Part shown: in pieces, positions 1 to 64,000 of the stretch | Layout: each line of letters begins with the position of its first letter | How positions within the stretch are numbered: the stretch's first letter is position 1 | Origin: Mycolicibacterium fluoranthenivorans | GTDB lineage: Bacteria > Actinomycetota > Actinomycetes > Mycobacteriales > Mycobacteriaceae | Assembly (NCBI RefSeq): GCF_011758805.1 | Contig: NZ_JAANOW010000001.1 | Span: 1,054,001 to 1,118,000 of the forward strand | Length of the DNA stretch: 64,000 bases | Direction: 5' to 3' | Position numbers and translations under genes: made by a program | The notes under the pieces: generated by a model | Told to the model about the DNA's origin: nothing | Seen by the model: only the letters and a program-made list of their open reading frames with translations | Databases searched by the model: none

Positions 1-2245
1 CGCCCATGGTGTCCCAGGCCCGGATGTCGACAAGGAGGACGTTGACGGTGTTGGCGCCGTGCCCGCGGTAGTAGGCGGCGTCGGGCAGCAGGGTGGCGAT
101 CGGCGTGGTGCGCCGGGCCGCCATCGCGAACACCGCGAGCCCGGTGACGGACGCGCCGACGGTCAACGCCAGGGCGGCGCGCGGTAGCCGGTTGCGCTTG
201 ATGTTGGAGCTGTTCGCCTCGGCGGGCAGGGTCCGTAACACGAGCACGAAGATCACCAGCACCAGCGTTTCCACCAGGAACTGCGTCAGCGCCAGGTCGG
301 GTGCGCCGTGGAAGGCGAAGATCACGCCGCAGCCGTACCCGGTCACCCCGACCAGCAGGACGGCCGCCAGCCGATTGCGCATGACGGTCGCGCCGACGGC
401 CGCCGCCAGCATCAGCAGACCCACCACCACCTGCAGCGGGGAATCCCACAACCGCAGTTCGGGCCGGTCCCTGGCACCGGACAGCAGGGCGCCGACGGGA
501 AGCACGACCAGCGTGCACAGGATGACGGCCTGGGTGGCCGGGATGGAACCGCGCTGGGTCTGGCCGGTCAACCGGACGGCCACGATATCGAGTCCGCGCA
601 TCACCGCGTCGTAGATCCGGTCGGCATTGCCGAGCGGCAGGTAGGCGCCCCGGGTGCGAGGCAGCCGGTTGCGCCCGAAGAACAGCGCGGCGCCGGCGGC
701 CAGGACCAGGGCCGACAGCAGCAGCGGCAGGCCCAGACCGTGCCACAGCGCCAGGTAGTAGTCGGACTCGCCGGGAATGGTGTCGGCGTAGTCGTCGAGT
801 TTGTCGTCCAGCGTGCCCGGGAACAGGCCGAACACCAGGCCCGCCGCGGCCAGGATGGCGGGGGAGGCCAGGAAGCTCGGTGACGGCCGGTGCATCTCGG
901 CGACCCGCACGCTGGGGGTGACCGCACCCTTTCCTGAACCCTTGGCTGCGAACGCGCCCCACAGGAACCGCAGGCTGTAGACGGTGGTGAACACCGACCC
1001 GATCACGATGCCGGCCAACACGAACGGCGCGGCTGAGCCCAGCGAGGCGCTGTGCATGACGGTCTCCAGGTCCGCCTCCTTGGCGACGAAACCGAAGAAC
1101 GGCGGCAGTGCGGCCATGCTCGCGGTGGCACCGACGGCGATGACGAACAGCGGTGGGTACTTCCGGCCGAGCCCTGCCAGCTTGCGGATGTCGCGGGTAC
1201 CGGTGGCGTGATCGATGACGCCGACCACCATGAACAGCGCGGCCTTGAACATGGCGTGCGCACACAACATGGCCAGTCCGGCCAGCATCATGTCCGGCCC
1301 GCCCGCCCCGACCATGACGGTGATGAGGCCCAGCTGGCTGACGGTGCCGAAGGCCAGAATCAGCTTGAGGTCGTACTCGCGGACCGCGCGCCAGCCGGCC
1401 ATCAGCATGGTCAGCAGGCCGAGGCCGACCACCATGGGTCGCCACAGCGGGTTGTCGGCGAAACCCGGGGTCAGCCGCGCCACCAGATAGACACCCGCCT
1501 TGACCATCGCCGCGGCGTGCAGATAGGCGCTGACGGGCGTGGGCGCGGCCATGGCGCCGGGCAGCCAGAAGTGCAGGGGCACGATCGCCGATTTGGACAG
1601 CGCGCCGATGAGGATCAGCACGATGCCGATCGAGGCCGCGGTCCCGGTGGGCGGCGCCGCGATCAGCTCGGAGAGCAGATAGGTACCGGCCAGCTGGCCG
1701 AGCACGATGATGCCCACCAGCATCGCCAGACCGCCCAGGGTCGTCACCAGCAGGGCCTGGGTGGCGGCGCGGCGGCTGGTGGCGCGCTCCGCGTAGTGGC
1801 CGACCAGCAGGAAGGACAGCACGGTGGTGGTTTCCCAGAAGATGTAGAGCACCAGCATGTTGTCGCTGGCGACCAGCCCGAACATGGCGCCGGAGAAGGC
1901 GACGAGTTCGGCGGCGAAGCTGGGCAGCCGCTTCTCGGTGTGCCCGTCGTGATGCTGGAAGTACCCGGCGCAGTAGAACAGCACGAGCGCGCCGATACCC
2001 AGGACGAGGACGCTCATGATCGCGGCCAGCGAATCGAAACGCAGCGTGATGTCCATCGAGAGTTCGGGAACCCACGGGATGTCCAGGGTGGGCACCCGGT
2101 CGTCACTCGGCCAGTTCTGCGCCACCCAGATCAGCGAGCCGAGCGGGACGAGTGCCAGTGGATAGAACGCCGCTCGGCCCCACCTGGCCACCAGAAGTGG
2201 CGCCAGCGCGGTCGCGACCGCGTGGGCGAGCAGTACGGTGAGCAT
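1..2245 (-). CDS. mrpA: Na+/H+ antiporter subunit A (MrpA/MnhA, NuoL-like), 3' part outside window
   Basis: Membrane subunit of a multi-subunit cation/proton antiporter. Read on the minus strand from the ATG at 2245, it gives an unbroken frame to the window edge, so at least 748 residues are present and the C-terminus is missing. The N-terminus (MLTVLLAHAVATALAPLLVA) is a membrane helix. Around residues 130-150 there is the conserved stretch DNMLVLYIFWETTTVLSFLL, with the helix-embedded Glu typical of the NuoL/MrpA proton-channel family. Many further hydrophobic helices follow. Mrp subunit A proteins run about 800-1000 residues, so most of the gene is here; the other mrp subunits would be expected to the left. 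It diverges from the SRPBCC gene. A lone NuoL-like protein cannot be excluded without the neighbouring genes. Confidence 0.88.
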   Translation of the reverse strand, partial: MLTVLLAHAVATALAPLLVARWGRAAFYPLALVPLGSLIWVAQNWPSDDRVPTLDIPWVPELSMDITLRFDSLAAIMSVLVLGIGALVLFYCAGYFQHHDGHTEKRLPSFAAELVAFSGAMFGLVASDNMLVLYIFWETTTVLSFLLVGHYAERATSRRAATQALLVTTLGGLAMLVGIIVLGQLAGTYLLSELIAAPPTGTAASIGIVLILIGALSKSAIVPLHFWLPGAMAAPTPVSAYLHAAAMVKAGVYLVARLTPGFADNPLWRPMVVGLGLLTMLMAGWRAVREYDLKLILAFGTVSQLGLITVMVGAGGPDMMLAGLAMLCAHAMFKAALFMVVGVIDHATGTRDIRKLAGLGRKYPPLFVIAVGATASMAALPPFFGFVAKEADLETVMHSASLGSAAPFVLAGIVIGSVFTTVYSLRFLWGAFAAKGSGKGAVTPSVRVAEMHRPSPSFLASPAILAAAGLVFGLFPGTLDDKLDDYADTIPGESDYYLALWHGLGLPLLLSALVLAAGAALFFGRNRLPRTRGAYLPLGNADRIYDAVMRGLDIVAVRLTGQTQRGSIPATQAVILCTLVVLPVGALLSGARDRPELRLWDSPLQVVVGLLMLAAAVGATVMRNRLAAVLLVGVTGYGCGVIFAFHGAPDLALTQFLVETLVLVIFVLVLRTLPAEANSSNIKRNRLPRAALALTVGASVTGLAVFAMAARRTTPIATLLPDAAYYRGHGANTVNVLLVDIRAWDTMG

Positions 2246-2448
2246 GGCACTCCGATCGGGTTGGGGTCGGGGTGTCCCTCTATGACTTTGTCTTGGCACG
2301 CATTCTACGTGGGTCGCGACGGCTCACCTCAGCCCGAGCCGCTACGGAGCGAAAGCCCTTGGCGAGTAACGGGGTTGTGGTGGTCCGGTCTGCGGGGCAC
2401 GCCGTGGCCGGCATGAGGTGCGCGGCGATCATCCGTAAGCTCTTCGGC

Positions 2449-2886
2449 GTGAGCACAATTGTCTCGGTCAGCCGGACCATCGACGCCCCCGCCGACGCGA
2501 TTTTCGAGCTGATCGCCGACCCCGCTCAGCAGCCGCGCTGGGATGGCAACGACAACCTCGCCGAGGCGCCCGCCGGTCAGCGGGTACATGCGGTCGGCGA
2601 CGTGTTCCGTATGCGCCTCATCCAGGGTCCGGTCCGGGAGAACCACGTCGTGGAGTTCGCCGAGGGCCGGCTCATCGCCTGGCAGCCAGCTCCGGAAGGC
2701 GAGCCCGCGCCCGGGCACCTGTGGCGCTGGGAGCTCGAGCCGGTCGACGAGCGCACGACCCGCGTCACGCACACCTACGACTGGACCCGTCTGACCGACG
2801 AGACGCGGATGGCGCGGGCGCAGGCCACCACGGCCGACAAACTCATGGCGTCGATGGACCGGTTGGCCGCGCTCAGCGAGAGCTGA
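2449..2886 (+). CDS. SRPBCC (START/Bet v1-like) family protein
   Basis: Small cytosolic hydrophobic-ligand-binding fold of about 145 residues. The N-terminus STIVSVSRTIDAPADAIFEL is the usual first strand and helix of mycobacterial polyketide-cyclase/SRPBCC proteins. It is followed by DPAQQPRWDGND, and near the C-terminus by the WRWELEPVDE and TRVTHTYDWT strands. The frame is open further upstream (an ATG at 2413 and beyond), but the GTG at 2449 puts the start exactly where the family domain begins, so I chose it. Divergent from the antiporter gene and convergent with the AAA ATPase gene, leaving only 23 bp between stops. The ligand cannot be deduced. Confidence 0.75.
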   Translation: MSTIVSVSRTIDAPADAIFELIADPAQQPRWDGNDNLAEAPAGQRVHAVGDVFRMRLIQGPVRENHVVEFAEGRLIAWQPAPEGEPAPGHLWRWELEPVDERTTRVTHTYDWTRLTDETRMARAQATTADKLMASMDRLAALSES

Positions 2887-2909
2887 GCCCAGGTTGCGGG
2901 CCGGCGACC

Positions 2910-5051
2910 CTAACGGTTCTCGCTGAACGCCCGCAACGACGCCACCTGCTCGGGATCCAGGGACGGGCGCACATTGCCGCGGGCCTTGGCGACGTCGTCG
3001 GTGGTCACATCGGCCGCATCGATCGACCGACGCATCGCGGTCAGGGCGGCCTCGCGCAGCAGGGCCACGCAGTCGGCGGCGCTGTAACCGTCCAATTCGT
3101 CGGCCAGGCTGTCCAGGTCGACATCGGGTGCCAATGGGATCGACTTCCCGGCGGTCCGCAGGATGTCCCGGCGCGCCTGCGCATCCGGCGGTTCGACGAA
3201 CACCAGCTTCTCCAGTCGGCCGGGCCGCAGCAGGGCCGGGTCGATCAGGTCCGGCCGGTTGGTGGCGCCGACCACCACCACGTCACGCAACGGGTCGATA
3301 CCGTCCAACTCGGTCAGCAGGGCGGCCACCACCCGATCGGTGACACCGGAGTCGTGGCTCTGCCCGCGCCGCGGCGCCAACGCGTCGATCTCGTCGAGAA
3401 AGACCATGGACGGGGCGGAATCGCGTGCGCGGCGGAACAATTCACGAACCGCTTTTTCCGATGCGCCGACCCACTTGTCCATCAGCTCGGCACCCTTGAC
3501 GGCGTGCACGGACAGCCGGCCCGAACTGGCCAGGGCGCGCACCACGAACGTCTTACCGCAGCCGGGCGGTCCGTAGAGCAACACGCCACGCGGGGGCTGC
3601 ACCCCGAGGCGGGCGAAGGTGTCCGGGTGCTGCAGCGGCCACAGCACCGCCTCGGTCAGGGCTTGTTTGGTCTCGACCATGTCGCCGACATCGTCGAGGG
3701 TGACCGAACCGACGGCCACCTCTTCGGTGGCCGAACGGGACAGCGGGCGGATCACCGACAGCGCGCCGGCGAGGTCGTCCTGGCTCAGGGTGGGCGTCTG
3801 CCCGTCGGCGCTGGCCCGTGCCGCCGCGCGCAGCGCAGCTTCCCGGACCAGGGCGGCCAAGTCGGCCACGACGAAACCCGGTGTGCGTTCGGCGATCTCG
3901 TCGAGCTGCAGATCGGCGACGGGTACTCCCCGCAGCAACACCTCGAGCAGGGCCTTGCGGGTGCCGGCGTCGGGCAGCGACAGGCCCAGTTCCCGGTCGC
4001 ACAGATCGGGTGCGCGCAGCCGGGTGTCGAGGTTGTCGGGCACCGCCGAGGTGGCGACGAACGCGACGCCCCTGGTGGCGATGGCATTGCGCAGCTCGGT
4101 GAGGATCAGCGTGGCCACGGGTTCCGGCGGTGCGGGCAGCAGCGCATCGATATCGGTGATGAGCAGCACCCCGCCGTCGCGAACCTTGGCGACCGCCGCG
4201 GCCACCGCGGACAGCCGGTCCTCGGCGCGCAACGCCCCGATCTCGGGGCCGTCGAGTTCGACCAGCGTGCGCTGGGCGCACACCGCCCGCACCAGCGTCG
4301 CCTTGCCGACACCGGCCGGACCGGAGACCAGCACGCCGAGATTGGCGGTGGCGCCCAGGGATTCCAGCAGCTGCGGTTCGTCGAGTGCGAGCTTGAGCCA
4401 CTCGGTGAGCTTGCCCGCCTGCAGATGGGCGCCCTTGAGATCGTCGAACGGCACCGCCGAGGGTTCCGCGGCGGTGGTCCGCACCGGCCGGGACTCGGAG
4501 ATCCCGTCACCCCAGGACACCATCGAGTTGGGTTGCACGCTCACCGTTCCGGCCGGGTCGACGCCGGTGACCGTGAGCAGCTCCGAAGTCCAGGTGATGC
4601 CGACCGAGGTGGTCAGTGCGGTCGTTGCATCCGAGGTGGAGGTGCCGGGACCCAGATCGCGCGGCAGCAGCGACACGGTGTCGCCGACAGACAACACCTT
4701 GCCCAGCAGGGCCATTCGCAGGGTGGCCGGGGACACCGACTGGGTGGCCAGCCGTGACCCGGTCAACGTCACCGATTTCGCGCCGTACACCGTCACCGGC
4801 GCCACCACCACCGTGGTGTTCTCGCGCAATCCGGCGTTGGACAGGGTGACATCGTCGAGCAGGGCCACCCCGGCGGGCGTGCCGGCCGGGGCCACGCCGA
4901 CGACTGCTGCGGTCGTGCGCGCCCCCAGCAGCGAGACCGCATCCCATTCCCGGATGCCCAGTGCGGCGATGGCCTCCGGGTGCAGGCGCACCACACCGCG
5001 ACGTGAGTCCAGGGCGGACGTGTTGAGCCGTGCGGTCAACGACAGCGTCAT
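2910..5051 (-). CDS. Double-AAA ATPase, CDC48/p97-like (Rv0435c orthologue)
   Basis: A 713-residue protein with an N-terminal double-psi-barrel-like domain and two AAA modules, the architecture of CDC48/p97 unfoldases. Module 2 is canonical: Walker A GPPGCGKT, Walker B MVFLDEIDALAPRRG, and a second-region-of-homology stretch GATNRPDLIDPALLRPGRLE. Module 1 is degenerate: its P-loop reads GPAGVGKA, and the Walker B position reads LLITDIDALLP instead of a DE pair. ATP hydrolysis therefore probably resides in module 2. The ATG at 5051 overlaps the pssA stop by 4 bp (ATGA), indicating translational coupling in the phospholipid operon. Length and position match Rv0435c. Much longer upstream extensions in this frame run through pssA and are not credible starts. 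Confidence 0.9.
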   Translation of the reverse strand: MTLSLTARLNTSALDSRRGVVRLHPEAIAALGIREWDAVSLLGARTTAAVVGVAPAGTPAGVALLDDVTLSNAGLRENTTVVVAPVTVYGAKSVTLTGSRLATQSVSPATLRMALLGKVLSVGDTVSLLPRDLGPGTSTSDATTALTTSVGITWTSELLTVTGVDPAGTVSVQPNSMVSWGDGISESRPVRTTAAEPSAVPFDDLKGAHLQAGKLTEWLKLALDEPQLLESLGATANLGVLVSGPAGVGKATLVRAVCAQRTLVELDGPEIGALRAEDRLSAVAAAVAKVRDGGVLLITDIDALLPAPPEPVATLILTELRNAIATRGVAFVATSAVPDNLDTRLRAPDLCDRELGLSLPDAGTRKALLEVLLRGVPVADLQLDEIAERTPGFVVADLAALVREAALRAAARASADGQTPTLSQDDLAGALSVIRPLSRSATEEVAVGSVTLDDVGDMVETKQALTEAVLWPLQHPDTFARLGVQPPRGVLLYGPPGCGKTFVVRALASSGRLSVHAVKGAELMDKWVGASEKAVRELFRRARDSAPSMVFLDEIDALAPRRGQSHDSGVTDRVVAALLTELDGIDPLRDVVVVGATNRPDLIDPALLRPGRLEKLVFVEPPDAQARRDILRTAGKSIPLAPDVDLDSLADELDGYSAADCVALLREAALTAMRRSIDAADVTTDDVAKARGNVRPSLDPEQVASLRAFSENR

Positions 5052-5914
5052 TGGCGGCCGGGCGGCTTGCGCAAGCCGAGGCGGGATACCGAGCGACGGT
5101 GCGGCTGGGTGCGGCGGATGGCCCGCCGGGCCGCGCGCTGCTGGCGCGGTTTGTCGTTCCAAGCCTCCGGATGTGCGGCCACCCAGCGCTTGCTGCGCAC
5201 TGCGAAGGGGATGTGGATGACGTAAGCGAGGATGATCAGCATGATCACCACGTAGCCGTACAGCACCGAGGCAGCCACGCCGAGGCCCAGCAGGGCCAGC
5301 AGCGGGGCGACCATGTTGGGTGGGACGGAGAAGGTGTGTACCTTGCGCATCGGGATGGCGCTGACCACCAGCAGCGAGACGCCGATCATCCAGGCGATCA
5401 CCAGGAACTCGGCGGCCGGGGTGTTCCACCATTCACCGGGGAACTGCAACTTGGCGGCGATCGGGCCGATGGCTCCGATCGCACCGGCCGGGGCCGGCAT
5501 GCCCATGAAATATTCCTTCTCGTACGCCGGCAGATCGGCGTCGAGCATGGCGTTGAACCGGGCCAGCCGCAGCACGATGCACACGGAGAAGAACAGCACC
5601 ACGATCCAGCCGATCCGCGAATGCGACAGCAGCGTGGCATAGACGATGAAGGCCGGTGCCACACCGAAGTTCACGGCATCGGCCAGCGAGTCGATCTCCT
5701 CACCCATCTTCGAGGTGGCGTTGAGCATCCGGGCGGTGCGACCGTCGAGGGCATCCAGGATCGCGGCGACGGCCAACAGCGCCATCGCCTCGGTGGGCCT
5801 GCCGTCCAGCGCGAACTTCACCCCGGACAACGCCAGGCAGATGGCCGCCACCGTCATGGCGCTGGGCAGGAACCGCAGACTCACCGTCGGCGATTTGATC
5901 CGGGCCTTGATCAT
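5048..5914 (-). CDS. pssA: CDP-diacylglycerol-serine O-phosphatidyltransferase
   Basis: Membrane enzyme that makes phosphatidylserine from CDP-diacylglycerol and L-serine, the first step toward phosphatidylethanolamine. The CDP-alcohol phosphotransferase signature DG-x2-AR-x8-G-x3-D-x3-D is intact, at DGRTARMLNATSKMGEEIDS followed by LAD, in the first third of the protein. Several hydrophobic helices follow, and the C-terminus is basic (RRAIRRTQPHRRS). 288 residues from the ATG at 5914, which follows psd by 13 bp; M. tuberculosis PssA is about 286. An in-frame upstream ATG at 5968 overlaps psd and adds non-family residues, so it was rejected. It lies directly between psd and the AAA ATPase gene. 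Confidence 0.94.
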   Translation of the reverse strand: MIKARIKSPTVSLRFLPSAMTVAAICLALSGVKFALDGRPTEAMALLAVAAILDALDGRTARMLNATSKMGEEIDSLADAVNFGVAPAFIVYATLLSHSRIGWIVVLFFSVCIVLRLARFNAMLDADLPAYEKEYFMGMPAPAGAIGAIGPIAAKLQFPGEWWNTPAAEFLVIAWMIGVSLLVVSAIPMRKVHTFSVPPNMVAPLLALLGLGVAASVLYGYVVIMLIILAYVIHIPFAVRSKRWVAAHPEAWNDKPRQQRAARRAIRRTQPHRRSVSRLGLRKPPGRQ

Positions 5915-5927
5915 TTCTCTCCGGCGA

Positions 5928-6638
5928 TCATCGCAACTCAGCCAACACGGTTTCGCCGCCGATCGCACGCTGACCGATCTCGACGGCCACCTTGGCCGAC
6001 TCGGGCAGGTACGTGTCCAGGCGCGAGCCGAACCGGATCAGCCCGTAGGTCTCACCGAGAGCGAGTTTGTCACCGGCACGGGCGCTGCACACGATGCGCC
6101 GCGCCAGCAGGCCGGCGATCTGTACCGCGACCACGTCGACTCCGTCCGGCGTGCGGATCAGCAGGCTGTTGCGTTCGTTGGCCTCGCTGGCGGTGTCCTT
6201 GTCCGCGGACTGGAACCGGCCGGGCCGGTGCTGCACGGCCACCACTTCACCGGCCGCGGGTGCGCGCTGCACGTGCGCGTCGAACAGCGACAGGAAGATG
6301 CTGATCCGCAGCATCGGGGTGGCGGGCAGGCCGAGTTCGGCAGGCGGCAACGCCTGGTCGATCAGCGTCACCCGGCCGTCGGCGGGCGCCACCACGACGC
6401 CGGGCCGGGTCGGGGGTACGCGGGAGGGGTGCCGGAAGAACAGCGCGGAGAAGCTCGCGGCGCTCAGCCCGGCGTTGCGCAGCCAGCGGCGGTGCCGGCC
6501 GAGTGCGGCGATTCCCAGCCCACCCGCGATGAACGGCAGGCCGGCCGGATGAACCGGAGGGACGGTGGAACGGACGAGTTCGGCGAAGCGTTGCGCTTCG
6601 GACGCGTTGTCGTCGGAGGGGCGGGCAGGTCTGGCCAT
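5928..6638 (-). CDS. psd: Phosphatidylserine decarboxylase proenzyme
   Basis: Converts phosphatidylserine to phosphatidylethanolamine using a pyruvoyl prosthetic group made by self-cleavage. The 236-residue protein is the short form of the family. The cleavage site is the Gly-Ser in [10 protein letters not shown] near the C-terminus; the conserved PADGRVT and [16 protein letters not shown] stretches of the family are also present. One hydrophobic segment ([12 protein letters not shown]) near the N-terminus suggests membrane association. The ATG at 6638 is preceded by a 24-bp gap from moeA. With pssA directly downstream, the two consecutive steps of PE synthesis are co-transcribed. Confidence 0.95.
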
Positions 6639-6662
6639 GGCGGCTCCCGATTCTACGTGGAC

Positions 6663-7895
6663 TCAGCCGGTTGACAGGTCCCAGACCAGAACCGGCGATC
6701 CGGCTGCCAGATGGTCGACATCTTCGGGAATGTTGAGCAGACAGTTCGACGACGCCAGCCAGCGCAGATGGTGTGAGGCGGGCGGCCCGTAGCCGGTGAC
6801 GGTGGTTCCGGCGAGCACACCGCGACGGAACTGCCGCTTACCTCGCGGCGAGGTCAGGTCGTCGGTCAGGGTTGCGGTCACCCGTGGGCGGTCGGCCGGC
6901 AGGCCCATGGCCGCGCGCAGCGGGGCGCGGACGAACACTTCGAAGGAGACCAGCGAGCTCACCGGGTTGCCGGGCAGCGTGACGACGGGCGTGCCGGTAC
7001 CGGATGCCGCAGGCAGCCCGGCTCCGGAAATCCGGCCGCTGCCCTGCGGCATCCCCGGCTGCATCGCCACCTTCACGAACTCGACTTCGTCGGCCAGCGC
7101 ATCCTTGACCACCTCGTAGGCGCCCGCGCTGACGCCACCGGTGGTGATGATCAGATCGGCGTCGCCGGTGTGGGTGACCAGCGCATCCCGGAAGGCGTGC
7201 ACATCGTCGCTCACCACGGGGGAGAAGAGCACCTCGCCGCCGGCGTCGCGGACGGCGGCGGCCAGCATCACGGCGTTGGATTCGTAGATCTGGCCGGGCA
7301 GCAGCGGGGTTCCCGGCGCCACCAGCTCCGAACCCGTCGACATCACCAGCACGCGCTGGCGGGGCAGCACCGTCAGCGCGCCGAAGCCCAGGGCGGCGGC
7401 CAGACCCAGCGCCGCCGGCGTGAGCACCTGGCCTCGGCGTAACACCGTGGTACCGGCGGCGACGTCCTCACCGGCGCGTCGGATGTGCTGGCCGTTCCGG
7501 ACGGCGGTGCGGATGGCCACCGTGGTCGCGGTGGTCGAGAAGTCTGCGTCGGTGGCCTCCACCGGAACGACGGCGGTCGCCCCCGCGGGGAGCGGTGCAC
7601 CGGTCATGATCCGTTGTGCGGTACCGGGTTTCAGTGCGCCGGTGTCGGTGCGTCCGGCCGGGATGTCGTCGGCGACCGGCAGCCGGACCGGATGTTCGGC
7701 GGTGGCGGCGGCGATATCGTCGGCGTACACCGCGAACCCGTCCATCGCCGAGTTGTCGAACCCCGGCAGGGGGAGCGGGGCCACCACGTCGGCGGCCAGC
7801 ACCAGTCCGAGCGCATCGGCCAGCGGCACCGCGACCGGGTCGCGTGGCGCGATCAGACTCGCGACGACGCGTTGATGTTCCTCGACGGATCGCAT
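6663..7895 (-). CDS. moeA: Molybdopterin molybdenumtransferase MoeA
   Basis: Inserts molybdate into adenylylated molybdopterin in molybdenum-cofactor synthesis. 410 residues from the ATG at 7895; M. tuberculosis MoeA2 is about 405. Family marks: LPGFDNSAMDGFAV near residue 40, IMTGAPLPAGATAVVP near residue 100, and the MoCF-fold nucleotide motif TTGGVSAGAYEVVKDAL in the middle, then LPGNPVSSLVSFEVFV and a C-terminal beta domain. The start overlaps the stop of the upstream SDR gene by one base (TGATG), so the two are translationally coupled. The association with phospholipid genes is conserved in mycobacteria; no functional link is evident from the sequence. Confidence 0.94.
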   Translation of the reverse strand: MRSVEEHQRVVASLIAPRDPVAVPLADALGLVLAADVVAPLPLPGFDNSAMDGFAVYADDIAAATAEHPVRLPVADDIPAGRTDTGALKPGTAQRIMTGAPLPAGATAVVPVEATDADFSTTATTVAIRTAVRNGQHIRRAGEDVAAGTTVLRRGQVLTPAALGLAAALGFGALTVLPRQRVLVMSTGSELVAPGTPLLPGQIYESNAVMLAAAVRDAGGEVLFSPVVSDDVHAFRDALVTHTGDADLIITTGGVSAGAYEVVKDALADEVEFVKVAMQPGMPQGSGRISGAGLPAASGTGTPVVTLPGNPVSSLVSFEVFVRAPLRAAMGLPADRPRVTATLTDDLTSPRGKRQFRRGVLAGTTVTGYGPPASHHLRWLASSNCLLNIPEDVDHLAAGSPVLVWDLSTG

Positions 7896-8824
7896 CAGAC
7901 CGGGAACGTCACGCCGGTCAGCTCTTCGGATACCGCCCACAGTCGGCGCTGCAGGTCCACGTCGTGGGACTGCGCCGAGGAGGTGACCAGTTCGGGGTAG
8001 CCGACCAGTCCGAACGAGGCGACCGGGAGGGACGGGCCGTAGTACTGGGCGCCACGTACGGCCGGGTCGGTGGCGGCGCGCAGGGTGGCCAGCGCGCCGA
8101 CCGCGGGGCTGTTGGTGACCAGACCGGACAGCGTGCTGAATCCGGGCAGGCCGTTGCCCGGGGTGTGGCGCATCAACTCGGTGTTGGAGATACCCGGATG
8201 CGCGGCCACCGCGATGGTCGGGTTGTGGTGTGAGGAAAGCCGCCGTTGCAGCTCGTAGGTGAACAGCAGATTGGCCAGTTTGGACTGTCCGTAGGCGGCG
8301 ACCCGGTTGTAGCTCCGTTCCCACTGCAGATCGTCGAAGTGGATGCCGGCCTGGATGCGGTGCGCGATGCTGGCGACCGCCACCACCCGCGAACGGGCAA
8401 CCGGCAGAAGGCGATCCAGCAGCAGTCCGGTCAGTGCGAAGGCGCCCAGGTGGTTGGTGCCGAACTGCAGCTCGAAACCATCGGCGGTGGTCTGCTTGGG
8501 CGGGTACATCACCCCGGCGTTGTTGATCAGCAGGTCGATCTTCTCGAACCGGGTCCGCAGCTGTTCGGCGGCTTCCCGCACGGAGGCCAGCGAACCCAGG
8601 TCCAATTTCTGGACCGTCACATCGCCGGTGATCCTGGCTGCGGCGGCCTCACCTTTGGCGGTGTCGCGGACCGCGATGACCACGCGCGCGCCGCGGCCGG
8701 CGAGCACCCGGGCCGTCTCGAAACCGAGCCCGGTGTTGGCGCCGGTGACGATCGCGATCCTGCCGGTCTGGTCCGGAACATCTCTCTCGGTCCAGCGTTC
8801 TCCAAAAAGCGCGAGTGGCCCCAT
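7895..8824 (-). CDS. Short-chain dehydrogenase/reductase (Rv0439c orthologue)
   Basis: NAD(P)-dependent oxidoreductase, 309 residues from the ATG at 8824. The cofactor motif is TGANTGLG near residue 25, followed by the LLINNAGVM strand and the catalytic Tyr-Lys as YGQSKLAN; the usual catalytic Ser position is VASIAHR. It resembles retinol-dehydrogenase/WW-domain oxidoreductase-like SDRs. First gene of the operon SDR-moeA-psd-pssA-AAA. It is strikingly similar to the SDR at 12821-13762, including long identical DNA runs, so one is probably a duplicate. Divergent from the HAD gene by 62 bp. Substrate unknown. Confidence 0.9.
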
Positions 8825-8886
8825 GACGCGCAACACTACTGGGCGGCCCGAGTTGCGCAGAAAGGTTGGCCGTTTACTGTCGGCAC

Positions 8887-9702
8887 ATGGCGATCGGTGG
8901 CGTGCTGTTCGATATCGACGGTGTCCTGGTGACATCGTGGCAACCGATTCCGGGTGCGGCTGCAGCGTTGCGCACCCTGTCCGAACACCAGATCGCCCGC
9001 AGCTACCTGACGAACACCACCACCCGTACCCGCACCCAGATCGCCGACCTGCTGAGCACCGCGGGAATGACCGTCGCGCCGGACGAGGTCGTGACATCGG
9101 CACTGCTCACCGCCGAATACGTGCGCGACCGGTATCCGGGGGCGCGATGCTTCCTGGTGAACAGTGGCGATATCGCCGAGGACATGGCGGGCGTGGACAT
9201 CGTCTACTCGCACGAGTTCTCCGGTCCCACCGCACCGGAGACCCCGGATGTGGTGCTGCTCGGTGGAGCGGGGCCCGAGTACACCCACCTGACCTTGAGC
9301 TGGGTCTACGACTGGATGGCCCAGGGGGTGCCGGTGGTGGCGATGCACCGCAGCACCGCGTGGACCACCAGCCACGGCCTGCGGGTGGACACCGGGATGT
9401 ATCTGATCGGGATGGAGGAGACGTCGGGGCGTAAGGCCACCGCCGTCGGTAAGCCCGCGCCGCAGGGTTTCCTGGCGGCCGCGAACCGGCTCGGGGTGGA
9501 CCCCGAGGAGATGTACATGGTCGGTGACGACCTCAACAACGATGTGCTCGCCGCCCAGGTGGTCGGCATGACCGGGGTGCTGGTGCGCACCGGAAAGTTC
9601 CGGCAGGCCACCTTGGACCGTTGGGCCACAGACGAATTCGCGATGCAGCCGAACCACGTCATCGACTCGGTGGCCGATCTGCCGGCGCTGCTGGGGCTCT
9701 AG
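8887..9702 (+). CDS. HAD-IIA family hydrolase
   Basis: Haloacid-dehalogenase-fold phosphatase, 271 residues. The nucleophile motif is [11 protein letters not shown] at the N-terminus, motif II is LTNTTTRT, and the acidic motif near the C-terminus is [13 protein letters not shown], all in the NagD/PGP-like (HAD-IIA) arrangement with a C2 cap between. Starting at the ATG at 8887 gives the standard family N-terminus; the in-frame upstream ATG at 8866 adds residues not expected for the family. The stop overlaps the stop of the convergent helicase gene by 4 bases (CTAG serves both strands). Substrate unknown. Confidence 0.88.
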
Positions 9703-11426
9703 CCGCCGGCGACCTCGCGCTGCATCTCGCGCACCGCGTCGATGCGTTCCTGCAACTGCTCACGGGTGGCCGCGGCGACCGGCGGTCCGCCCCGGCGGCG
9801 GCGCAGCTCGTTGTGGATCCAGCCGTGCGGCCGGCCCGTGCGGTGGTGGAACGCCGACACCAGCACGTTGAGCTCGCGGCGCAGATCGCGCAGCTGGTTG
9901 TGGGTGGTGGGGGGCGGCACCGCGCCGGACGCCGTGCGCTTCTGCAGCTGCGCGTCCTGGCGGCGGTTCAGCAGGTCGCGCATCTGGGTGGTGTCGAGCA
10001 GGCCGGGGATACCGAGATAGTCGGCCTCCTCGTCGCTGCCCGCCGGAGTGGCGGTGCCGAAGGACGACCCCTCGAAGATCACCTGGTCCAGTTCGGCCTC
10101 GGCGCCGAGGTACTCGAACCCCCGGTCCATATCGGACTTCTCGTCCTTGCGCTTCTCGGCGTCGGCGAGCAGCTCGTCGTCGAGCCCGTCGGATTCCCGG
10201 TGCGGTTTGCCCAGCACGTGATTGCGCTGCGCCTCCATCTCCGAGGCCAGCTGCAGCAGGTTGGGTACCGAGGGCAGGAAGATGCTGGCCGTCTCGCCGG
10301 GCCGGCGGCTACGCACGAACCGGCCGATGGCCTGGGCGAAGAACAGCGGGGTGGACGCACTGGTGGCGTACACGCCGACGGCCAGGCGGGGCACGTCGAC
10401 GCCCTCGGACACCATGCGGACCGCGACCATCCAGCGGCTGCTGGAGTCGGAGAACTGCGAGATCTTGTTCGAGGCCGTCGGGTCGTCGGACAACACGACG
10501 GTCGGTTCCTCACCGGTGAGGGTGGTGAGCAGTTTGGCGTAGGCGCGGGCCGCGGTCTGGTCGGAGGCGATGACCATGGCGCCGGCGTCCGGGACGTGCT
10601 GGCGCTTCTGCTGCAGCCGGGTGTCGGCGGCCGCGAGCACCGCGGGCATCCATTCGCCCGCCGGGTTGAGGGCGGTGCGCCAGGCGCGCGCGGTCTGCTC
10701 GGCGGTGAGCGGTTCGCCCAGGCGCGCGGCGTGTTCTTCGCCGGCGCTGTCACGCCAGCGGGCCTCACCGGAGTAGGCCATGAAGATCACCGGGCGGACC
10801 ACGCCGTCGGCGAGTGCATCGGCGTAGCCGTAGACGTGGTCGGCCTGCGAGCGCTGGAATCCGGCGCCGTCGGTCTCGTAGTTGACGAATGGGATGGGGC
10901 TGTCATCGCTGCGGAACGGGGTACCGGTCAGGGCCAGCCGGTGGGTGGCGTCGCCGTACGCCTCGCGGATGCCGTCACCCCAGCTCTTCGCGTCTCCGCC
11001 GTGATGGATCTCGTCGAAGATGACGAGCGTCTTGTGGTTCTCGGTGCGCACCCGGTGCCGGGTGGGGTGGCTGGCCACCTGGGCGTAGGTGACCGCGATG
11101 CCGTGGTAGTCGCTGGAGGTGTGGCCGGCGGAGTTGCTGAATTTGGGGTCGATCGCGATGCCGAGCCGGGCCGCGGCCTGTGACCACTGGGTCTTGAGGT
11201 GTTCGGTGGGCACCACCACGACGACCTGCTCGACGGTGCGGTCGCTCAGCAACTCTCCGGCGATGCGCAGGGCGAAGGTGGTCTTGCCGGCGCCCGGGGT
11301 CGCGACAGCCAGGAAGTCCTTGGGCTTGGCAGACAGATACTTCACCAATGCCCGGCGTTGCCAGCCCCGCAAAGCCTGGGTGCTGGGTCCCCCGGCGCCG
11401 GAATTCGGCACTTCGTACGGCCGCAC
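9699..11426 (-). CDS. DEAD/DEAH-box (superfamily 2) helicase
   Basis: 575-residue SF2 helicase. Motif I is ATPGAGKTTFALR near residue 43, motif II is VIFDEIHHGG (DEIH), motif III is LALTGTPFRSD, and motifs V/VI are VRMVSEGVDVPRLAVGV and FAQAIGRFVRSRRPG. This is the compact XPB/RadD-like layout with a single SF2 core. The C-terminal 130 residues are charged, with a helix rich in Arg (LRDLRRELNVLVSAFHHRTG), and could bind nucleic acid. It uses a GTG start at 11426. A role in DNA repair or RNA metabolism is plausible, but the sequence does not specify it. Confidence 0.9.
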   Translation of the reverse strand: MRPYEVPNSGAGGPSTQALRGWQRRALVKYLSAKPKDFLAVATPGAGKTTFALRIAGELLSDRTVEQVVVVVPTEHLKTQWSQAAARLGIAIDPKFSNSAGHTSSDYHGIAVTYAQVASHPTRHRVRTENHKTLVIFDEIHHGGDAKSWGDGIREAYGDATHRLALTGTPFRSDDSPIPFVNYETDGAGFQRSQADHVYGYADALADGVVRPVIFMAYSGEARWRDSAGEEHAARLGEPLTAEQTARAWRTALNPAGEWMPAVLAAADTRLQQKRQHVPDAGAMVIASDQTAARAYAKLLTTLTGEEPTVVLSDDPTASNKISQFSDSSSRWMVAVRMVSEGVDVPRLAVGVYATSASTPLFFAQAIGRFVRSRRPGETASIFLPSVPNLLQLASEMEAQRNHVLGKPHRESDGLDDELLADAEKRKDEKSDMDRGFEYLGAEAELDQVIFEGSSFGTATPAGSDEEADYLGIPGLLDTTQMRDLLNRRQDAQLQKRTASGAVPPPTTHNQLRDLRRELNVLVSAFHHRTGRPHGWIHNELRRRRGGPPVAAATREQLQERIDAVREMQREVAGG

Positions 11427-11515
11427 CCGAGACTCCTATCTGGTCGAAGGGCAGTCTAGGGCAAGGGGTTCCGGGTGCGCATACCCGCAGCACGTGTCGC
11501 GGGTGGGCGCGCCGG

Positions 11516-12010
11516 TCAGACGAAGAAGTTGTCGTTCTTGACGAACCATTCCGCGCGTTCGGCATCGGTCATGTCGGCGAGGGCGCCCATGTTCTCGAAG
11601 TAGTGCTCGCGGGGCGCGCCGGGAGCAAAGAGCATCAGCAGCGAGGCGGGCGCGTCGGCGGTGTTGCGGAAGCCGTGGATACCGCCCGGCGGTACATAGA
11701 GGAAGTCGTTGACCCCGGCGGTCGACCAGTCGGTGCCGTCGTGGATCTCCACTTCGCCGCCCAGCACGAAGAACGCCTCGCTCATGGCGCGGTGGTAATG
11801 CGGGGCGGGGCCGCCGCCGCGGGGGCTGATCTCGACCCGGTACAGGCCGTAGTCGCCGTCGGTCTGCTGTTGATTCGCCAGGTAGTGATACTTGACCAGA
11901 CCGAAGGCGTCGTAGTCGGCGGGCTGGTCGCCGCGGCGCACCCAGGCGCTCACCTCGGGATCGTCCGCGGTGTAGCGGGGCGGCGGGTAGGGCGGCACGA
12001 TCAGCGACAT
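11516..12010 (-). CDS. Cupin-domain protein
   Basis: Single-domain cupin of 164 residues. Cupin motif 1 is PAPHYHRAMSEAFFVLGGE, with two His and a Glu as metal ligands, and motif 2 is VPPGGIHGFRNT, with the third His. This is the metal-binding small beta-barrel found in quercetinase-like dioxygenases and in regulators. The N-terminal YPPPRYTADDPEVSAWVR is Pro-rich. The ATG at 12010 was chosen because the upstream extension (MGLLGCGRRRVNR) lacks family character. It lies between the helicase and the divergent deacetylase. The substrate cannot be predicted. Confidence 0.85.
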   Translation of the reverse strand: MSLIVPPYPPPRYTADDPEVSAWVRRGDQPADYDAFGLVKYHYLANQQQTDGDYGLYRVEISPRGGGPAPHYHRAMSEAFFVLGGEVEIHDGTDWSTAGVNDFLYVPPGGIHGFRNTADAPASLLMLFAPGAPREHYFENMGALADMTDAERAEWFVKNDNFFV

Positions 12011-12100
12011 CCGGTTCACCCTACGTCGGCCGCACCCCAGCAAACCCACAGTTGCGCGACACAGTCCGTTCAGAGTCGGTGCCTAGCCTCCGGACAGGTG

Positions 12101-12874
12101 ATGACCAGGCGGATGTTCCTGGCGGCCGGGTCCGCCACCGTCGTGGCCTGTGTGTCGGCGCCGCGGGCATCGGCCGCGCTGGACCCGGCGGCGGTGGTGG
12201 GACAGAACGGCCGGCGGGTGCCCACCCAGTGGGGGATGGCGCTGCCGGGGATCGCCACATCGTTCGTGCCGAACGGCCGGGAGCTCGCCCTGACCTTCGA
12301 CGCCTGCCGGGGCGGCTGCGACGACGCCCTGCTGGACACCTTGAGGCGCAACCAGGTTCCCGCCGTGCTGTTCTTCAACGCCAAGTGGATCGACCAGCAC
12401 CCCGACCGGGCCGCCGAGCTGGCCGCCGACCCGTTGTTCGAGATCGGCAACCACGGCACCAGGCATGTGCCGCTGTCGGTGACCGGCCGTTCCGCCTACG
12501 GCATCGCAGGCACCCGCTCGGCGGCCGAGGTGGTCGACGAGGTGTGGGCCAGCCATCAGAAGATCGCCGCGCTGACCGGAAAGCCCCCGACCTGGTTCCG
12601 GCCCGGCACGGCGCACTACGACGATGTCGCGGTGGCGATCGTGGCGGAACTCGGTGAGCGGCCGCTGGGGTTCACGGTCAACGGCGACGCCGGGGCGACG
12701 CTGCCGGCGGCGAAGGTGCGTGCCACCGTGCTGGGCGCCGCCCCGGGGGCGATCGTCATATCGCATATGAACCACCCGGAGGGCGGGACGGCCGCCGGGT
12801 ATGCCGCCGCGATCCCGCAGTTACGCGCGGCCGGATGGGAGTTCGTCCCACTGCGTGACCGGGTGGTCCAGTGA
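12101..12874 (+). CDS. Exported polysaccharide deacetylase (NodB family), Tat signal
   Basis: Predicted extracytoplasmic carbohydrate esterase of 257 residues. The N-terminus [20 protein letters not shown] carries twin arginines before a hydrophobic stretch and an A-x-A-like cleavage site, indicating Tat export. NodB motifs: [10 protein letters not shown] (motif 1, first Asp), [12 protein letters not shown] (motif 2, HxxxH metal site), and [10 protein letters not shown] (motif 3, Arg-Pro-Gly). Near the C-terminus, [12 protein letters not shown] supplies the late His. A GTG directly before the ATG at 12101 is an alternative start. Its last 54 bases overlap the 3' end of the convergent SDR gene. 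Likely acts on cell-wall glycan. Confidence 0.88.
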
Positions 12875-13762
12875 ATCGGGGTAGGTCACGCCGGTGAGCT
12901 CCTCGGATACCGCCCACAGCCGGCGCTGCGTCTCGACGTCATAGGAGTATTCGCTGGACGTCACCACCTTGGGGTGGCCCTTCTGTTCGGCGAAGCCGTC
13001 GGGCCCGTAGTACTGACCGCCCAGCGCGCCGGGATCGGTGGCGGCTCGCAGTGTCGGCAGCGCGCCCATCGCGGCTTCCTGGAACAGCACCCGTGCGACC
13101 GGGAGCGCCAGCTGTAAGGCGCGCGGCAGGTGTCGCGCGAGTTCGGTGTCGGAGCCGCCCGGGTGCGCGGCCAGCGCCGTGGTGCGCTGTCCGGACAACC
13201 GGCGCTGGAGCTCATAGGTGAACATCAGATTGGCCAGCTTGGACTGGCCGTACGCGACGAGCCGGTGGTAGTCGCGCTCCCACTGCAGATCCTCGAACCG
13301 GATGGCGCGGGCGAAGCGGTGCCCGATGCTGCTGACCGTCACCACGCGGGAACCGGGCACCGGCAGCAGCCGGTCGAGCAGCAGGCCGGTGAGGGCGAAG
13401 TGGCCGAGGTGATTGGTGCCGAACTGCAGCTCGAATCCGTCGGCGGTGGTCTGCTTGGGCGGGGTCATCACCCCGGCGTTGTTGATCAACAGGTCGATGG
13501 TGTCGTACGTGCTCTTGAGTTCGCCGGCGGCCTCCCGGACCGAGGCGAGCGAGCCGAGGTCCAGTCGCTGCACCACGACATCGCCGCCGATCCGCTCGGC
13601 AGCCGCCCGGCCCTTGTCGAGATCGCGGACGGCGAGTACGACGTGTGCCCCCTTGGCGGCGAGCGCCTTAGCGGTTTCGTACCCGAGGCCGGTGTTGGCC
13701 CCGGTGACGACGGCGGTGCGGCCGGTCTGATCGGGAATGTTGGCGGCGGTCCAGTTCGGCAT
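12821..13762 (-). CDS. Short-chain dehydrogenase/reductase, paralogue of the gene at 7895
   Basis: 313-residue NAD(P)-dependent oxidoreductase. Cofactor motif TGANTGLG, then LLINNAGVM, catalytic Ser in VSSIGHR, and YGQSKLAN. The protein shares long identical stretches with the SDR at 7895-8824 (for example [18 protein letters not shown]) and similar C-termini ([11 protein letters not shown]), indicating a duplication. The ATG at 13762 faces the divergent TetR gene across 98 bp that contain an 18-bp palindrome, so TetR repression is likely. The 3' end extends 54 bp into the convergent deacetylase gene, an unusually long convergent overlap; the last 15 or so residues ([14 protein letters not shown]) may be a recent extension. 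Confidence 0.9.
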
Positions 13763-13806
13763 GAGAAACTCCTTGAGAGGGTTAAGCGGAGTGTGTCCTC
13801 CGGTTG

Positions 13807-13824
13807 GTTCCGAATATACGGAAC
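13807..13824. promoter_or_regulatory. Palindromic operator between divergent SDR and TetR genes
   Basis: The sequence GTTCCGAATATACGGAAC is an inverted repeat in which 8 of 9 base pairs match. It sits in the 98-bp gap between the starts of the SDR (13762) and the TetR regulator (13861). TetR repressors typically bind such short palindromes in the shared promoter of their own gene and a divergent target, so this is the best candidate operator. Confidence 0.7.
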
Positions 13825-13860
13825 GCACGCCCCGCTTGTTTGTTCCCGGAGGTGGTGGCG

Positions 13861-14403
13861 ATGCGCGCCGATGCGGCCCGTAACCGTGCGCGGGTGCTCG
13901 AGGTCGCCTACGAGACCTTCGCGGCCGACGGCCTCGGTGTGCCGATCGATGAGATCGCGCGCCGGGCCGGCGTCGGCGCAGGCACGGTCTACCGGCACTT
14001 CCCCGCCAAGGAGGACCTCTACCGGGCCGTGGTCGCCGAACGGATCCGCACCATCGTCGACGAGGCGCGAAGCCTGCTGGGCTCGGGGGATCCGGGCACC
14101 GGGTTGTTCGACTTCCTGCGGTCGATGGTGCTGCAGTGGGGTGCCGCCGACCGTGGGCTGGTGGACGCACTGGCCGGTGTGGGCATCGACATCAACTGTG
14201 TCGTCCCGGAATCCGAAGGGGAGTTCCTGGCGATCCTCGGCGAGCTGCTGGCCGCCGCGCAACGGGCCGGGTCCGTGCGGGCGGACGTCACCGTGCCCGA
14301 GGTGAAGGCGTTGCTGGTGGGTTGCCAGGCCATCCAGGCCTATAACCCCGCGGTTGCCGAACATGCCACCGACGTGGTGCTCGACGGGCTTCGCGCTCAG
14401 TGA
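13861..14403 (+). CDS. TetR/AcrR family transcriptional regulator
   Basis: 180-residue repressor-type protein. The N-terminal helix-turn-helix covers roughly residues 8-50 ([20 protein letters not shown], then [20 protein letters not shown]). The ligand-binding C-terminal domain is all-helical and family-variable. The ATG at 13861 fits a short N-terminal arm before the HTH; the upstream in-frame ATG at 13804 would place the coding start inside the putative operator and is less likely. Divergent from the SDR at 12821-13762, which is its probable target. Its stop lies 5 bp before the first CIRCE element of groEL. Confidence 0.88.
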
Positions 14404-14408
14404 AGCAC

Positions 14409-14435
14409 CTTGCACTCGCCATGGTCGAGTGCTAA
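14409..14435. promoter_or_regulatory. CIRCE operator 1 (HrcA site) upstream of groEL
   Basis: Inverted repeat CTTGCACTC - 9 nt - GAGTGCTAA. Consensus CIRCE is TTAGCACTC-N9-GAGTGCTAA; the right arm is perfect and the left arm has two mismatches. HrcA binds CIRCE to repress chaperonin genes until heat shock. Confidence 0.9.
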
Positions 14436-14443
14436 GAACGTAG

Positions 14444-14470
14444 TTGGCACTCTCGATACGTGAGTGCTAG
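14444..14470. promoter_or_regulatory. CIRCE operator 2 (HrcA site) upstream of groEL
   Basis: Second CIRCE: TTGGCACTC - 9 nt - GAGTGCTAG, one mismatch from consensus in each arm. It begins 8 bp after the first, so the two operators are in tandem with centres 35 bp apart and lie about 100 bp before the groEL start codon. Confidence 0.9.
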
Positions 14471-14489
14471 GTCGGGACGGTGAGGCTAG

Positions 14490-16196
<1,707 letters not shown>

Positions 16197-16210
16197 GTCC
16201 TTTCACGAGA

Positions 16211-16247
16211 AAAGCCCCGGTGCGCTCTGCGCGCCGGGGCTTTTTCG
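16211..16247 (+). terminator. Rho-independent terminator of groEL
   Basis: Stem AAAGCCCCGG paired with CCGGGGCTTT around a 13-nt loop, followed by a run of T, starting 15 bp after the groEL stop codon. Confidence 0.9.
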
Positions 16248-16255
16248 TTATCCCC

Positions 16256-16309
16256 AGTGTGGGATTCATGCACAGGCAGTCGCCGATTCCGGTGCGCAGG
16301 ACCCACACT
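16256..16309. repeat. Palindromic element A, upstream copy (bracketing nuclease gene 1)
   Basis: Arms AGTGTGGG (16256-16263) and CCCACACT (16302-16309) are perfect complements separated by 38 nt, with weaker inner pairing (GCAC with GTGC). A second copy with the same arms and the same 38-nt spacing lies at 17178-17231. Within the spacer, 18 of 38 positions agree between copies, in blocks TGCAC, TCGC and CGCAG. The element ends 28 bp before the start codon of the enclosed gene and begins just after the groEL terminator. Confidence 0.85.
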
Positions 16310-16337
16310 CGTCGGGGTGCGCGGCGACTGTTCGCAC

Positions 16338-17171
16338 ATGCAACCGTTCATCGGCAGTGTCGAGATCCGCCGGGGTGCGCTCACCCGACGCGGGCTGGCG
16401 CGTGACCACGTCGCCCTCTACCGCGATGTGTACGTGCGGCGCGATATCGAGCTGACGGCCCGGATCAGGGCGCAGGCGGCCTGGTTGTCTTCGGGTGCCA
16501 CTCTGGCGGGTGTCTCTGCCGCGGCGGTGCTCGGCACGAAGTGGCTCAACCCGAACATGCCTGCCGAGATCATCCGCGCGGACAGGCATGCGCAGGCGGG
16601 AATTGTCGTACACACCTGGCAGCTCGGCGAGCGAGAGACCTGTCGAGCGGGCGGAGCGGAGTGCACCACACCTGCGCGTACGGCGTTCGATCTGGGTCGG
16701 CGGTACGCCGCGCAGGTAGCTGTTCCGGTGCTCGATGCGTTGATGAACGCGACGGGCGTGACACGCGAAGAGGTGGCGGTCGTCATCGACGCCCATCCCG
16801 GGTTTCGCGGCGTGGCCAACGTGCGGGCCGTGCTGGATCTCGTGGACGGTGGTGCCGAGTCGCCGCAGGAGAGCAGGCTCCGGCTGCTTCTGGTCGAGGC
16901 GGGTCTGCCGCGTCCCGAAACCCAGATCGTGTTTCGCGATCTGCGAATCCGGGTCGACCTGGGGTGGCGCAGGTGGAAGGTGGCCGTCGAATACGACGGC
17001 GTCCAGCATTGGTCCGACGCCCGGCAACGCTCCTGGGATATCGACCGGATCGCGCTACTCGAGGATGCTGGTTGGTCGGTGGTGCGCGTCAGCGCCGAGA
17101 TGATGGCACGTCCGGACGTCATCGCGGCGCGGGTCCGCGCGAAGCTGCGGGCGGCGGGGTGCCCGATCTGA
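16338..17171 (+). CDS. AbiEi-like N-domain plus DUF559 (Vsr-like) nuclease-domain protein, copy 1
   Basis: 277-residue protein with two parts. Residues about 1-150 resemble the wHTH-containing AbiEi antitoxin-like family (RGVYV-type motif seen as RDVYVRRDIELTARIRAQA, then AGVSAAAVLG). Residues about 170-270 look like DUF559, a Vsr/PD-(D/E)XK-fold nuclease domain: SPQESRLRLLLVEAGLPRP, the Asp in RVDLGW, then VAVEYDGVQHW and DIDRIALLEDAGWSVVRV. Candidate catalytic residues (Glu, Asp, Glu) are all retained. The ATG at 16338 gives an N-terminus matching the paralogue at 52678-53538. The gene is bracketed by two copies of palindrome A. It has no homologue at this place in the M. tuberculosis order, so it is an insertion. 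A partner toxin gene is absent, so a classical AbiE system is unlikely. Confidence 0.85.
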   Translation: MQPFIGSVEIRRGALTRRGLARDHVALYRDVYVRRDIELTARIRAQAAWLSSGATLAGVSAAAVLGTKWLNPNMPAEIIRADRHAQAGIVVHTWQLGERETCRAGGAECTTPARTAFDLGRRYAAQVAVPVLDALMNATGVTREEVAVVIDAHPGFRGVANVRAVLDLVDGGAESPQESRLRLLLVEAGLPRPETQIVFRDLRIRVDLGWRRWKVAVEYDGVQHWSDARQRSWDIDRIALLEDAGWSVVRVSAEMMARPDVIAARVRAKLRAAGCPI

Positions 17172-17177
17172 GGAGTG

Positions 17178-17231
17178 AGTGTGGGTGCTGTGCACGCGAA
17201 TTCGCATTACTGCGAACGCAGCACCCACACT
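17178..17231. repeat. Palindromic element A, downstream copy (bracketing nuclease gene 1)
   Basis: Arms AGTGTGGG and CCCACACT with a 38-nt spacer, identical in arms and spacing to 16256-16309. Here pairing extends outward and inward to 16 bp (17177-17192 with 17217-17232) with one mismatch. It begins 6 bp after the nuclease gene stop and ends 13 bp before the stop of the convergent MFS gene, so it may also work as a two-way terminator. Confidence 0.88.
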
Positions 17232-17244
17232 CGCGCCGATTTCC

Positions 17245-18561
17245 CTAGATATCGGCCAACGGCGTCGGCTTGAGCGCCAGCGTGGCGGCCACACTGATCA
17301 CCGCAGTGCCGGCCAGGTACGCGCACGCGATCCACGGTGCACCGCCCGCGGCACCGATCAGGGCGGTGAGGATCAGCGGGGTCAGGCCCGACGCGTACAC
17401 CCCGGACAGCTGATACACCGTCGACAATCCGGTGTAGCGGATCCGGGCCGGGAACAAGGACGCGTACAGCGTTCCCTGCGCCCCGTAGAACAGGGCGTGG
17501 ATGACCCCGAACACCACCAGCATGGCCACCGCGTACAGCGCGATGTCCTTGGTGCCGAACAAGGCGAACACCGGGAACACGGCCACCCCATAGGCCGCGA
17601 TGCCGGTGGCGTAGACGCGTTTGGCGCCGTACCTGTCGGTCAGTAGCCCCGAGACCGGAAGCAACGCGGCCATCAACAGTGCGGCCACCGTGACCGACAC
17701 CAGCACCGGCACCTTCTCCAGCTTCAGCGTGCCGGTGGCGTAGGAGATGGCGAAGACGCCCCAGGTGTTGAAGGCCGCGCCCTCGCCCCAACGCGACAGC
17801 ATGCCCAGCACCGTCGAGCGCAGCACCGGCGGCTTGAACACCTCGCGCAGCGGCACGGCGGCGCGCTCGTCGCTGTCGCGCACCTTCTCGAAAGCCGGTG
17901 TCTCACTGGCGCGTAGCCGCACCACGACACCGAACACCACCAACGCGATGCTGAGCAGGAACGCGATGCGCCAACCGTAGGCCAGGAACGCCGCATCCGA
18001 GAGCGTGGCCTGCAGAACGGCGAACACCCCGGTTCCCAGCGCCAACCCGAGGGCCAGCCCGATCTGAGGCACGCTGCCGAACAGGCCCCGCTTCTGGGTA
18101 GGACTGTGCTCGACGGCCAGCAGCACCGCGCCGGCCCATTCACCGCCGAGTGCGAAACCCTGCACGATGCGCAACAACAGCAGCAGGATCGGCGCCGCGA
18201 TACCGATCTGCGCCGCCGTGGGCAGCAGGCCCATCAGCGCGGTGGCCCCGCCCATCAGGAACATCGTCAGCGCGAGTGTCTTCTTGCGGCCGATGCGGTC
18301 CCCGACGTGGCCGAACACGAACCCGCCGATGGGACGCACCACGAAGCCGACCGCGAATGTCGCGAACGACAGCAGCGTGCCGACGAACGTCGTCTGGTCC
18401 GGGAAGAACGCATGGCTGAACACCAGGCTCGCCGCGGTGGCGTAGAGGAAGAAGTCGTACCACTCGATGGTGGTGCCGACCAGGCTCGCCCACAGGGCGG
18501 TGCGCGCCTGAGGAGAGAGGGTCCGGCCCTGGTCGCCGGGGGCCGGTGCGGTGACAGTCAC
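17245..18561 (-). CDS. MFS transporter, metabolite:H+ symporter (MHS) type
   Basis: About 438 residues with roughly 12 hydrophobic helices. The N-terminal signature SLVGTTIEWYDFFLY and the loop motif GHVGDRIGRKKTL are typical of the MHS branch (ShiA/ProP/KgtP-like) of the major facilitator superfamily. The second-half loop reads LLTDRYGAKRVYA. The start is uncertain: a GTG at 18561 (MTVTAPAP) or a TTG at 18570, both in frame; I took the GTG. The substrate is probably a small organic acid or osmolyte, but is not determinable. It is followed on the same strand, after a gap, by a TetR-SDR pair and may share their regulation. Confidence 0.88.
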   Translation of the reverse strand: MTVTAPAPGDQGRTLSPQARTALWASLVGTTIEWYDFFLYATAASLVFSHAFFPDQTTFVGTLLSFATFAVGFVVRPIGGFVFGHVGDRIGRKKTLALTMFLMGGATALMGLLPTAAQIGIAAPILLLLLRIVQGFALGGEWAGAVLLAVEHSPTQKRGLFGSVPQIGLALGLALGTGVFAVLQATLSDAAFLAYGWRIAFLLSIALVVFGVVVRLRASETPAFEKVRDSDERAAVPLREVFKPPVLRSTVLGMLSRWGEGAAFNTWGVFAISYATGTLKLEKVPVLVSVTVAALLMAALLPVSGLLTDRYGAKRVYATGIAAYGVAVFPVFALFGTKDIALYAVAMLVVFGVIHALFYGAQGTLYASLFPARIRYTGLSTVYQLSGVYASGLTPLILTALIGAAGGAPWIACAYLAGTAVISVAATLALKPTPLADI

Positions 18562-18636
18562 GGAAATCAATCAACGCACATGGCTGTGGCGGGTGACCAG
18601 ATTTGGACACAGCGTGATTCGAAATGGCGCCGCGGC

Positions 18637-19230
18637 TCACGAGGCGGCGCGCAGCCATATCTCCGTACAGGTCTTGCGTGCCTGTGTCAGGCGGGCGGGC
18701 GACACCCGGGAGGCTTGATAGAAATTGCGTTCGATCATCCAGCACAGTGCCTCGGCGATCGCCGACGACTGGTCGGGCCCCTTGCCGGCGGGCACGCCCA
18801 TGTGCTCGAGGATGGCCGTGATCGCCCCGATGAAGATGTCGGCGGTCGCCTTCCACAGCTCATCGAGCTGCGGGATGGTGGCGGCAAGGTCGATCGCGGT
18901 GCGCATGACGACACCGTGTTCGCGCCACAGGTCCTCGGTCCGCCTCATGGCGGTGTCGATCGCCTGCGCCCCGCTGGCGGCGTCTTCGGTTGCGGCGCGC
19001 GACTTCTCGTGTAGTACCGCGACGGTGCGAGCGAACAGGGCGGTGATGACCTCTTGTTTCGAGCCGAAATAGAAGTAGAGCGCGCCTCTGGTGATGCCGG
19101 CACCTTCGGCGACGTCGGCGATCGTCATCGCGTCGTACCCGATGGTGCTCAGCAACTGTTCAGCCGCGTCCAGGATCGCGGCCTCACGGAGGTCGCCCTT
19201 GCGTGGTTCGCCGGATCGCCGCCTGGTCAA
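18637..19230 (-). CDS. TetR family transcriptional regulator
   Basis: 197-residue TetR protein. HTH: AILDAAEQLLSTIGYDAMTI, then ADVAEGAGITRGALYFYFGSKQ. The C-terminal helices contain AEALCWMIERNFYQAS. The likely start is a TTG at 19230 that overlaps the stop of the upstream SDR gene as TTGA, so the two are translationally coupled. Longer frames upstream run through the SDR gene. The 21-bp palindrome at 20096-20116, before the SDR, is its probable operator, making the pair self-regulated. Confidence 0.85.
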   Translation of the reverse strand: MTRRRSGEPRKGDLREAAILDAAEQLLSTIGYDAMTIADVAEGAGITRGALYFYFGSKQEVITALFARTVAVLHEKSRAATEDAASGAQAIDTAMRRTEDLWREHGVVMRTAIDLAATIPQLDELWKATADIFIGAITAILEHMGVPAGKGPDQSSAIAEALCWMIERNFYQASRVSPARLTQARKTCTEIWLRAAS

Positions 19231-20078
19231 CTGGCCACGATCTGGTGTCCGTCGGCGAAATCGGTGCTGCGCGACAACGAGTCCCAGGCCGCGATATCGG
19301 CGTCGACGGCGTCCCGTCCGGCACGCACCAGTCGCAGCGCGTCGGATCCCAGCACGAGATGGCGGGGCGGCTCGGCGGCATCGACGATGGTCAGCATGGC
19401 CGCGGCCGCCTTTGCCGGATCGCCGAGCTGATTGCCGCTGGCCTGTTGCCGCGCGCGGCGGATCGGCTCGAACACCGCGTCGTAATCGTCGACAGCGCGC
19501 TCGGCGCGGACCATCGACCGACCCGCCCAATCCGTCCGAAACGACCCGGGTTCGATTGCGGTCACGTGGATCCCGAACCCCGCGACCTCCTTGCCGATGC
19601 TCTCCAGCAGGCCTTCGAGTGCGTACTTGCTGGCGCAGTACGCCGAAAGTCCCGGCACCGTCATCAGCCCACCCATCGAGGTGACGGCCATGATGTGCCC
19701 GGCCCGGCGCTTGCGCATGTACGGCAGGACCGCCTGCACGGTGGCGGCAGCACCGAAGACGTTGGTCTCGAACTGCGCGCGCAGCTCCGACAGTGGCGTC
19801 TCCTCGAAGACACCCTCCAATCCGTAACCCGCGTTGGCGATCACGACATCGATCGGTCCGATCGACGCCTCCGCCTCCGCGACGGTGTCGACGACCGCCC
19901 CGTGGTCGGTGACATCGACGATCCGGCCATGCGCGCCAGGGTGCAGGCTCTCGAAAGCGGCCAGATCGGCGGACTTGCGTACCGTGCCGATCACGGTGTG
20001 TCCGGCGTCCAGCGCCCCTTGCGCAAACGCACGGCCGAGCCCGGTGCTGACTCCGGTGATGAAGAACGTCTTGGTCAT
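19227..20078 (-). CDS. Short-chain dehydrogenase/reductase
   Basis: Classical SDR of 283 residues. Cofactor motif TGVSTGLG near residue 9, NAG motif VVIANAGYG, catalytic Ser in AVTSMGG, and Tyr-Lys as YCASKYALEG. The C-terminal region (EPGSFRTDW) is usual for classical SDRs. The ATG at 20078 matches the family N-terminus (MTKTFFITG). It forms an operon with the downstream TetR gene (4-bp overlap). A 21-bp palindrome lies 18 bp upstream of the start. Substrate unknown. Confidence 0.9.
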   Translation of the reverse strand: MTKTFFITGVSTGLGRAFAQGALDAGHTVIGTVRKSADLAAFESLHPGAHGRIVDVTDHGAVVDTVAEAEASIGPIDVVIANAGYGLEGVFEETPLSELRAQFETNVFGAAATVQAVLPYMRKRRAGHIMAVTSMGGLMTVPGLSAYCASKYALEGLLESIGKEVAGFGIHVTAIEPGSFRTDWAGRSMVRAERAVDDYDAVFEPIRRARQQASGNQLGDPAKAAAAMLTIVDAAEPPRHLVLGSDALRLVRAGRDAVDADIAAWDSLSRSTDFADGHQIVAS

Positions 20079-20095
20079 GGCACCACGGTACGCGC

Positions 20096-20116
20096 TAATC
20101 GACACTGTGTCGATTA
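20096..20116. promoter_or_regulatory. Perfect palindrome, probable TetR operator
   Basis: Arms TAATCGACA and TGTCGATTA are exact complements around a 3-nt centre (CTG), 18 bp upstream of the SDR start codon. Its position before the SDR-TetR operon suggests it is the binding site of that TetR. Confidence 0.75.
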
Positions 20117-20134
20117 TTGTATTCGTTGTGCAGA

Positions 20135-21877
20135 TCAGGCGGGTGCGGGTTGCCGGCCGCGGATGAGCTTGCCCGGCAACGCATCGGTGGGCACACCCCG
20201 CTCGGCGATGATCTCACCGGACACGATCGTGGCGACGTAGCCTTCCGCGGTCTGGTCGAGGCGGCGCCCGCCGGCAGGCAGGTCGTAGGCCACCGTCGGC
20301 TTGTGCAACCGCAGTGCGCCGTGGTCGATGACGTTGAGGTCGGCCTTGTAGCCGACGGCGATGCGGCCGCGGTCGGCCAGCCCGGCCACCCGGGCCGGCA
20401 CGGTGGTCAGCTCTCGCACCGCGTCCGCGACACTGAGTCGGCCGGTGGCCCGGTCGCGCGCCCAGTGCGTCAGCATGTAGGTGGGAAAGCTTGCGTCGCA
20501 GATCATTCCGTAATGCGCTCCGCCGTCGCCGAGGCCGAGCACCACATCGTCACGGCGCACCAGCTCCGCGACGGTGTCCAGCGAACCGTCGCGGAAGTTG
20601 GCCAGCGTGATCAGCAGCATGGCGTGGCCGTCATCGTCGAGCAGCCGGTCGTATGCCTCCTCGGCGGGAGTGACCCCGCGGGCGGCGGCGCGCGCGGCGA
20701 TACTGTCCGACCGGCTCGGTTCGTAGTTCGGCGGGTCGCCCAGCGGGAAGATCCAGTCGAACGCCTGTACGGCGAACATCAACGGGTGGCCGTCGCTGGC
20801 CGGGGAGTCGTTCAGGATGCGTTCCCGCACTTCGGGTTTGTGCATCTCGGCGACACGTTCGGCCAGTGGCAGATGGGCGATCTCGCGATAGCTCGGATAC
20901 GTGATGAACGGATTGCCGGACAACTCGAGCCCGATCACCAGGCCGATGGGGCGCGGGAAGATCTGCGCGGTGATCTCGCCGCCGTTCGCATTCGCCTTCT
21001 CCACCATGCGTAGCGCATCCAGATGCAGTGCCGGTCCGGCATTGCCGATCGCCAGCGTGAACGTGACGGGCAGGCCGACATCGGCCGCCACGTCGAACAC
21101 CGATTGCAGCGCCTGTTCGTAGTCGGCGGCCAACAGGTCGGGCACGAACTGGATCAGTCCGCCGCCGGCGTCGTCCACACCGCGCGCGATGGCCTCGATC
21201 TCAGCCTGGGCCGCGTCATAACTCGGAATCGGCTGCCCGCTCTCGGTTTTGTGGATGGTCAGCCGCGACGAGGCGAAGCCGAGGGCACCCACGTGCACCG
21301 CCTCGGCCGCGAGCTTGCGCATCTGGGACAGGTCTTCTGCGGTGGCGGGTTCACGGTCGACGCCGCGCTGACCCATCACGTACACCCGCAGCGGGGAGTG
21401 CGGCAGGAACGCGGCGACGTCGATGTCCCGTTGTCGCGACGCCACCGCGTCGAGGAATTCCGGGAAGGTCTCCCAGGTCCACGGCAGGCCGTCGACCATC
21501 ACCACGCCGGGGATGTCCTCGACACCGGCCATCACGTCCACCAGCGTCTCGTGGTCCGCGGGCCGGCAGGGCGCGAAACCGACCCCGCAGTTGCCCATCA
21601 CGGCCGTGGTGACGCCGTGCGAAGAGGACGGGGTCATCCGGTCCGACCAGATGGCCTGCCCGTCGTAGTGGGTGTGCAGGTCGACGAATCCCGGGGTGAC
21701 CAGCAGGCCGGTGGCGTCGATCTCCCGGGTGCCGCTGCCGGTGACGGACCCCACTGCGGTGATCACACCGCCGGTGACGGCGACATCGCCGCGGTACGGC
21801 TGCCCGCCCGATCCGTCGACGACGGTCCCGTTGCGGATCACGAGGTCGTGCAGATCCTCGTCGCTTCGCTTTGTCAT
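20135..21877 (-). CDS. N-acyl-D-amino-acid deacylase-like amidohydrolase
   Basis: 580-residue metal-dependent hydrolase of the D-aminoacylase/dihydroorotase-like superfamily. It begins with the small beta domain (VIRNGTVVDGSGG), then the metal site VDLHTHYDGQ, the Cys-containing GNCGVGFAP (a metal-bridging Cys in D-aminoacylases), and a late acidic site in LGLGDGGAHYG. The barrel is closed by IAVGYKADLNVIDHGAL. Length and motifs fit cytosolic mycobacterial N-acyl-D-amino-acid deacylases that hydrolyse N-acylated D-amino acids or related amides; the true substrate is not evident. The ATG at 21877 is divergent from the VOC gene by 22 bp, so the promoters overlap. The first codons contain an AGCGAAGCGACG motif shared with other gene starts in the window. 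Confidence 0.88.
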   Translation of the reverse strand: MTKRSDEDLHDLVIRNGTVVDGSGGQPYRGDVAVTGGVITAVGSVTGSGTREIDATGLLVTPGFVDLHTHYDGQAIWSDRMTPSSSHGVTTAVMGNCGVGFAPCRPADHETLVDVMAGVEDIPGVVMVDGLPWTWETFPEFLDAVASRQRDIDVAAFLPHSPLRVYVMGQRGVDREPATAEDLSQMRKLAAEAVHVGALGFASSRLTIHKTESGQPIPSYDAAQAEIEAIARGVDDAGGGLIQFVPDLLAADYEQALQSVFDVAADVGLPVTFTLAIGNAGPALHLDALRMVEKANANGGEITAQIFPRPIGLVIGLELSGNPFITYPSYREIAHLPLAERVAEMHKPEVRERILNDSPASDGHPLMFAVQAFDWIFPLGDPPNYEPSRSDSIAARAAARGVTPAEEAYDRLLDDDGHAMLLITLANFRDGSLDTVAELVRRDDVVLGLGDGGAHYGMICDASFPTYMLTHWARDRATGRLSVADAVRELTTVPARVAGLADRGRIAVGYKADLNVIDHGALRLHKPTVAYDLPAGGRRLDQTAEGYVATIVSGEIIAERGVPTDALPGKLIRGRQPAPA

Positions 21878-21899
21878 ACCTCGAACCTACGATGCCAGG

Positions 21900-22277
21900 A
21901 TGATCGATCACCTGGGAATCAACTGTGCCGACTTCGCCAAGTCGCGGGAGTTCTACGACACCGTGCTGGGTGTCCTCGGCGTCACCCGGCAGATGGATGT
22001 CGAGGTGGCCATCGGCTACGGCCGCAACGGCAAACCCGATTTCTGGATCGCCGATATCAACGCCGGTGACGCCACTGGGCCCAACCGTGAGGTGCACGTG
22101 GCCTTCCAGGCCGCCGACGCCGAGGCCGTGCAGAAGTTCTACGACGCGGCCGTCGGCCTGGGCGCCGAATCGCTGCACGCGCCGCGGCTGTGGCCGGAGT
22201 ACCACCCGGGTTACTTCGGTGCGTTCGTGCGCGACCCCGATGGCAACAACGTGGAAGCCGTGTTCCACGGGGCCTGA
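21900..22277 (+). CDS. VOC (glyoxalase/bleomycin resistance-like) family protein
   Basis: 125-residue vicinal-oxygen-chelate fold protein. The N-terminal MIDHLGINCADFAKSREFYD carries the first metal-ligand His and the typical helix; the C-terminal FVRDPDGNNVEAVFHG carries the final Glu. It is a single-domain protein that would dimerise to form the active site. The ATG at 21900 starts exactly at the domain. Function could be a lyase or dioxygenase-like reaction on a small molecule; nothing in the context narrows it. Confidence 0.88.
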   Translation: MIDHLGINCADFAKSREFYDTVLGVLGVTRQMDVEVAIGYGRNGKPDFWIADINAGDATGPNREVHVAFQAADAEAVQKFYDAAVGLGAESLHAPRLWPEYHPGYFGAFVRDPDGNNVEAVFHGA

Positions 22278-22314
22278 CGGGAATCATTCCGCCGGGCGGC
22301 GGTTGGTACCGGGT

Positions 22315-23271
22315 ATGAGCACACCGACCGTTGAAGCGCGCCTCACCACACCCTTCGGCTTCGACTCCACCGCGGCCGACGTGATCGCCGGGGTCGATCT
22401 GTCCGGTAAGACCGCGATCGTCACCGGCGCCTCGTCCGGCATCGGTGTGGAGACGGCGCGCGCCCTGGCCGGGGCCGGGGCCGCCGTCACCCTGGCGGTG
22501 CGAGACGCGGACGCCACCGAGCCCCTCGCCGAGGAGATCCGGCACAGCACGGGCAACGACGCCGTCTCGGTCTCGACGCTCGATCTGAGCCGGCCGGACA
22601 GTGTCGTGGCCTTCGCGACCGCCTGGACCGGGCCGTTGCACATCCTGGTCAACAACGCCGGGGTGATGGCCGTCCAGCACCTGACCCGCACCGAAGGTGG
22701 CCACGAGCTTCAGTTCGCCACCAACCACCTCGGGCATTTCGCGCTCGCGATCGGCCTGTACGACGCGCTGCGGCAGGCGGGCGGGGCGCGCATCGTCTCG
22801 GTGAGTTCGGCGGGGCATCTGCGTTCGCCGGTGGTGTTCGACGATATCGACTACGCGTTTCGCGAGTACGACCCGTTCGGCGCGTACGGGCAGAGCAAGA
22901 CCGCGAACGTGCTGTTCGCCGTCGAAGCCAGCCGGCGCTGGGCCGGGGACGGGATCACCGCCAACGCGCTGATGCCCGGCGGGATCGCCACCGCACTGCA
23001 GCGGCACCTCCCGCTCGGCTACAACGACGAGGCCCGGGAGCAGTTCCGCCAGGCGGGCTCCCGGTTCAAGAGCGTCGAACAGGGCGCGGCCACCTCGGTG
23101 CTGCTGGCCGCCTCGCCGCTGCTCGACGGGGTCGGTGGCCGGTACTTCGAAAACTGCAATGAGGCCGTCGTCGTCGAGTCTCGCGACGGGGGGATCGGCG
23201 GAGTGGCGCCCTATGCGCTGGATCCGGAGAATGCCGAGCGGCTGTGGGACGTGTCGTTGGCGATGTTGTGA
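22315..23271 (+). CDS. Short-chain dehydrogenase/reductase
   Basis: 318-residue SDR of the retinol-dehydrogenase-like group. Cofactor motif TGASSGIG near residue 40, ILVNNAGVM, catalytic Ser in SVSSAGHL, and YGQSKTAN. About 25 extra N-terminal residues precede the Rossmann fold. The ATG at 22315 is preceded by a 37-bp gap from the VOC gene, so the two may be co-transcribed. It differs clearly from the two near-identical SDRs near groEL. Substrate unknown. Confidence 0.9.
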   Translation: MSTPTVEARLTTPFGFDSTAADVIAGVDLSGKTAIVTGASSGIGVETARALAGAGAAVTLAVRDADATEPLAEEIRHSTGNDAVSVSTLDLSRPDSVVAFATAWTGPLHILVNNAGVMAVQHLTRTEGGHELQFATNHLGHFALAIGLYDALRQAGGARIVSVSSAGHLRSPVVFDDIDYAFREYDPFGAYGQSKTANVLFAVEASRRWAGDGITANALMPGGIATALQRHLPLGYNDEAREQFRQAGSRFKSVEQGAATSVLLAASPLLDGVGGRYFENCNEAVVVESRDGGIGGVAPYALDPENAERLWDVSLAML

Positions 23272-23323
23272 TCGGAAGCCGTGATCGGCGTTGTCGTCGG
23301 TGGGCGCGGGTAGCGTCGGGACC

Positions 23324-23848
23324 GTGGCCGAATCCGATATCACCGCCGCCCGTGAACTGCTGAGAGACTCCTTCACCCGACTCATCGAGCATGTCGATGA
23401 GCTGACGGGCGACCTCACCGAGGAGCTGTCCTCGTGGCGCCCGACGCCCGAAGCCAACAGCATCGCCTGGCTCATCTGGCACAGTGCGCGCTGCCAGGAT
23501 CTGCAGCTGTGCGATATCGCCGGTGCCGAGCAGGTGTGGGCACGCGACGGATGGCGTGAGCGGTTCGCGCTCGACCTGCCGGCCAACGACATCGGCTACG
23601 GGCATACGCCCGACGAGGTCGGCAAGGTGCAGGCGCCCACCGCACTGCTGGCGGGCTACTACCACGCGGTGCACAAGGTCACCCTCGAGTACATCGCCTC
23701 GGTCACCGATGAGGAGCTGGCCCGCATCGTCGACGAGCGCTGGACCCCGCCGGTCACCGCGAGCGCGCGGTTGGTCAGCATCATCGACGACTGCGCCCAG
23801 CACCTCGGGCAGGCGGCGTATGTGCGAGGTATCGCGCCGCCAAGTTGA
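23324..23848 (+). CDS. DinB-superfamily protein (DUF664-like)
   Basis: 174-residue four-helix-bundle protein. Putative metal-ligand histidines lie in WLIWHSARCQD, in the central helix around YYHAVHKV, and in DDCAQHLGQAAYVRG, the pattern of DinB/YfiT proteins. In actinobacteria this superfamily includes mycothiol-dependent enzymes, so a thiol-transferase-like role is possible but not demonstrated here. The GTG at 23324 was preferred because the first 11 residues from the upstream start look non-coding. The stop codon lies inside a palindrome (23844-23859) that precedes the aldehyde dehydrogenase gene. Confidence 0.82.
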   Translation: MAESDITAARELLRDSFTRLIEHVDELTGDLTEELSSWRPTPEANSIAWLIWHSARCQDLQLCDIAGAEQVWARDGWRERFALDLPANDIGYGHTPDEVGKVQAPTALLAGYYHAVHKVTLEYIASVTDEELARIVDERWTPPVTASARLVSIIDDCAQHLGQAAYVRGIAPPS

Positions 23849-23859
23849 CAGGTGTCAAC
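23844..23859. promoter_or_regulatory. Palindrome GTTGACAGGTGTCAAC upstream of aldehyde dehydrogenase
   Basis: Inverted repeat with 7-bp perfect arms and a 2-nt centre, 42 bp before the aldehyde dehydrogenase ATG. It overlaps the stop of the DinB gene. Its left arm reads TTGACA, a consensus-like -35 hexamer, so a bound regulator could block the promoter. Confidence 0.6.
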
Positions 23860-23901
23860 CCCGGTGCGAGCTACGTCACACGTGCGGTTTAGCATGGCTC
23901 T

Positions 23902-25413
23902 ATGACTGCCACTGCAGACCGTTCTGATATCGCGACCATCGTCAGTCCCGCCACGGGTGCCGTGGCCGGCGAGGTGCGCTGGACCGCTCCCGCTGACGTC
24001 CCGCGGATCGCTGCCGGGCTCCGCGAGGCGCAGCGCGAATGGGAGGCCCGGGGCGCGAAAGGCCGCGCCAAGGTGCTGGCCCGCTATGCCGTCTGGCTGG
24101 GCGACCACCGTGACGAGATCGAGAAGCTGCTGATCGCCGAGACCGGCAAGTCGGCAACGGACGCCGCTCAGGAGGTGCCGCTGCTGATCATGATCCTGTC
24201 GTACTACATCAAGGCGGTGGAGAAGGCGATGGCGCCGGAGACCCGGCCCGCCCCGCTGCCCTTCCTGTCGATCAAGAAGATCGAGGTGCACTATCGGCCC
24301 CGGGCGGTCGTCGGCATCATCGCCCCGTGGAACTACCCGGTGGCCAACGCCTTGATGGACGCCATCGGCGCGCTCGCCGCCGGCTGCTCGGTACTGCTCA
24401 AACCGTCCGAGCGCACCCCGCTGACCGCCGAGGTGCTGCTGCGCGGCTGGTTGGATTGCGGGGCTCCGGAAGTATTGGCCCTGGCCCAGGGTGCGCGGGA
24501 GGTGTCCGAGGCCGTCATCGACAATTCCGACTACCTCCAGTTCACCGGCTCCAGCGCCACCGGCGTCAAGGTCATGGAGCGGGCCGCGCGCCGGCTCACG
24601 CCGGTCAGCCTGGAACTCGGCGGGAAAGACCCGATGCTGGTCCTGGAGGATGCCGATATCGAGTTGGCGGCCAACGCCGCGGTCTGGGGCGCGATGTTCA
24701 ACGCGGGTCAGACCTGCGTGTCGGTCGAGCGGGTGTACGTCCTGGAGCCGGCCTACGACCAGTTCGTCGCGGCCGTGGTGAAGGCGGTCGAGAACCTGAA
24801 GGTGGGTGCGGGTGAGGGCTATGACTTCGGCGCGCTGATCGACGAGTCGCAGGTCGCGGTGACCGCGCGCCACGTCGATGACGCCCTGGCCAAGGGCGCG
24901 AAGGCGCTGACCGGTGGTAAGCGCACCGAAGGTGCGGGCAGCTTCTACCCGCCGACCGTGCTGGTCGACGTCGACCACTCGATGGCGTGTATGACCGAGG
25001 AGACCTTCGGTCCGACGCTGCCCATCATGAAGGTGTCCTCGGTGGGTGAGGCGGTCCGACTGGCCAACGACAGCCCCTACGGGCTGAGCGCGGTGGTGTT
25101 CTCCAAGGATGTGGACCGGGCCAAGGATGTTGCGCTGCAACTGGATTGCGGTGCCGTCAACATCAACGACGTCATCTCCAACCTGATGTGCACGACGGCC
25201 CCGATGGGCGGCTGGAAGACCTCGGGGATCGGTGCGCGGTTCGGCGGTGTCGACGGGGTGCGCAAGTTCTGCCGGCAGGAGACGGTGGTGGCGCCGCGGC
25301 TGAGCGTGGGTGCCGGCGGCAACTACTACAACAATTCGCTCAAGGCGCTGGCCCGGATGAACAAGATGATGACCAAGCTGGCGCTGGCGCGTCCGAAGCG
25401 CGAGGCCAAGTAG
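23902..25413 (+). CDS. Aldehyde dehydrogenase (NAD(P)+-dependent)
   Basis: 503-residue soluble enzyme that oxidises aldehydes to acids. Marks: APWNYPVANAL (start of the cofactor site), FTGSSATGVKVM, catalytic Glu in LELGGKDPMLVLED, catalytic Cys in NAGQTCVSVERVYV, and the ETFGPTLPIM and APMGGWKTSGIG stretches. The C-terminal extension with basic residues (LARMNKMMTKLALARPKREAK) resembles succinate-semialdehyde/long-chain aldehyde dehydrogenases of mycobacteria. It sits alone between the DinB and PPK2 genes; a palindrome upstream suggests its own regulation. Confidence 0.93.
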   Translation: MTATADRSDIATIVSPATGAVAGEVRWTAPADVPRIAAGLREAQREWEARGAKGRAKVLARYAVWLGDHRDEIEKLLIAETGKSATDAAQEVPLLIMILSYYIKAVEKAMAPETRPAPLPFLSIKKIEVHYRPRAVVGIIAPWNYPVANALMDAIGALAAGCSVLLKPSERTPLTAEVLLRGWLDCGAPEVLALAQGAREVSEAVIDNSDYLQFTGSSATGVKVMERAARRLTPVSLELGGKDPMLVLEDADIELAANAAVWGAMFNAGQTCVSVERVYVLEPAYDQFVAAVVKAVENLKVGAGEGYDFGALIDESQVAVTARHVDDALAKGAKALTGGKRTEGAGSFYPPTVLVDVDHSMACMTEETFGPTLPIMKVSSVGEAVRLANDSPYGLSAVVFSKDVDRAKDVALQLDCGAVNINDVISNLMCTTAPMGGWKTSGIGARFGGVDGVRKFCRQETVVAPRLSVGAGGNYYNNSLKALARMNKMMTKLALARPKREAK

Positions 25414-25473
25414 CTCACCTTCTGTTCACCTGGGCGACACCGGCTGGTACGTCCGGCTCGATAACTTCGTCCG

Positions 25474-26331
25474 GTGACTGTGGACCTGTCCTGCTACGCC
25501 GTCCGTGACGATGACGACGACGATCCCGAATTGTTGCTGATGCCCGGTGGCGATGTCGTCGACACCTGGCGTGAGGGCTACCCGTACGACGAGCGGATGA
25601 AGCGCAGCGAGTACGAGGAGCAGAAGCGGCTGCTGCAGATCGAACTGCTCAAGCTGCAGAAGTGGAGCCAGGCCAACGGCCTTCGGCACGTCATCGTGTT
25701 CGAGGGTCGCGACGCCGCAGGCAAGGGTGGCACCATCAAGCGGTTCATGGAGCACCTCAACCCCCGCGGCGCCCGGGTGGTGGCACTGGAGAAGCCGACC
25801 GAGAAGGAACGCACCCAGTGGTATTTCCAGCGCTACGTCAATCATCTGCCTGCAGCCGGTGAGATCGTGCTGTTCGACCGGTCCTGGTACAACCGGGCCG
25901 GGGTAGAACGGGTGATGGGCTACTGCACGCCCAAGCAGCACGCCGAGTTCATCCGGCAGGCCCCGCTGTTCGAGCAGATGCTGGCCAACGACGGCATCAG
26001 CCTGACCAAGCTGTGGTTCTCGGTGACCCAGAACGAACAGCGCACCAGGTTCACCATCCGTCAGGTCGATCCGGTCCGCCAGTGGAAACTCTCGCCCACC
26101 GACTTGGCATCGCTGGACAAATGGGACGGCTACACGGCGGCCAAAGAAGACATGTTCGCCTGGACCGACACCGAGATCGCGCCGTGGACCGTCGTGAAAA
26201 GCAACGACAAGAAACGCGCCAGGATCAACGCGATGCGCTACGTCCTGGGTAAGTTCAACTACGACAACAAGGACCATGAGGTGGTCGGCCAGGCCGACCC
26301 GTTGATCGTGGGGCGCGCACTCAGCGACTAG
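25474..26331 (+). CDS. ppk2: Polyphosphate kinase 2 family protein
   Basis: 285-residue P-loop kinase that transfers phosphate between polyphosphate and nucleotides. Walker A: VFEGRDAAGKGGTIKRF near residue 77. Walker B/lid: LFDRSWYNRAGVERVMGY. The N-terminal extension is acidic (DDDDDPELLLM). Residues WDGYTAAKEDMFAWTDT near the C-terminus are typical of class I PPK2 enzymes. GTG start at 25474, 60 bp after the aldehyde dehydrogenase. A second, divergent PPK2 gene lies at 53648-54517. Confidence 0.92.
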   Translation: MTVDLSCYAVRDDDDDDPELLLMPGGDVVDTWREGYPYDERMKRSEYEEQKRLLQIELLKLQKWSQANGLRHVIVFEGRDAAGKGGTIKRFMEHLNPRGARVVALEKPTEKERTQWYFQRYVNHLPAAGEIVLFDRSWYNRAGVERVMGYCTPKQHAEFIRQAPLFEQMLANDGISLTKLWFSVTQNEQRTRFTIRQVDPVRQWKLSPTDLASLDKWDGYTAAKEDMFAWTDTEIAPWTVVKSNDKKRARINAMRYVLGKFNYDNKDHEVVGQADPLIVGRALSD

Positions 26332-26364
26332 CGCTGATGAGGCGTCCCTCGTGAGGAGGACGCC

Positions 26365-27222
26365 GTGCGGTTTCTGCTGGCGGCCTTGCTGTGGCTGATC
26401 ACCACGGCGCTGCTGGTGGTGACGGTGCCGGCGTTGTGGGCGCAGCACACGATCGTGGACCGGGACGGGTACACGGCGTTTGCCGCGGCGGCGGCCAAGG
26501 ATCCGGCGCTGCAACAGGCGATGGCGTCGGAACTGGGCAGCCAGCTCAAGAATCTGGCCAGCGGTACCGGCTACGACGTGGGAACCGACGTGCTCAGTCG
26601 CGGTGCCGGCATCTACACCGCCAGCTCGGCGTTCCCCGGCCAGTTCGCCCAGGTCAACGGCCTCGCGCATGACTGGTTGTTCACCGACCGGGTTTCGCGT
26701 TCGGATGCGACGGGCCGGTGGGTGGTCGACATATCGCCGATGTTGGCGGACAGCTCCTTCCGCGAGACGCTGACCTCGTTCGGTATCGCGCCGCCCTCGA
26801 AGCTGGAAGTGCCGCTCACCGAACAGGTGTCGGAGCATCTGCGGCCCGGGCAGTTGCGGCTGGTCGCGGTATGGGGCCCGTGGGCGAGTGTCGGGGCGGC
26901 GGTGCTGACCGGCGTATTCGCCCTGTTGACGCTGGCGGCGGCCCGCGCGCGTGGCAAAGCCTTTGCTGCACTGGGGATTTCGGCCCTGCTGGTGGGTGCT
27001 GCGGGATGGGTGGGTATCGAGATCGGCCGGCGCTACGTCGATGACGCGCTGAACCACACCTCCGGGGATGTGCACGCGATCGCCGATGTGATGGTCGACC
27101 ACGCGGTGGGCAGTATGCACATGTGGCTCAACCTCACGCTGACCGTCGGTGGCGGCCTGGTGATCATCGGGGTGATCGTGGCGCTGCTGAGTGGATTGGG
27201 TTCACGGCGTGATGAGGTGTGA
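26365..27222 (+). CDS. Predicted membrane protein, unknown function
   Basis: 285 residues. One N-terminal membrane helix (LLAALLWLITTALLVVTVPAL), then a soluble extracytoplasmic-type domain of about 150 residues, then two hydrophobic segments around residues 170-220 (ASVGAAVLTGVFALLTLAAA and ALGISALLVGAAGWVGI) and a final helix (VGGGLVIIGVIVALLSGL). The layout suggests a four-helix integral membrane protein with an outside domain after helix 1. The GTG at 26365 has a GAGGA motif upstream and follows the PPK2 stop by 33 bp, so co-transcription is possible. I do not recognise the family. Its end overlaps the convergent small gene by 21 bp. Confidence 0.75.
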   Translation: MRFLLAALLWLITTALLVVTVPALWAQHTIVDRDGYTAFAAAAAKDPALQQAMASELGSQLKNLASGTGYDVGTDVLSRGAGIYTASSAFPGQFAQVNGLAHDWLFTDRVSRSDATGRWVVDISPMLADSSFRETLTSFGIAPPSKLEVPLTEQVSEHLRPGQLRLVAVWGPWASVGAAVLTGVFALLTLAAARARGKAFAALGISALLVGAAGWVGIEIGRRYVDDALNHTSGDVHAIADVMVDHAVGSMHMWLNLTLTVGGGLVIIGVIVALLSGLGSRRDEV

Positions 27223-27471
27223 CCGGTCCGAGCGCCGTTCCTGCGCCAATCGTTCTTGATTGACCCAGTTCTGGGTGAGCCCCAGCGCGATGAGAACGTC
27301 TGCGGCGGTGATGAACAGGCCGATGAAGTACATCCACTTCATGCCGGGATCCCGCGGGACGGTGAAGAAGATGACCAGAAAGATCGGCCCGACGATGCCG
27401 AAGACGAACGTCATGCCCTGAAACACCAGATAGCGGCGGAGCACGGTGAGCGGTGTCATCGGCGTCAGCAT
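27202..27471 (-). CDS. Small two-helix membrane protein, hypothetical
   Basis: 89 residues with two hydrophobic segments (FGIVGPIFLVIFFTVP and YFIGLFITAADVLIALGL) and a charged C-terminal tail. Composition is protein-like, with a sensible Met start at 27471. It overlaps the 3' end of the convergent upstream gene by 21 bp. No family recognised; the call rests on hydrophobicity pattern and coding bias. Confidence 0.6.
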   Translation of the reverse strand: MLTPMTPLTVLRRYLVFQGMTFVFGIVGPIFLVIFFTVPRDPGMKWMYFIGLFITAADVLIALGLTQNWVNQERLAQERRSDRSHLITP

Positions 27472-27686
27472 AACGGCGCGACGGGCCAGGTGTCCCGACA
27501 GCCGATTGGCTGTCGGCGGACTGAGGCAAAGCGCCGCCCGGCGGTACGCACGGCTATTTGCTGGGAAGAATCTGCTGTTCGGTTCCCCGTAGCCGGCAAA
27601 TCCGGAATCAACCGAACGGCCTACAGAGCAAATCCGGGAGATGACTTAGAGTCCGCTGTGAATTGACGTCGAAGTCAGGAGGCTCC

Positions 27687-30600
27687 GTGGGCGCTGGGCG
27701 GTTTGTCGGTCGAGTTGGCGGTTTGGCTGTGGCGCTGGGGGTGGGCGCCGCGGTGTCACTCGGCGCGGGGATCGCCTGGGCCGACGAGAGTGCCGGGGGC
27801 GGCTCGGAATCTGGCGGCACCAGTTCGGCAAGCGGTGGCTCCGCCGGTGGCGGTGCGTCATCCGGCTCATCGGCGCCGGGTGCGACCGAGTCGGGTTCCG
27901 CCGGTGCGGAGGTCTCTTCGCCCACAGCCGGCGAAGCCAAGAGTGAGGTGAAGACCTCGGCGGGCTCCTCGCACAAGCGCAAGCCGGCGGGTGCGAAGGC
28001 GGCCAAGAACGACGCCACCGGGGCGCCGAAGTCCACGGTGTCCTCACGTCCTGCACGCGAAGACAAGGACGACGAGCCGGGTACGGGATCGTCTGCCCCG
28101 GTCAAAGCGACGCCGTCTGCGGTTGCGGTCAGTGCTCCGGCGGCGACAACGGTTTCCGAGCCACCCGCGGCGGTGCCGGCGGCAGCCGTGGTTTCCGGGT
28201 CGGTGCGTGCGGTCGCCGGTGCGGTGGCGGATGCGTCGTTGGTCGGTGGTGTCCCGGCGGGACCCTTGGTGAACTCGCCCGTGCTGTGGGCCGTCGCCGC
28301 CGCGTCCCGGCGTGAATTCGCCGGGGGAGGTAACTCTTCGGCGAAGACGGCGGCGGTGGTCTCCACCGGCGAGCCGGCGACGGCGTTGGCGGCCGCGGCA
28401 CCCGCGGCGACGGCGAATACCGCTCCGGTGTTCGGCACGCCGATGGTGACCACCACCGATTCATCCAGCGGGGTGGTCACCGGCCAGGCCTTGGCCACTG
28501 ATGCCGACGGCAACACGCTCAAATACTCCGCGACCGCGACCAACGGCAAGGTGACGATCAACTCGTCGACGGGAGCGTTCGTGTACACCCCGACGGCGGC
28601 GGCGCGACACGCCGCCAGCGCGACCGTCAACCCGGTCACCCAGGGCACCATCACGGTGAAAGTCACCGACGGCAAGGGTGGCATCGCCAGCGCGGCGGTG
28701 GTGGTGGACATCGCGCCATCGGTGAACACGGATCCGACGGCCACTCACGCCGTGGGTAAACCGAACTCGGCCACCGGAGCCGTGACCGTGACGGTCAAGG
28801 CCACCGACAAAGACAAAGACACGCTGACCTACAGCGTGGGCACCGCGCCCGCCAACGGCGGCGTGACCGTGGATGCGAAGGGCAAGTTCACCTACACCCC
28901 GACCCCCGAGGCGGCGCTGGCTGCCGGTGCGACAACCACGGACTCCTTCACGTTCACAGTGTCCGATGGCCACGGCGGATCGTTCACCGACACGGTGACC
29001 GTCCCGATCGCCCCGAACGGGGCACCGGTCAACGGCGTCGCCGCCATTCTCAAGACCAACCCGACCACCGGTGCGGTCACCGGGACCATCAAGGCCAGCG
29101 ACCCGGACAAGAACACCCTGACCTACAGCACCGAATCCCCGGCGACGGGCACCGTCACCATCAACGCCAAGACCGGAGCCTTCACCTACACCCCGACCCA
29201 GGCCGCCCGCCAGGCCGCAGCCGAGGGAGTCGCTGGGGCGCAGTCGGATTCGTTCACCGTGACGATCACCGACTCCAAGGGCGCGACGAACACCCAGTCG
29301 GTGACCGTGGACATCTCCCCGAACAAGGCGCCGATCAGTCCCACCTTCACGATCACCAGCACCAACCCGTCGACGGGTGCGGTGACCGGCACCGTGCACG
29401 CCGACGATCCGGAGAGCGACGCCCTCACCTACACCGCCGGCGCATCGGTCACCGGGGGCAAGGTGAAGATCAACGCCAAGACCGGCGTGTTCACCTACAC
29501 CCCGACCACCGCGGCCCGGCATGACGCCGGTCTGACGGTAAACCCGGTCACCACAGACTCTTTCACGGCCACCATCACCGACGCGAAGGGCGCCTCGATC
29601 ACCACGGCGGTCACCGTCACGGTGGTGCCGGCCAACGTGACGCCAACCGCCACCGTCACCGTCGGTAAACCTGACGCTGCGGGTGTCGTGACCGGCGTGG
29701 TCAAAGGCACCGACAAGGACAAGGACACCCTCACCTACAGCGCGCCGGCGACCACCACCAAAGGCACCGTCACGATCGACGCGACCACCGGAACGTTCAC
29801 CTACAACTCGACCGCGGCGGCGCGCCATGCTGCGGCGGGCACGGTCGCGGCCGACAAGACCGATACGTTCACCGTGACGATCACCGATGCGCATGGCGGG
29901 ACCTTCGACAAACTCGTGAGCGTCACGGTTGCCCCGGCCAACACTGCTCCCACCGGAGGCACGGGCGGCGGTGTCACCTTGGGCGCCAACGGTGTGGTCA
30001 CCGGGACGCTCTCGGCCACCGATGCCGACGGTGACCCGCTGACCTACTCCGCTCCCGCGAAGTCGGCCAAGGGCACGATCACCATCACGGGCAGCACCTT
30101 CACCTACACACCCACCGATGCCGCCCGGATCAAGGCGAATGCCGCCAACGCCACCGCGGCTGACAAAGCCGACGCCTTCACCGTCACCGTGTCCGACGGC
30201 CACACCGGCACGACAACGTTCACCGTCAACGTGGCTGTCGACCCCAAGGGTTTGAGTGCGGTCGGCGGGACCGTCAACGTCAACGGCGAGAACGTCGACG
30301 CGGTGATGAGCAAGGACGGGACGCGGGCGATCATCGCCACCGTCACCGGTGACAGCACCAGCGGTTACACGACATCGTTCACCGTGATCAACACCACGAC
30401 GGGTACCAAGATCGGCACCGCGGTGCAGGTGACGGGTCGGGAGGGGTGGATCACCTTCAGCGACAACGCCACCCGCGCGCTGGTCGCCACGTCGGTCGAC
30501 GAAGTCGATGGCACCCAGTCCACCCGGCTGGCGGTCATCAACGCCGGCACGGGCGTGCAACTGGGCGGCACCCTCAACCTCGCGGGCTACGGCTACGTGG

Positions 30601-32297
30601 ACGATGTGTTGCAGTACAACGCCGATCAGACCCGGGCGATCCTGGCCATCGACGGTAAGGACGGCTCCGACGATGACGTGGCCCGGGTGACGGTGGTGAA
30701 CGTGACGACCGGCGCGCAGGCCGGGGCCACCCGGACTTTCGTCGGAACCCAGAACAGCGACTCCCTCTTCGGGGACCTGTCGCCGGTGTCGGTCGACCTC
30801 AACGCCGACGGCAGCCGAATCGTCGTCAGCACGTTCGGCGGCGATACCGCATCCGATGGCTCCGTCACCACGATCACGGTCATCGAGACCGCCGGCGGTA
30901 GTCAGCTCGGCGCCACCACCTCGGTCAGTGGCACCGTGTTCAACCCCGTCCAGATCAGCAATGACGGCACTCGTGCCGTGTTCGCCTACACCCCAGAAGT
31001 CGACGATGTGGGCGATCAGACCACCAAGGTGGTGGTGCTCGACCTCACCAGCGGCGGCCAGGTCGGTGCGACGTTGTCGGTGGCGGGCCAGGGTGCCGCG
31101 CAGCTGAGTGGCGACAGTAGCAAGCTGGTGGTCAACAGCGGTATCTACGACACCGTCACCGGCAGAACCACCACGGTGATCTCGGTGTACAACGCCGCGA
31201 CCGGAGCGCAGATCGGTACCGGCGCCACTGCCGGTGACACGGCCACCATCCTGCCCGCCCAGTTCAACGATGCCGGCACGCGTGCCATTGTCACCGGATA
31301 CGGCATCGCATCCGGCTCCCTGTCAGGGGTTCGCGTCATCGTCATCGACACGGCCACGGGCGAACAGGTCGGTAGCGCGGTCACCGTGGCGGGTTCACCT
31401 GTCGGCTTCAACCCGGTCAACGGCGACCTGCCGCTGCCCATTCAGTTGGTGGCGAACGGAACTCGGGCTGTGGTGACCACCGCGCCGACCGGCACGACGA
31501 GCAATTTCGCAGTCATCAACACCACCACAGGCGCACAGATCGGGACGACGTTGAACCTGACCGGCACGGTCACCTTCAATGTCGAGGACACCGATACCTA
31601 CTTGACGCCGTTGTTCAACGCTGACGACAGCCGAGCCTTCCTGACCACGGTCACCGGAACGGCGGCGAGTGGCTACACGACCCGGATAGCGTTGCTCGAC
31701 ACGGCGACAGGCCTGCAAGTCGGGACCACCATCACCCTCACCGGTGCCCCGGCCACCTATGTCGGCGACTCCAACCTCGTCGCTGCCGGGAACCGGGCCG
31801 TGTACTTCACCAATGTCGTTGACAGCAAGGGCAACTACACCACGCGGGTCGCGATCGTCAATACCGACAACGGTGCCCAGCTGGGCGCCACGAGAACGTT
31901 CACCGGCACCTACGGCGCTTACGTTCAGATCAGTGACGACGACAGGGTGACCGTTCTCGCCGACACCGACACGACGTCCAAGCTGTCGGTGTTCAACGCC
32001 GTGAACGGCGTCCAGATCGGGAAAACCCTGACCTACAGCGGTAGTACGTGGACATGGGTCACGCTGACCACGGATCCGAACCGTGCTCTCGCGTTCTCGG
32101 TGTCCGGTAGCACCAGCAAGATCACCGCCATCGACCTCACCACCGCGACCACGATCGGCACCCCACTGACCCTCGCCGGCGGGCTGTATTACGTCTATCG
32201 AGACGAGGCCAGCGACCGGGCCGTGGTCACGATGCAGACCGGCGATGCGCAGACCGGCTACACCACGATGCTCACCACGGTGCAGATCAAGGCGTGA
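27687..32297 (+). CDS. Secreted giant repeat protein 1 (6 VCBS/cadherin-like repeats plus propeller-like C-terminus)
   Basis: About 1536-residue exported protein. A Sec-type signal peptide (VGRVGGLAVALGVGAAVSLG, cleavage near AWA-DE) is followed by a Ser/Gly/Ala-rich disordered region, a short block NSPVLWAVAAASRREF also present in the next gene, and six repeats of about 102 residues (28413-30246). Each repeat has a TGxVTGxxxAxDxDxDxLTY opening with a calcium-type DxDxD, a middle FTYTPTAAARHA, and a DSFTVTxxDxxGG end. The last 680 residues are short repeated units with the pattern TTGxQIG and ADGTRAVV, resembling YVTN/WD40-like beta-propellers. Likely a surface or extracellular adhesin-type protein. 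Start chosen at the GTG at 27687, with AGGAGG 4 nt upstream, matching the paralogue. Confidence 0.88.
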   Translation: MGAGRFVGRVGGLAVALGVGAAVSLGAGIAWADESAGGGSESGGTSSASGGSAGGGASSGSSAPGATESGSAGAEVSSPTAGEAKSEVKTSAGSSHKRKPAGAKAAKNDATGAPKSTVSSRPAREDKDDEPGTGSSAPVKATPSAVAVSAPAATTVSEPPAAVPAAAVVSGSVRAVAGAVADASLVGGVPAGPLVNSPVLWAVAAASRREFAGGGNSSAKTAAVVSTGEPATALAAAAPAATANTAPVFGTPMVTTTDSSSGVVTGQALATDADGNTLKYSATATNGKVTINSSTGAFVYTPTAAARHAASATVNPVTQGTITVKVTDGKGGIASAAVVVDIAPSVNTDPTATHAVGKPNSATGAVTVTVKATDKDKDTLTYSVGTAPANGGVTVDAKGKFTYTPTPEAALAAGATTTDSFTFTVSDGHGGSFTDTVTVPIAPNGAPVNGVAAILKTNPTTGAVTGTIKASDPDKNTLTYSTESPATGTVTINAKTGAFTYTPTQAARQAAAEGVAGAQSDSFTVTITDSKGATNTQSVTVDISPNKAPISPTFTITSTNPSTGAVTGTVHADDPESDALTYTAGASVTGGKVKINAKTGVFTYTPTTAARHDAGLTVNPVTTDSFTATITDAKGASITTAVTVTVVPANVTPTATVTVGKPDAAGVVTGVVKGTDKDKDTLTYSAPATTTKGTVTIDATTGTFTYNSTAAARHAAAGTVAADKTDTFTVTITDAHGGTFDKLVSVTVAPANTAPTGGTGGGVTLGANGVVTGTLSATDADGDPLTYSAPAKSAKGTITITGSTFTYTPTDAARIKANAANATAADKADAFTVTVSDGHTGTTTFTVNVAVDPKGLSAVGGTVNVNGENVDAVMSKDGTRAIIATVTGDSTSGYTTSFTVINTTTGTKIGTAVQVTGREGWITFSDNATRALVATSVDEVDGTQSTRLAVINAGTGVQLGGTLNLAGYGYVDDVLQYNADQTRAILAIDGKDGSDDDVARVTVVNVTTGAQAGATRTFVGTQNSDSLFGDLSPVSVDLNADGSRIVVSTFGGDTASDGSVTTITVIETAGGSQLGATTSVSGTVFNPVQISNDGTRAVFAYTPEVDDVGDQTTKVVVLDLTSGGQVGATLSVAGQGAAQLSGDSSKLVVNSGIYDTVTGRTTTVISVYNAATGAQIGTGATAGDTATILPAQFNDAGTRAIVTGYGIASGSLSGVRVIVIDTATGEQVGSAVTVAGSPVGFNPVNGDLPLPIQLVANGTRAVVTTAPTGTTSNFAVINTTTGAQIGTTLNLTGTVTFNVEDTDTYLTPLFNADDSRAFLTTVTGTAASGYTTRIALLDTATGLQVGTTITLTGAPATYVGDSNLVAAGNRAVYFTNVVDSKGNYTTRVAIVNTDNGAQLGATRTFTGTYGAYVQISDDDRVTVLADTDTTSKLSVFNAVNGVQIGKTLTYSGSTWTWVTLTTDPNRALAFSVSGSTSKITAIDLTTATTIGTPLTLAGGLYYVYRDEASDRAVVTMQTGDAQTGYTTMLTTVQIKA
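28413..30246 (+). repeat. Six tandem ~102-codon repeats in giant protein 1
   Basis: Six consecutive units encode VCBS/cadherin-like modules ending in the D-I-[AS]-P or V-[AV]-P type boundary. They are diverged from each other, more so than the units in the neighbouring gene. Confidence 0.85.
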
Positions 32298-32590
32298 GAT
32301 TCGCCCCGGATTGCTGCAGTGACGGATGCGTGACGCCGCCGATCGTCGCGGTCGTGCGGAACCGCTGGTGTGGCAAAACTCGTGGTTGCAGACACGCCTA
32401 ATCACAGGCGGCACGGGTACGCAGGAAAATGCGAGCTGATCGCGATGTTCATACCCGACTGGGTGAATTGTTGGGCCGGGACCTTGCAATTCCAGCAATT
32501 TGACGCTAAGGATATTTTCAGGCTTTACCCTGTAGCGACATAGCTAGCTGTGCCCTGGTGCCCGCTGCGATCTGGACGTTGGGAGTTGTG

Positions 32591-35500
32591 GTGGGTGCTG
32601 GGCGATTCGTGGGCCGCGTCGGCGGTCTCGCGGTGGCGCTGGGCGTCGGCGCGGCGGTATCCCTGGGTCAGGGGACCGCATGGGCAGATGACACGGCCAC
32701 GGGCGGCACCGAATCCAGTGGCACAGCCGGGCCCTCGGAGTCCTCCGGTGGCACGGTCAAAAACCCCGACACCAGCACGAACACCCCGGCCGCAGACTCC
32801 GCCACCGGCACCAAGGCCAGCGACGAGCCCGCAACGAAGGCCGCGACGGGTACATCGCACAAGCGCAAGAAACCGGCCGCCGCGGAGCCCAAGCGGGAGA
32901 CCGCCGACGCACCCAGACCGTCGGTGACGTCGCGGCCGGTCCGTCACGAAGACGACGAAGACGCCACCCCGGCGAAGAGTGTGCAGACGGCGCCGGTCGC
33001 GGTGAGCGCGACAGCCCCGTCGACCGCCGCGCCGGTGGCGCAGGTGGCACCGGCCGCTGCGGTGGTGGCGGAGTCGGTCGGGGTGGTGTCAGGTGCGGTG
33101 GTGGATTCGTCGCTGTTGGGCGGCGTCCCGGCGGGCCCCCTGGTCAACTCGCCACTGCTGTGGGTGGCCGCGGCAGCCTCCCGGCGTGAGTTCGGTGCCG
33201 ACGACGGTGCGGACGCCGAGGCCGAAGCCGAGACCACGGCGAAAGCCGCCATGGCACTGGCGACCGCCGCGACCGACAACCACAGTCCGACGCTGGGCAC
33301 GCCCACGGTGGGAACGCCGAATGCCACCACCGGAGTCGTCACCGGTTCGGTCAAAGGCGCCGATGCCGACAAGGACGCGTTGACCTATTCGGCGCCGGCG
33401 ACCAGCACCAAGGGTGGCACCGTGGTGGTCAACGCGACGACGGGCGCCTTCACCTACACCCCGACGGTCGCCATCCGGCATGCCGCCGCGGTGACCGGGG
33501 CGACGACGGCGGACAAGACCGACACGTTCACCATCACCGTGTCCGACGGGTTCGGCGGGACGGCGGACAAACTCGTCACCGTCGCGGTGAAGCCGATCAA
33601 CGCGGCGCCGACGGCGAACGCGTCACCGACGGTGAACGCGCCGGGCGGTTCGGGTGTGGTGACGGGCAGCCTCGGTGTGGCCGATGGTGATTCGGATGGC
33701 TTGACGTTCAAGGCGGCCCCGACGAAGGGGACGGTGACGTTCGCCCAAGATGGGTCGTTCACGTACACGGCGTCGGATGCGGCGCGGCACGCTGCGGCCG
33801 TGCCCGGCGCGAACGGATGGGTGACGACCGAGACCTTTGCGGTGACGGTCACCGACGGTCACGGTGGGACGGTAACCAGGAACGTGAAGGTCGCGATCGC
33901 GCCGGCCGATGCGAATCCGGAGATCTCCACCGTGACCGCCGGGACGCCGAACACCAAAGGCGTGGTGTCGGGCCAGATCTCGGCCACCGATACCGATAAC
34001 GACACCTTGACCTACAAAGGGACCTCCACGGTCAACGGCAAGGTGGTGGTGAACGCCAAGACCGGTACCTTCACCTACACCCCGACCGCGGCGGCCCGGC
34101 ACGCCGCCGCAGGGGGCGGCGCCACCTCGGAGGCCATCACGCTGACGGTCACCGATGGCCATGGCGGCAGCGCGTCACAAACCGTTGTGGTGGACATTCT
34201 TCCGTCCAACGCTGCCCCCACGGCCACGGTGTCGGTGGGTAAACCGAATGCCACCACCGGAATAGTCACCGGCACCGTCAAAGGCGCTGATGCCGAAAAG
34301 GACCCGCTGTCCTATTCCGCGGCGCCGGGGACGTCCAAGGGCACGGTCACCCTGAACGCGAGCACCGGGGCGTTCACCTACACCCCGACCGACGCGGCGC
34401 GGCACGCGGCCGCCACCGGTGCCACCGCGGACAAGTCCGACTCGTTCCTCGTGACCATCACCGACACCCACGGTGGGGTCAGCACCAAGACAGTGACGGT
34501 ATCGATATCGCCGATCAACGCGGTGCCGACGGCGAACGCGTCACCGACGGTGAACGTGCCCGGCGGTTCGGGTGTGGTGACGGGCACTCTTGGTGTGGCC
34601 GATGGTGATTCGGATGCATTGACCTTCACGGCCACCCCGAAGAAGGGGACGGTGACCTTCGCGCAGGACGGGTCGTTCACCTACACGGCCTCGGATGCGG
34701 CACGGCATGCGGCGGCCGCCACCGGGGCGCTCGCCGCGGTCAAATCCGAGACGTTCACCGTGACGGTCACCGACGGGCACGGCGGGACGCTGACCAAGAG
34801 CGTGAAGGTCGCGATCGCGCCGGCCAATGCGAATCCGGTGATCGGCGATGTCACTGTGGGCGCGCCCAATTCGGCAACCGGGGTGGTGTCGGGCCAGATC
34901 TCGGCCACCGATGCCGACAACGACACGCTGACCTACAGCGGTGCGTCCACGGCCAACGGCAAGGTGGTGGTGAACGCCAAGACCGGCGCCTTCACCTACA
35001 CCCCGACCGCCGCGGCGCGCCATGCTGCGGTGGGTAACCCGGCGGCGAGCGACACCGTCACGGTGACCGTGACCGACGGCTACGGAGGTACCGCCACCAA
35101 AAACGTTGTGGTGAGCATCCTTGCGGACAATCTGCCACCCACCGTCGGCGTGTCGGTGAACCAGCCGGACAGCGCGACGGGTGTCGTCACCGGCAAGGTG
35201 ACCGGCACGGATCCCGACAACGATGTGCTGACCTACAGCGCTCCCGCGAACACCGTCAAAGGCGCGGTGAGCGTCAATGCGGCGACGGGGACATTCACCT
35301 ACACCCCGACCGATGATGCGCGGCATGCCGCGGCCGTCGCCGGGGCGCCGGCCGCGGACAGGTCGGACACCTTCAATGTCATGGTCAGTGACGGCAAAGG
35401 CAACGTCGTCGCGGTGGCCGTCACCGTGGCGATCGCGCCGGACAGGGCCAACTCCGCGCCGACGAATCTCACTGCCACTGTCACAGAACAGAATCCGACC

Positions 35501-38500
35501 TCGGGAGCGGTGACGGGCACGCTCTCGGCCACCGATGCCGACGGCGATACGCTGACCTATACCGGCTCGGCAACCACACCCAAGGGCACACTGACCATCG
35601 TGGGTGGCACCTTCACCTACACCCCGACGGCGGCAGCCCGGCATGCGGCGGCTTCGCCGACGGCGACGGACGCGGACAAGACCGACAGCTTCACCGTCAC
35701 GGCGACCGACGAGCTCGGTGCCGGCACATCGACCACGGTCACGGTAGCGATCCTGCCCGCCGACACCGCGCCGACGCTGTCGGTGACGACGGGTTCCCCG
35801 GACTCTTCGACCGGTGTGGTGACCGGGACGGTCTCGGGTGTCGATGCCGATGGTGACGTACTCCAATACTCGGCTCCGGCGAGCACTTCCAAGGGCACGG
35901 TCACGATCGACGCGTCGACCGGTGCGTTCACCTACACCCCGACGGCGGCGGCGCGACACGCGGCGGCCTCGCCGGCGGCGAGCGCGGCCGACAAGGCCGA
36001 CAGCTTCACCGTCACGGTGACCGATGGGTTCGGTGCCAGCGTCACCACCACGGTCTCGGTGAGCGTCGCCCCGGCGAATGCCGCACCCACCCTCACGGTG
36101 ACGACGGGCACGCCGAACCCCACCACGAGTGTGGTGACCGGGACGGTGTCGGGGACCGATGCCAACGGTGATGCGCTGACCTACACCGCGCCCACCAGCA
36201 CGTCCAAGGGCACCATCACGATCAATGCCAGCACCGGTGCCTTCACCTACACCCCGACGGCGGCAGCCCGGCACGCGGCGGCGTCGGTTTCCGGGACCGA
36301 CGCGACCGACAGCTTCACGGTCACGGTCACCGATGGTTACGGGGCCAGCGTGCCGGTCACGGTGACGGTGAACATCGTGGCCACCAATACCGCGCCGACG
36401 CTGTCGGTGACGACGGGCTCGCCCAATTCCACCACCGGGGTGGTCACCGGCAAGGTCACCGGCACCGACGCCAACGGTGACACGCTGACCTACTCCGCAC
36501 CCGCGTCAACCAGCAAGGGCACCATCACGATCGACCCGTCGACCGGGGCGTACAGCTACACCCCGACGGATGCGGCGCGGCACGCCGCGGCCTCTCCCAC
36601 CGCGACCACCGCCGTCAAGTCGGACAGTTTCACGGTCACCGTCACCGACGGATTCGGCGGCACCGCCACCGCGACGGTGTCGGTGAGCATCCAGCCGGCC
36701 AACACCGCACCGACCTTGTCGGTGACGACGGGTGCACCCGACACCTCCACGGGTGTGGTCACCGGGACCGTCGCCCGAACGGACGCCGACGGCGACACGC
36801 TCAAATACGCCGCACCCACCAGCACGTCCAAGGGCAGCATCACCATCAATGCCAGCACCGGTGCCTTCACCTACACCCCGACGGCGGCCGCCCGGCACAA
36901 GGCGAGCGCACTGACCGCGACCGACGCGGACAAGGCCGACAGCTTCACCGTGACGGCGACCGACGGCTTCGGGGCGAGTGTGACCACCACCGTGTCGGTG
37001 AGCGTTCAGCCCGCCAACGCCGCACCGACGGCCACGGCGACGGTGGGCACGCCGAACACCACGACCGGCGTGGTGACCGGCAAGGTCACCGGCACCGATG
37101 CCAACAGCGACACGCTGACCTACTCCGCACCCGCGTCGACGGGCAAGGGCACCATCACGATCAATGCGTCGACAGGTGCGTACACCTACACCCCGACGGC
37201 GGCGGCCCGGCACGCGGCGGCCTCGACGACGGCGACCGCAGCCGACAAAGCCGACAGCTTCACGGTCACGGTGACCGACGGTTACGGCGCGAGCGTCCCG
37301 ATCACCCTCTCGGTGACCGTGCGGCCGGCCAACACCGCGCCGACGCTGTCGGTGACGACGGGCTCACCCGATACCTCGACAGGTGTGGTGGCCGGCACCG
37401 TCACCGGCACGGATGCCGACACCGACACGCTGACCTACGCCGCGCCCGCATCAACCACCAAGGGCGCCATCACCATTGACGCCAGCACGGGTGCGTTCAC
37501 CTACACCCCGACCGCGGCGGCCCGCCATGCCGCATCGTCGACGACGGCGACCGCCGTCGCCAAGGCCGACAGCTTCACCGTGACGGTGACCGACGGCTTC
37601 GGGGCCACCGTCACCACCACGGTGTCGGTGAGCATCGCGCCCGCCAATACCGCGCCCACGGCGACGGTGACGACGAATACGCCGAACGCCACCACCGGTG
37701 CGGTGACCGGCACGGTGTCGGGCACCGACCCCAACGGGGACACCCTGAAGTACGCCGCCGCAGGTGCCTCCAAGGGCACCGTCACGATCAACGCCACCAC
37801 GGGCGCGTTCACCTTCACCCCGACCGCGGCGGCCCGGCACGCGGCGGCGTCGGTCACGGCGACCACCGAGAAGACCGACACCTTCACGGTGACCGTCACC
37901 GACGGGTACGGCGCCAGTGTGCCGGTCACGGTGACGGTGAACATCCTGCCGGCCAACACCGCGCCGACGGTGACGGTGACCAAGGGCTCCCCGGACACCT
38001 CGACCGGCGTGGTGACCGGTAAGGCGACCGGCACCGACGCCAACGGCGACGTACTCCAATACTCTTCTCCGGCAAGCACTTCCAAGGGCACCGTCACCAT
38101 CGACGCGTCGACCGGCACCTTCACCTACACCCCGACGGCGGCGGCGCGGCATGCGGCGGCCGCGCTGACGGCGACCACGGCCGACAAGGCCGACAGCTTC
38201 ACCGTCACCGTGACCGACGGATTCGGCGGCACCGCCACCACCACGGTGTCGGTGAGCATCCAGCCCGCCAACAGCGCGCCGGCCCTGTCGGTGACCACCG
38301 GATCGCCCAACGCGACCACCGGCGTGGTGACCGGGACGGTGTCGGGCGCCGACCCCGACGGCGACCCGCTGACCTACACCGCGCCCGCATCCACCAGCAA
38401 GGGCACCGTCACGGTCAATGCCTCGACCGGTGCGTTCACCTACACCCCGACCGAGGCGGCCCGACTCCTGGCGGCGGCGGGCAGCGCCACCGCCGCGGAC

Positions 38501-40279
38501 AGACAAGACACCCTGACGGTCACCGTCAAGGACGGATACGGCGGCACCACGGCCATCAGCGTCACCGTCGACATCGCGCCGGTGACACGGACCGCGACAA
38601 CCGTGGGCACCATCACCGTCAACGGCGTCGCCCACGACGCGTACTTCAGCGCCGACGGCACCCGTGCCGTCGTGGTCACCAAGGCGGCCGCCGGCGGGGT
38701 CGTCGCCTTCTCGGTCGTCAACACCGTCACCGGTGCGAAGGTCGGGAACTTCATCACCCTCTCGGGTACCGCGCCGAGCTTCGTGGCGTTCAGCGCCGAC
38801 GGCACTCGCGCGGTCATCGCCACCAGCGACGACTACTCCAAGAACGTGCGGGTCGCGATCCTCGACGTCACGACCGGTGCCCAGGTCGGCACCACCTACA
38901 CCTCCTCGAACTACTTGGGGGACAAGGCGGTCGGCCCGGCAGTCCAGACGAATGCCGACGGTAGCCGCGTGGCCGTGGCGACCACCGGACTGTCCGGTGA
39001 CGCGAAACCGTCCGGCCGGCTGGTCCTGATCAACACCGCGACGGGCGCGCTCGTCTACGACACCGGTCAGGTCGTGGGTACCGCGGCCGCGTCGTTCAGC
39101 GCCGACGGATCCCGGGCCGCCGTCGTCACCGGCGGGCAGATCGGCGGCGTCAGCGCCGCCACGACCATCACCGTCGTCAACGCGGCGACGGGCGCCACGA
39201 TCGGTGCGCCGCTCACCCGGGCCGCTGCGTCCGCGGCGACCTACAACAGCTCCACCCTGGCCAGTCTCAACTCCGATGGTTCCAAGATCGTCGTCACCGA
39301 TTTCGTGCAGACCAGCGACACCGGCCTGAGCTTCAAGGTCTCGGTGTACAACGCCGGCGGCAGCCAGATCGGGGCCGGTTTCACGGTCTCGTCCTACGCG
39401 CCGGTGGCACGGGCCCAGTTCAGCGCCGACGGCAGCCGGGCGGTGCTGACCTCGCAGGGAATCGACGGCAGCTCGCAGACCGACGTCTTCCGGGCCGGCC
39501 TGGTGGTGGTCAACATGGCCACCGGTGCACAGGTGGGTTCGGTGATCCAGACCAGCGGATGGCCTTCCGGTTCAGGGGATTCGAAGAGTTCCTACGACCG
39601 GCTGGTACTGAACCCGGCCGGCACCCGGGCGGTGCTGGTGGCCCAGGCGGCCGACCAGTCGACGACCAGGGTGATGGTGATCGACCTCACCACGGGCACC
39701 CAGGTGGGCAGCACGCTGAGCCTCGACGGCGGCTGGGTCGCCGGCTCCGGCTTGGTGTCGACGGCGCAGTCGAGCAGCGACGGGGCACGCGTGCTGATCG
39801 TCGCCAACACCGACAACGGTGACGGCCAGTTCACCACGAGTGCCATCGTCATCGACACAGCCACGGGGACACAGGTATCCGCCCTCGGCAGTACGGCCGA
39901 CCAACCCGCCGGGATGCAGTTGAATTCCGACGGGACCAGGGTGGTGGTGACCTCGGTGACTGCCGGCGTGACGACGGTGTCGGTGCGCGACACAGTCACC
40001 GGCGCACAGGTCGGCGACAGCCTCACGCTGGCCGGCGGCGCCGCCGGGCAGCCTCAGCTCAGCGCGGACGGCACCCGGGTGGTCGTGACCGCGGCCGCGG
40101 GTGGCACCACCCAAGTGGCGATCCTCAACACCGTCACCGGCGCGCAGATCGGTACGACGGCCGTGCTGGCCGGGACGCCGGTGAACCCCGCGCGGATCAG
40201 CGCCGACGGCAGCTATGTCGTCGCGTCCGCCTCGACGAGTGCGGGACCCACCAAGGTGACCGTGATCCAGATCAGCTGA
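32591..40279 (+). CDS. Secreted giant repeat protein 2 (17 VCBS/cadherin-like repeats plus propeller-like C-terminus)
   Basis: About 2562 residues, the same architecture as the preceding gene: signal peptide (VGRVGGLAVALGVGAAVSLG, cleavage near AWA-DD), a Thr/Ser/Lys-rich linker, the conserved NSPLLWVAAAASRREF block, 17 repeats of about 104 residues (33275-38583), then about 565 residues of propeller-like units (FSADGTRAVV, TGAQVG). The calcium-type DADGD/DANGD motif is retained in most repeats, consistent with calcium-stiffened rods in bacterial adhesins. The GTG at 32591 aligns with the paralogue start; GTG 32588 and an upstream start at 32558 are also in frame. The stop overlaps the convergent peptidase gene by 8 bp. 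The gene pair is a tandem duplication with unequal repeat number. Confidence 0.88.
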   Translation: MGAGRFVGRVGGLAVALGVGAAVSLGQGTAWADDTATGGTESSGTAGPSESSGGTVKNPDTSTNTPAADSATGTKASDEPATKAATGTSHKRKKPAAAEPKRETADAPRPSVTSRPVRHEDDEDATPAKSVQTAPVAVSATAPSTAAPVAQVAPAAAVVAESVGVVSGAVVDSSLLGGVPAGPLVNSPLLWVAAAASRREFGADDGADAEAEAETTAKAAMALATAATDNHSPTLGTPTVGTPNATTGVVTGSVKGADADKDALTYSAPATSTKGGTVVVNATTGAFTYTPTVAIRHAAAVTGATTADKTDTFTITVSDGFGGTADKLVTVAVKPINAAPTANASPTVNAPGGSGVVTGSLGVADGDSDGLTFKAAPTKGTVTFAQDGSFTYTASDAARHAAAVPGANGWVTTETFAVTVTDGHGGTVTRNVKVAIAPADANPEISTVTAGTPNTKGVVSGQISATDTDNDTLTYKGTSTVNGKVVVNAKTGTFTYTPTAAARHAAAGGGATSEAITLTVTDGHGGSASQTVVVDILPSNAAPTATVSVGKPNATTGIVTGTVKGADAEKDPLSYSAAPGTSKGTVTLNASTGAFTYTPTDAARHAAATGATADKSDSFLVTITDTHGGVSTKTVTVSISPINAVPTANASPTVNVPGGSGVVTGTLGVADGDSDALTFTATPKKGTVTFAQDGSFTYTASDAARHAAAATGALAAVKSETFTVTVTDGHGGTLTKSVKVAIAPANANPVIGDVTVGAPNSATGVVSGQISATDADNDTLTYSGASTANGKVVVNAKTGAFTYTPTAAARHAAVGNPAASDTVTVTVTDGYGGTATKNVVVSILADNLPPTVGVSVNQPDSATGVVTGKVTGTDPDNDVLTYSAPANTVKGAVSVNAATGTFTYTPTDDARHAAAVAGAPAADRSDTFNVMVSDGKGNVVAVAVTVAIAPDRANSAPTNLTATVTEQNPTSGAVTGTLSATDADGDTLTYTGSATTPKGTLTIVGGTFTYTPTAAARHAAASPTATDADKTDSFTVTATDELGAGTSTTVTVAILPADTAPTLSVTTGSPDSSTGVVTGTVSGVDADGDVLQYSAPASTSKGTVTIDASTGAFTYTPTAAARHAAASPAASAADKADSFTVTVTDGFGASVTTTVSVSVAPANAAPTLTVTTGTPNPTTSVVTGTVSGTDANGDALTYTAPTSTSKGTITINASTGAFTYTPTAAARHAAASVSGTDATDSFTVTVTDGYGASVPVTVTVNIVATNTAPTLSVTTGSPNSTTGVVTGKVTGTDANGDTLTYSAPASTSKGTITIDPSTGAYSYTPTDAARHAAASPTATTAVKSDSFTVTVTDGFGGTATATVSVSIQPANTAPTLSVTTGAPDTSTGVVTGTVARTDADGDTLKYAAPTSTSKGSITINASTGAFTYTPTAAARHKASALTATDADKADSFTVTATDGFGASVTTTVSVSVQPANAAPTATATVGTPNTTTGVVTGKVTGTDANSDTLTYSAPASTGKGTITINASTGAYTYTPTAAARHAAASTTATAADKADSFTVTVTDGYGASVPITLSVTVRPANTAPTLSVTTGSPDTSTGVVAGTVTGTDADTDTLTYAAPASTTKGAITIDASTGAFTYTPTAAARHAASSTTATAVAKADSFTVTVTDGFGATVTTTVSVSIAPANTAPTATVTTNTPNATTGAVTGTVSGTDPNGDTLKYAAAGASKGTVTINATTGAFTFTPTAAARHAAASVTATTEKTDTFTVTVTDGYGASVPVTVTVNILPANTAPTVTVTKGSPDTSTGVVTGKATGTDANGDVLQYSSPASTSKGTVTIDASTGTFTYTPTAAARHAAAALTATTADKADSFTVTVTDGFGGTATTTVSVSIQPANSAPALSVTTGSPNATTGVVTGTVSGADPDGDPLTYTAPASTSKGTVTVNASTGAFTYTPTEAARLLAAAGSATAADRQDTLTVTVKDGYGGTTAISVTVDIAPVTRTATTVGTITVNGVAHDAYFSADGTRAVVVTKAAAGGVVAFSVVNTVTGAKVGNFITLSGTAPSFVAFSADGTRAVIATSDDYSKNVRVAILDVTTGAQVGTTYTSSNYLGDKAVGPAVQTNADGSRVAVATTGLSGDAKPSGRLVLINTATGALVYDTGQVVGTAAASFSADGSRAAVVTGGQIGGVSAATTITVVNAATGATIGAPLTRAAASAATYNSSTLASLNSDGSKIVVTDFVQTSDTGLSFKVSVYNAGGSQIGAGFTVSSYAPVARAQFSADGSRAVLTSQGIDGSSQTDVFRAGLVVVNMATGAQVGSVIQTSGWPSGSGDSKSSYDRLVLNPAGTRAVLVAQAADQSTTRVMVIDLTTGTQVGSTLSLDGGWVAGSGLVSTAQSSSDGARVLIVANTDNGDGQFTTSAIVIDTATGTQVSALGSTADQPAGMQLNSDGTRVVVTSVTAGVTTVSVRDTVTGAQVGDSLTLAGGAAGQPQLSADGTRVVVTAAAGGTTQVAILNTVTGAQIGTTAVLAGTPVNPARISADGSYVVASASTSAGPTKVTVIQIS
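33275..35125 (+). repeat. Duplicated three-repeat block (units 1-3 and 4-6)
   Basis: Unit 2 and unit 5 share an unusual sequence (ANASPTVN, GDSDxLTF, FAQDGSFTYTASDAARHAA). Units 3 and 6 share VSGQISATD and NGKVVVNAKTG. The matching DNA (for example 33608 and 34526) is offset by 918 bp, exactly 306 codons, showing a block duplication of about three units. Confidence 0.85.
33275..38583 (+). repeat. Seventeen tandem ~104-codon repeats in giant protein 2
   Basis: Units 9-17 are nearly uniform (openings such as APTLSVTTGSP), implying recent amplification. Units 1-8 are more varied. Unit boundaries are marked by ANTAP-like residues. Confidence 0.88.
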
Positions 40280-42290
40280 GCGTCCGCCACAGGTAGGAGT
40301 AGATCAGCGCCGCCCGGAACGCCGCCTGCGAGTTGTCGGCCGCGCCGCCGTGCCCGCCCTCGATGTTCTCGTAGTAGCTCACCGGGTGGCCGGCTGCCTC
40401 CAGTGCGGCGGTCATCTTCCGGGCATGTCCGGGGTGCACCCGGTCATCGCGGGTGGAGGTGGTGATCAGGATCGGCGGATAGCTGCGGTCTGCCGAAATA
40501 TTCTGGTACGGAGAGTATTTGGAGATGAACTCCCAGTCGGCGGGGTCGTCCGGGTTGCCGTACTCGGCGACCCACGATGCGCCGGCCAGCAGCAGATGGA
40601 AGCGCTTCATGTCCAGCAGCGGAACGCTGCACACCAGCGCGCCGAACAGTTCGGGGTAGCGCGTCAGCATGATGCCCATCAGCAGTCCGCCGTTGCTGCC
40701 GCCCTGGGCGCCCAGGTGGGGCACCGTGGTGATCCCGCGGGCGACCAGGTCGCGCGCCACGGCCGCGAAGTCCTCGTCGACGAGGTGGCGGCCGGCCCGC
40801 ATCGCCTGGGTGTGCCAGCCCGGCCCGTATTCGCCGCCGCCGCGAATGTTGGCCAGCACGTAGGTGCCACCGCGGGCCAGCCAAAGCCGGCCCAGCACAC
40901 CGTCGTAGGCGGGGGTGCGCGACACCTCGAATCCGCCGTACCCGCCCAGCAGGGTCGGGCCGGTGGCACCCGGCCGCCCCACCACGAAGTAGGGGACCCG
41001 GGTGCCGTCGGCGGACACCGCGAAATGCTGGCTCACCTCGATTCCGTCGGCGGCGAAGAATGCGGGCGCCCGTTTGATCTCGCCGAACGCGCCATCGTGG
41101 GATCCGAGCAGCAACCGCGAGGGGGTGGTGAATCCGCTTGAGTCCAGGAAGATCTCGTCACCGTACGGATCGGCGCCGGCGATCACGATATTGGTGTTGT
41201 CCGGAAGTCCGGGCACGTCGGCGGCCTTCCAGTCGCCCGGGGTGAGGATCTGCACGCGGCTGGCGACATCGGCGAGCGTGACCACGACCAGTTTGTCGCG
41301 GGTCCAGGAGTACTGGTGCAGGCAGGTGCGCTGGTCGGGTGTGAACACCACGGCGATATCCGCTGTGCCGTCGAGGAATTCGCAGTAATCGGCGGCCAGC
41401 AGTGAGCCGGCGGCATGGCCCTTCCAGTCGGTGCGCAGCTCGATCAGCAACCAGTCCCGGTGCACGGACACCGTCGCGTCGGTGGGCGCGTCGATCGGGA
41501 TCAGCTCGGCGCCGCGAAGCTCGTAGATCTCGTCGTTGAAGAAATCCACCGCCCGGCTGATCAGCGTTCGCTCGAAGCCCGGTGTCCGGTCCACCGATGC
41601 GACGACGATCACGTCGGTGCGCTCCCCGGCGTATACCGTCGGGGCGTCGGCCAGATCCTGGCCACGCTGCCACCGTTTGACCAGCCGGGCGTAGCCGGAG
41701 TCGGTCAGCGAGCCTTCGCCGAAATCCGTGCCGACCAGCACCGTATCCGGGTCCGCCCAGGTGATCTGGGTCTTGGCCTCGGGTAGCTCGAAGCCGCCGA
41801 GTTCAGCGCTGACGAATTCCCTTGTGGACATGTCGAATTCACGCACCACCACGGCGTCGGCGCCGCCACGGGACAAGCTGATCAGCGCGCGTGAATGGTC
41901 GGGCTCGATCACCTCGGCGCCCGCCCACACCCAGTTCTCGTCGTCTGCGCGCGCAAGTTCATCGAGGTCGATGACGACATCCCACACCGGCGCCTCGGTG
42001 CGGTAGGACTCCAATGTGGTGCGCCGCCACAGTCCGCGCGGGTTGGCCTCATCGCGCCAGAAGTTGTAGAGGTGCTCACCACGGCGGCGCACGTACGGGA
42101 TACGGGCGTCGGTGTCGAGGACTTCCAGCGCCTCGGCTCGCATCGCCTCGAACTGCTCACCGGCCAGCGCGGCCAGCGTCGGCTCGTTGTGGGCACGTAC
42201 CCAGGCCAGCGCGTCGTCGCCGGTGATGTCCTCCAGCCAAAGGTTGAGGTCCGGGGCGAGCGAAGCGACGGGATCTGTTCCAGAACTCAT
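40272..42290 (-). CDS. Prolyl oligopeptidase family serine peptidase (S9; Rv0457c orthologue)
   Basis: 672-residue cytosolic peptidase with an N-terminal propeller domain and a C-terminal alpha/beta-hydrolase domain. The catalytic Ser is in QGGSNGGLLMG, the Asp in TSTRDDRVHPGHARKM and the His in NIEGGHGGAAD. YGGFEVSRTPAYD and the oxyanion-type region ANIRGGGEYGPGWH also fit the family. Probably cleaves short peptides, as prolyl oligopeptidases do. The ATG at 42290 is 33 bp from the divergent DUF779 gene. Codons near the start carry the repeat GGGGCGAGCGAAGC, found again before ramB. Confidence 0.93.
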   Translation of the reverse strand: MSSGTDPVASLAPDLNLWLEDITGDDALAWVRAHNEPTLAALAGEQFEAMRAEALEVLDTDARIPYVRRRGEHLYNFWRDEANPRGLWRRTTLESYRTEAPVWDVVIDLDELARADDENWVWAGAEVIEPDHSRALISLSRGGADAVVVREFDMSTREFVSAELGGFELPEAKTQITWADPDTVLVGTDFGEGSLTDSGYARLVKRWQRGQDLADAPTVYAGERTDVIVVASVDRTPGFERTLISRAVDFFNDEIYELRGAELIPIDAPTDATVSVHRDWLLIELRTDWKGHAAGSLLAADYCEFLDGTADIAVVFTPDQRTCLHQYSWTRDKLVVVTLADVASRVQILTPGDWKAADVPGLPDNTNIVIAGADPYGDEIFLDSSGFTTPSRLLLGSHDGAFGEIKRAPAFFAADGIEVSQHFAVSADGTRVPYFVVGRPGATGPTLLGGYGGFEVSRTPAYDGVLGRLWLARGGTYVLANIRGGGEYGPGWHTQAMRAGRHLVDEDFAAVARDLVARGITTVPHLGAQGGSNGGLLMGIMLTRYPELFGALVCSVPLLDMKRFHLLLAGASWVAEYGNPDDPADWEFISKYSPYQNISADRSYPPILITTSTRDDRVHPGHARKMTAALEAAGHPVSYYENIEGGHGGAADNSQAAFRAALIYSYLWRTLS

Positions 42291-42323
42291 GTGACCTTTC
42301 TACCGTGGGCGTAGCGTGGGTAC

Positions 42324-42806
42324 ATGACCAGCCGAGCGTTGATCACCACCGAGGCCGCCGATCTGCTCGCCACACTGCAGAAACGCCACGGCGCGTTGAT
42401 GTTTCACCAGTCCGGCGGCTGTTGTGACGGCTCGTCGCCGATGTGTTACCCGGCCGGTGATTTCATCGTGGGCGATCGCGACATCCTGCTGGGCGTGCTG
42501 GACGTCGGGGACGGCGTGCCCGTGTGGATCTCCGGGCCGCAGTTCGAGGCGTGGCAGCACACCCAGCTGATCATCGATGTGGTGCCCGGCCGCGGTGGCG
42601 GGTTCAGCCTGGAATCCCCCGAAGGGATGCGTTTCCTGTCCCGCGGCCGGGTCTACACCGACGAGGAGAACACCGAGCTGGGCCGGCAGGCGCCGATCAC
42701 CGGCGCGCGATACGCCGAGGGGGCGCGCCCCGCCGATGACCGGACCCGGATCGTGGCCGAAGCCGCCGACGCTTGTCCGGTGCCCGGAGCTACTTCTCCA
42801 GCGTGA
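42324..42806 (+). CDS. DUF779 family protein (Rv0459 orthologue)
   Basis: 160-residue protein with the conserved Cys-rich motif [14 protein letters not shown] near residue 28 and the region [20 protein letters not shown]. In M. tuberculosis this gene follows an aldehyde dehydrogenase (Rv0458), and DUF779 genes are usually next to one; here no aldehyde dehydrogenase is adjacent, so the partner has been lost or moved. The Cys cluster suggests metal or thiol chemistry. The ATG at 42324 begins the family domain. The stop overlaps the end of the convergent methyltransferase gene by 17 bp. Confidence 0.88.
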
Positions 42807-43653
42807 ACTGATCCACGTCGACCTGGCGGTTGCGGAACAGATCCGCACAGCCGGTCAGGTACTTCATGCAGCGGTCGTAGACCTCTTGAGACTGGATGGC
42901 GATGGCCTCGTCCCGGTTCGCCTCCAGATTCGCGGCCCAGATGTCGAGCGTCTTGGCGTAGTGCGGCTGCAGCGACTGCACCCGGGTGACCTTGTACCCG
43001 GCGGCGGTGGCGTGCTCCTCGACCATCGGCACCGACGGCAACCGGCCACCGGGGAAGATCTCGGTGAGGATGAACTTGATGAACCGGGCCAGCTCGAAGG
43101 TGAGCGAGATGCCCAGCTTCTTCGCGTCCGCGGGGTGGATACCGCAGATGGAGTGCAGCAGCATCACACCGTCGGACGGCAGGATCCGGTAGGTCTTCGC
43201 GAAGAACTCCGCGTACCGGTCGTGTCCGAAGTGCTCGAAGGCGCCGATGGAGACGATCCGGTCCACGGGTTCGTCGAACTGCTCCCAGCCCTGCAGCAGC
43301 ACCCGCCGGGTCCGCTCGGTGTCCATTTCATCGAAGCTGCGCTGGACGTGCGCGGCCTGGTTCTTCGACAACGTCAGTCCGATGACGTTGACGTCGTATT
43401 TCTCCACCGCGCGCCGCGCCGTGGCGCCCCACCCGCAGCCGATGTCCAGCAGCGTCATACCGGGCTGGAGTCCCAGCTTGCCCAGCGACAGGTCGATCTT
43501 GGCCAGCTGGGCTTCTTCCAGGGTCATGTCGTCGCGCTCGAAATAAGCACAGCTATACGTTTGGGTAGGGTCCTGGAAAAGACGGAAGAAGTCGTCGGAC
43601 AGGTCGTAGTGTGCCTGTACATCTTCGAAGTGAGGTTTGAGTTGTTCGGGCAT
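42790..43653 (-). CDS. Mycolic acid cyclopropane synthase family methyltransferase (PcaA/MmaA-like)
   Basis: 287-residue SAM-dependent enzyme that modifies double bonds of meromycolate chains with methylene or methyl groups. The N-terminus [20 protein letters not shown] and the SAM site [20 protein letters not shown] are diagnostic; the ending DVDQFTLEK is shared with PcaA and MmaA proteins. By eye it is nearest PcaA among the M. tuberculosis paralogues. The ATG at 43653 was chosen; the frame extends far upstream through lpdC and is not coding there. In M. tuberculosis pcaA lies next to umaA, whereas here the gene sits before lpdC, a rearrangement. Divergent from lpdC. Confidence 0.92.
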
Positions 43654-43842
43654 TGGCCAATGGCCTTTCGCTTGAGTGCGTTTGTGGGATACCCGCCGAT
43701 CACCTCTTTGAACCAGATAAGCATCCCCCGGAAGATCCCCTCCAGCAGCTTTCGTAGCCGGTTCGGGCGCGGATGGGAGCGACTTCGCAGAACCGGGGTC
43801 GGTCTCGTGCCGACCAGGACGGCGCCCCGATAGGGTGATGGC

Positions 43843-45237
43843 GTGACCCACTATGACGTCGTCGTACTCGGAGCTGGCCCCGGCGGATACGTTGCGGCCA
43901 TCCGCGCTGCCCAACTCGGCCTGAACACCGCCATCGTCGAACCGAAGTACTGGGGTGGCGTGTGCCTGAACGTCGGGTGCATTCCGTCCAAGGCGCTGCT
44001 GCGCAATGCCGAACTGGCCCACATCTTCAGCAAGGAAGCCAAGACCTTCGGTATCAGCGGGGAGGCGAGCTTCGACTACGGCGCCGCCTTCGACCGCAGC
44101 CGTAAGGTCGCCGACGGCCGTGTCGCCGGTGTGCACTTCCTGATGAAGAAGAACAAGATCACCGAGATCCATGGTTACGGCAAGTTCACCGACGCCCACA
44201 CCCTGGCTGTCGACCTCAACGAGGGCGGGACCGAGACGGTCACCTTCGACAACGCGATCATCGCGACCGGGTCGTCCACCCGGCTGGTCCCGGGGACCTC
44301 GCTGAGCAAGAACGTCGTCACCTACGAGAACCAGATCCTCTCGCGGGAGCTGCCCGGCTCGATCATCATCGCCGGCGCCGGTGCCATCGGCATGGAGTTC
44401 GCCTACGTCTTGAAGAACTACGGCGTCGACGTCACCATCGTCGAATTCCTGCCGCGGGCGCTGCCCAACGAGGACGCCGAGGTGTCCAAGGAGATTGAGA
44501 AGCAGTACAAGAAGCTCGGCGTCAAGATCCTCACCGGCACCAAGGTCGAGTCGATCACCGATGACGGCTCGACGGTCACCGTCGCGGTCAGCAAGGACGG
44601 CAAGAGTGAGGAGCTCAAGGCCGACAAGGTGCTGCAGGCCATCGGTTTCGGGCCGAATGTCGAGGGTTTCGGCCTGGAGAACACCGGTGTCGCGCTGACC
44701 GAGCGCAAGGCCATCGCCATTGATGACTACATGCGCACCAACGTGGGCCACATCTATGCCATCGGTGATGTGACCGCCAAGTTGCAGCTGGCCCATGTCG
44801 CCGAGGCGATGGGTGTGGTCGCCGCCGAGACGATCGCGGGTGCCGAGACGCTGGCGCTGGGGGACTACCGGATGATGCCGCGGGCCACCTTCTGCCAGCC
44901 GCAGGTGGCCAGCTTCGGGCTGACCGAAGAGCAGGCCCGTGACGAGGGCTACGAAGTCGTCGTCGCCAAGTTCCCGTTCACCGCCAACGGCAAGGCACAC
45001 GGCCTGGCCGACCCGACCGGCTTCGTCAAGCTGGTCGCCGACAAGAAACACCTCGAGCTGCTCGGTGGCCACCTCATCGGCCCCGACGTCTCCGAGCTGC
45101 TGCCCGAGCTGACGCTGGCGCAGAAGTGGGATCTGACCGCCAACGAGCTGGCCCGCAACGTGCACACGCATCCGACCCTGTCGGAGGCGCTGCAGGAGTG
45201 CTTCCACGGCCTCACCGGCCACATGATCAACTTCTGA
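43843..45237 (+). CDS. lpdC: Dihydrolipoyl dehydrogenase
   Basis: 464-residue FAD enzyme that reoxidises dihydrolipoamide in 2-oxoacid dehydrogenase complexes and, in mycobacteria, in peroxynitrite reductase. FAD site [20 protein letters not shown] at the N-terminus, redox disulfide in [16 protein letters not shown] site [13 protein letters not shown], and the C-terminal catalytic His-Glu in [11 protein letters not shown] start at 43843. The small membrane gene follows by 6 bp. Order and content match Rv0462-Rv0463. Confidence 0.97.
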
Positions 45238-45243
45238 TCGCCG

Positions 45244-45513
45244 GTGCGCGAGAGGGTAGTCGCCGCCATCGGCGGGTTGGTGATCGGCCACGTCCTGTGG
45301 CTGCTCGCCATCACCGCGGCGATCAACACCAGTGACGTGAGTTTCTGGGTGCTGATCGTCTCGGTGGTGATCATCGGCCTGTCGGCCGGCGTCGCCCTGC
45401 TGGGCTGGCGTTCGTATCAGCGCAAGCAGCAGGTGCGGACGGCGTTCCTCTGGGCGCTGCCGATCGCCCCGGTGCTGATGACGATCGCGGTGCTGGGCGT
45501 CACGTATCTCTAG
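45244..45513 (+). CDS. Small membrane protein (Rv0463-like)
   Basis: 89 residues with about three hydrophobic helices ([58 protein letters not shown]). GTG start at 45244, 6 bp after lpdC, so almost certainly in the same transcript. Function unknown; placement and size match Rv0463. Confidence 0.85.
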
Positions 45514-45532
45514 GCAGGAACGGCTCGCGCAG

Positions 45533-46183
45533 TTGTACGCAGCATGCGCTGCGTACCGTGCACCGACGCCGATACGGGTCTGCGTGCAATGCGCCCCGGA
45601 CCTCACGGCGGCAGGATTGGCTGCGACGCCGTTGGGTGCGCTGAGCTTGGAACATCTGACGGCCCTGCACGTGATGGAGCTCGACGACGATGCGCTGCGG
45701 TACTACTTGCCGCGGATGATGGAGCTACTCCTGCTCACGTCCGCGCCGGTCTTCGACTTCCGGGTGTGGGACGTGAAGATCCGGATGGTGACGTGGACCG
45801 GTCCGGAACGGTCGGCGCTGCAGGGGTTCGCCACGGCCGTGTGGGCGGAGCTGCTCTCCGTATACCCGGCAGACCTCGGGTATTTTTCGGACTCCCCATC
45901 GGCACTGGACCTGGTGGATTGGTGCGGACTGCCACTCGGAGATCACCTTGATGCGTTGCTCACCGGGCCGGTGGCGGCGGCCCGACATCTGGCCGATCTC
46001 GTCGACGCGGTGTTCACCCGCACCACACCGTTCAAGACGGTCAGCAAGTCAGCGGTGCTGAACTGGATCGCGGCACCGGCGGTGGGGGAGCGCTTACAGG
46101 ACGCGTTTTTCGCGACCTCCGGAAGTGCTGCACAAGAATTATCGGCGGCTTACCAGTTGTGGGCTGTCTGCGCCGGCCGCTAG
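45533..46183 (+). CDS. Hypothetical actinobacterial protein with N-terminal CxxC motif
   Basis: 216 residues from a TTG at 45533. The N-terminus [11 protein letters not shown], then VCVQCAPDL, resembles a family of uncharacterised actinobacterial proteins that begin with an LYAAFAxYPRP-like helix and a Cys pair. The rest is helical, with repeated Leu-rich stretches ([29 protein letters not shown]). It is not part of the M. tuberculosis order at this locus and so is an insertion. The start is uncertain; no ATG lies nearby in frame. The stop overlaps the convergent gene by 4 bp (CTAG). Function unknown. Confidence 0.7.
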
Positions 46184-46761
46184 TCCGGGAAGTCCAGTGG
46201 GATCCGCAGCGTCGCCATGGTCGCCGCCAGCGCATCGTATTGCCCTGCGAGCGTGCAGAATTCGATGATCTGAGCGCGGTTGTACAGCTTGGCCAACGCG
46301 GTCCACGTCTCGGTGGACATGGACCGGGTGATCACGAACTCGTCGGTCGCGGTGACCAGCACCCGCTGCCGGGCGGTGAGCCCGTCGGCGTCCGGGCCCT
46401 CGAAGATCGCGGCTTGGGTGGCGGCATCCAGACCGCGGCTGCGCGCCAGCCTGCGGTGCTGCTGCAACTCGTACTCGCTGGCGCGCAGATGGCCCACCCG
46501 CAGGATGACCACCTCGGCGTCCTGGCGGGACAACTTACCGGCGTAGAGCAGATACCCGGAGAACGGCAGCCAGGCCAGGAACAGCAACCGGTGCTGGCCG
46601 AGCACGTTGAACAGGTGGAACTTCGGTGCCCGGATTCCGCGTGCACCGGCCTTCGCGATCACCCAGTTGACCGGGCCGAGTTCCCGGAATCCGCCGGGTG
46701 GGATTCGGGCGGGCATCGGTGCGGGGGAGGACTCGGGCGGTGTCAGCTCGGAACCGGTCAT
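46180..46761 (-). CDS. Carboxymuconolactone decarboxylase/AhpD-like family protein (Rv0464c orthologue)
   Basis: 193-residue all-helical protein. The region VVILRVGHLRASEYELQQHRRLARSRGL matches the AhpD/CMD signature, but the CxxC pair of AhpD-type peroxidases is replaced by a S/E-containing stretch (ASEYELQQH), so thiol peroxidase activity is unlikely. It overlaps ramB by 4 bases (ATGA) and is probably translationally coupled to it, as in M. tuberculosis. Confidence 0.88.
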   Translation of the reverse strand: MTGSELTPPESSPAPMPARIPPGGFRELGPVNWVIAKAGARGIRAPKFHLFNVLGQHRLLFLAWLPFSGYLLYAGKLSRQDAEVVILRVGHLRASEYELQQHRRLARSRGLDAATQAAIFEGPDADGLTARQRVLVTATDEFVITRSMSTETWTALAKLYNRAQIIEFCTLAGQYDALAATMATLRIPLDFPD

Positions 46762-48197
46762 GTCTGCTTCACCAGGTAAGGAGACACCGTGCTGCGGTGC
46801 TCGTCGAGGTCGAGGGCGCGGCCGAGTGCGGGGAACGCGCGCTGGGGGCAGTTGTCACGCTCGCACACCCGGCACCCGGCGCCGATCGGAATCGCTGCGA
46901 CGTTGGGGTCACCGGTCAGTTCCAGCCCTTCGGAGTAGACCAGTCGGTGCGCATGACGGAGTTCACAGCCCAAACCGATCGCGAACGTCTTACCCGGCTG
47001 ACCATAGCGCGACGCGCGGCGCTCGACAGTGCGCGCCACCCACATGTACTGCCGGCCGTCGGGCATCTGGGCGATCTGCACCAGGATCTTGCCCGGGTTG
47101 GCGAACGTCTCGTACACGTTCCACAGCGGGCAGGTGCCACCCGAGGACGAGAAATGAAAACCGGTCGCGGACTGGCGTTTCGACATGTTCCCGGCCCGGT
47201 CGACGCGCACGAACGACAGCGGCACGCCGCGCATGGACGGCCGCTGCAAGGTGGACAGCCGGTGCGCGATGGTCTCGTAGGACACCGCGTAGTACGCCGA
47301 CAACCGCTCGACGTCGTAGCGGAACTCCTCGGCCACGGCGTGGAACTGCTGGTACGGCAGCACGGTGGCCGCCGCGAAATAGTTGGCCAGGCCCAGCCGG
47401 GCCAACGTGCGGGACTCGTCGCTGGTGAACTTGCCCTCGTCGACGAGCTTGTCGATGAGGTCGCCGAACTCCAGGTAACCCAGTTCGGCGGCGAGCTTGA
47501 AGACGTACTGCCCACTGGCCAGGTGGCTGCCGATCTCCAGCGTGCGGGTGGCGGGATCGAAGCGGTGCAGCACGGTCTCGCCCATGTTCTGCCGTTTGAC
47601 GATGTGCACCCCGTGCACGGCGGTCAGCCGCGCCGACAGCTCACCGGCCAGATCGGCCCGGTTCATCCGCATCCGGATGGTCAGGTCCTCCGCGGCGGTA
47701 TCGAGCTCGTGCAGATAGTTCTGCCGCTGGTAGAAGTAGTCGCGCACCTCTTCGTGGGGCATGGTGATGGACCCCGACCCGGAGCCGCTGCCTCCGACAT
47801 TCACCCCGAACCTGTCCTCGGTGGCCGCGGCCAGCTGCGTCGTCGTCAACCGGTAGCGCTGGTGCAGGTTGACCATGGCGCGGGCGATCGCGGGATGGGT
47901 GGCCACCAGATCGGCGATCTCGGCGGCGTCGATGTCGATGTCGACATCGCGGTCCATGGTGACCTCGCGCAGTTCGGCGACCAGCCGGGTGTCGTCCTGG
48001 GACGCGAAGAAGGTGGCGTCCACCCCGAACACCTCGGTGATGCGCAGCAGCACGGCGACCGTGAGGGGCCGCACGTCGTGTTCGATCTGGTTGAGGTAAC
48101 TCGGCGAGATCTCCAGCATCTGGGCCAGCGATGCCTGGCTGAAACCGCGTTCGTTTCGTAGTTGGCGGACCCTTGATCCGACGAACGTCTTGGCCAC
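46758..48197 (-). CDS. ramB: Transcriptional regulator RamB (glyoxylate/acetate metabolism)
   Basis: 479-residue regulator controlling isocitrate lyase and its own gene in corynebacteria and mycobacteria. XRE-type HTH at the N-terminus (RQLRNERGFSQASLAQMLE, then ISPSYLNQIE). A central M78/IrrE-like segment lacks its zinc-protease histidines: the expected HELGH reads AELGY (FKLAAELGYLEF). The C-terminus carries a Cys cluster (CRVCERDNCPQ). The ATG at 48197 faces the divergent thioesterase gene, and icl lies one gene further on. A possible site for its own protein is the TTTGCA-containing stretch near 48270-48295. Confidence 0.93.
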   Translation of the reverse strand: MAKTFVGSRVRQLRNERGFSQASLAQMLEISPSYLNQIEHDVRPLTVAVLLRITEVFGVDATFFASQDDTRLVAELREVTMDRDVDIDIDAAEIADLVATHPAIARAMVNLHQRYRLTTTQLAAATEDRFGVNVGGSGSGSGSITMPHEEVRDYFYQRQNYLHELDTAAEDLTIRMRMNRADLAGELSARLTAVHGVHIVKRQNMGETVLHRFDPATRTLEIGSHLASGQYVFKLAAELGYLEFGDLIDKLVDEGKFTSDESRTLARLGLANYFAAATVLPYQQFHAVAEEFRYDVERLSAYYAVSYETIAHRLSTLQRPSMRGVPLSFVRVDRAGNMSKRQSATGFHFSSSGGTCPLWNVYETFANPGKILVQIAQMPDGRQYMWVARTVERRASRYGQPGKTFAIGLGCELRHAHRLVYSEGLELTGDPNVAAIPIGAGCRVCERDNCPQRAFPALGRALDLDEHRSTVSPYLVKQT

Positions 48198-48211
48198 TCG
48201 TCCAGGGTAGT

Positions 48212-48257
48212 GACGGGGCGAGCGAAGCGACGGGGGAAACCGACGGGGCGAGCGAAG
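48212..48257. repeat. Tandem GACGGGGCGAGCGAAG repeat between ramB and thioesterase genes
   Basis: The 16-mer GACGGGGCGAGCGAAG occurs at 48212 and again at 48242, 30 bp apart. A 20-nt version (48215-48234) is identical to 42253-42272, inside the first codons of the peptidase gene; a shorter match lies at the start of the D-aminoacylase-like gene (21859-21875, other strand). Confidence 0.7.
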
Positions 48258-48310
48258 TGAGACGCTTGTAAAGATTGGCTTTGCATTGTTCGCAGACCAA
48301 TATGGAAGAC

Positions 48311-49108
48311 ATGAGTGGTTTGGCCAAGACGATGATGCCCGTGCCCGACGGCCACCCCGACGTGTTCGATACCTCGTGGTCGCTGCGAATGGCCGATGTG
48401 GACCGCGACGGCCGGTTGCGTTTCGACGGTGCCACCCGCCACATCCAGGACGTCGGCCAGGACCAGCTGCGGCAGATGGGTTATGAGGACGTACACCCGG
48501 CGTGGATCGTGCGCCGCACCATGATCGACATCGTCGAGCCCATCGAGTTCCCCGACATCCTGCGGTTGCGCCGGTGGTGTTCGGGGACGTCGACGCGCTG
48601 GTGTGAGATGCGGGTGCGCATCGATGGTCGTAAGGGTGGCCTGGTGGAATCCGAGGCGTTCTGGATCTGCTTCAGCCGCGAGACCCAGGGCCCGGGCCGC
48701 ATCTCTGATGACTTCCTCGCCGGGCTGCGACGGACGACGGACGTGGACCGGTTGCGGTGGAAGGGGTACCTCAAGGGGGGAGCCCGCGAGGACGCGGTCG
48801 CCATCCGGCGCTACCCGGTGCGCGTCACCGATATCGACCTGTTCGACCACATGAACAACTCGGTCTATTGGAGCGTGGTCGAGGACTACCTGGAGACCAC
48901 TCCGGAACTGCTCTCCGCGCCGCTACGGGTGACCATCGAGCACGACTCGGCGGTGGCACTGGGCGACGACCTCGACATCATGGTGCACGTGTATCCGCCC
49001 GGATCGACGGACAAATTCGGCCCGGAGCTGACGGACCGGACTGTTACAACGCTCACATATGCGGTGGGCGAGGAGACCAAAGCCGTCGCCGCGTTGTTCG
49101 CTCGCTGA
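48311..49108 (+). CDS. Acyl-ACP thioesterase family protein (Rv0466 orthologue)
   Basis: 265-residue double hot-dog protein of the FatA/FatB-like thioesterase family. Conserved regions: MPVPDGHPDVFD, RHIQDVGQDQLRQMGYE, RCSGTS-like RRWCSGTSTRWCEM, ESEAFWICF, and in the second half DIDLFDHMNNSVYWSVVEDYL with the catalytic-type Asn/His. It probably releases fatty acids from acyl-ACP or acyl-CoA. The ATG at 48311 aligns with the orthologue; an in-frame ATG 9 bp upstream is an alternative. Divergent from ramB. Confidence 0.88.
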   Translation: MSGLAKTMMPVPDGHPDVFDTSWSLRMADVDRDGRLRFDGATRHIQDVGQDQLRQMGYEDVHPAWIVRRTMIDIVEPIEFPDILRLRRWCSGTSTRWCEMRVRIDGRKGGLVESEAFWICFSRETQGPGRISDDFLAGLRRTTDVDRLRWKGYLKGGAREDAVAIRRYPVRVTDIDLFDHMNNSVYWSVVEDYLETTPELLSAPLRVTIEHDSAVALGDDLDIMVHVYPPGSTDKFGPELTDRTVTTLTYAVGEETKAVAALFAR

Positions 49109-49189
49109 TGGTCCGCCGTTTAACAGTACGGGCGTACTGACCAGCGGCAATTGGCTACCGGTGGGTAGATTCTGAACCGGTTAAGCCGT

Positions 49190-49242
49190 TCGCGATCTTC
49201 GCAATCTTCGCAACTTAACGCGGGGCGTTAGCCAAAATTGGC
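49190..49242. promoter_or_regulatory. Candidate regulatory region of icl: tandem TCTTCGCAA repeats and two inverted repeats
   Basis: In the 272-bp gap before icl, ATCTTCGCAA is followed directly by TCTTCGCAAC, a direct repeat that resembles a diverged RamB-type TTTGCAAA site. Next come TAACGC-GGG-GCGTTA (49216-49230) and GCCAA-AA-TTGGC (49231-49242). Such clustering in front of the RamB-regulated gene suggests an operator. The rest of the gap (49243-49381) shows no further clear signal except a strong RBS, AAGGAGA, before the ATG. Confidence 0.5.
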
Positions 49243-49381
49243 AACTGAAACGGGTGGACCTGCACATATGCAGTAGGGCATCCTCGGATTAGCACACCCG
49301 CGAGGCCGCGGTGGCATTAACAACCTGAGGGTTGATGGGCCGCAGCGACAGTCGCAACCTGTTAACCCGTTAAGGAGAGCC

Positions 49382-50668
49382 ATGTCCACCGTTGGCACGC
49401 CGAAGAGCCCGGAACAGATCCAGCACGATTGGGATCACAACCCCCGCTGGAAGGGCATCACCCGTACCTACACCCCGGCCGACGTCGTCGCGCTGCAGGG
49501 CCACGTCGTCGAGGAGAACACCCTCGCCCGCCGCGGCGCCGAGGTGCTGTGGGACCAGCTGCACAACATGGACTTCGTCAACGCCCTCGGTGCGCTGACC
49601 GGCAACCAGGCTGTCCAGCAGGTGCGGGCCGGCCTCAAGGCCATCTACCTGTCGGGTTGGCAGGTCGCCGGTGACGCCAACCTGAGCGGTCACACCTACC
49701 CCGACCAGAGCCTCTACCCGGCCAACTCGGTGCCGCAGGTCGTGCGCCGCATCAACAACGCGCTGCTGCGCGCCGACCAGATCGCCAAGGTCGAGGGTGA
49801 CACCTCGGTCGAGAACTGGCTCGCCCCGATCGTCGCCGACGGCGAGGCCGGCTTCGGTGGCGCGCTGAACGTCTACGAGCTGCAGAAGGCGATGATCGCC
49901 GCCGGTGTGGCCGGTTCGCACTGGGAAGACCAGCTCGCGTCGGAGAAGAAGTGCGGCCACCTCGGTGGCAAGGTGCTCATCCCGACCCAGCAGCACATCC
50001 GCACCTTGACGTCTGCCCGGCTCGCGGCTGACGTGGCTGACGTTCCTACCCTGGTCATCGCCCGCACCGACGCCGAGGCCGCCACCCTGATCACCTCCGA
50101 TGTGGACGAGCGGGACCGCCCGTTCATCACCGGTGAGCGCACCAACGAGGGCTTCTACCGGGTGCAGAACGGCCTGGAGCCGTGCATCGCGCGTGCCAAG
50201 GCCTACGCGCCGTACGCCGACCTCATCTGGATGGAGACCGGCACCCCGGATCTGGAGCTGGCCAAGAAGTTCGCCGAGGGCGTCAAGAGCGAGTTCCCGG
50301 ACCAGATGCTGTCCTACAACTGCTCGCCGTCGTTCAACTGGAAGCAGCACCTGGACGACTCGATGATCGCGAAGTTCCAGAAGGAGCTCGGCGCGATGGG
50401 CTTCAAGTTCCAGTTCATCACGCTGGCCGGCTTCCACGCCCTGAACTACTCGATGTTCGATCTGGCCCACGGCTACGCCCGCAACCAGATGAGCGCCTAC
50501 GTCGAGCTGCAGGAGCGCGAGTTCGCCGCCGAGGAGCGTGGCTACACCGCCACCAAGCACCAGCGCGAGGTCGGCGCCGGCTACTTCGACCGGATCGCCA
50601 CCACGGTCGACCCGACCAGCTCGACCACCGCGCTGGCCGGTTCCACCGAAGAGGGTCAGTTCCACTGA
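49382..50668 (+). CDS. icl: Isocitrate lyase
   Basis: 428-residue glyoxylate-shunt enzyme cleaving isocitrate to glyoxylate and succinate, needed for growth on acetate and fatty acids. The catalytic motif KKCGH is intact ([16 protein letters not shown]), as is YNCSPSFNW. Length equals ICL1 of M. tuberculosis. The ATG at 49382 has AAGGAGA upstream. Codon bias is strong, with the frequent C/G third positions of a highly expressed gene. The RamB gene lies 1.2 kb to the left. A hairpin at 50708-50747 separates it from fadB2. Confidence 0.98.
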
Positions 50669-50707
50669 TCCTTCGGTGCCACTCGGCGCCGAGTTACTGA
50701 GTTGATA

Positions 50708-50747
50708 GCGTCAGGCCCCGTCCGCCACCGCGGGCGGGGCCTGACGC
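50708..50747 (+). terminator. Strong stem-loop after icl
   Basis: GCGTCAGGCCCCG pairs perfectly with CGGGGCCTGACGC, with a 14-nt loop that can pair further. There is no T run, so it may be a Rho-dependent pause or a mycobacterial U-poor terminator. Confidence 0.75.
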
Positions 50748-50772
50748 CGTATCGGGAGTCTGAGGAGAGCAA

Positions 50773-51627
50773 GTGAGTATCGAACGCGTGGGCGTGATCG
50801 GCGCCGGGCAGATGGGCGGCGGTATCGCCGAGGTATGCGCCAAGGCCGGCGCGCAGGTCGTCGTCTACGAACCTGCTGCCGAATTCCTGGACGCGGGCAA
50901 GGCCCGCATCACCGCGTCGCTGGACCGCGCCGCCGCCAAGGGCAAGCTCAGCGCGGAGGACCGTGACGCCGCGCTCGGCCGGTTGACCTTCACCACGAAC
51001 CTGGCGGATTTCGCCGATCGGCAGCTGGTGATCGAGGCGATCGTCGAGGACGACAAGGTCAAGGCGAAGGTCTTCGCCGAGGTCGACGAGATCGTGACCG
51101 ACCCGGACGCGGTCCTGGCGTCGAACACCTCCAGCATTCCGATCATGAAGATCGCAGCGGCGACCAAGAATCCGCAGCGGGTGCTGGGCTTGCACTTCTT
51201 CAACCCGGTGCCGGTGCTGCCCCTGGTCGAGCTCATCTCGACCCTGGTCACCTCGGACGACGCGCTCAAGCGCACCGAAGAATTCGCTGGCAAAGTGCTG
51301 GGTAAGCAGGTCGTGCGCTGCTCGGACCGGTCCGGCTTCGTGGTCAACGCGCTGCTGGTGCCGTATCTGCTCGCCGCCATCCGGATGGTGGAGGCCGGAT
51401 TCGCCACCATCGAAGACGTCGACAAGGCCGTGGTCGCAGGGTTGTCGCACCCCATGGGTCCGCTGCGGCTCTCGGACCTGGTCGGCCTCGACACGCTGAA
51501 GCTGATCGCCGACAAGATGTACGAGGAGTTCAAGGAGCCGCTCTACGGTCCGCCGCCGCTGCTGCTACGCATGGTGGAGGCGGGGCAGTTGGGGAAGAAA
51601 TCCGGTCAGGGCTTCTACACGTACTAG
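50773..51627 (+). CDS. fadB2: 3-hydroxybutyryl-CoA dehydrogenase FadB2
   Basis: 284-residue NAD(P)-dependent enzyme oxidising 3-hydroxyacyl-CoA in beta-oxidation. N-terminal Rossmann motif IGAGQMGGGIAEVCAKAG, the SNTSSIPIMKIA stretch, the catalytic His-Glu region GLHFFNPVPVLPLVELI, and the C-terminal helices ending in GKKSGQGFYTY. GTG start at 50773, with GAGGAG 8 nt upstream. Follows icl as in M. tuberculosis (Rv0467-Rv0468), tying fatty-acid oxidation to the glyoxylate shunt. Confidence 0.96.
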   Translation: MSIERVGVIGAGQMGGGIAEVCAKAGAQVVVYEPAAEFLDAGKARITASLDRAAAKGKLSAEDRDAALGRLTFTTNLADFADRQLVIEAIVEDDKVKAKVFAEVDEIVTDPDAVLASNTSSIPIMKIAAATKNPQRVLGLHFFNPVPVLPLVELISTLVTSDDALKRTEEFAGKVLGKQVVRCSDRSGFVVNALLVPYLLAAIRMVEAGFATIEDVDKAVVAGLSHPMGPLRLSDLVGLDTLKLIADKMYEEFKEPLYGPPPLLLRMVEAGQLGKKSGQGFYTY

Positions 51628-51649
51628 CGCTGGGAAACATTTAGCCTAG

Positions 51650-52618
<969 letters not shown>

Positions 52619-52635
52619 GGCTGCTGACCAGAAGG

Positions 52636-52698
52636 CGCCGAGACCACGGTTTCTGACGAGAATCGACACGGACCTCGTCAGAAACCGTAGTCTCGGCG
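52636..52698. repeat. Palindromic element B, copy at the 3' end of nuclease gene 2
   Basis: Arms CGCCGAGACCACGG and CCGTAGTCTCGGCG are separated by 35 nt. Pairing extends to 29 bp each side (52632-52660 with 52674-52702) with one mismatch. The right arm contains the last six codons and stop (TGA at 52678-52680) of the nuclease gene. The spacing equals that of the second copy at 53582-53644. Confidence 0.9.
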
Positions 52699-53538
52699 CC
52701 TTTTGAGTGCGTCGTGGGTACGCGTGATGACGGCGTCGGGCAGGTAACGCAGATGTCTGGCGCTGACCCGCACGATGGTCCATCCCGCGTCCGCCAGGAA
52801 TTCCAGCCGGTCGATGTCCGAACTGTGGATCGCCGGGTCCCTCCAGTGCTGTTCGCCGTCGTACTCGACGCCCACCATCCACTGCGGCCAACCCATATCG
52901 ATCCGGCGTACCACGCGACCCCGGTCGTTGCGCACGGGTATCTGGGTGACCGGTCGGGGGAGCCCGGCGCGCACCAGCAAAAGGCGCAGCCGCGTTTCCT
53001 GCGGAGATTCAGCTCCGGGATCACAGAGGTCGAGTACCTGGCGCAGGCGGCGGATTCTGCGCGCGCCCGGGTAGCGCTCGGCAATCGCGGCGACCACAGC
53101 CACCCGCTCGCCCGCGTGGTTGAGCAGCGCGTCGATGCGGATGATGCCGGTGTCCACCGGCAGTCGTCGTCCCATGTCATAGCAAGTACGCGCCGCCGTT
53201 GTGCAACGGATGTCGCCGACCGTGGTGAGTTCGTCGTCGGCGATCTCACCGGAGTGCACCACGATGCCGGGCGGGCTGGGTTGGCGGAGGCGAGCCAGTT
53301 CGGCCGGGGCGTCGGCGGGTAGCCATCTACTGCCGAGCATCGCGGCCGCCGAGTAGCCGGCCAGCGTCGCCCTCCGACCCGACCACAGCCAGGCAGCGGT
53401 TGCGCGGGTAGCGGCATCCAGCGCCATGTCGCGCGGAACGTAGACGTTGTGATGCAGCTTCCGGTACTTCGTCCGCAGTCCGTGGCGCGTCGTCAGGCCG
53501 GTGGCCAGCGCTTCGGTGCCCAGCACGATGTGTCCCAC
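52678..53538 (-). CDS. AbiEi-like N-domain plus DUF559 (Vsr-like) nuclease-domain protein, copy 2
   Basis: 286-residue paralogue of the protein at 16338-17171. N-terminal winged-helix-like region (LHHNVYVPRDMALDAATRAT, AGYSAAAMLGSRW) and a C-terminal DUF559 domain: SPQETRLRLLLVRAGLPRP, RRIDMGWPQW, VGVEYDGEQHWRD, DIDRLEFLADAGWTIVRV. The putative nuclease residues are retained. GTG start at 53538. Its last residues (RRDYGF) and stop are written inside the right arm of palindrome B, and another copy of the palindrome lies 43 bp upstream of the start. Not present at this place in M. tuberculosis, so probably an insertion between umaA and the PPK2 gene. Confidence 0.85.
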   Translation of the reverse strand: MGHIVLGTEALATGLTTRHGLRTKYRKLHHNVYVPRDMALDAATRATAAWLWSGRRATLAGYSAAAMLGSRWLPADAPAELARLRQPSPPGIVVHSGEIADDELTTVGDIRCTTAARTCYDMGRRLPVDTGIIRIDALLNHAGERVAVVAAIAERYPGARRIRRLRQVLDLCDPGAESPQETRLRLLLVRAGLPRPVTQIPVRNDRGRVVRRIDMGWPQWMVGVEYDGEQHWRDPAIHSSDIDRLEFLADAGWTIVRVSARHLRYLPDAVITRTHDALKRRRDYGF

Positions 53539-53581
53539 ACCCCTTACCGGACGCAGCGCGGCAGCATTCGGTTCCCGCGCA

Positions 53582-53644
53582 CGCCGAGACTACGGATGTT
53601 GACGGCGAAGCCGGAAAATCACACCACAAACCGTAGTTTCGGCG
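53582..53644. repeat. Palindromic element B, copy at the 5' side of nuclease gene 2
   Basis: Arms CGCCGAGACTACGG and CCGTAGTTTCGGCG with a 35-nt spacer, the same spacing as 52636-52698. The spacer shares TTGACG and ACAAA-like blocks with the other copy, 15 of 35 positions. It ends 3 bp before the stop of the PPK2 gene and so may serve as its terminator. Confidence 0.85.
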
Positions 53645-53647
53645 GAC

Positions 53648-54517
53648 CTAGGCCCTCGCCAACCGCTTCTTCTCGGCCTTCACGTCGAAGTCCGGTGGCG
53701 GCCAGGCAAAGTTGAACTCCTTGAGCGCCTCGATGAGCAGCTCCAGGATGGCCAGCCGGCTGTACCACTTGCGGTTGCACGGAATCACATGCCAGGGCGC
53801 GTAGTCGGTCGACGTGCGGTCCAGCATCACCTGATAGGCCTCCTGGTATTTGGGCCACAGCAGCCGCTCGTCGATATCGGCAGGGTTGTACTTCCAGAAC
53901 TTGTCGGGCCGTTCCAGTCGCTCGGCCAGGCGCTTCTTCTGCTCGTCCAGCGAGACGAACATCGCCACCTTCACGATCTTCGTGCCGCCCTCGACGAGTT
54001 CCTTCTCGAACGCGTTGATCTCGTCGTAGCGCGCACCCCACACCTCGGGCGGGACCAGGTTGTGGACGCGCACGATCAGCACGTCCTCGTAGTGTGAACG
54101 GTCGAACACCCCGATGTGGCCGGCCGCGGGCAGGGCGTTGCGGATCCGCCACAGATAGTGGTGGGCCAGCTCCTCCTCCGTGGGTTTACCGAAGCTGGCG
54201 TAGTCGATTCCCTGCGGATTGCCTGCTCCTACAACATGTTTGACGATGCCGCCCTTGCCTGCGGTATCCATGCCCTGCAGCACCAGCAGCAGTGATCGGG
54301 TATCGCCGGCGCGGCTGTTGGCGTACAGCATCTCCTGCAACTCGGCGAAGCGGATATTGCGCTCGGCCTGCAGCACGGGGGCGTCGCGTTTGGAGCCGAC
54401 GAATCCGGGTGTGGCGTCCGGGTCGATCCCGGTGACCGAGGAGCCGGGCTTGAATTCCAGATGGGTGTGCGGCTCGTGGGTCCACAGCGCCGGGAGGTCG
54501 GTGTCACTGGTCGTCAC
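53648..54517 (-). CDS. Polyphosphate kinase 2 family protein, second paralogue
   Basis: 289-residue P-loop kinase. Walker A LQGMDTAGKGGIVKHVVGAG near residue 80, lid and Walker B FDRSHYEDVLIVRVHNL, and the NPADIDERLLWPKYQEAYQVM region. The DRSHYEDV form differs from the DRSWYNRAG of the PPK2 at 25474-26331, so the two belong to different PPK2 subfamilies; this one resembles the nucleoside mono/diphosphate-phosphorylating group. GTG start at 54517. The TetR gene lies 81 bp upstream on the same strand. Confidence 0.9.
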   Translation of the reverse strand: MTTSDTDLPALWTHEPHTHLEFKPGSSVTGIDPDATPGFVGSKRDAPVLQAERNIRFAELQEMLYANSRAGDTRSLLLVLQGMDTAGKGGIVKHVVGAGNPQGIDYASFGKPTEEELAHHYLWRIRNALPAAGHIGVFDRSHYEDVLIVRVHNLVPPEVWGARYDEINAFEKELVEGGTKIVKVAMFVSLDEQKKRLAERLERPDKFWKYNPADIDERLLWPKYQEAYQVMLDRTSTDYAPWHVIPCNRKWYSRLAILELLIEALKEFNFAWPPPDFDVKAEKKRLARA

Positions 54518-54598
54518 GGCCGGGCTCCCGCTCGTTGCGGTCCTCGCCCGTGCCGGCCTCGCGTTCGCCCTCGGAAAGTCACCCGGCCAGTCAAACAG

Positions 54599-55291
54599 CT
54601 ACGCGGGCAATGTGGGCGACGGATGCGCCTGCGAGTTGAACTTCTCCAACGATCCGCCGACCTCGACGATCCCGCACAGCGCGCTCCAGGACAGCATCGT
54701 CAGATAGTCGATCAGTTCGTCGGTGGTGATCCGCGGGTTGGACATCCAGGAGTGGGTGGACAGCTGGACGCCGCCGACGATCATGAACGCCCACGATTCC
54801 ACGCCCTGGGTGTCCATACCGTTCAACTGCATGCGGCGGCGCAGCATCACCGCCAGCATGCGGGCGATGATCTGCTCGGAGTCGGCGATGGCCTTCGTCC
54901 GGCTGGCCGAATTGTTCGACATGACGAACCGGTAGGTCTCCGGTTCGGCGGCGACGGTGTCGACGTAGACCCGGATGATCTCGCGCACCAGCGCATAGCC
55001 GTCGGACGTCGAGGACAGGGCGGCCGCCATGTTCGGGATCAGCGTGGTCTGGGCGAATCGCATCATCACCGCGGTGGTGAGGTCGTTCTTGTCGACGAAG
55101 TAGCGGTAAAGCACGGTTTTGGACACGCCGATCTCGGCAGCGATCTCCTCCATGCTGACGTTGCTGCCCCGCTGGCGAATCGCTTCCAGGGTGCCGTCCA
55201 CGAGCTCATTACGACGGTCAACCTTGTGCTGATGCCAGCGTCGTTTGCGGCCGTCGGTTTTTACCGCTGCCGCCGAGCTCTGCTGTGGCAC
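54599..55291 (-). CDS. TetR family regulator (Rv0472c orthologue)
   Basis: 230-residue repressor-type protein. HTH: LEAIRQRGSNVSMEEIAAE, then IGVSKTVLYRYFVDKND, preceded by a basic arm (GRKRRWHQHK). The C-terminal domain contains QLSTHSWMSNPRITTDELIDYL. GTG start at 55291, divergent from the DUF445 gene with 104 bp between; an inverted repeat 5 bp upstream of its start is a likely autoregulatory site. Matches Rv0472c in place and length. Confidence 0.9.
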   Translation of the reverse strand: MPQQSSAAAVKTDGRKRRWHQHKVDRRNELVDGTLEAIRQRGSNVSMEEIAAEIGVSKTVLYRYFVDKNDLTTAVMMRFAQTTLIPNMAAALSSTSDGYALVREIIRVYVDTVAAEPETYRFVMSNNSASRTKAIADSEQIIARMLAVMLRRRMQLNGMDTQGVESWAFMIVGGVQLSTHSWMSNPRITTDELIDYLTMLSWSALCGIVEVGGSLEKFNSQAHPSPTLPA

Positions 55292-55295
55292 TGTC

Positions 55296-55311
55296 GTGAA
55301 TATCCGTTCAC
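55296..55311. promoter_or_regulatory. Inverted repeat GTGAA-N6-TTCAC between TetR and DUF445 genes
   Basis: Perfect 5-bp arms around TATCCG, immediately upstream of the TetR start codon in the shared 104-bp promoter region; a plausible TetR operator. Short enough to be chance. Confidence 0.5.
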
Positions 55312-55395
55312 TAGGTCATCTCGATAATACGGTGATTCGGCGCCCTCGGTCGATCGCCGCGGCGCGTCGGCGGCGCGTTAGCGGATGATGGAGGC

Positions 55396-56727
55396 GTGGC
55401 GCACAGACCAGCCCCGGGCCCGCCGTCGCTGACGGCCAGTTTTGCTGCGGCGATGACGGCGGCAGACGCCGGACCGGATGCGATGGCCGACCGTGAACGC
55501 CGCCGCGCGCTGCGGCGGATGAAGGCCGTCGCCCTCGGTTTTCTGATCGGCGCGACGGTGATCTTCCTCGCATGTGCGTGGGCCCAATCTCGTGGCGCCG
55601 GCAACTGGGTGGGTTACGTCCGGGCCGCGGCCGAAGCCGGGATGGTCGGCGCGCTGGCCGACTGGTTCGCGGTGACCGCGCTGTTCAAGCATCCGCTGGG
55701 CATCCCCATCCCGCACACCGCGATCATCAAGCGCAAGAAGGACCAGCTCGGCGAGGGGTTGGGTACCTTCGTCCGGGAGAACTTCATGTCTGCCGAGGTG
55801 GTGGCGACGAAGCTGCGCGATGCCGAGATCGCCGGCCGGGTGGGCAAATGGCTGTGCGAGTATCGCCACGCCGAGCGGGTGGCCGCGGAGGCGTCGACCG
55901 TGCTGCGGGTGCTGGTCGAGATGCTGCGAGACGAGGACGTCCAGCACGTCCTGGACCGAATGATCGTCAAACGCATCGCCGAACCGCAGTGGGGACCGCC
56001 GGTGGGCCGGGTGCTGTCCGGCCTGCTCGCCGAGCAGCGCCAGGAAGCGCTGCTGCAACTGTTGGCCGACCGGGCGTTCCAGTGGTCGCTGAACGCCGGC
56101 GAGGTGATCGAGCGGGTCATCGAGCGTGATTCGCCCACCTGGTCGCCGCGCTGGGTGGACCACCTGGTGGGCGACCGCATCCACCGCGAGCTCATGGACT
56201 TCACCGACAAGGTGCGCCGCGACCCCAATCACGAGCTGCGTCGCTCGGCCACGAAGTTCCTGTTCGAATTCGCCGACGACCTGCAGTACGACCAGGCCAC
56301 CATTGCGCGCGCCGAGAAGGTCAAAGAGCAGATCATGGCGCGCGACGAGGTCACCAAGGCGGCCGAGACGGCGTGGAGTGCCGCCAAGCGCATCGTGCTG
56401 GAGTCGGTGGAGGACCCGTCGTCGGCGCTGCGCACCCGGATCGCGGACTCCGTGGTGCGGGTAGGGGAGTCGTTGCGTGACGACGCCGACCTGCGCGACA
56501 AGGTGGACGGCTGGATCATCCGCGCTGCTCAGCACCTGGTTTCGCAGTATGGGACGGAGATCACAGCGATCATCACCGAGACGATCGAGCGCTGGGACGC
56601 CGACGAGGCCAGCCGTCGTATCGAACTGCACGTGGGCCGTGACCTGCAATTCATCCGGATCAACGGCACGGTGGTCGGATCGCTGGCCGGCCTCGTCATC
56701 TATTCGGTGGCGCAGCTGATTTTCTGA
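55396..56727 (+). CDS. DUF445 family membrane protein (Rv0473 orthologue)
   Basis: 443 residues. One helix near residue 45 (GFLIGATVIFLACAWA), a second hydrophobic and glycine-rich stretch (AAAEAGMVGALADWFAVTALF), then a long charged helical domain, and a final helix (VGSLAGLVIYSVAQLIF) that anchors the C-terminus. The segment LADWFAVTALFKHPLGIPIPH, TAIIKRKKDQLGEGLG is the DUF445 signature. GTG start at 55396. Position and topology match Rv0473. Function unknown. Confidence 0.9.
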   Translation: MAHRPAPGPPSLTASFAAAMTAADAGPDAMADRERRRALRRMKAVALGFLIGATVIFLACAWAQSRGAGNWVGYVRAAAEAGMVGALADWFAVTALFKHPLGIPIPHTAIIKRKKDQLGEGLGTFVRENFMSAEVVATKLRDAEIAGRVGKWLCEYRHAERVAAEASTVLRVLVEMLRDEDVQHVLDRMIVKRIAEPQWGPPVGRVLSGLLAEQRQEALLQLLADRAFQWSLNAGEVIERVIERDSPTWSPRWVDHLVGDRIHRELMDFTDKVRRDPNHELRRSATKFLFEFADDLQYDQATIARAEKVKEQIMARDEVTKAAETAWSAAKRIVLESVEDPSSALRTRIADSVVRVGESLRDDADLRDKVDGWIIRAAQHLVSQYGTEITAIITETIERWDADEASRRIELHVGRDLQFIRINGTVVGSLAGLVIYSVAQLIF

Positions 56728-56762
56728 GCACTGCTAGCAAGTGCTTGCAATAGTTAGCACTC
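56727..56762. promoter_or_regulatory. AGCACT/AGTGCT inverted repeats upstream of the XRE gene
   Basis: AGCACT (56727-56732), AGTGCT (56740-56745) and AGCACT (56756-56761) are clustered; the last lies in TTAGCACTC, an exact CIRCE half-site, though the spacing is not that of CIRCE. The cluster overlaps the DUF445 stop codon and lies 50-80 bp before the XRE start, so autoregulation is possible. Confidence 0.45.
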
Positions 56763-56810
56763 GCTCGTACCGTGGATTGTGTCAGTGGAATCCGGCGGAT
56801 GGAGGCTCAG

Positions 56811-57311
56811 ATGTCGCCCGACGACAAGATCGCTTCCGTGGTGAACAACGACAAGATCGCGGAAGTCGTGAGCAGTGCGGCATCCGATATCGGCAGCTTC
56901 ATCCGTGCTCAGCGGGAGGCGGCCCAGGTGTCGGTGCGCCAGCTCGCGGAGAAGGCCGGCGTCAGCAATCCCTACCTCAGCCAGATCGAACGGGGATTGC
57001 GCAAACCGTCGGCCGATGTGCTCAACCAGATTGCCAAGGCGCTGCGGGTCTCGGCTGAGGTCCTCTACGTGCAGGCCGGGATGCTCGAGCCATCCGAGGG
57101 CAGTCAGGTCCGTGACGCGATCATCGGAGATCACGCGATCACCGAGCGGCAGAAGCAGGTGCTGCTCGACATCTACACGTCGTTCTGTCAGCAGAACGAG
57201 GCCGAAGCGGACGCCGAATCCGGCGCGCAGGGGGCAGCGGAAGGGGTGACGACCACGCCTGAATCCAAGTTTCACGCCATCACATCAGAACCACACACAT
57301 CACACAGCTGA
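56811..57311 (+). CDS. XRE family transcriptional regulator (Rv0474 orthologue)
   Basis: 166-residue DNA-binding protein. The HTH spans residues about 40-90: [20 protein letters not shown], then [20 protein letters not shown]. The C-terminus is acidic and Glu/Ala-rich ([14 protein letters not shown]). The ATG at 56811 is preceded by GGAGG with good spacing, so it was taken over the upstream GTG and ATG in the same frame. 16 bp separate it from hbhA, so they are likely co-transcribed and it may regulate that operon. Confidence 0.9.
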
Positions 57312-57327
57312 CCTGAGAGGAACAATC

Positions 57328-57969
57328 ATGACCGACAAGACCGAGAAGACCATCGAGGATCTCAAGACCCCGCTGCTCGCCGCCGTGGGTGCCGCCGACC
57401 TGGCCCTGGCCACCGTGAACGAGATCGTCGCCGCCCTGCGTGAGCGTGCCGAGGATGCGCGCACCGACGCCCAGGGCCGCGTCGAGGAGGGTCGCGCCCG
57501 CCTGACCAAACTGCAGGAGGAGCTGCCGACCCAGTTCGACGAGCTGCGCGACAAGCTCAGCACCGAAGAGCTGCGCAAGGCGGCCGAGAAGTACGCCGAC
57601 GAGGCGCAGACCCGGTACAACAAGCTCGTCGAGCGCGGCGAGGCCGCCTTGGAGCGGCTGCGCAACCAGCCGGCGCTGGAGGAAGCCGCCGCTCGTGTCG
57701 AAGAGGTCACCGACCAGGCCGTCGAGCTGACCCAGGATGCGCTGGGCACCGTGGCGTCGCAGACCCGCGCCGTCGGCGAGCGTGCCGCCAAGCTGGTCGG
57801 CGTGGAACTGCCCAAGAAGGTCGAGAAGGCTGCCGCTCCGGTCACCGCCGCGCCCGCCAAGAAGGCCGCGCCCGCCAAGAAGGCCCCGGCCAAGAAGGCT
57901 GCGCCCGCCGCCTCGACGGCCACCCCGGCCGCCAAGAAGGCCCCGGCCAAGAAGGTCACTCAGAAGTAA
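57328..57969 (+). CDS. hbhA: Heparin-binding haemagglutinin HbhA
   Basis: 213-residue surface adhesin that binds sulfated glycosaminoglycans. N-terminal [20 protein letters not shown], a long coiled-coil middle of charged helices, and a Lys/Ala/Pro-rich C-terminal tail (repeats of PAKKA and KKAAP) that is the heparin-binding part, lengthened relative to the M. tuberculosis protein (about 199 residues). No signal peptide is visible, as known for HbhA. ATG at 57328 with GAGAGGA upstream. Confidence 0.96.
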
Positions 57970-58009
57970 GTTCGACGTTCTGATGGCACCCGCCTAGGCT
58001 GCACGTGTG

Positions 58010-58291
58010 ATGCTTGCAGACCTGGCGGGTGCCATTATGTTTGTGCTGGTCGGGATCGTCGCCCTGGTCGGCGTGTATTCATTCGTCCACGCGGCCATCC
58101 AGCGGCCCGACGCGTACACCGCCACCGGCAAGCTCACCAAGCCGGTGTGGTTGCTCATCCTCGGTGCGGGCGTGCTGCTCGCGCTCCTGATGCGCGATGC
58201 GTTCGGCGCCGCGATCTGCGCGTGCGCGGCGGGTGTGTACCTCGTGGACGTCCGGCCGAAAATTCTTGAGATCCAGGGAAAGTCGCGCTGA
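58010..58291 (+). CDS. Small membrane protein (Rv0476 orthologue)
   Basis: 93 residues with two to three helices: [20 protein letters not shown], then [15 protein letters not shown] and [15 protein letters not shown]. An in-frame GTG sits directly before the ATG at 58010. Lies 40 bp after hbhA and before the exported DUF2599 protein; the order matches Rv0475-Rv0477. Confidence 0.88.
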
Positions 58292-58323
58292 TCCCCGACG
58301 ATTCAGCGGTGCGGAGTGCGGCG

Positions 58324-58734
58324 ATGCGGCACCGTGCGATGCGCACCCTGATCGCCGCGCTCGGCGCGGCGTCAGTTCTCGTGGGGACGGCACCCGTAGC
58401 CGCGGCCGCCGGCCACTATGTCGACCACACCACGTGGGTGAAATGGGGCGACCTGTCCAGCCTGCGGGTCTATCCCACCGCGGCCGCCCGGGCCGAGTCC
58501 GCCCGCCCGAACACCCTCGCCCAGGCCGACCAGGCATGGGCCGAGGTGCTGACCGATGCGCCCGACGCCGACCTGCCCGGGATGCGCGCCCAGTTCCTCT
58601 GCCACTGGCAGTTCGCCGAGATCGCCGAGCCCGGCAAGACCAGCTGGAACCTCGAGCCGTGGCGGCCCGAGGTCAGCGATACCGCGATGTTCGCCGCCGG
58701 CTGCAATCCCGGTGGCACCGAGGAACCGTTCTAG
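58324..58734 (+). CDS. Secreted DUF2599-type protein (Rv0477 orthologue)
   Basis: 136 residues with an N-terminal signal peptide (LIAALGAASVLVGTAPVAAA) and a compact exported domain: VDHTTWVKWG, SLRVYPT, AWAEVLTDAPDADLPGM, and FLCHWQFAEIAEPGKTSWNL, then WRPEV and AAGCNPGGTEE. Two Cys (in FLCHW and AAGCNP) could form a disulfide. An in-frame GTG 15 bp upstream is an alternative start. It is convergent with the DUF2993 gene, overlapping by 4 bases (CTAG). Confidence 0.88.
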   Translation: MRHRAMRTLIAALGAASVLVGTAPVAAAAGHYVDHTTWVKWGDLSSLRVYPTAAARAESARPNTLAQADQAWAEVLTDAPDADLPGMRAQFLCHWQFAEIAEPGKTSWNLEPWRPEVSDTAMFAAGCNPGGTEEPF

Positions 58735-59603
58735 TCCAGCCCCGCGAAGCACGGATCGCCGCCGCTACCGCTGCGGCCCGGAGGCATCGTCGCGTTGCGG
58801 GTCACGTACTTGGCCGTCACCCCGGTATCGGTCACCTGCACGCTCTCGGCATGGATGCCCAGGGGGATGTTCTTGGTGATCTGCTCGAGGAACGCATCGA
58901 GTGCGGGCTGCACCGTCTCGCGCGGCAGCATGAAGCCCAGCCCGGACAGGCTCTGCACCGTCAGCGTCAGATTGTTGTTCTGCACTTCCGGCTTCACGAC
59001 GATGCTGCCCAGGGCGGCCTGCAGTTCGATGGTGCCGTCGCTGGGATGGGTGGACACGCTGCTGACGAAGCTGCCCACCAGGGGGATCTGGTTCTGGATG
59101 GTGTTCTTGATGCCGTCGGCGGTCCAGGTGATGTTGGCATCCAAGGCGCCGATGGTCCCGGGTGCGCTCTGGTTACCGGTCAGCCGGATGTCGTTGATGA
59201 CGATCTCGGCCTTCATCCCGTCGGCCTCGCGGACGCGGTGGCCCGCGGTGGTCACGGTGATGTTGTTGTAGTGGTCGGTGAAATACTGCAGGAGGACCGG
59301 GGTCTTGCCGAAGGACACGTCGACATCGTCCTGCACCACGCAGGACGTGATCTGGGTGACCGTCTTGTCGGCGATATGCCGCGCCACCAGCTCCGACCCG
59401 ACCACCCCCGCGACGACCAGCGCCAGGACGATGACCACCACCAACACGATCGACAGCGGGTCGCGGAACAGGCCGCCGATCTTGGCGCCCAGCGATTTCT
59501 TCGGCTCGGGATCCGCCGGAGGCGGGGGCACGGGCGCGCCTGCGGGTGCAGGAGACCCGGCGGGCGCTGCGTCGGTGGGTTGAGGAGCCCAGGGATCGGT
59601 CAC
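58731..59603 (-). CDS. DUF2993 (LmeA-like) membrane-anchored protein (Rv0479c orthologue)
   Basis: 290 residues. A Pro/Ala-rich N-terminus (about 45 residues) is followed by a single anchor helix (IVLVVVIVLALVVAGVVGS), with the rest outside the membrane. The domain has the DUF2993 pattern of phospholipid-binding tubular lipid-binding proteins such as LmeA (VVQDDVDVSFGKTPVLLQYF, IVINDIRLTG, ESVQVTDTGVTAKYV). Likely acts in envelope lipid handling. GTG start at 59603, overlapping the nitrilase gene stop (GTGA). In M. tuberculosis deoC lies between the preceding gene and this one; it is missing here. Confidence 0.85.
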   Translation of the reverse strand: MTDPWAPQPTDAAPAGSPAPAGAPVPPPPADPEPKKSLGAKIGGLFRDPLSIVLVVVIVLALVVAGVVGSELVARHIADKTVTQITSCVVQDDVDVSFGKTPVLLQYFTDHYNNITVTTAGHRVREADGMKAEIVINDIRLTGNQSAPGTIGALDANITWTADGIKNTIQNQIPLVGSFVSSVSTHPSDGTIELQAALGSIVVKPEVQNNNLTLTVQSLSGLGFMLPRETVQPALDAFLEQITKNIPLGIHAESVQVTDTGVTAKYVTRNATMPPGRSGSGGDPCFAGLD

Positions 59604-60406
59604 GCAGTCGATTGTGCCTTAGCGAACTGCGTGCGATTGCGCAGCACCGCGATCGTCTCCCGGATTCGGGCGGCCGCGTCGAGGTCGACATCGGTCACGA
59701 CCAGCTGCGGTTCCTGCCCGGCGGCCTGCAGAATCTCGCCCGCCGCGGAGGCGACGAGGCTGCCGCCGACCCCGGTCGGCCCCAGTGCGGCGATCTCGTC
59801 ACCGGGGTAGGCCTGGTCGACCGCGGCCACCACGCCCGTGGTGTCGATGGCGCGTGCCCGGGCCAACAGCGTCCACTGGTCGAGCTTGCCCGGACCGGTG
59901 CCCCACGAGGCGTGCACCGTGATCAGCTGGGCGCCGCGGTCCGCGAGGTCGAGATACAGCTCGGGGAACCGGACGTCGTAGCAGAGGGTCACACCCACCG
60001 CCACGTCGTCGACGCTGATCACCACCGGCTGGTGGCCGGGGGCGACGGTCTTGGATTCGGCGAAACCGAAGGCGTCGTAGAGGTGGATCTTGTCGTAGTG
60101 CGCGTCGACGTCCGGCCCGGACGCGATCAAGGTGTTGGTCACCCGGCCGTCTCCGGACGGGCAGAACATCCCGGCCACGACGGTGATCCCGGACCGCTGC
60201 GCGGCGGCCCGCACCCCGTCGGCCCACCGGCCGTCCAGCGGTTCGGCCACCGGTGCCAGCGGCACACCGAACCGGCACATCGTCGCCTCGGGGAACAGCA
60301 CCAGCCGCGCCCCGGCCTCGGCGGCGTCCCGGGTGTACTGCGCGACGAGGTCCAGGTTCGCGGCCGGGTCGGTGCCCGACCGGATCTGTGCCAGGGCGAT
60401 CCGCAT
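59600..60406 (-). CDS. Carbon-nitrogen hydrolase (nitrilase superfamily; Rv0480c orthologue)
   Basis: 268-residue amidase-type enzyme. The catalytic triad is intact: Glu in LFPEATMCRFG, Lys in HYDKIHLYDAFGF, and Cys in VTLCYDVRFPELYLDLA. Belongs to the Nit1/Nit2-like omega-amidase group by pattern; substrate not determined. Coupled by a 4-base overlap with the DUF2993 gene downstream and 9 bp from the methyltransferase gene upstream, so these form one operon. Confidence 0.92.
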   Translation of the reverse strand: MRIALAQIRSGTDPAANLDLVAQYTRDAAEAGARLVLFPEATMCRFGVPLAPVAEPLDGRWADGVRAAAQRSGITVVAGMFCPSGDGRVTNTLIASGPDVDAHYDKIHLYDAFGFAESKTVAPGHQPVVISVDDVAVGVTLCYDVRFPELYLDLADRGAQLITVHASWGTGPGKLDQWTLLARARAIDTTGVVAAVDQAYPGDEIAALGPTGVGGSLVASAAGEILQAAGQEPQLVVTDVDLDAAARIRETIAVLRNRTQFAKAQSTA

Positions 60407-60415
60407 AAGCCCAGC

Positions 60416-61237
60416 CTAGACGGGTGCGACGGTCGGCCACGGCACGGTCAGCACACCGTCGCGCATCCGGCGGCGTGAGGTCTGCACGGGCAGCCCCTGG
60501 GCGCGCAGATCGTCGAGCATGGCCCGCCAGCGCACTCGCGGGCCGAACACGCCGTGGCCGGCCGCGCCGGCCCACGCCCGGTCGGCCGCGGTCAACAGCT
60601 CGTGGATCGGCTGGCCCGCCACGTTGTGGTGGATGAGGACTTTCGGCAGCCGCTCGGCCAGATCCGAGGGCCGCTCGATGGCGAACGGATCGCATGCCAG
60701 CGTCAGGCTGACCGGGCCCGCCGCGTCCAGCAGCACCCAGCAGCAGCGCCGGCCCAGCTCATCGCAGGTGCCGTCGATGATCAGCCCGCCGGTCGCCAAC
60801 CGGGTGCTCAGCTGCTCCCATGAGGCGTCGACCTCGTGCACCGGGTACTGGCGCAGCACGTTGAAGGCTCGTACCAGCACCGGCCGCAGTCCGGCCAGCT
60901 CGAAGCCGCCGAGGGCGAATTCGACATCGGTGTCCGCGGCGCGGGCGGTGGCCACCCGCTGCGGGTCGATCTCCAGGCCGACGACGCGGACATCGGCGCG
61001 GACCGTGCGCAGCCGCGACGCCAGCTCGACCGTGGTGACCGGCAGAGCCCCGTAACCGAGGTCGACCACCAGTGGTTGCGGCGCGGTCAGCAGTGCCTCG
61101 CGCACGATCGGGGAATGCACCAGCCAGCGGTCGCTGCGGCGCAGCCGGTTGTACCCCGTGGTGCCTCGCGTCGGTGAGCCGACAGGTTTACCCTGCGCGT
61201 GGCCGATGGGCTCGTTCAGCCGTGGTCCCTGATCCAC
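60416..61237 (-). CDS. Class I SAM-dependent methyltransferase
   Basis: 273-residue protein. The SAM-binding first motif reads LVVDLGYGALPVTTVELA and the second acidic position is VVGLEIDPQRVATAR. An N-terminal region with many Arg/Gly residues (GTTGYNRLRRSDRW) may contact substrate. GTG start at 61237 inside the 3' end of the upstream DUF2505 gene (22-bp overlap), suggesting coupling. Not in the M. tuberculosis order that I recall; substrate unknown. Confidence 0.82.
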   Translation of the reverse strand: MDQGPRLNEPIGHAQGKPVGSPTRGTTGYNRLRRSDRWLVHSPIVREALLTAPQPLVVDLGYGALPVTTVELASRLRTVRADVRVVGLEIDPQRVATARAADTDVEFALGGFELAGLRPVLVRAFNVLRQYPVHEVDASWEQLSTRLATGGLIIDGTCDELGRRCCWVLLDAAGPVSLTLACDPFAIERPSDLAERLPKVLIHHNVAGQPIHELLTAADRAWAGAAGHGVFGPRVRWRAMLDDLRAQGLPVQTSRRRMRDGVLTVPWPTVAPV

Positions 61238-61722
61238 TCGCTGGTGAAGACCTGTTCGAGGCGCAGCATCTCGACCAGGTGCCCGCCGATGAAGCTCTCC
61301 AGCTTGCCGCCGACCAGCGGGATCTTCACCTCGACCGTGACGCGTATCTGGGCGTGCGCTCCGGTGCCGGTGTCGGACAGTGCCGCGCTGGCGGTGACCA
61401 GTGCCGGTGTGCCGGTCAGATCGCCCTTGATGGCGGCGCTGGAACTGCCACCGGTCAGCGGGCTCCAGCGTTCCTCCCGGATGAGGGTGAGATCGCCACG
61501 GTGGAACTGCGTCACGACGGCGGGCAGCTTGGCCGGCCGGACGGTCTGGGTGGTGACCACTTCGATGGTGCCGTCGGCAGCCTTCTCCAGGACATCCAGT
61601 GAGGTTTCATCGCAGCCGGACTTCTCCAACCGAGTCAGCCAGTACGGCTTCTCGGAGAACGCCGCGAGGACCTGGGCGGCGGGGCATTCGTAGGTGGCTG
61701 CCATGTCGAATGAACGTGGCAT
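61216..61722 (-). CDS. DUF2505 family protein (Rv0481c orthologue)
   Basis: 168-residue SRPBCC-like small protein. Conserved features: the N-terminal MPRSFDMAATYECPAAQVLA, WLTRLEKSGCDET, and VTVEVKIPLVGGKLESFIGG near the end. The ATG at 61722 is divergent from murB with 25 bp between, so the two promoters overlap. Ligand unknown. Confidence 0.88.
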   Translation of the reverse strand: MPRSFDMAATYECPAAQVLAAFSEKPYWLTRLEKSGCDETSLDVLEKAADGTIEVVTTQTVRPAKLPAVVTQFHRGDLTLIREERWSPLTGGSSSAAIKGDLTGTPALVTASAALSDTGTGAHAQIRVTVEVKIPLVGGKLESFIGGHLVEMLRLEQVFTSEWIRDHG

Positions 61723-61747
61723 GACAGCCACGCTACCGTTATGACCC

Positions 61748-62803
61748 GTGGTCAGTGAGTTTTTCGAAGGCGCCTCGGTCGCCGGGGATGTCGCGCTGGC
61801 ACCGCTGACCACGCTGCGGGTCGGTCCCGTCGCGCACCGTGTCATCACCTGCGATACCACCGACAAGCTCGTCGACGTGTTGCGCGCCCTGCCTCTCGGT
61901 CCGGACGTGCTGGTGCTCGCGGGCGGCTCGAACGTGGTCCTGGCCGACGACCTGACCGGCCTGACCGTGGTGGCGGTGGCCAACACCGAGATCACCGTGC
62001 ACGAATCCACCGTGCGTGCCGAGGCCGGTGCGCTGTGGGACGACGTGGTGGTGACCTCGCTGGCGCACGGGCTGGGCGGGCTGGAGTGCCTGTCCGGTAT
62101 TCCCGGCTCGGCGGGTGCCACGCCGGTGCAGAATGTGGGCGCCTACGGCGCCGAGGTCGCCGACACGCTGGCCCGGGTGCGTCTGCTGGACCGCCGCACC
62201 GGGGCGGACCGCTGGGCGGATCCGGCGGAACTGGGATTCGGCTACCGGCACAGCGTGCTGAAGAACTCGCCGGACGTGGTGGTGCTCGAGGTCGAGTTCG
62301 GCCTGGACCCGGCGGGACAGAGCGCGCCACTGCGTTACGGCGAGCTGGCCACGGCACTGGGCGTGGCGCCGGGGGAGCGCACCGATCCGCTGCGGGTCCG
62401 AGAGGCCGTGCTGAAGCTGCGCGCCGCCAAGGGCATGGTGCTCGACGCCGACGATCACGACACCTGGAGTGCCGGGTCGTTCTTCACCAATCCGGTGGTC
62501 CCGGCCGAGACTTTCGAGCGTATCCAGGCCGCGTGTGAGGGCAGGGTGCCGCACTATCCGGCGCCGAACGGGGTGAAACTGGCGGCTGGCTGGCTGGTTG
62601 AGCAGGCCGGATTCGGTAAAGGATTCCCCGGTCCGGGCGCGGCCGCGACCTTGTCGACCAAACATGCGCTGGCGCTCACCAACCGTGGCGGGGCCACCTC
62701 CGCGGACGTGATCGCCTTGGCCAGGACGGTGCGGGACGGCGTGCGCAACCGATTCGGGATCGATCTCACACCCGAACCGGTTCTGTTTGGCTGCCGACTC
62801 TAG
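61748..62803 (+). CDS. murB: UDP-N-acetylenolpyruvoylglucosamine reductase
   Basis: 351-residue FAD enzyme that reduces UDP-GlcNAc-enolpyruvate to UDP-MurNAc in peptidoglycan synthesis. FAD-binding [32 protein letters not shown] (signature), the catalytic Ser in [11 protein letters not shown] and the Glu near PEPVLFG are present. GTG start at 61748, with a second in-frame GTG at 61754. Followed by the L,D-transpeptidase, grouping two cell-wall genes. Confidence 0.95.
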
Positions 62804-62818
62804 GTACCGTTGATTCAC

Positions 62819-64000
62819 GTGAGCCCCGCAGGTGAGACGTCCCCGCTAGTGAATCGGCGGCGTGCCCTCACCGTGCTCGCGGTCGGCGGTGCAGGTCTGC
62901 TGGCCGCCTGTGCGGGCAAATCGGGCCAACCCCACGCCGAATCCGCGGCCCCGGCGCCGGCCCCGGTGATCACCTACACGCCCGAGGACAAGTCCGACGG
63001 CGTCGTGCCCACCTCGTCGATCGGCGTCGCCGTCAGCGACGGCTGGTTCCAGCATGTGAGCCTGACCAACGCCGAGGGCAAGCCCGTCGCCGGCGCGCTC
63101 AACCCCGACCGCACCGGGTTCAGCGTCACCGAACCGCTCGGGTACGGCGTGCAGTACACCTGGGCGGGGTCGGTGGTCGGCAAGGACGGCAAGGCCGTCA
63201 AGCTGGCCGGCAGCTTCACCACCGTCAACCCGACGACCACGGTCAACGGCCAGTTCCTGCTGGCCGACGGGCAGGTCGTGGGTGTCGCGGCGCCGATCAT
63301 CCTGCAGTTCGATGCGGCCATCGACACCAAGTACCGGGCCGACGTCGAGAAGGCGCTGAAAGTCACCACCACCCCACCCGTCGAGGGCAGCTGGGCCTGG
63401 CTACCCGACGAGGTCGGTGGGTCCCGCGTGCACTACCGGACCAAGGAGTACTACCCGGCCGGTACCACCGTCCACGTGAAGGCCGGCCTGTACGGCGTGC
63501 CATTCGCCGAAGATGCCTTCGGCGCAACGGATTCCACGCTGGACATCAGCATCGGCCGCCGTCAGGTGGTCAAGGCGGAGGCCTCCAGCCACCGGATCCA
63601 GGTGATCACCGACGAGGGCGTGCTCTTCGATTTCCCGTGCAGTTACGGCGAAGGGGACCTGCCGCGCAACATCACCCGCAGCGGGGTGCACGTGGTGACG
63701 GAGAAGTACGAGGACTTCTACATGTCCAACCCGGCCGCCGGGTACACCAACGCGCACGAGCGGTATGCGGTGCGGATCTCCAACAACGGTGAGTTCATCC
63801 ACGCCAACCCGTCGAGCGCGGGAGCGCAGGGCAACACCAACGTCACCAACGGCTGTATCAACCTGTCCACCGAGGACGCGCAGCAGTATTTCAACACCGC
63901 CATCTACGGCGACCCGGTCGAGGTCACCGGCACCTCGATCGAACTGTCCTACGCCGACGGTGACATCTGGGACTGGGCGGTGCCGTGGGACGAGTGGCAG
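62819..64000 (+). CDS. lprQ: L,D-transpeptidase lipoprotein (LprQ/LdtMt5-like), 3' end outside window
   Basis: Periplasmic enzyme making 3-3 peptidoglycan cross-links. The frame runs from the GTG at 62819 to the window edge (394 codons, no stop). A lipoprotein signal ([20 protein letters not shown]; lipobox LAAC) anchors it. After an Ala/Pro-rich linker come Ig-like domains ([18 protein letters not shown] and the [13 protein letters not shown] region) and the YkuD catalytic domain: the His in FIHANPSS and the Cys in TNGCINLS. Position next to murB equals Rv0482-Rv0483 of M. tuberculosis. Confidence 0.93.

What the first reader, a model, noticed from the sequence alone, without database searches (positions are those of the whole stretch)
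52636..53644. Second nuclease-domain paralogue bracketed by its own palindrome pair, spacing 35 nt, gene stop written inside the palindrome (cassette B)
The paralogous gene has different palindromes on both sides (CGCCGAGAC[CT]ACGG-N35-CCGTAGT[CT]TCGGCG) with equal spacing. The 3' copy's right arm encodes the last six residues and the stop codon of the protein. A different palindrome but the same architecture as cassette A argues that gene and palindrome co-evolve as specific pairs.
Basis: partly seen in the sequence, partly recalled or inferred. Interest (0 to 1): 0.88.

Follow-up and report, generated by a model that had tools for sequence, protein, structure and literature searches.

The report
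Nuclease gene bracketed by mobile palindromes
A mycobacterial DNA-cutting-enzyme gene sits between two copies of its own 63-base palindrome, and the same palindrome is scattered through related genomes that carry the enzyme, which looks like a self-spreading repeat system run by an enzyme type not known to do this.

Summary
A 286-aa protein (AbiEi-like part plus Vsr-like nuclease part) lies between two 63-bp units CGCCGAGAC[CT]ACGG-N35-CCGTAGT[CT]TCGGCG; its stop codon is inside one. The architecture is general: in mycobacteria and Rhodococcus, left and right units match better than all 100 shuffles in 99 of 128 nuclease loci, and paralogues have different units. The units also occur without the gene. 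Solo copies of near-constant length (60-64 bp) are dispersed in related genomes (44 sites in one). Near-identical copies can have unrelated flanks; no target duplications were found. Of genomes with a B-type nuclease, 33 of 38 have 5 or more matches, against 9 of 110 others. The cassette is present, absent or reversed at one locus. In one genome two near-identical units bracket a 4.9-kb operon that three relatives lack. Best reading: a REPIN/RAYT-like system in which an AbiEi-Vsr fusion, not an HUH transposase, acts on cognate palindromes. Cutting and mobilisation are inferred. Against: protein-palindrome matching fades below ~55% identity, and in seven of sixteen genomes the solo units compared do not match the nuclease compared.

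The parts
52678..53538 (-). Nuclease gene of cassette B, 286 aa: AbiEi-like N-terminal part fused to a Vsr/DUF559/MTES_1575-type nuclease domain
53020..53538 (-). AbiEi-like region, residues 1-173 (proposed palindrome-binding part)
52684..53007 (-). Vsr-like nuclease domain, about residues 178-285, with invariant D214, E225, D227, D241 (and E181)
52636..52698 (.). 63-bp palindromic unit at the 3' end of the gene; its right arm plus 7 nt holds the last six codons and the stop
53582..53644 (.). 63-bp palindromic unit upstream of the gene start, 3 nt from the 3' end of the PPK2 gene
16350..17171 (+). Cassette A paralogue (49% identical); start is that of the matched stretch, end is the stop codon
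   Evidence: (L003)
16256..16309 (.). 54-bp unit of cassette A, upstream copy
17178..17231 (.). 54-bp unit of cassette A, downstream copy
51686..52618 (+). Left neighbour, mycolic acid cyclopropane synthetase family (PF02353), one of the anchors of the filled/empty-site comparison
53648..54517 (-). Right neighbour, polyphosphate kinase 2 family (PF03976), main anchor of the filled/empty-site comparison

Best explanation
Cassette B is one member of a REPIN/RAYT-like family of mobile palindromic elements that uses an unrelated enzyme. The AbiEi-like part of the protein reads the inverted arms of its own 54-64-bp palindrome, and the Vsr-like part nicks or cuts DNA at or next to it. Repair or copying of the broken palindrome makes new solo copies elsewhere, often just behind genes, and keeps the left and right copies alike. 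The gene between two copies is the autonomous form; solo units are the non-autonomous form; two units can bracket foreign cargo. SHOWN: gene-palindrome pairing, dispersal with sharp borders and no target duplication, association of element number with nuclease presence, presence/absence and reversal of the cassette at one locus, the predicted protein fold. INFERRED: binding, cutting, and that the nuclease causes the spread.
For: Pairing: left/right units beat all 100 shuffles in 99 of 128 loci (own 8/9, G245 9/12, orthologues 22/29, named genomes 60/78; a few named loci repeat loci of the other groups, and one search removed 5 of the 99 as near-duplicates). Dispersal: the exact B pattern is in 29 of 396 genomes, reversed controls 0; 26 of the 29 loci fetched (one per genome) have no such gene within 1.5 kb; 82 matches on both strands, 44 sites, in G245, two of them flanking its nuclease. 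Borders: pairs 93.5-97% identical within a genome with flanks no more alike than chance (L222/L229, L172/L174, the L161 pair, the L223 pair); duplications of 3-9 bp in 0 of 88 elements. Association: 33 of 38 genomes with a B-type nuclease against 9 of 110 without have 5 or more matches (P 1.5e-19); after subtracting 4 matches per B-type genome for its own flanking copies, 3 or more matches in 26/38 against 18/110, P 6e-9. Solo units rank their own genome's nuclease flanks at 3.0 on a 0-15 scale, 7.5 expected (88 units, 16 nucleases). Locus: filled in 13 and empty in 17 of 30 ppk2 loci, reversed in 3 of the 13; 1 of the 17 empty sites keeps a single 62-bp unit. Cargo: a 4.9-kb operon between two 97%-identical units in G087, absent in G011, G013 and G014, where the matching flanks lie 17-27 nt apart. 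Arms: 95% of cells paired, 55 double changes against 12.7 in shuffles (40 units). Fold. AbiEi-type proteins bind 23-bp inverted repeats (PMC7319586, abstract and passages).
Against: No binding, cutting or movement was observed. The genome association does not correct for relatedness, and the E <= 1e-95 cut for B-type was chosen after seeing the table. Nine genomes without a B-type nuclease by that cut still have 5 or more matches (G114 23, G066 22, G081 17, G039 16, G135 12, G141 8, G147 8, G140 6, G088 5); of these G039 has a partial B-like gene at the ppk2 locus. Two B-type genomes, G053 and G098, have none. In 7 of 16 genomes (G065, G011, G028, G042, G055, G067, G137) the solo units compared do not match the nuclease compared (mean ranks 9.5-13 of 15); this rests on four units in G065 and one in each of the others, five of those found with the B pattern, and G067 and G137 have a second B-type nuclease that was not compared. 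The overall protein-palindrome rank correlation is not significant. 29 of 128 loci fail the flank test; some have a unit on one side only (for example L050, L061). In 4 of the 21 rows of element pairs at 87% or more identity a flank is also alike, so some copies are parts of longer repeats. 16 of 17 empty ppk2 sites keep no unit. The 40 units were picked by me from about 90, mostly well-paired ones, and were found by a pattern or model that rewards pairing. Vsr-like nucleases have no strand-transfer activity that I know of (recalled).
Confidence: 0.55

Rival explanations
1. Homing: the protein is a free-standing Vsr/EDxHD-type homing endonuclease, the palindrome is its target, and the cassette copies itself into solo palindromes by break repair using the palindromes as homology arms. 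Solo units are empty homing sites and spread by another route.
Against: 16 of 17 empty ppk2 sites have no unit, so an intact target in the empty allele is not the rule; the solo units themselves behave as dispersed repeats with sharp borders, which homing does not explain.
Confidence: 0.2
2. Operator sites: the protein is an AbiEi-like autoregulator and the palindromes are its operators; dispersed copies are a regulon or decoys.
For: AbiEi-like N-terminal part; AbiEi and Rv2827c bind pairs of 23-bp inverted repeats in their own promoters (PMC7319586); the upstream unit ends a median 55 nt before the matched start.
Against: A unit also sits at the 3' end of the gene; the aligned unit starts before the end of the stop codon in 59 of 99 loci. 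Only 4 of 57 elements lie between divergent genes, with 8 placed inside a called ORF and 3 unplaced. Copies with unrelated flanks are 93.5-97% identical over their whole length, variable centre included.
Confidence: 0.12
3. Host-useful palindromes, such as bidirectional terminators or 3'-end protectors; the nuclease gene is a passenger.
For: Units often lie just behind stop codons: 18 of 26 solo units between convergent genes (about 7 of these seem to be one orthologous locus) and 24 of 57 elements in two genomes; three of four units folded are much more stable than shuffles.
Against: The convergent share is only modestly above the 20 of 60 element-free gene pairs in the same set of loci, G087's left out. 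No terminator-like site was reported at cassette B, but that scan allows loops of 3-8 nt only and could not report the 13-nt-loop stem. Paralogue-specific sequence and the tie to the nuclease stay unexplained.
Confidence: 0.08
4. Anti-phage defence or toxin-antitoxin gene with incidental palindromes.
For: PADLOC AbiEi models match.
Against: No toxin gene next to it: the window neighbours are CMAS and PPK2 family genes. It does not explain the palindromes. No relative covering 80% of the query in 50,697 phage or 72,556 plasmid records at E <= 1e-5.
Confidence: 0.05

Closest known systems
REPIN/RAYT (REPtron) systems
   Same: A single-copy, paralogue-distinct enzyme gene flanked by its own palindromes; non-autonomous inverted-repeat units dispersed between genes; proposed co-evolution of enzyme and palindrome (PMC3116915 passages; PMC6006769 passages).
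   Different: Enzyme is AbiEi plus Vsr-like nuclease, not an HUH/Y1 transposase; the unit is one 54-64-bp near-palindrome without a GTAG/CGTC foot; hosts seen here are mycobacteria and Rhodococcus, and PMC6006769 reports only TnpA subclass 1.1 (IS200 type) in Actinobacteridae in its sample.
AbiEi antitoxins (Rv2827c, S. agalactiae AbiEi)
   Different: Carries a nuclease domain, has no toxin gene beside it, and its repeats are also downstream of the gene and dispersed.
Vsr/EDxHD homing endonuclease I-Bth0305I and Vsr
   Different: Carries an AbiEi-like part; palindromic units on both sides of the gene; other differences not examined.
Stem-loop families of M. tuberculosis such as Myt-1 (72 bp, 75 members)
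   Same: Dispersed mycobacterial stem-loop repeats of similar size (PMC2267715 passages).
   Different: No enzyme partner is named in the passages seen; sequence relation to these units was not tested.

Membership tests
REPIN/RAYT | Enzyme with HUH/Y1 transposase domain | tested here: not met
   Pfam at E <= 1 finds MTES_1575, DUF559 and, in some paralogues, AbiEi_1, but no Y1_Tnp; the model matches AbiEi and Vsr-like folds
REPIN/RAYT | Enzyme gene flanked by its own palindromes | tested here: met
   99 of 128 loci
REPIN/RAYT | Non-autonomous palindromic copies dispersed between genes | tested here: met
   that they move was not shown
REPIN/RAYT | GTAG or CGTC tetranucleotide at the foot of the palindrome | tested here: not met
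   B-type units begin CGCCG and end CGGCG; GTAG and CGTC occur only further inside, and the A arms AGTGTGGG/CCCACACT have neither
AbiE type IV toxin-antitoxin | AbiEi fold | tested here: met
AbiE type IV toxin-antitoxin | AbiEii nucleotidyltransferase toxin gene next to it | tested here: not met
   adjacent genes in the window are PF02353 and PF03976 members; other genomes' neighbours were matched only to the window's neighbours
Homing endonuclease gene | Homing-endonuclease-type catalytic fold | tested here: met
Homing endonuclease gene | Insertion into a cognate site that stands intact in empty alleles | tested here: inconclusive
   1 of 17 empty ppk2 sites has a 62-bp unit
DDE-type insertion sequence | Target-site duplication | tested here: not met
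   duplications of 3-9 bp in 0 of 88 elements; some elements are old, so lost duplications are possible
Integron cassette | Tyrosine integrase and attC consensus | not tested
   considered because a gene lies beside a hairpin; no integrase or attC search was made

The most novel reading that the evidence does not exclude
A transposase-free mobility system: families of AbiEi-Vsr fusion nucleases, several to a dozen per mycobacterial genome, each spread and maintain their own palindrome and can carry foreign genes between two palindromes. This would be a second, independently evolved REPIN-like system and an overlooked source of gene gain, inversion and intergenic hairpins in mycobacteria.
Probability: 0.4. 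Interest if true: 0.92.

Novelty: new variant of a known kind. Interest (0 to 1): 0.85.

Why it matters
Homologues are in 147 of 148 genomes of the genus searched, with 1 to 16 matches each, yet no paper seen in the ten searches made links them to palindromes. If right, it explains a class of mycobacterial intergenic hairpins, gives a function to DUF559/MTES_1575-type proteins, shows that REPIN-like systems evolved more than once with unrelated enzymes, and yields a set of matched nuclease-palindrome pairs for studying DNA recognition. The cargo case suggests a route of gene acquisition without a conventional transposase.

Tried and rejected
(1) 'Palindrome confined to the gene': first believed from the own genome (two exact copies), dropped when the pattern was run on 396 genomes. 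The own genome has one further, weaker B-type unit (C1:1412036-1412098, E 6.5e-7).

(2) Target-site duplication: none. (3) Terminator scan: none reported at cassette B, though its loop limit of 8 nt excludes the stem seen. (4) Rfam at gathering scores: no match in the whole window. (5) NCBIfam: no match for B or A. (6) Plasmid and phage records: only distant partial relatives. (7) A global protein-palindrome correlation: weak. (8) A first flank-alignment null that used other loci's flanks was spoiled by shared synteny (null up to 131) and was replaced by dinucleotide shuffles. (9) Foldseek against the PDB: no match at E <= 0.001; the folds named rest on the VIA second look.

Rows dropped before counts: L297 and L334 (contig edges) and the fragments L008, L010, L267 and L268. 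One search stopped with an error at the 20th of 30 loci; redid the scan for all 30. In one search, five near-duplicate proteins were removed (99 to 94). In one search, units flanking the nuclease were left out and one nuclease per genome was compared. One search used 40 units picked from about 90.

Literature: ten searches, all ten allowed. DUF559 with mycobacteri: 0 papers. DUF559 with palindrom: 2 papers, judged irrelevant from the listing. No paper linking such nucleases to palindromes was seen in these listings, which show only the top rows of the larger result sets. PMC7319586, PMC2267715, PMC3116915, PMC10117815, PMC8266576 and PMC6006769 were read as passages only; no paper was read whole.

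Full report
What is there. The window is part of a 6.4-Mb genome (G000:C1:1054001-1118000); its closest named relatives are Mycolicibacterium and Mycobacterium. Between a cyclopropane-synthetase-family gene and a PPK2-family gene lies one ORF of 286 aa, 52678-53538 on the minus strand. The copy behind the gene is a 32-bp stem with a 13-nt loop. Its right arm and the next 7 nt spell the last six codons and the stop.

Clades have their own pairs. The genome has 11 matches to the protein, some of them fragments. Paralogues are bracketed by units of quite different sequence, e.g. TGGCCAGTTAT, AGTGTGGG (cassette A), GAGTGTGAA, CCGCGAGATTGC, GATTTCGGCGCGCT. A second genome, G245, shows the same for 9 of 12 paralogues tested. 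Left-right similarity exceeded all 100 dinucleotide shuffles in 8 of 9 own loci, 9 of 12 in G245, 22 of 29 orthologues and 60 of 78 named loci, which include Rhodococcus and Mycobacteroides. A few of these loci repeat one another between groups; one search took out five of the 99 as near-duplicates.

The units are dispersed. The exact B pattern is in 29 of 396 genomes, with 0 for the reversed control. Of 29 loci fetched, one per genome, 26 have no such nuclease within 1.5 kb. The first and last base of the unit, which were not part of that pattern, are C and G in all 31 aligned units, 29 of them found by it. A covariance model built from these finds 82 matches on both strands in G245 (44 sites), 32 in G133 and 6 in the own genome. 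Model matches in the G245 and G133 set are 61-64 bp long. Within a genome, pairs such as L222/L229 (95%), L172/L174 (93.5%), the L161 pair (97%, opposite orientations) and the L223 pair (94%) have 60-bp flanks no more alike than chance; there is no target duplication (0 of 88 for 3-9 bp). Others are parts of longer repeats: in 4 of 21 rows at 87% or more a flank is alike too, and the perfect pair L180/L191 shares about 260 bp. Arms change in step: 55 double changes against 12.7 in shuffles, 95% of cells paired. I picked those 40 units from about 90, mostly well-paired ones, and they were found with pairing-aware tools, so this overstates the case.

Tie to the nuclease. I called a genome B-type if its best match had E <= 1e-95 (38 of 148), a cut made after seeing the table. 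Five or more model matches are present in 33 of 38 such genomes and 9 of 110 others; two B-type genomes have none. Removing four matches per B-type genome for its own flanking copies leaves 26 of 38 against 18 of 110 with three or more. Relatedness is not corrected for. Solo units resemble the flanks of their own genome's nuclease more than those of others (mean rank 3.0 on 0-15, 88 units, 16 nucleases). This is strong in G245, G133, G087 and G109, which supply 73 of the 88 units, and fails in seven genomes (G065, G011, G028, G042, G055, G067, G137), six of them represented by one unit. Orphan subfamilies exist, such as the CGCCGAGACTGC units of G245. The overall correlation between protein and palindrome across non-syntenic pairs is weak (rho 0.08, 48 of 500 permutations) and a difference appears only at 55% protein identity and above (0.286 against 0.201, 0 of 1000).

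Behaviour at a locus. In 30 ppk2 loci the gene is present in 13 (one of them, L075, only in part) and absent in 17, and reversed relative to ppk2 in 3 of the 13. Of the 17 empty sites, 16 have no such unit and one (L089) keeps a single unit of exactly 62 bp. In G087 two units 97% identical bracket 4.9 kb with an AraC-family regulator, an aromatic-ring hydroxylase, an iron-containing alcohol dehydrogenase and an intradiol-type dioxygenase (Pfam; hydroxyquinol-type pathway by my reading). In G014, G013 and G011 the matching flanks of the same two genes are 17-27 nt apart, without unit or operon. In G020 and G021 other genes lie at that spot.

How it probably works. The AbiEi-like part would bind the inverted arms; AbiEi and Rv2827c do bind 23-bp inverted repeats (PMC7319586). 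The Vsr-like part would nick or cut there. Repair or copying would create new copies and keep both flanks alike. Binding, cutting and causation are inferred. A homing version, with the palindrome as target, is the main rival. Operators and terminators explain parts of the pattern but not the dispersed, paralogue-specific, sharp-bordered copies.

Comparison. The system works like REPIN/RAYT, where each RAYT is a distinct single-copy gene beside its REPs (PMC3116915 passages). It is not a member: no HUH transposase and no GTAG/CGTC foot. Actinobacteridae were reported to have only TnpA subclass 1.1, the IS200 type (PMC6006769 passages), so this may fill that niche. An unexplained 72-bp M. tuberculosis stem-loop family, Myt-1, is listed in PMC2267715 (passages); whether it is related was not tested.

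Verdict. I rate it a new variant of a known kind, interest 0.85, confidence 0.55 in the mechanism.

Noticed in passing
L161 1001-5982 (G087:C1:4939285-4944266): Aromatic-degradation operon bracketed by two near-identical units and absent at the same spot in three relatives; possible palindrome-bounded cargo
   Followed up: partly
L223, L224 (G245:C56, G245:C6): Other small genes lie between two units: an AHSA1-family gene (with an ArsR-like ORF by reading) in L223 and a glyoxalase-family gene in L224
   Followed up: partly
L180/L191 (G133): Identical 62-bp units sit inside a ~260-bp repeat that is 90% identical, so a larger composite repeat exists
   Followed up: no
L230, L232, L234, L236-L238, L242, L243, L245, L246 (G245): Ten units CGCCGAGACTGC...AGATCG (with small variations) form a subfamily with no nuclease partner found among the paralogues examined in that genome
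   Followed up: no
L384 3423-3475 (G020): A strong hairpin of yet another sequence lies at the same insertion spot as the G087 cargo
   Followed up: no
G000:C1:1279398-1280154 (L008, L010): Two adjacent fragments of what looks like a broken paralogue in the own genome
   Followed up: no
G000:C4:305842-305895 (L203): A solo 54-bp unit of the cassette A family
   Followed up: partly
window 50708-50747: 18-bp near-perfect hairpin with a 4-nt loop between two metabolic genes; looks like an ordinary terminator
   Followed up: no
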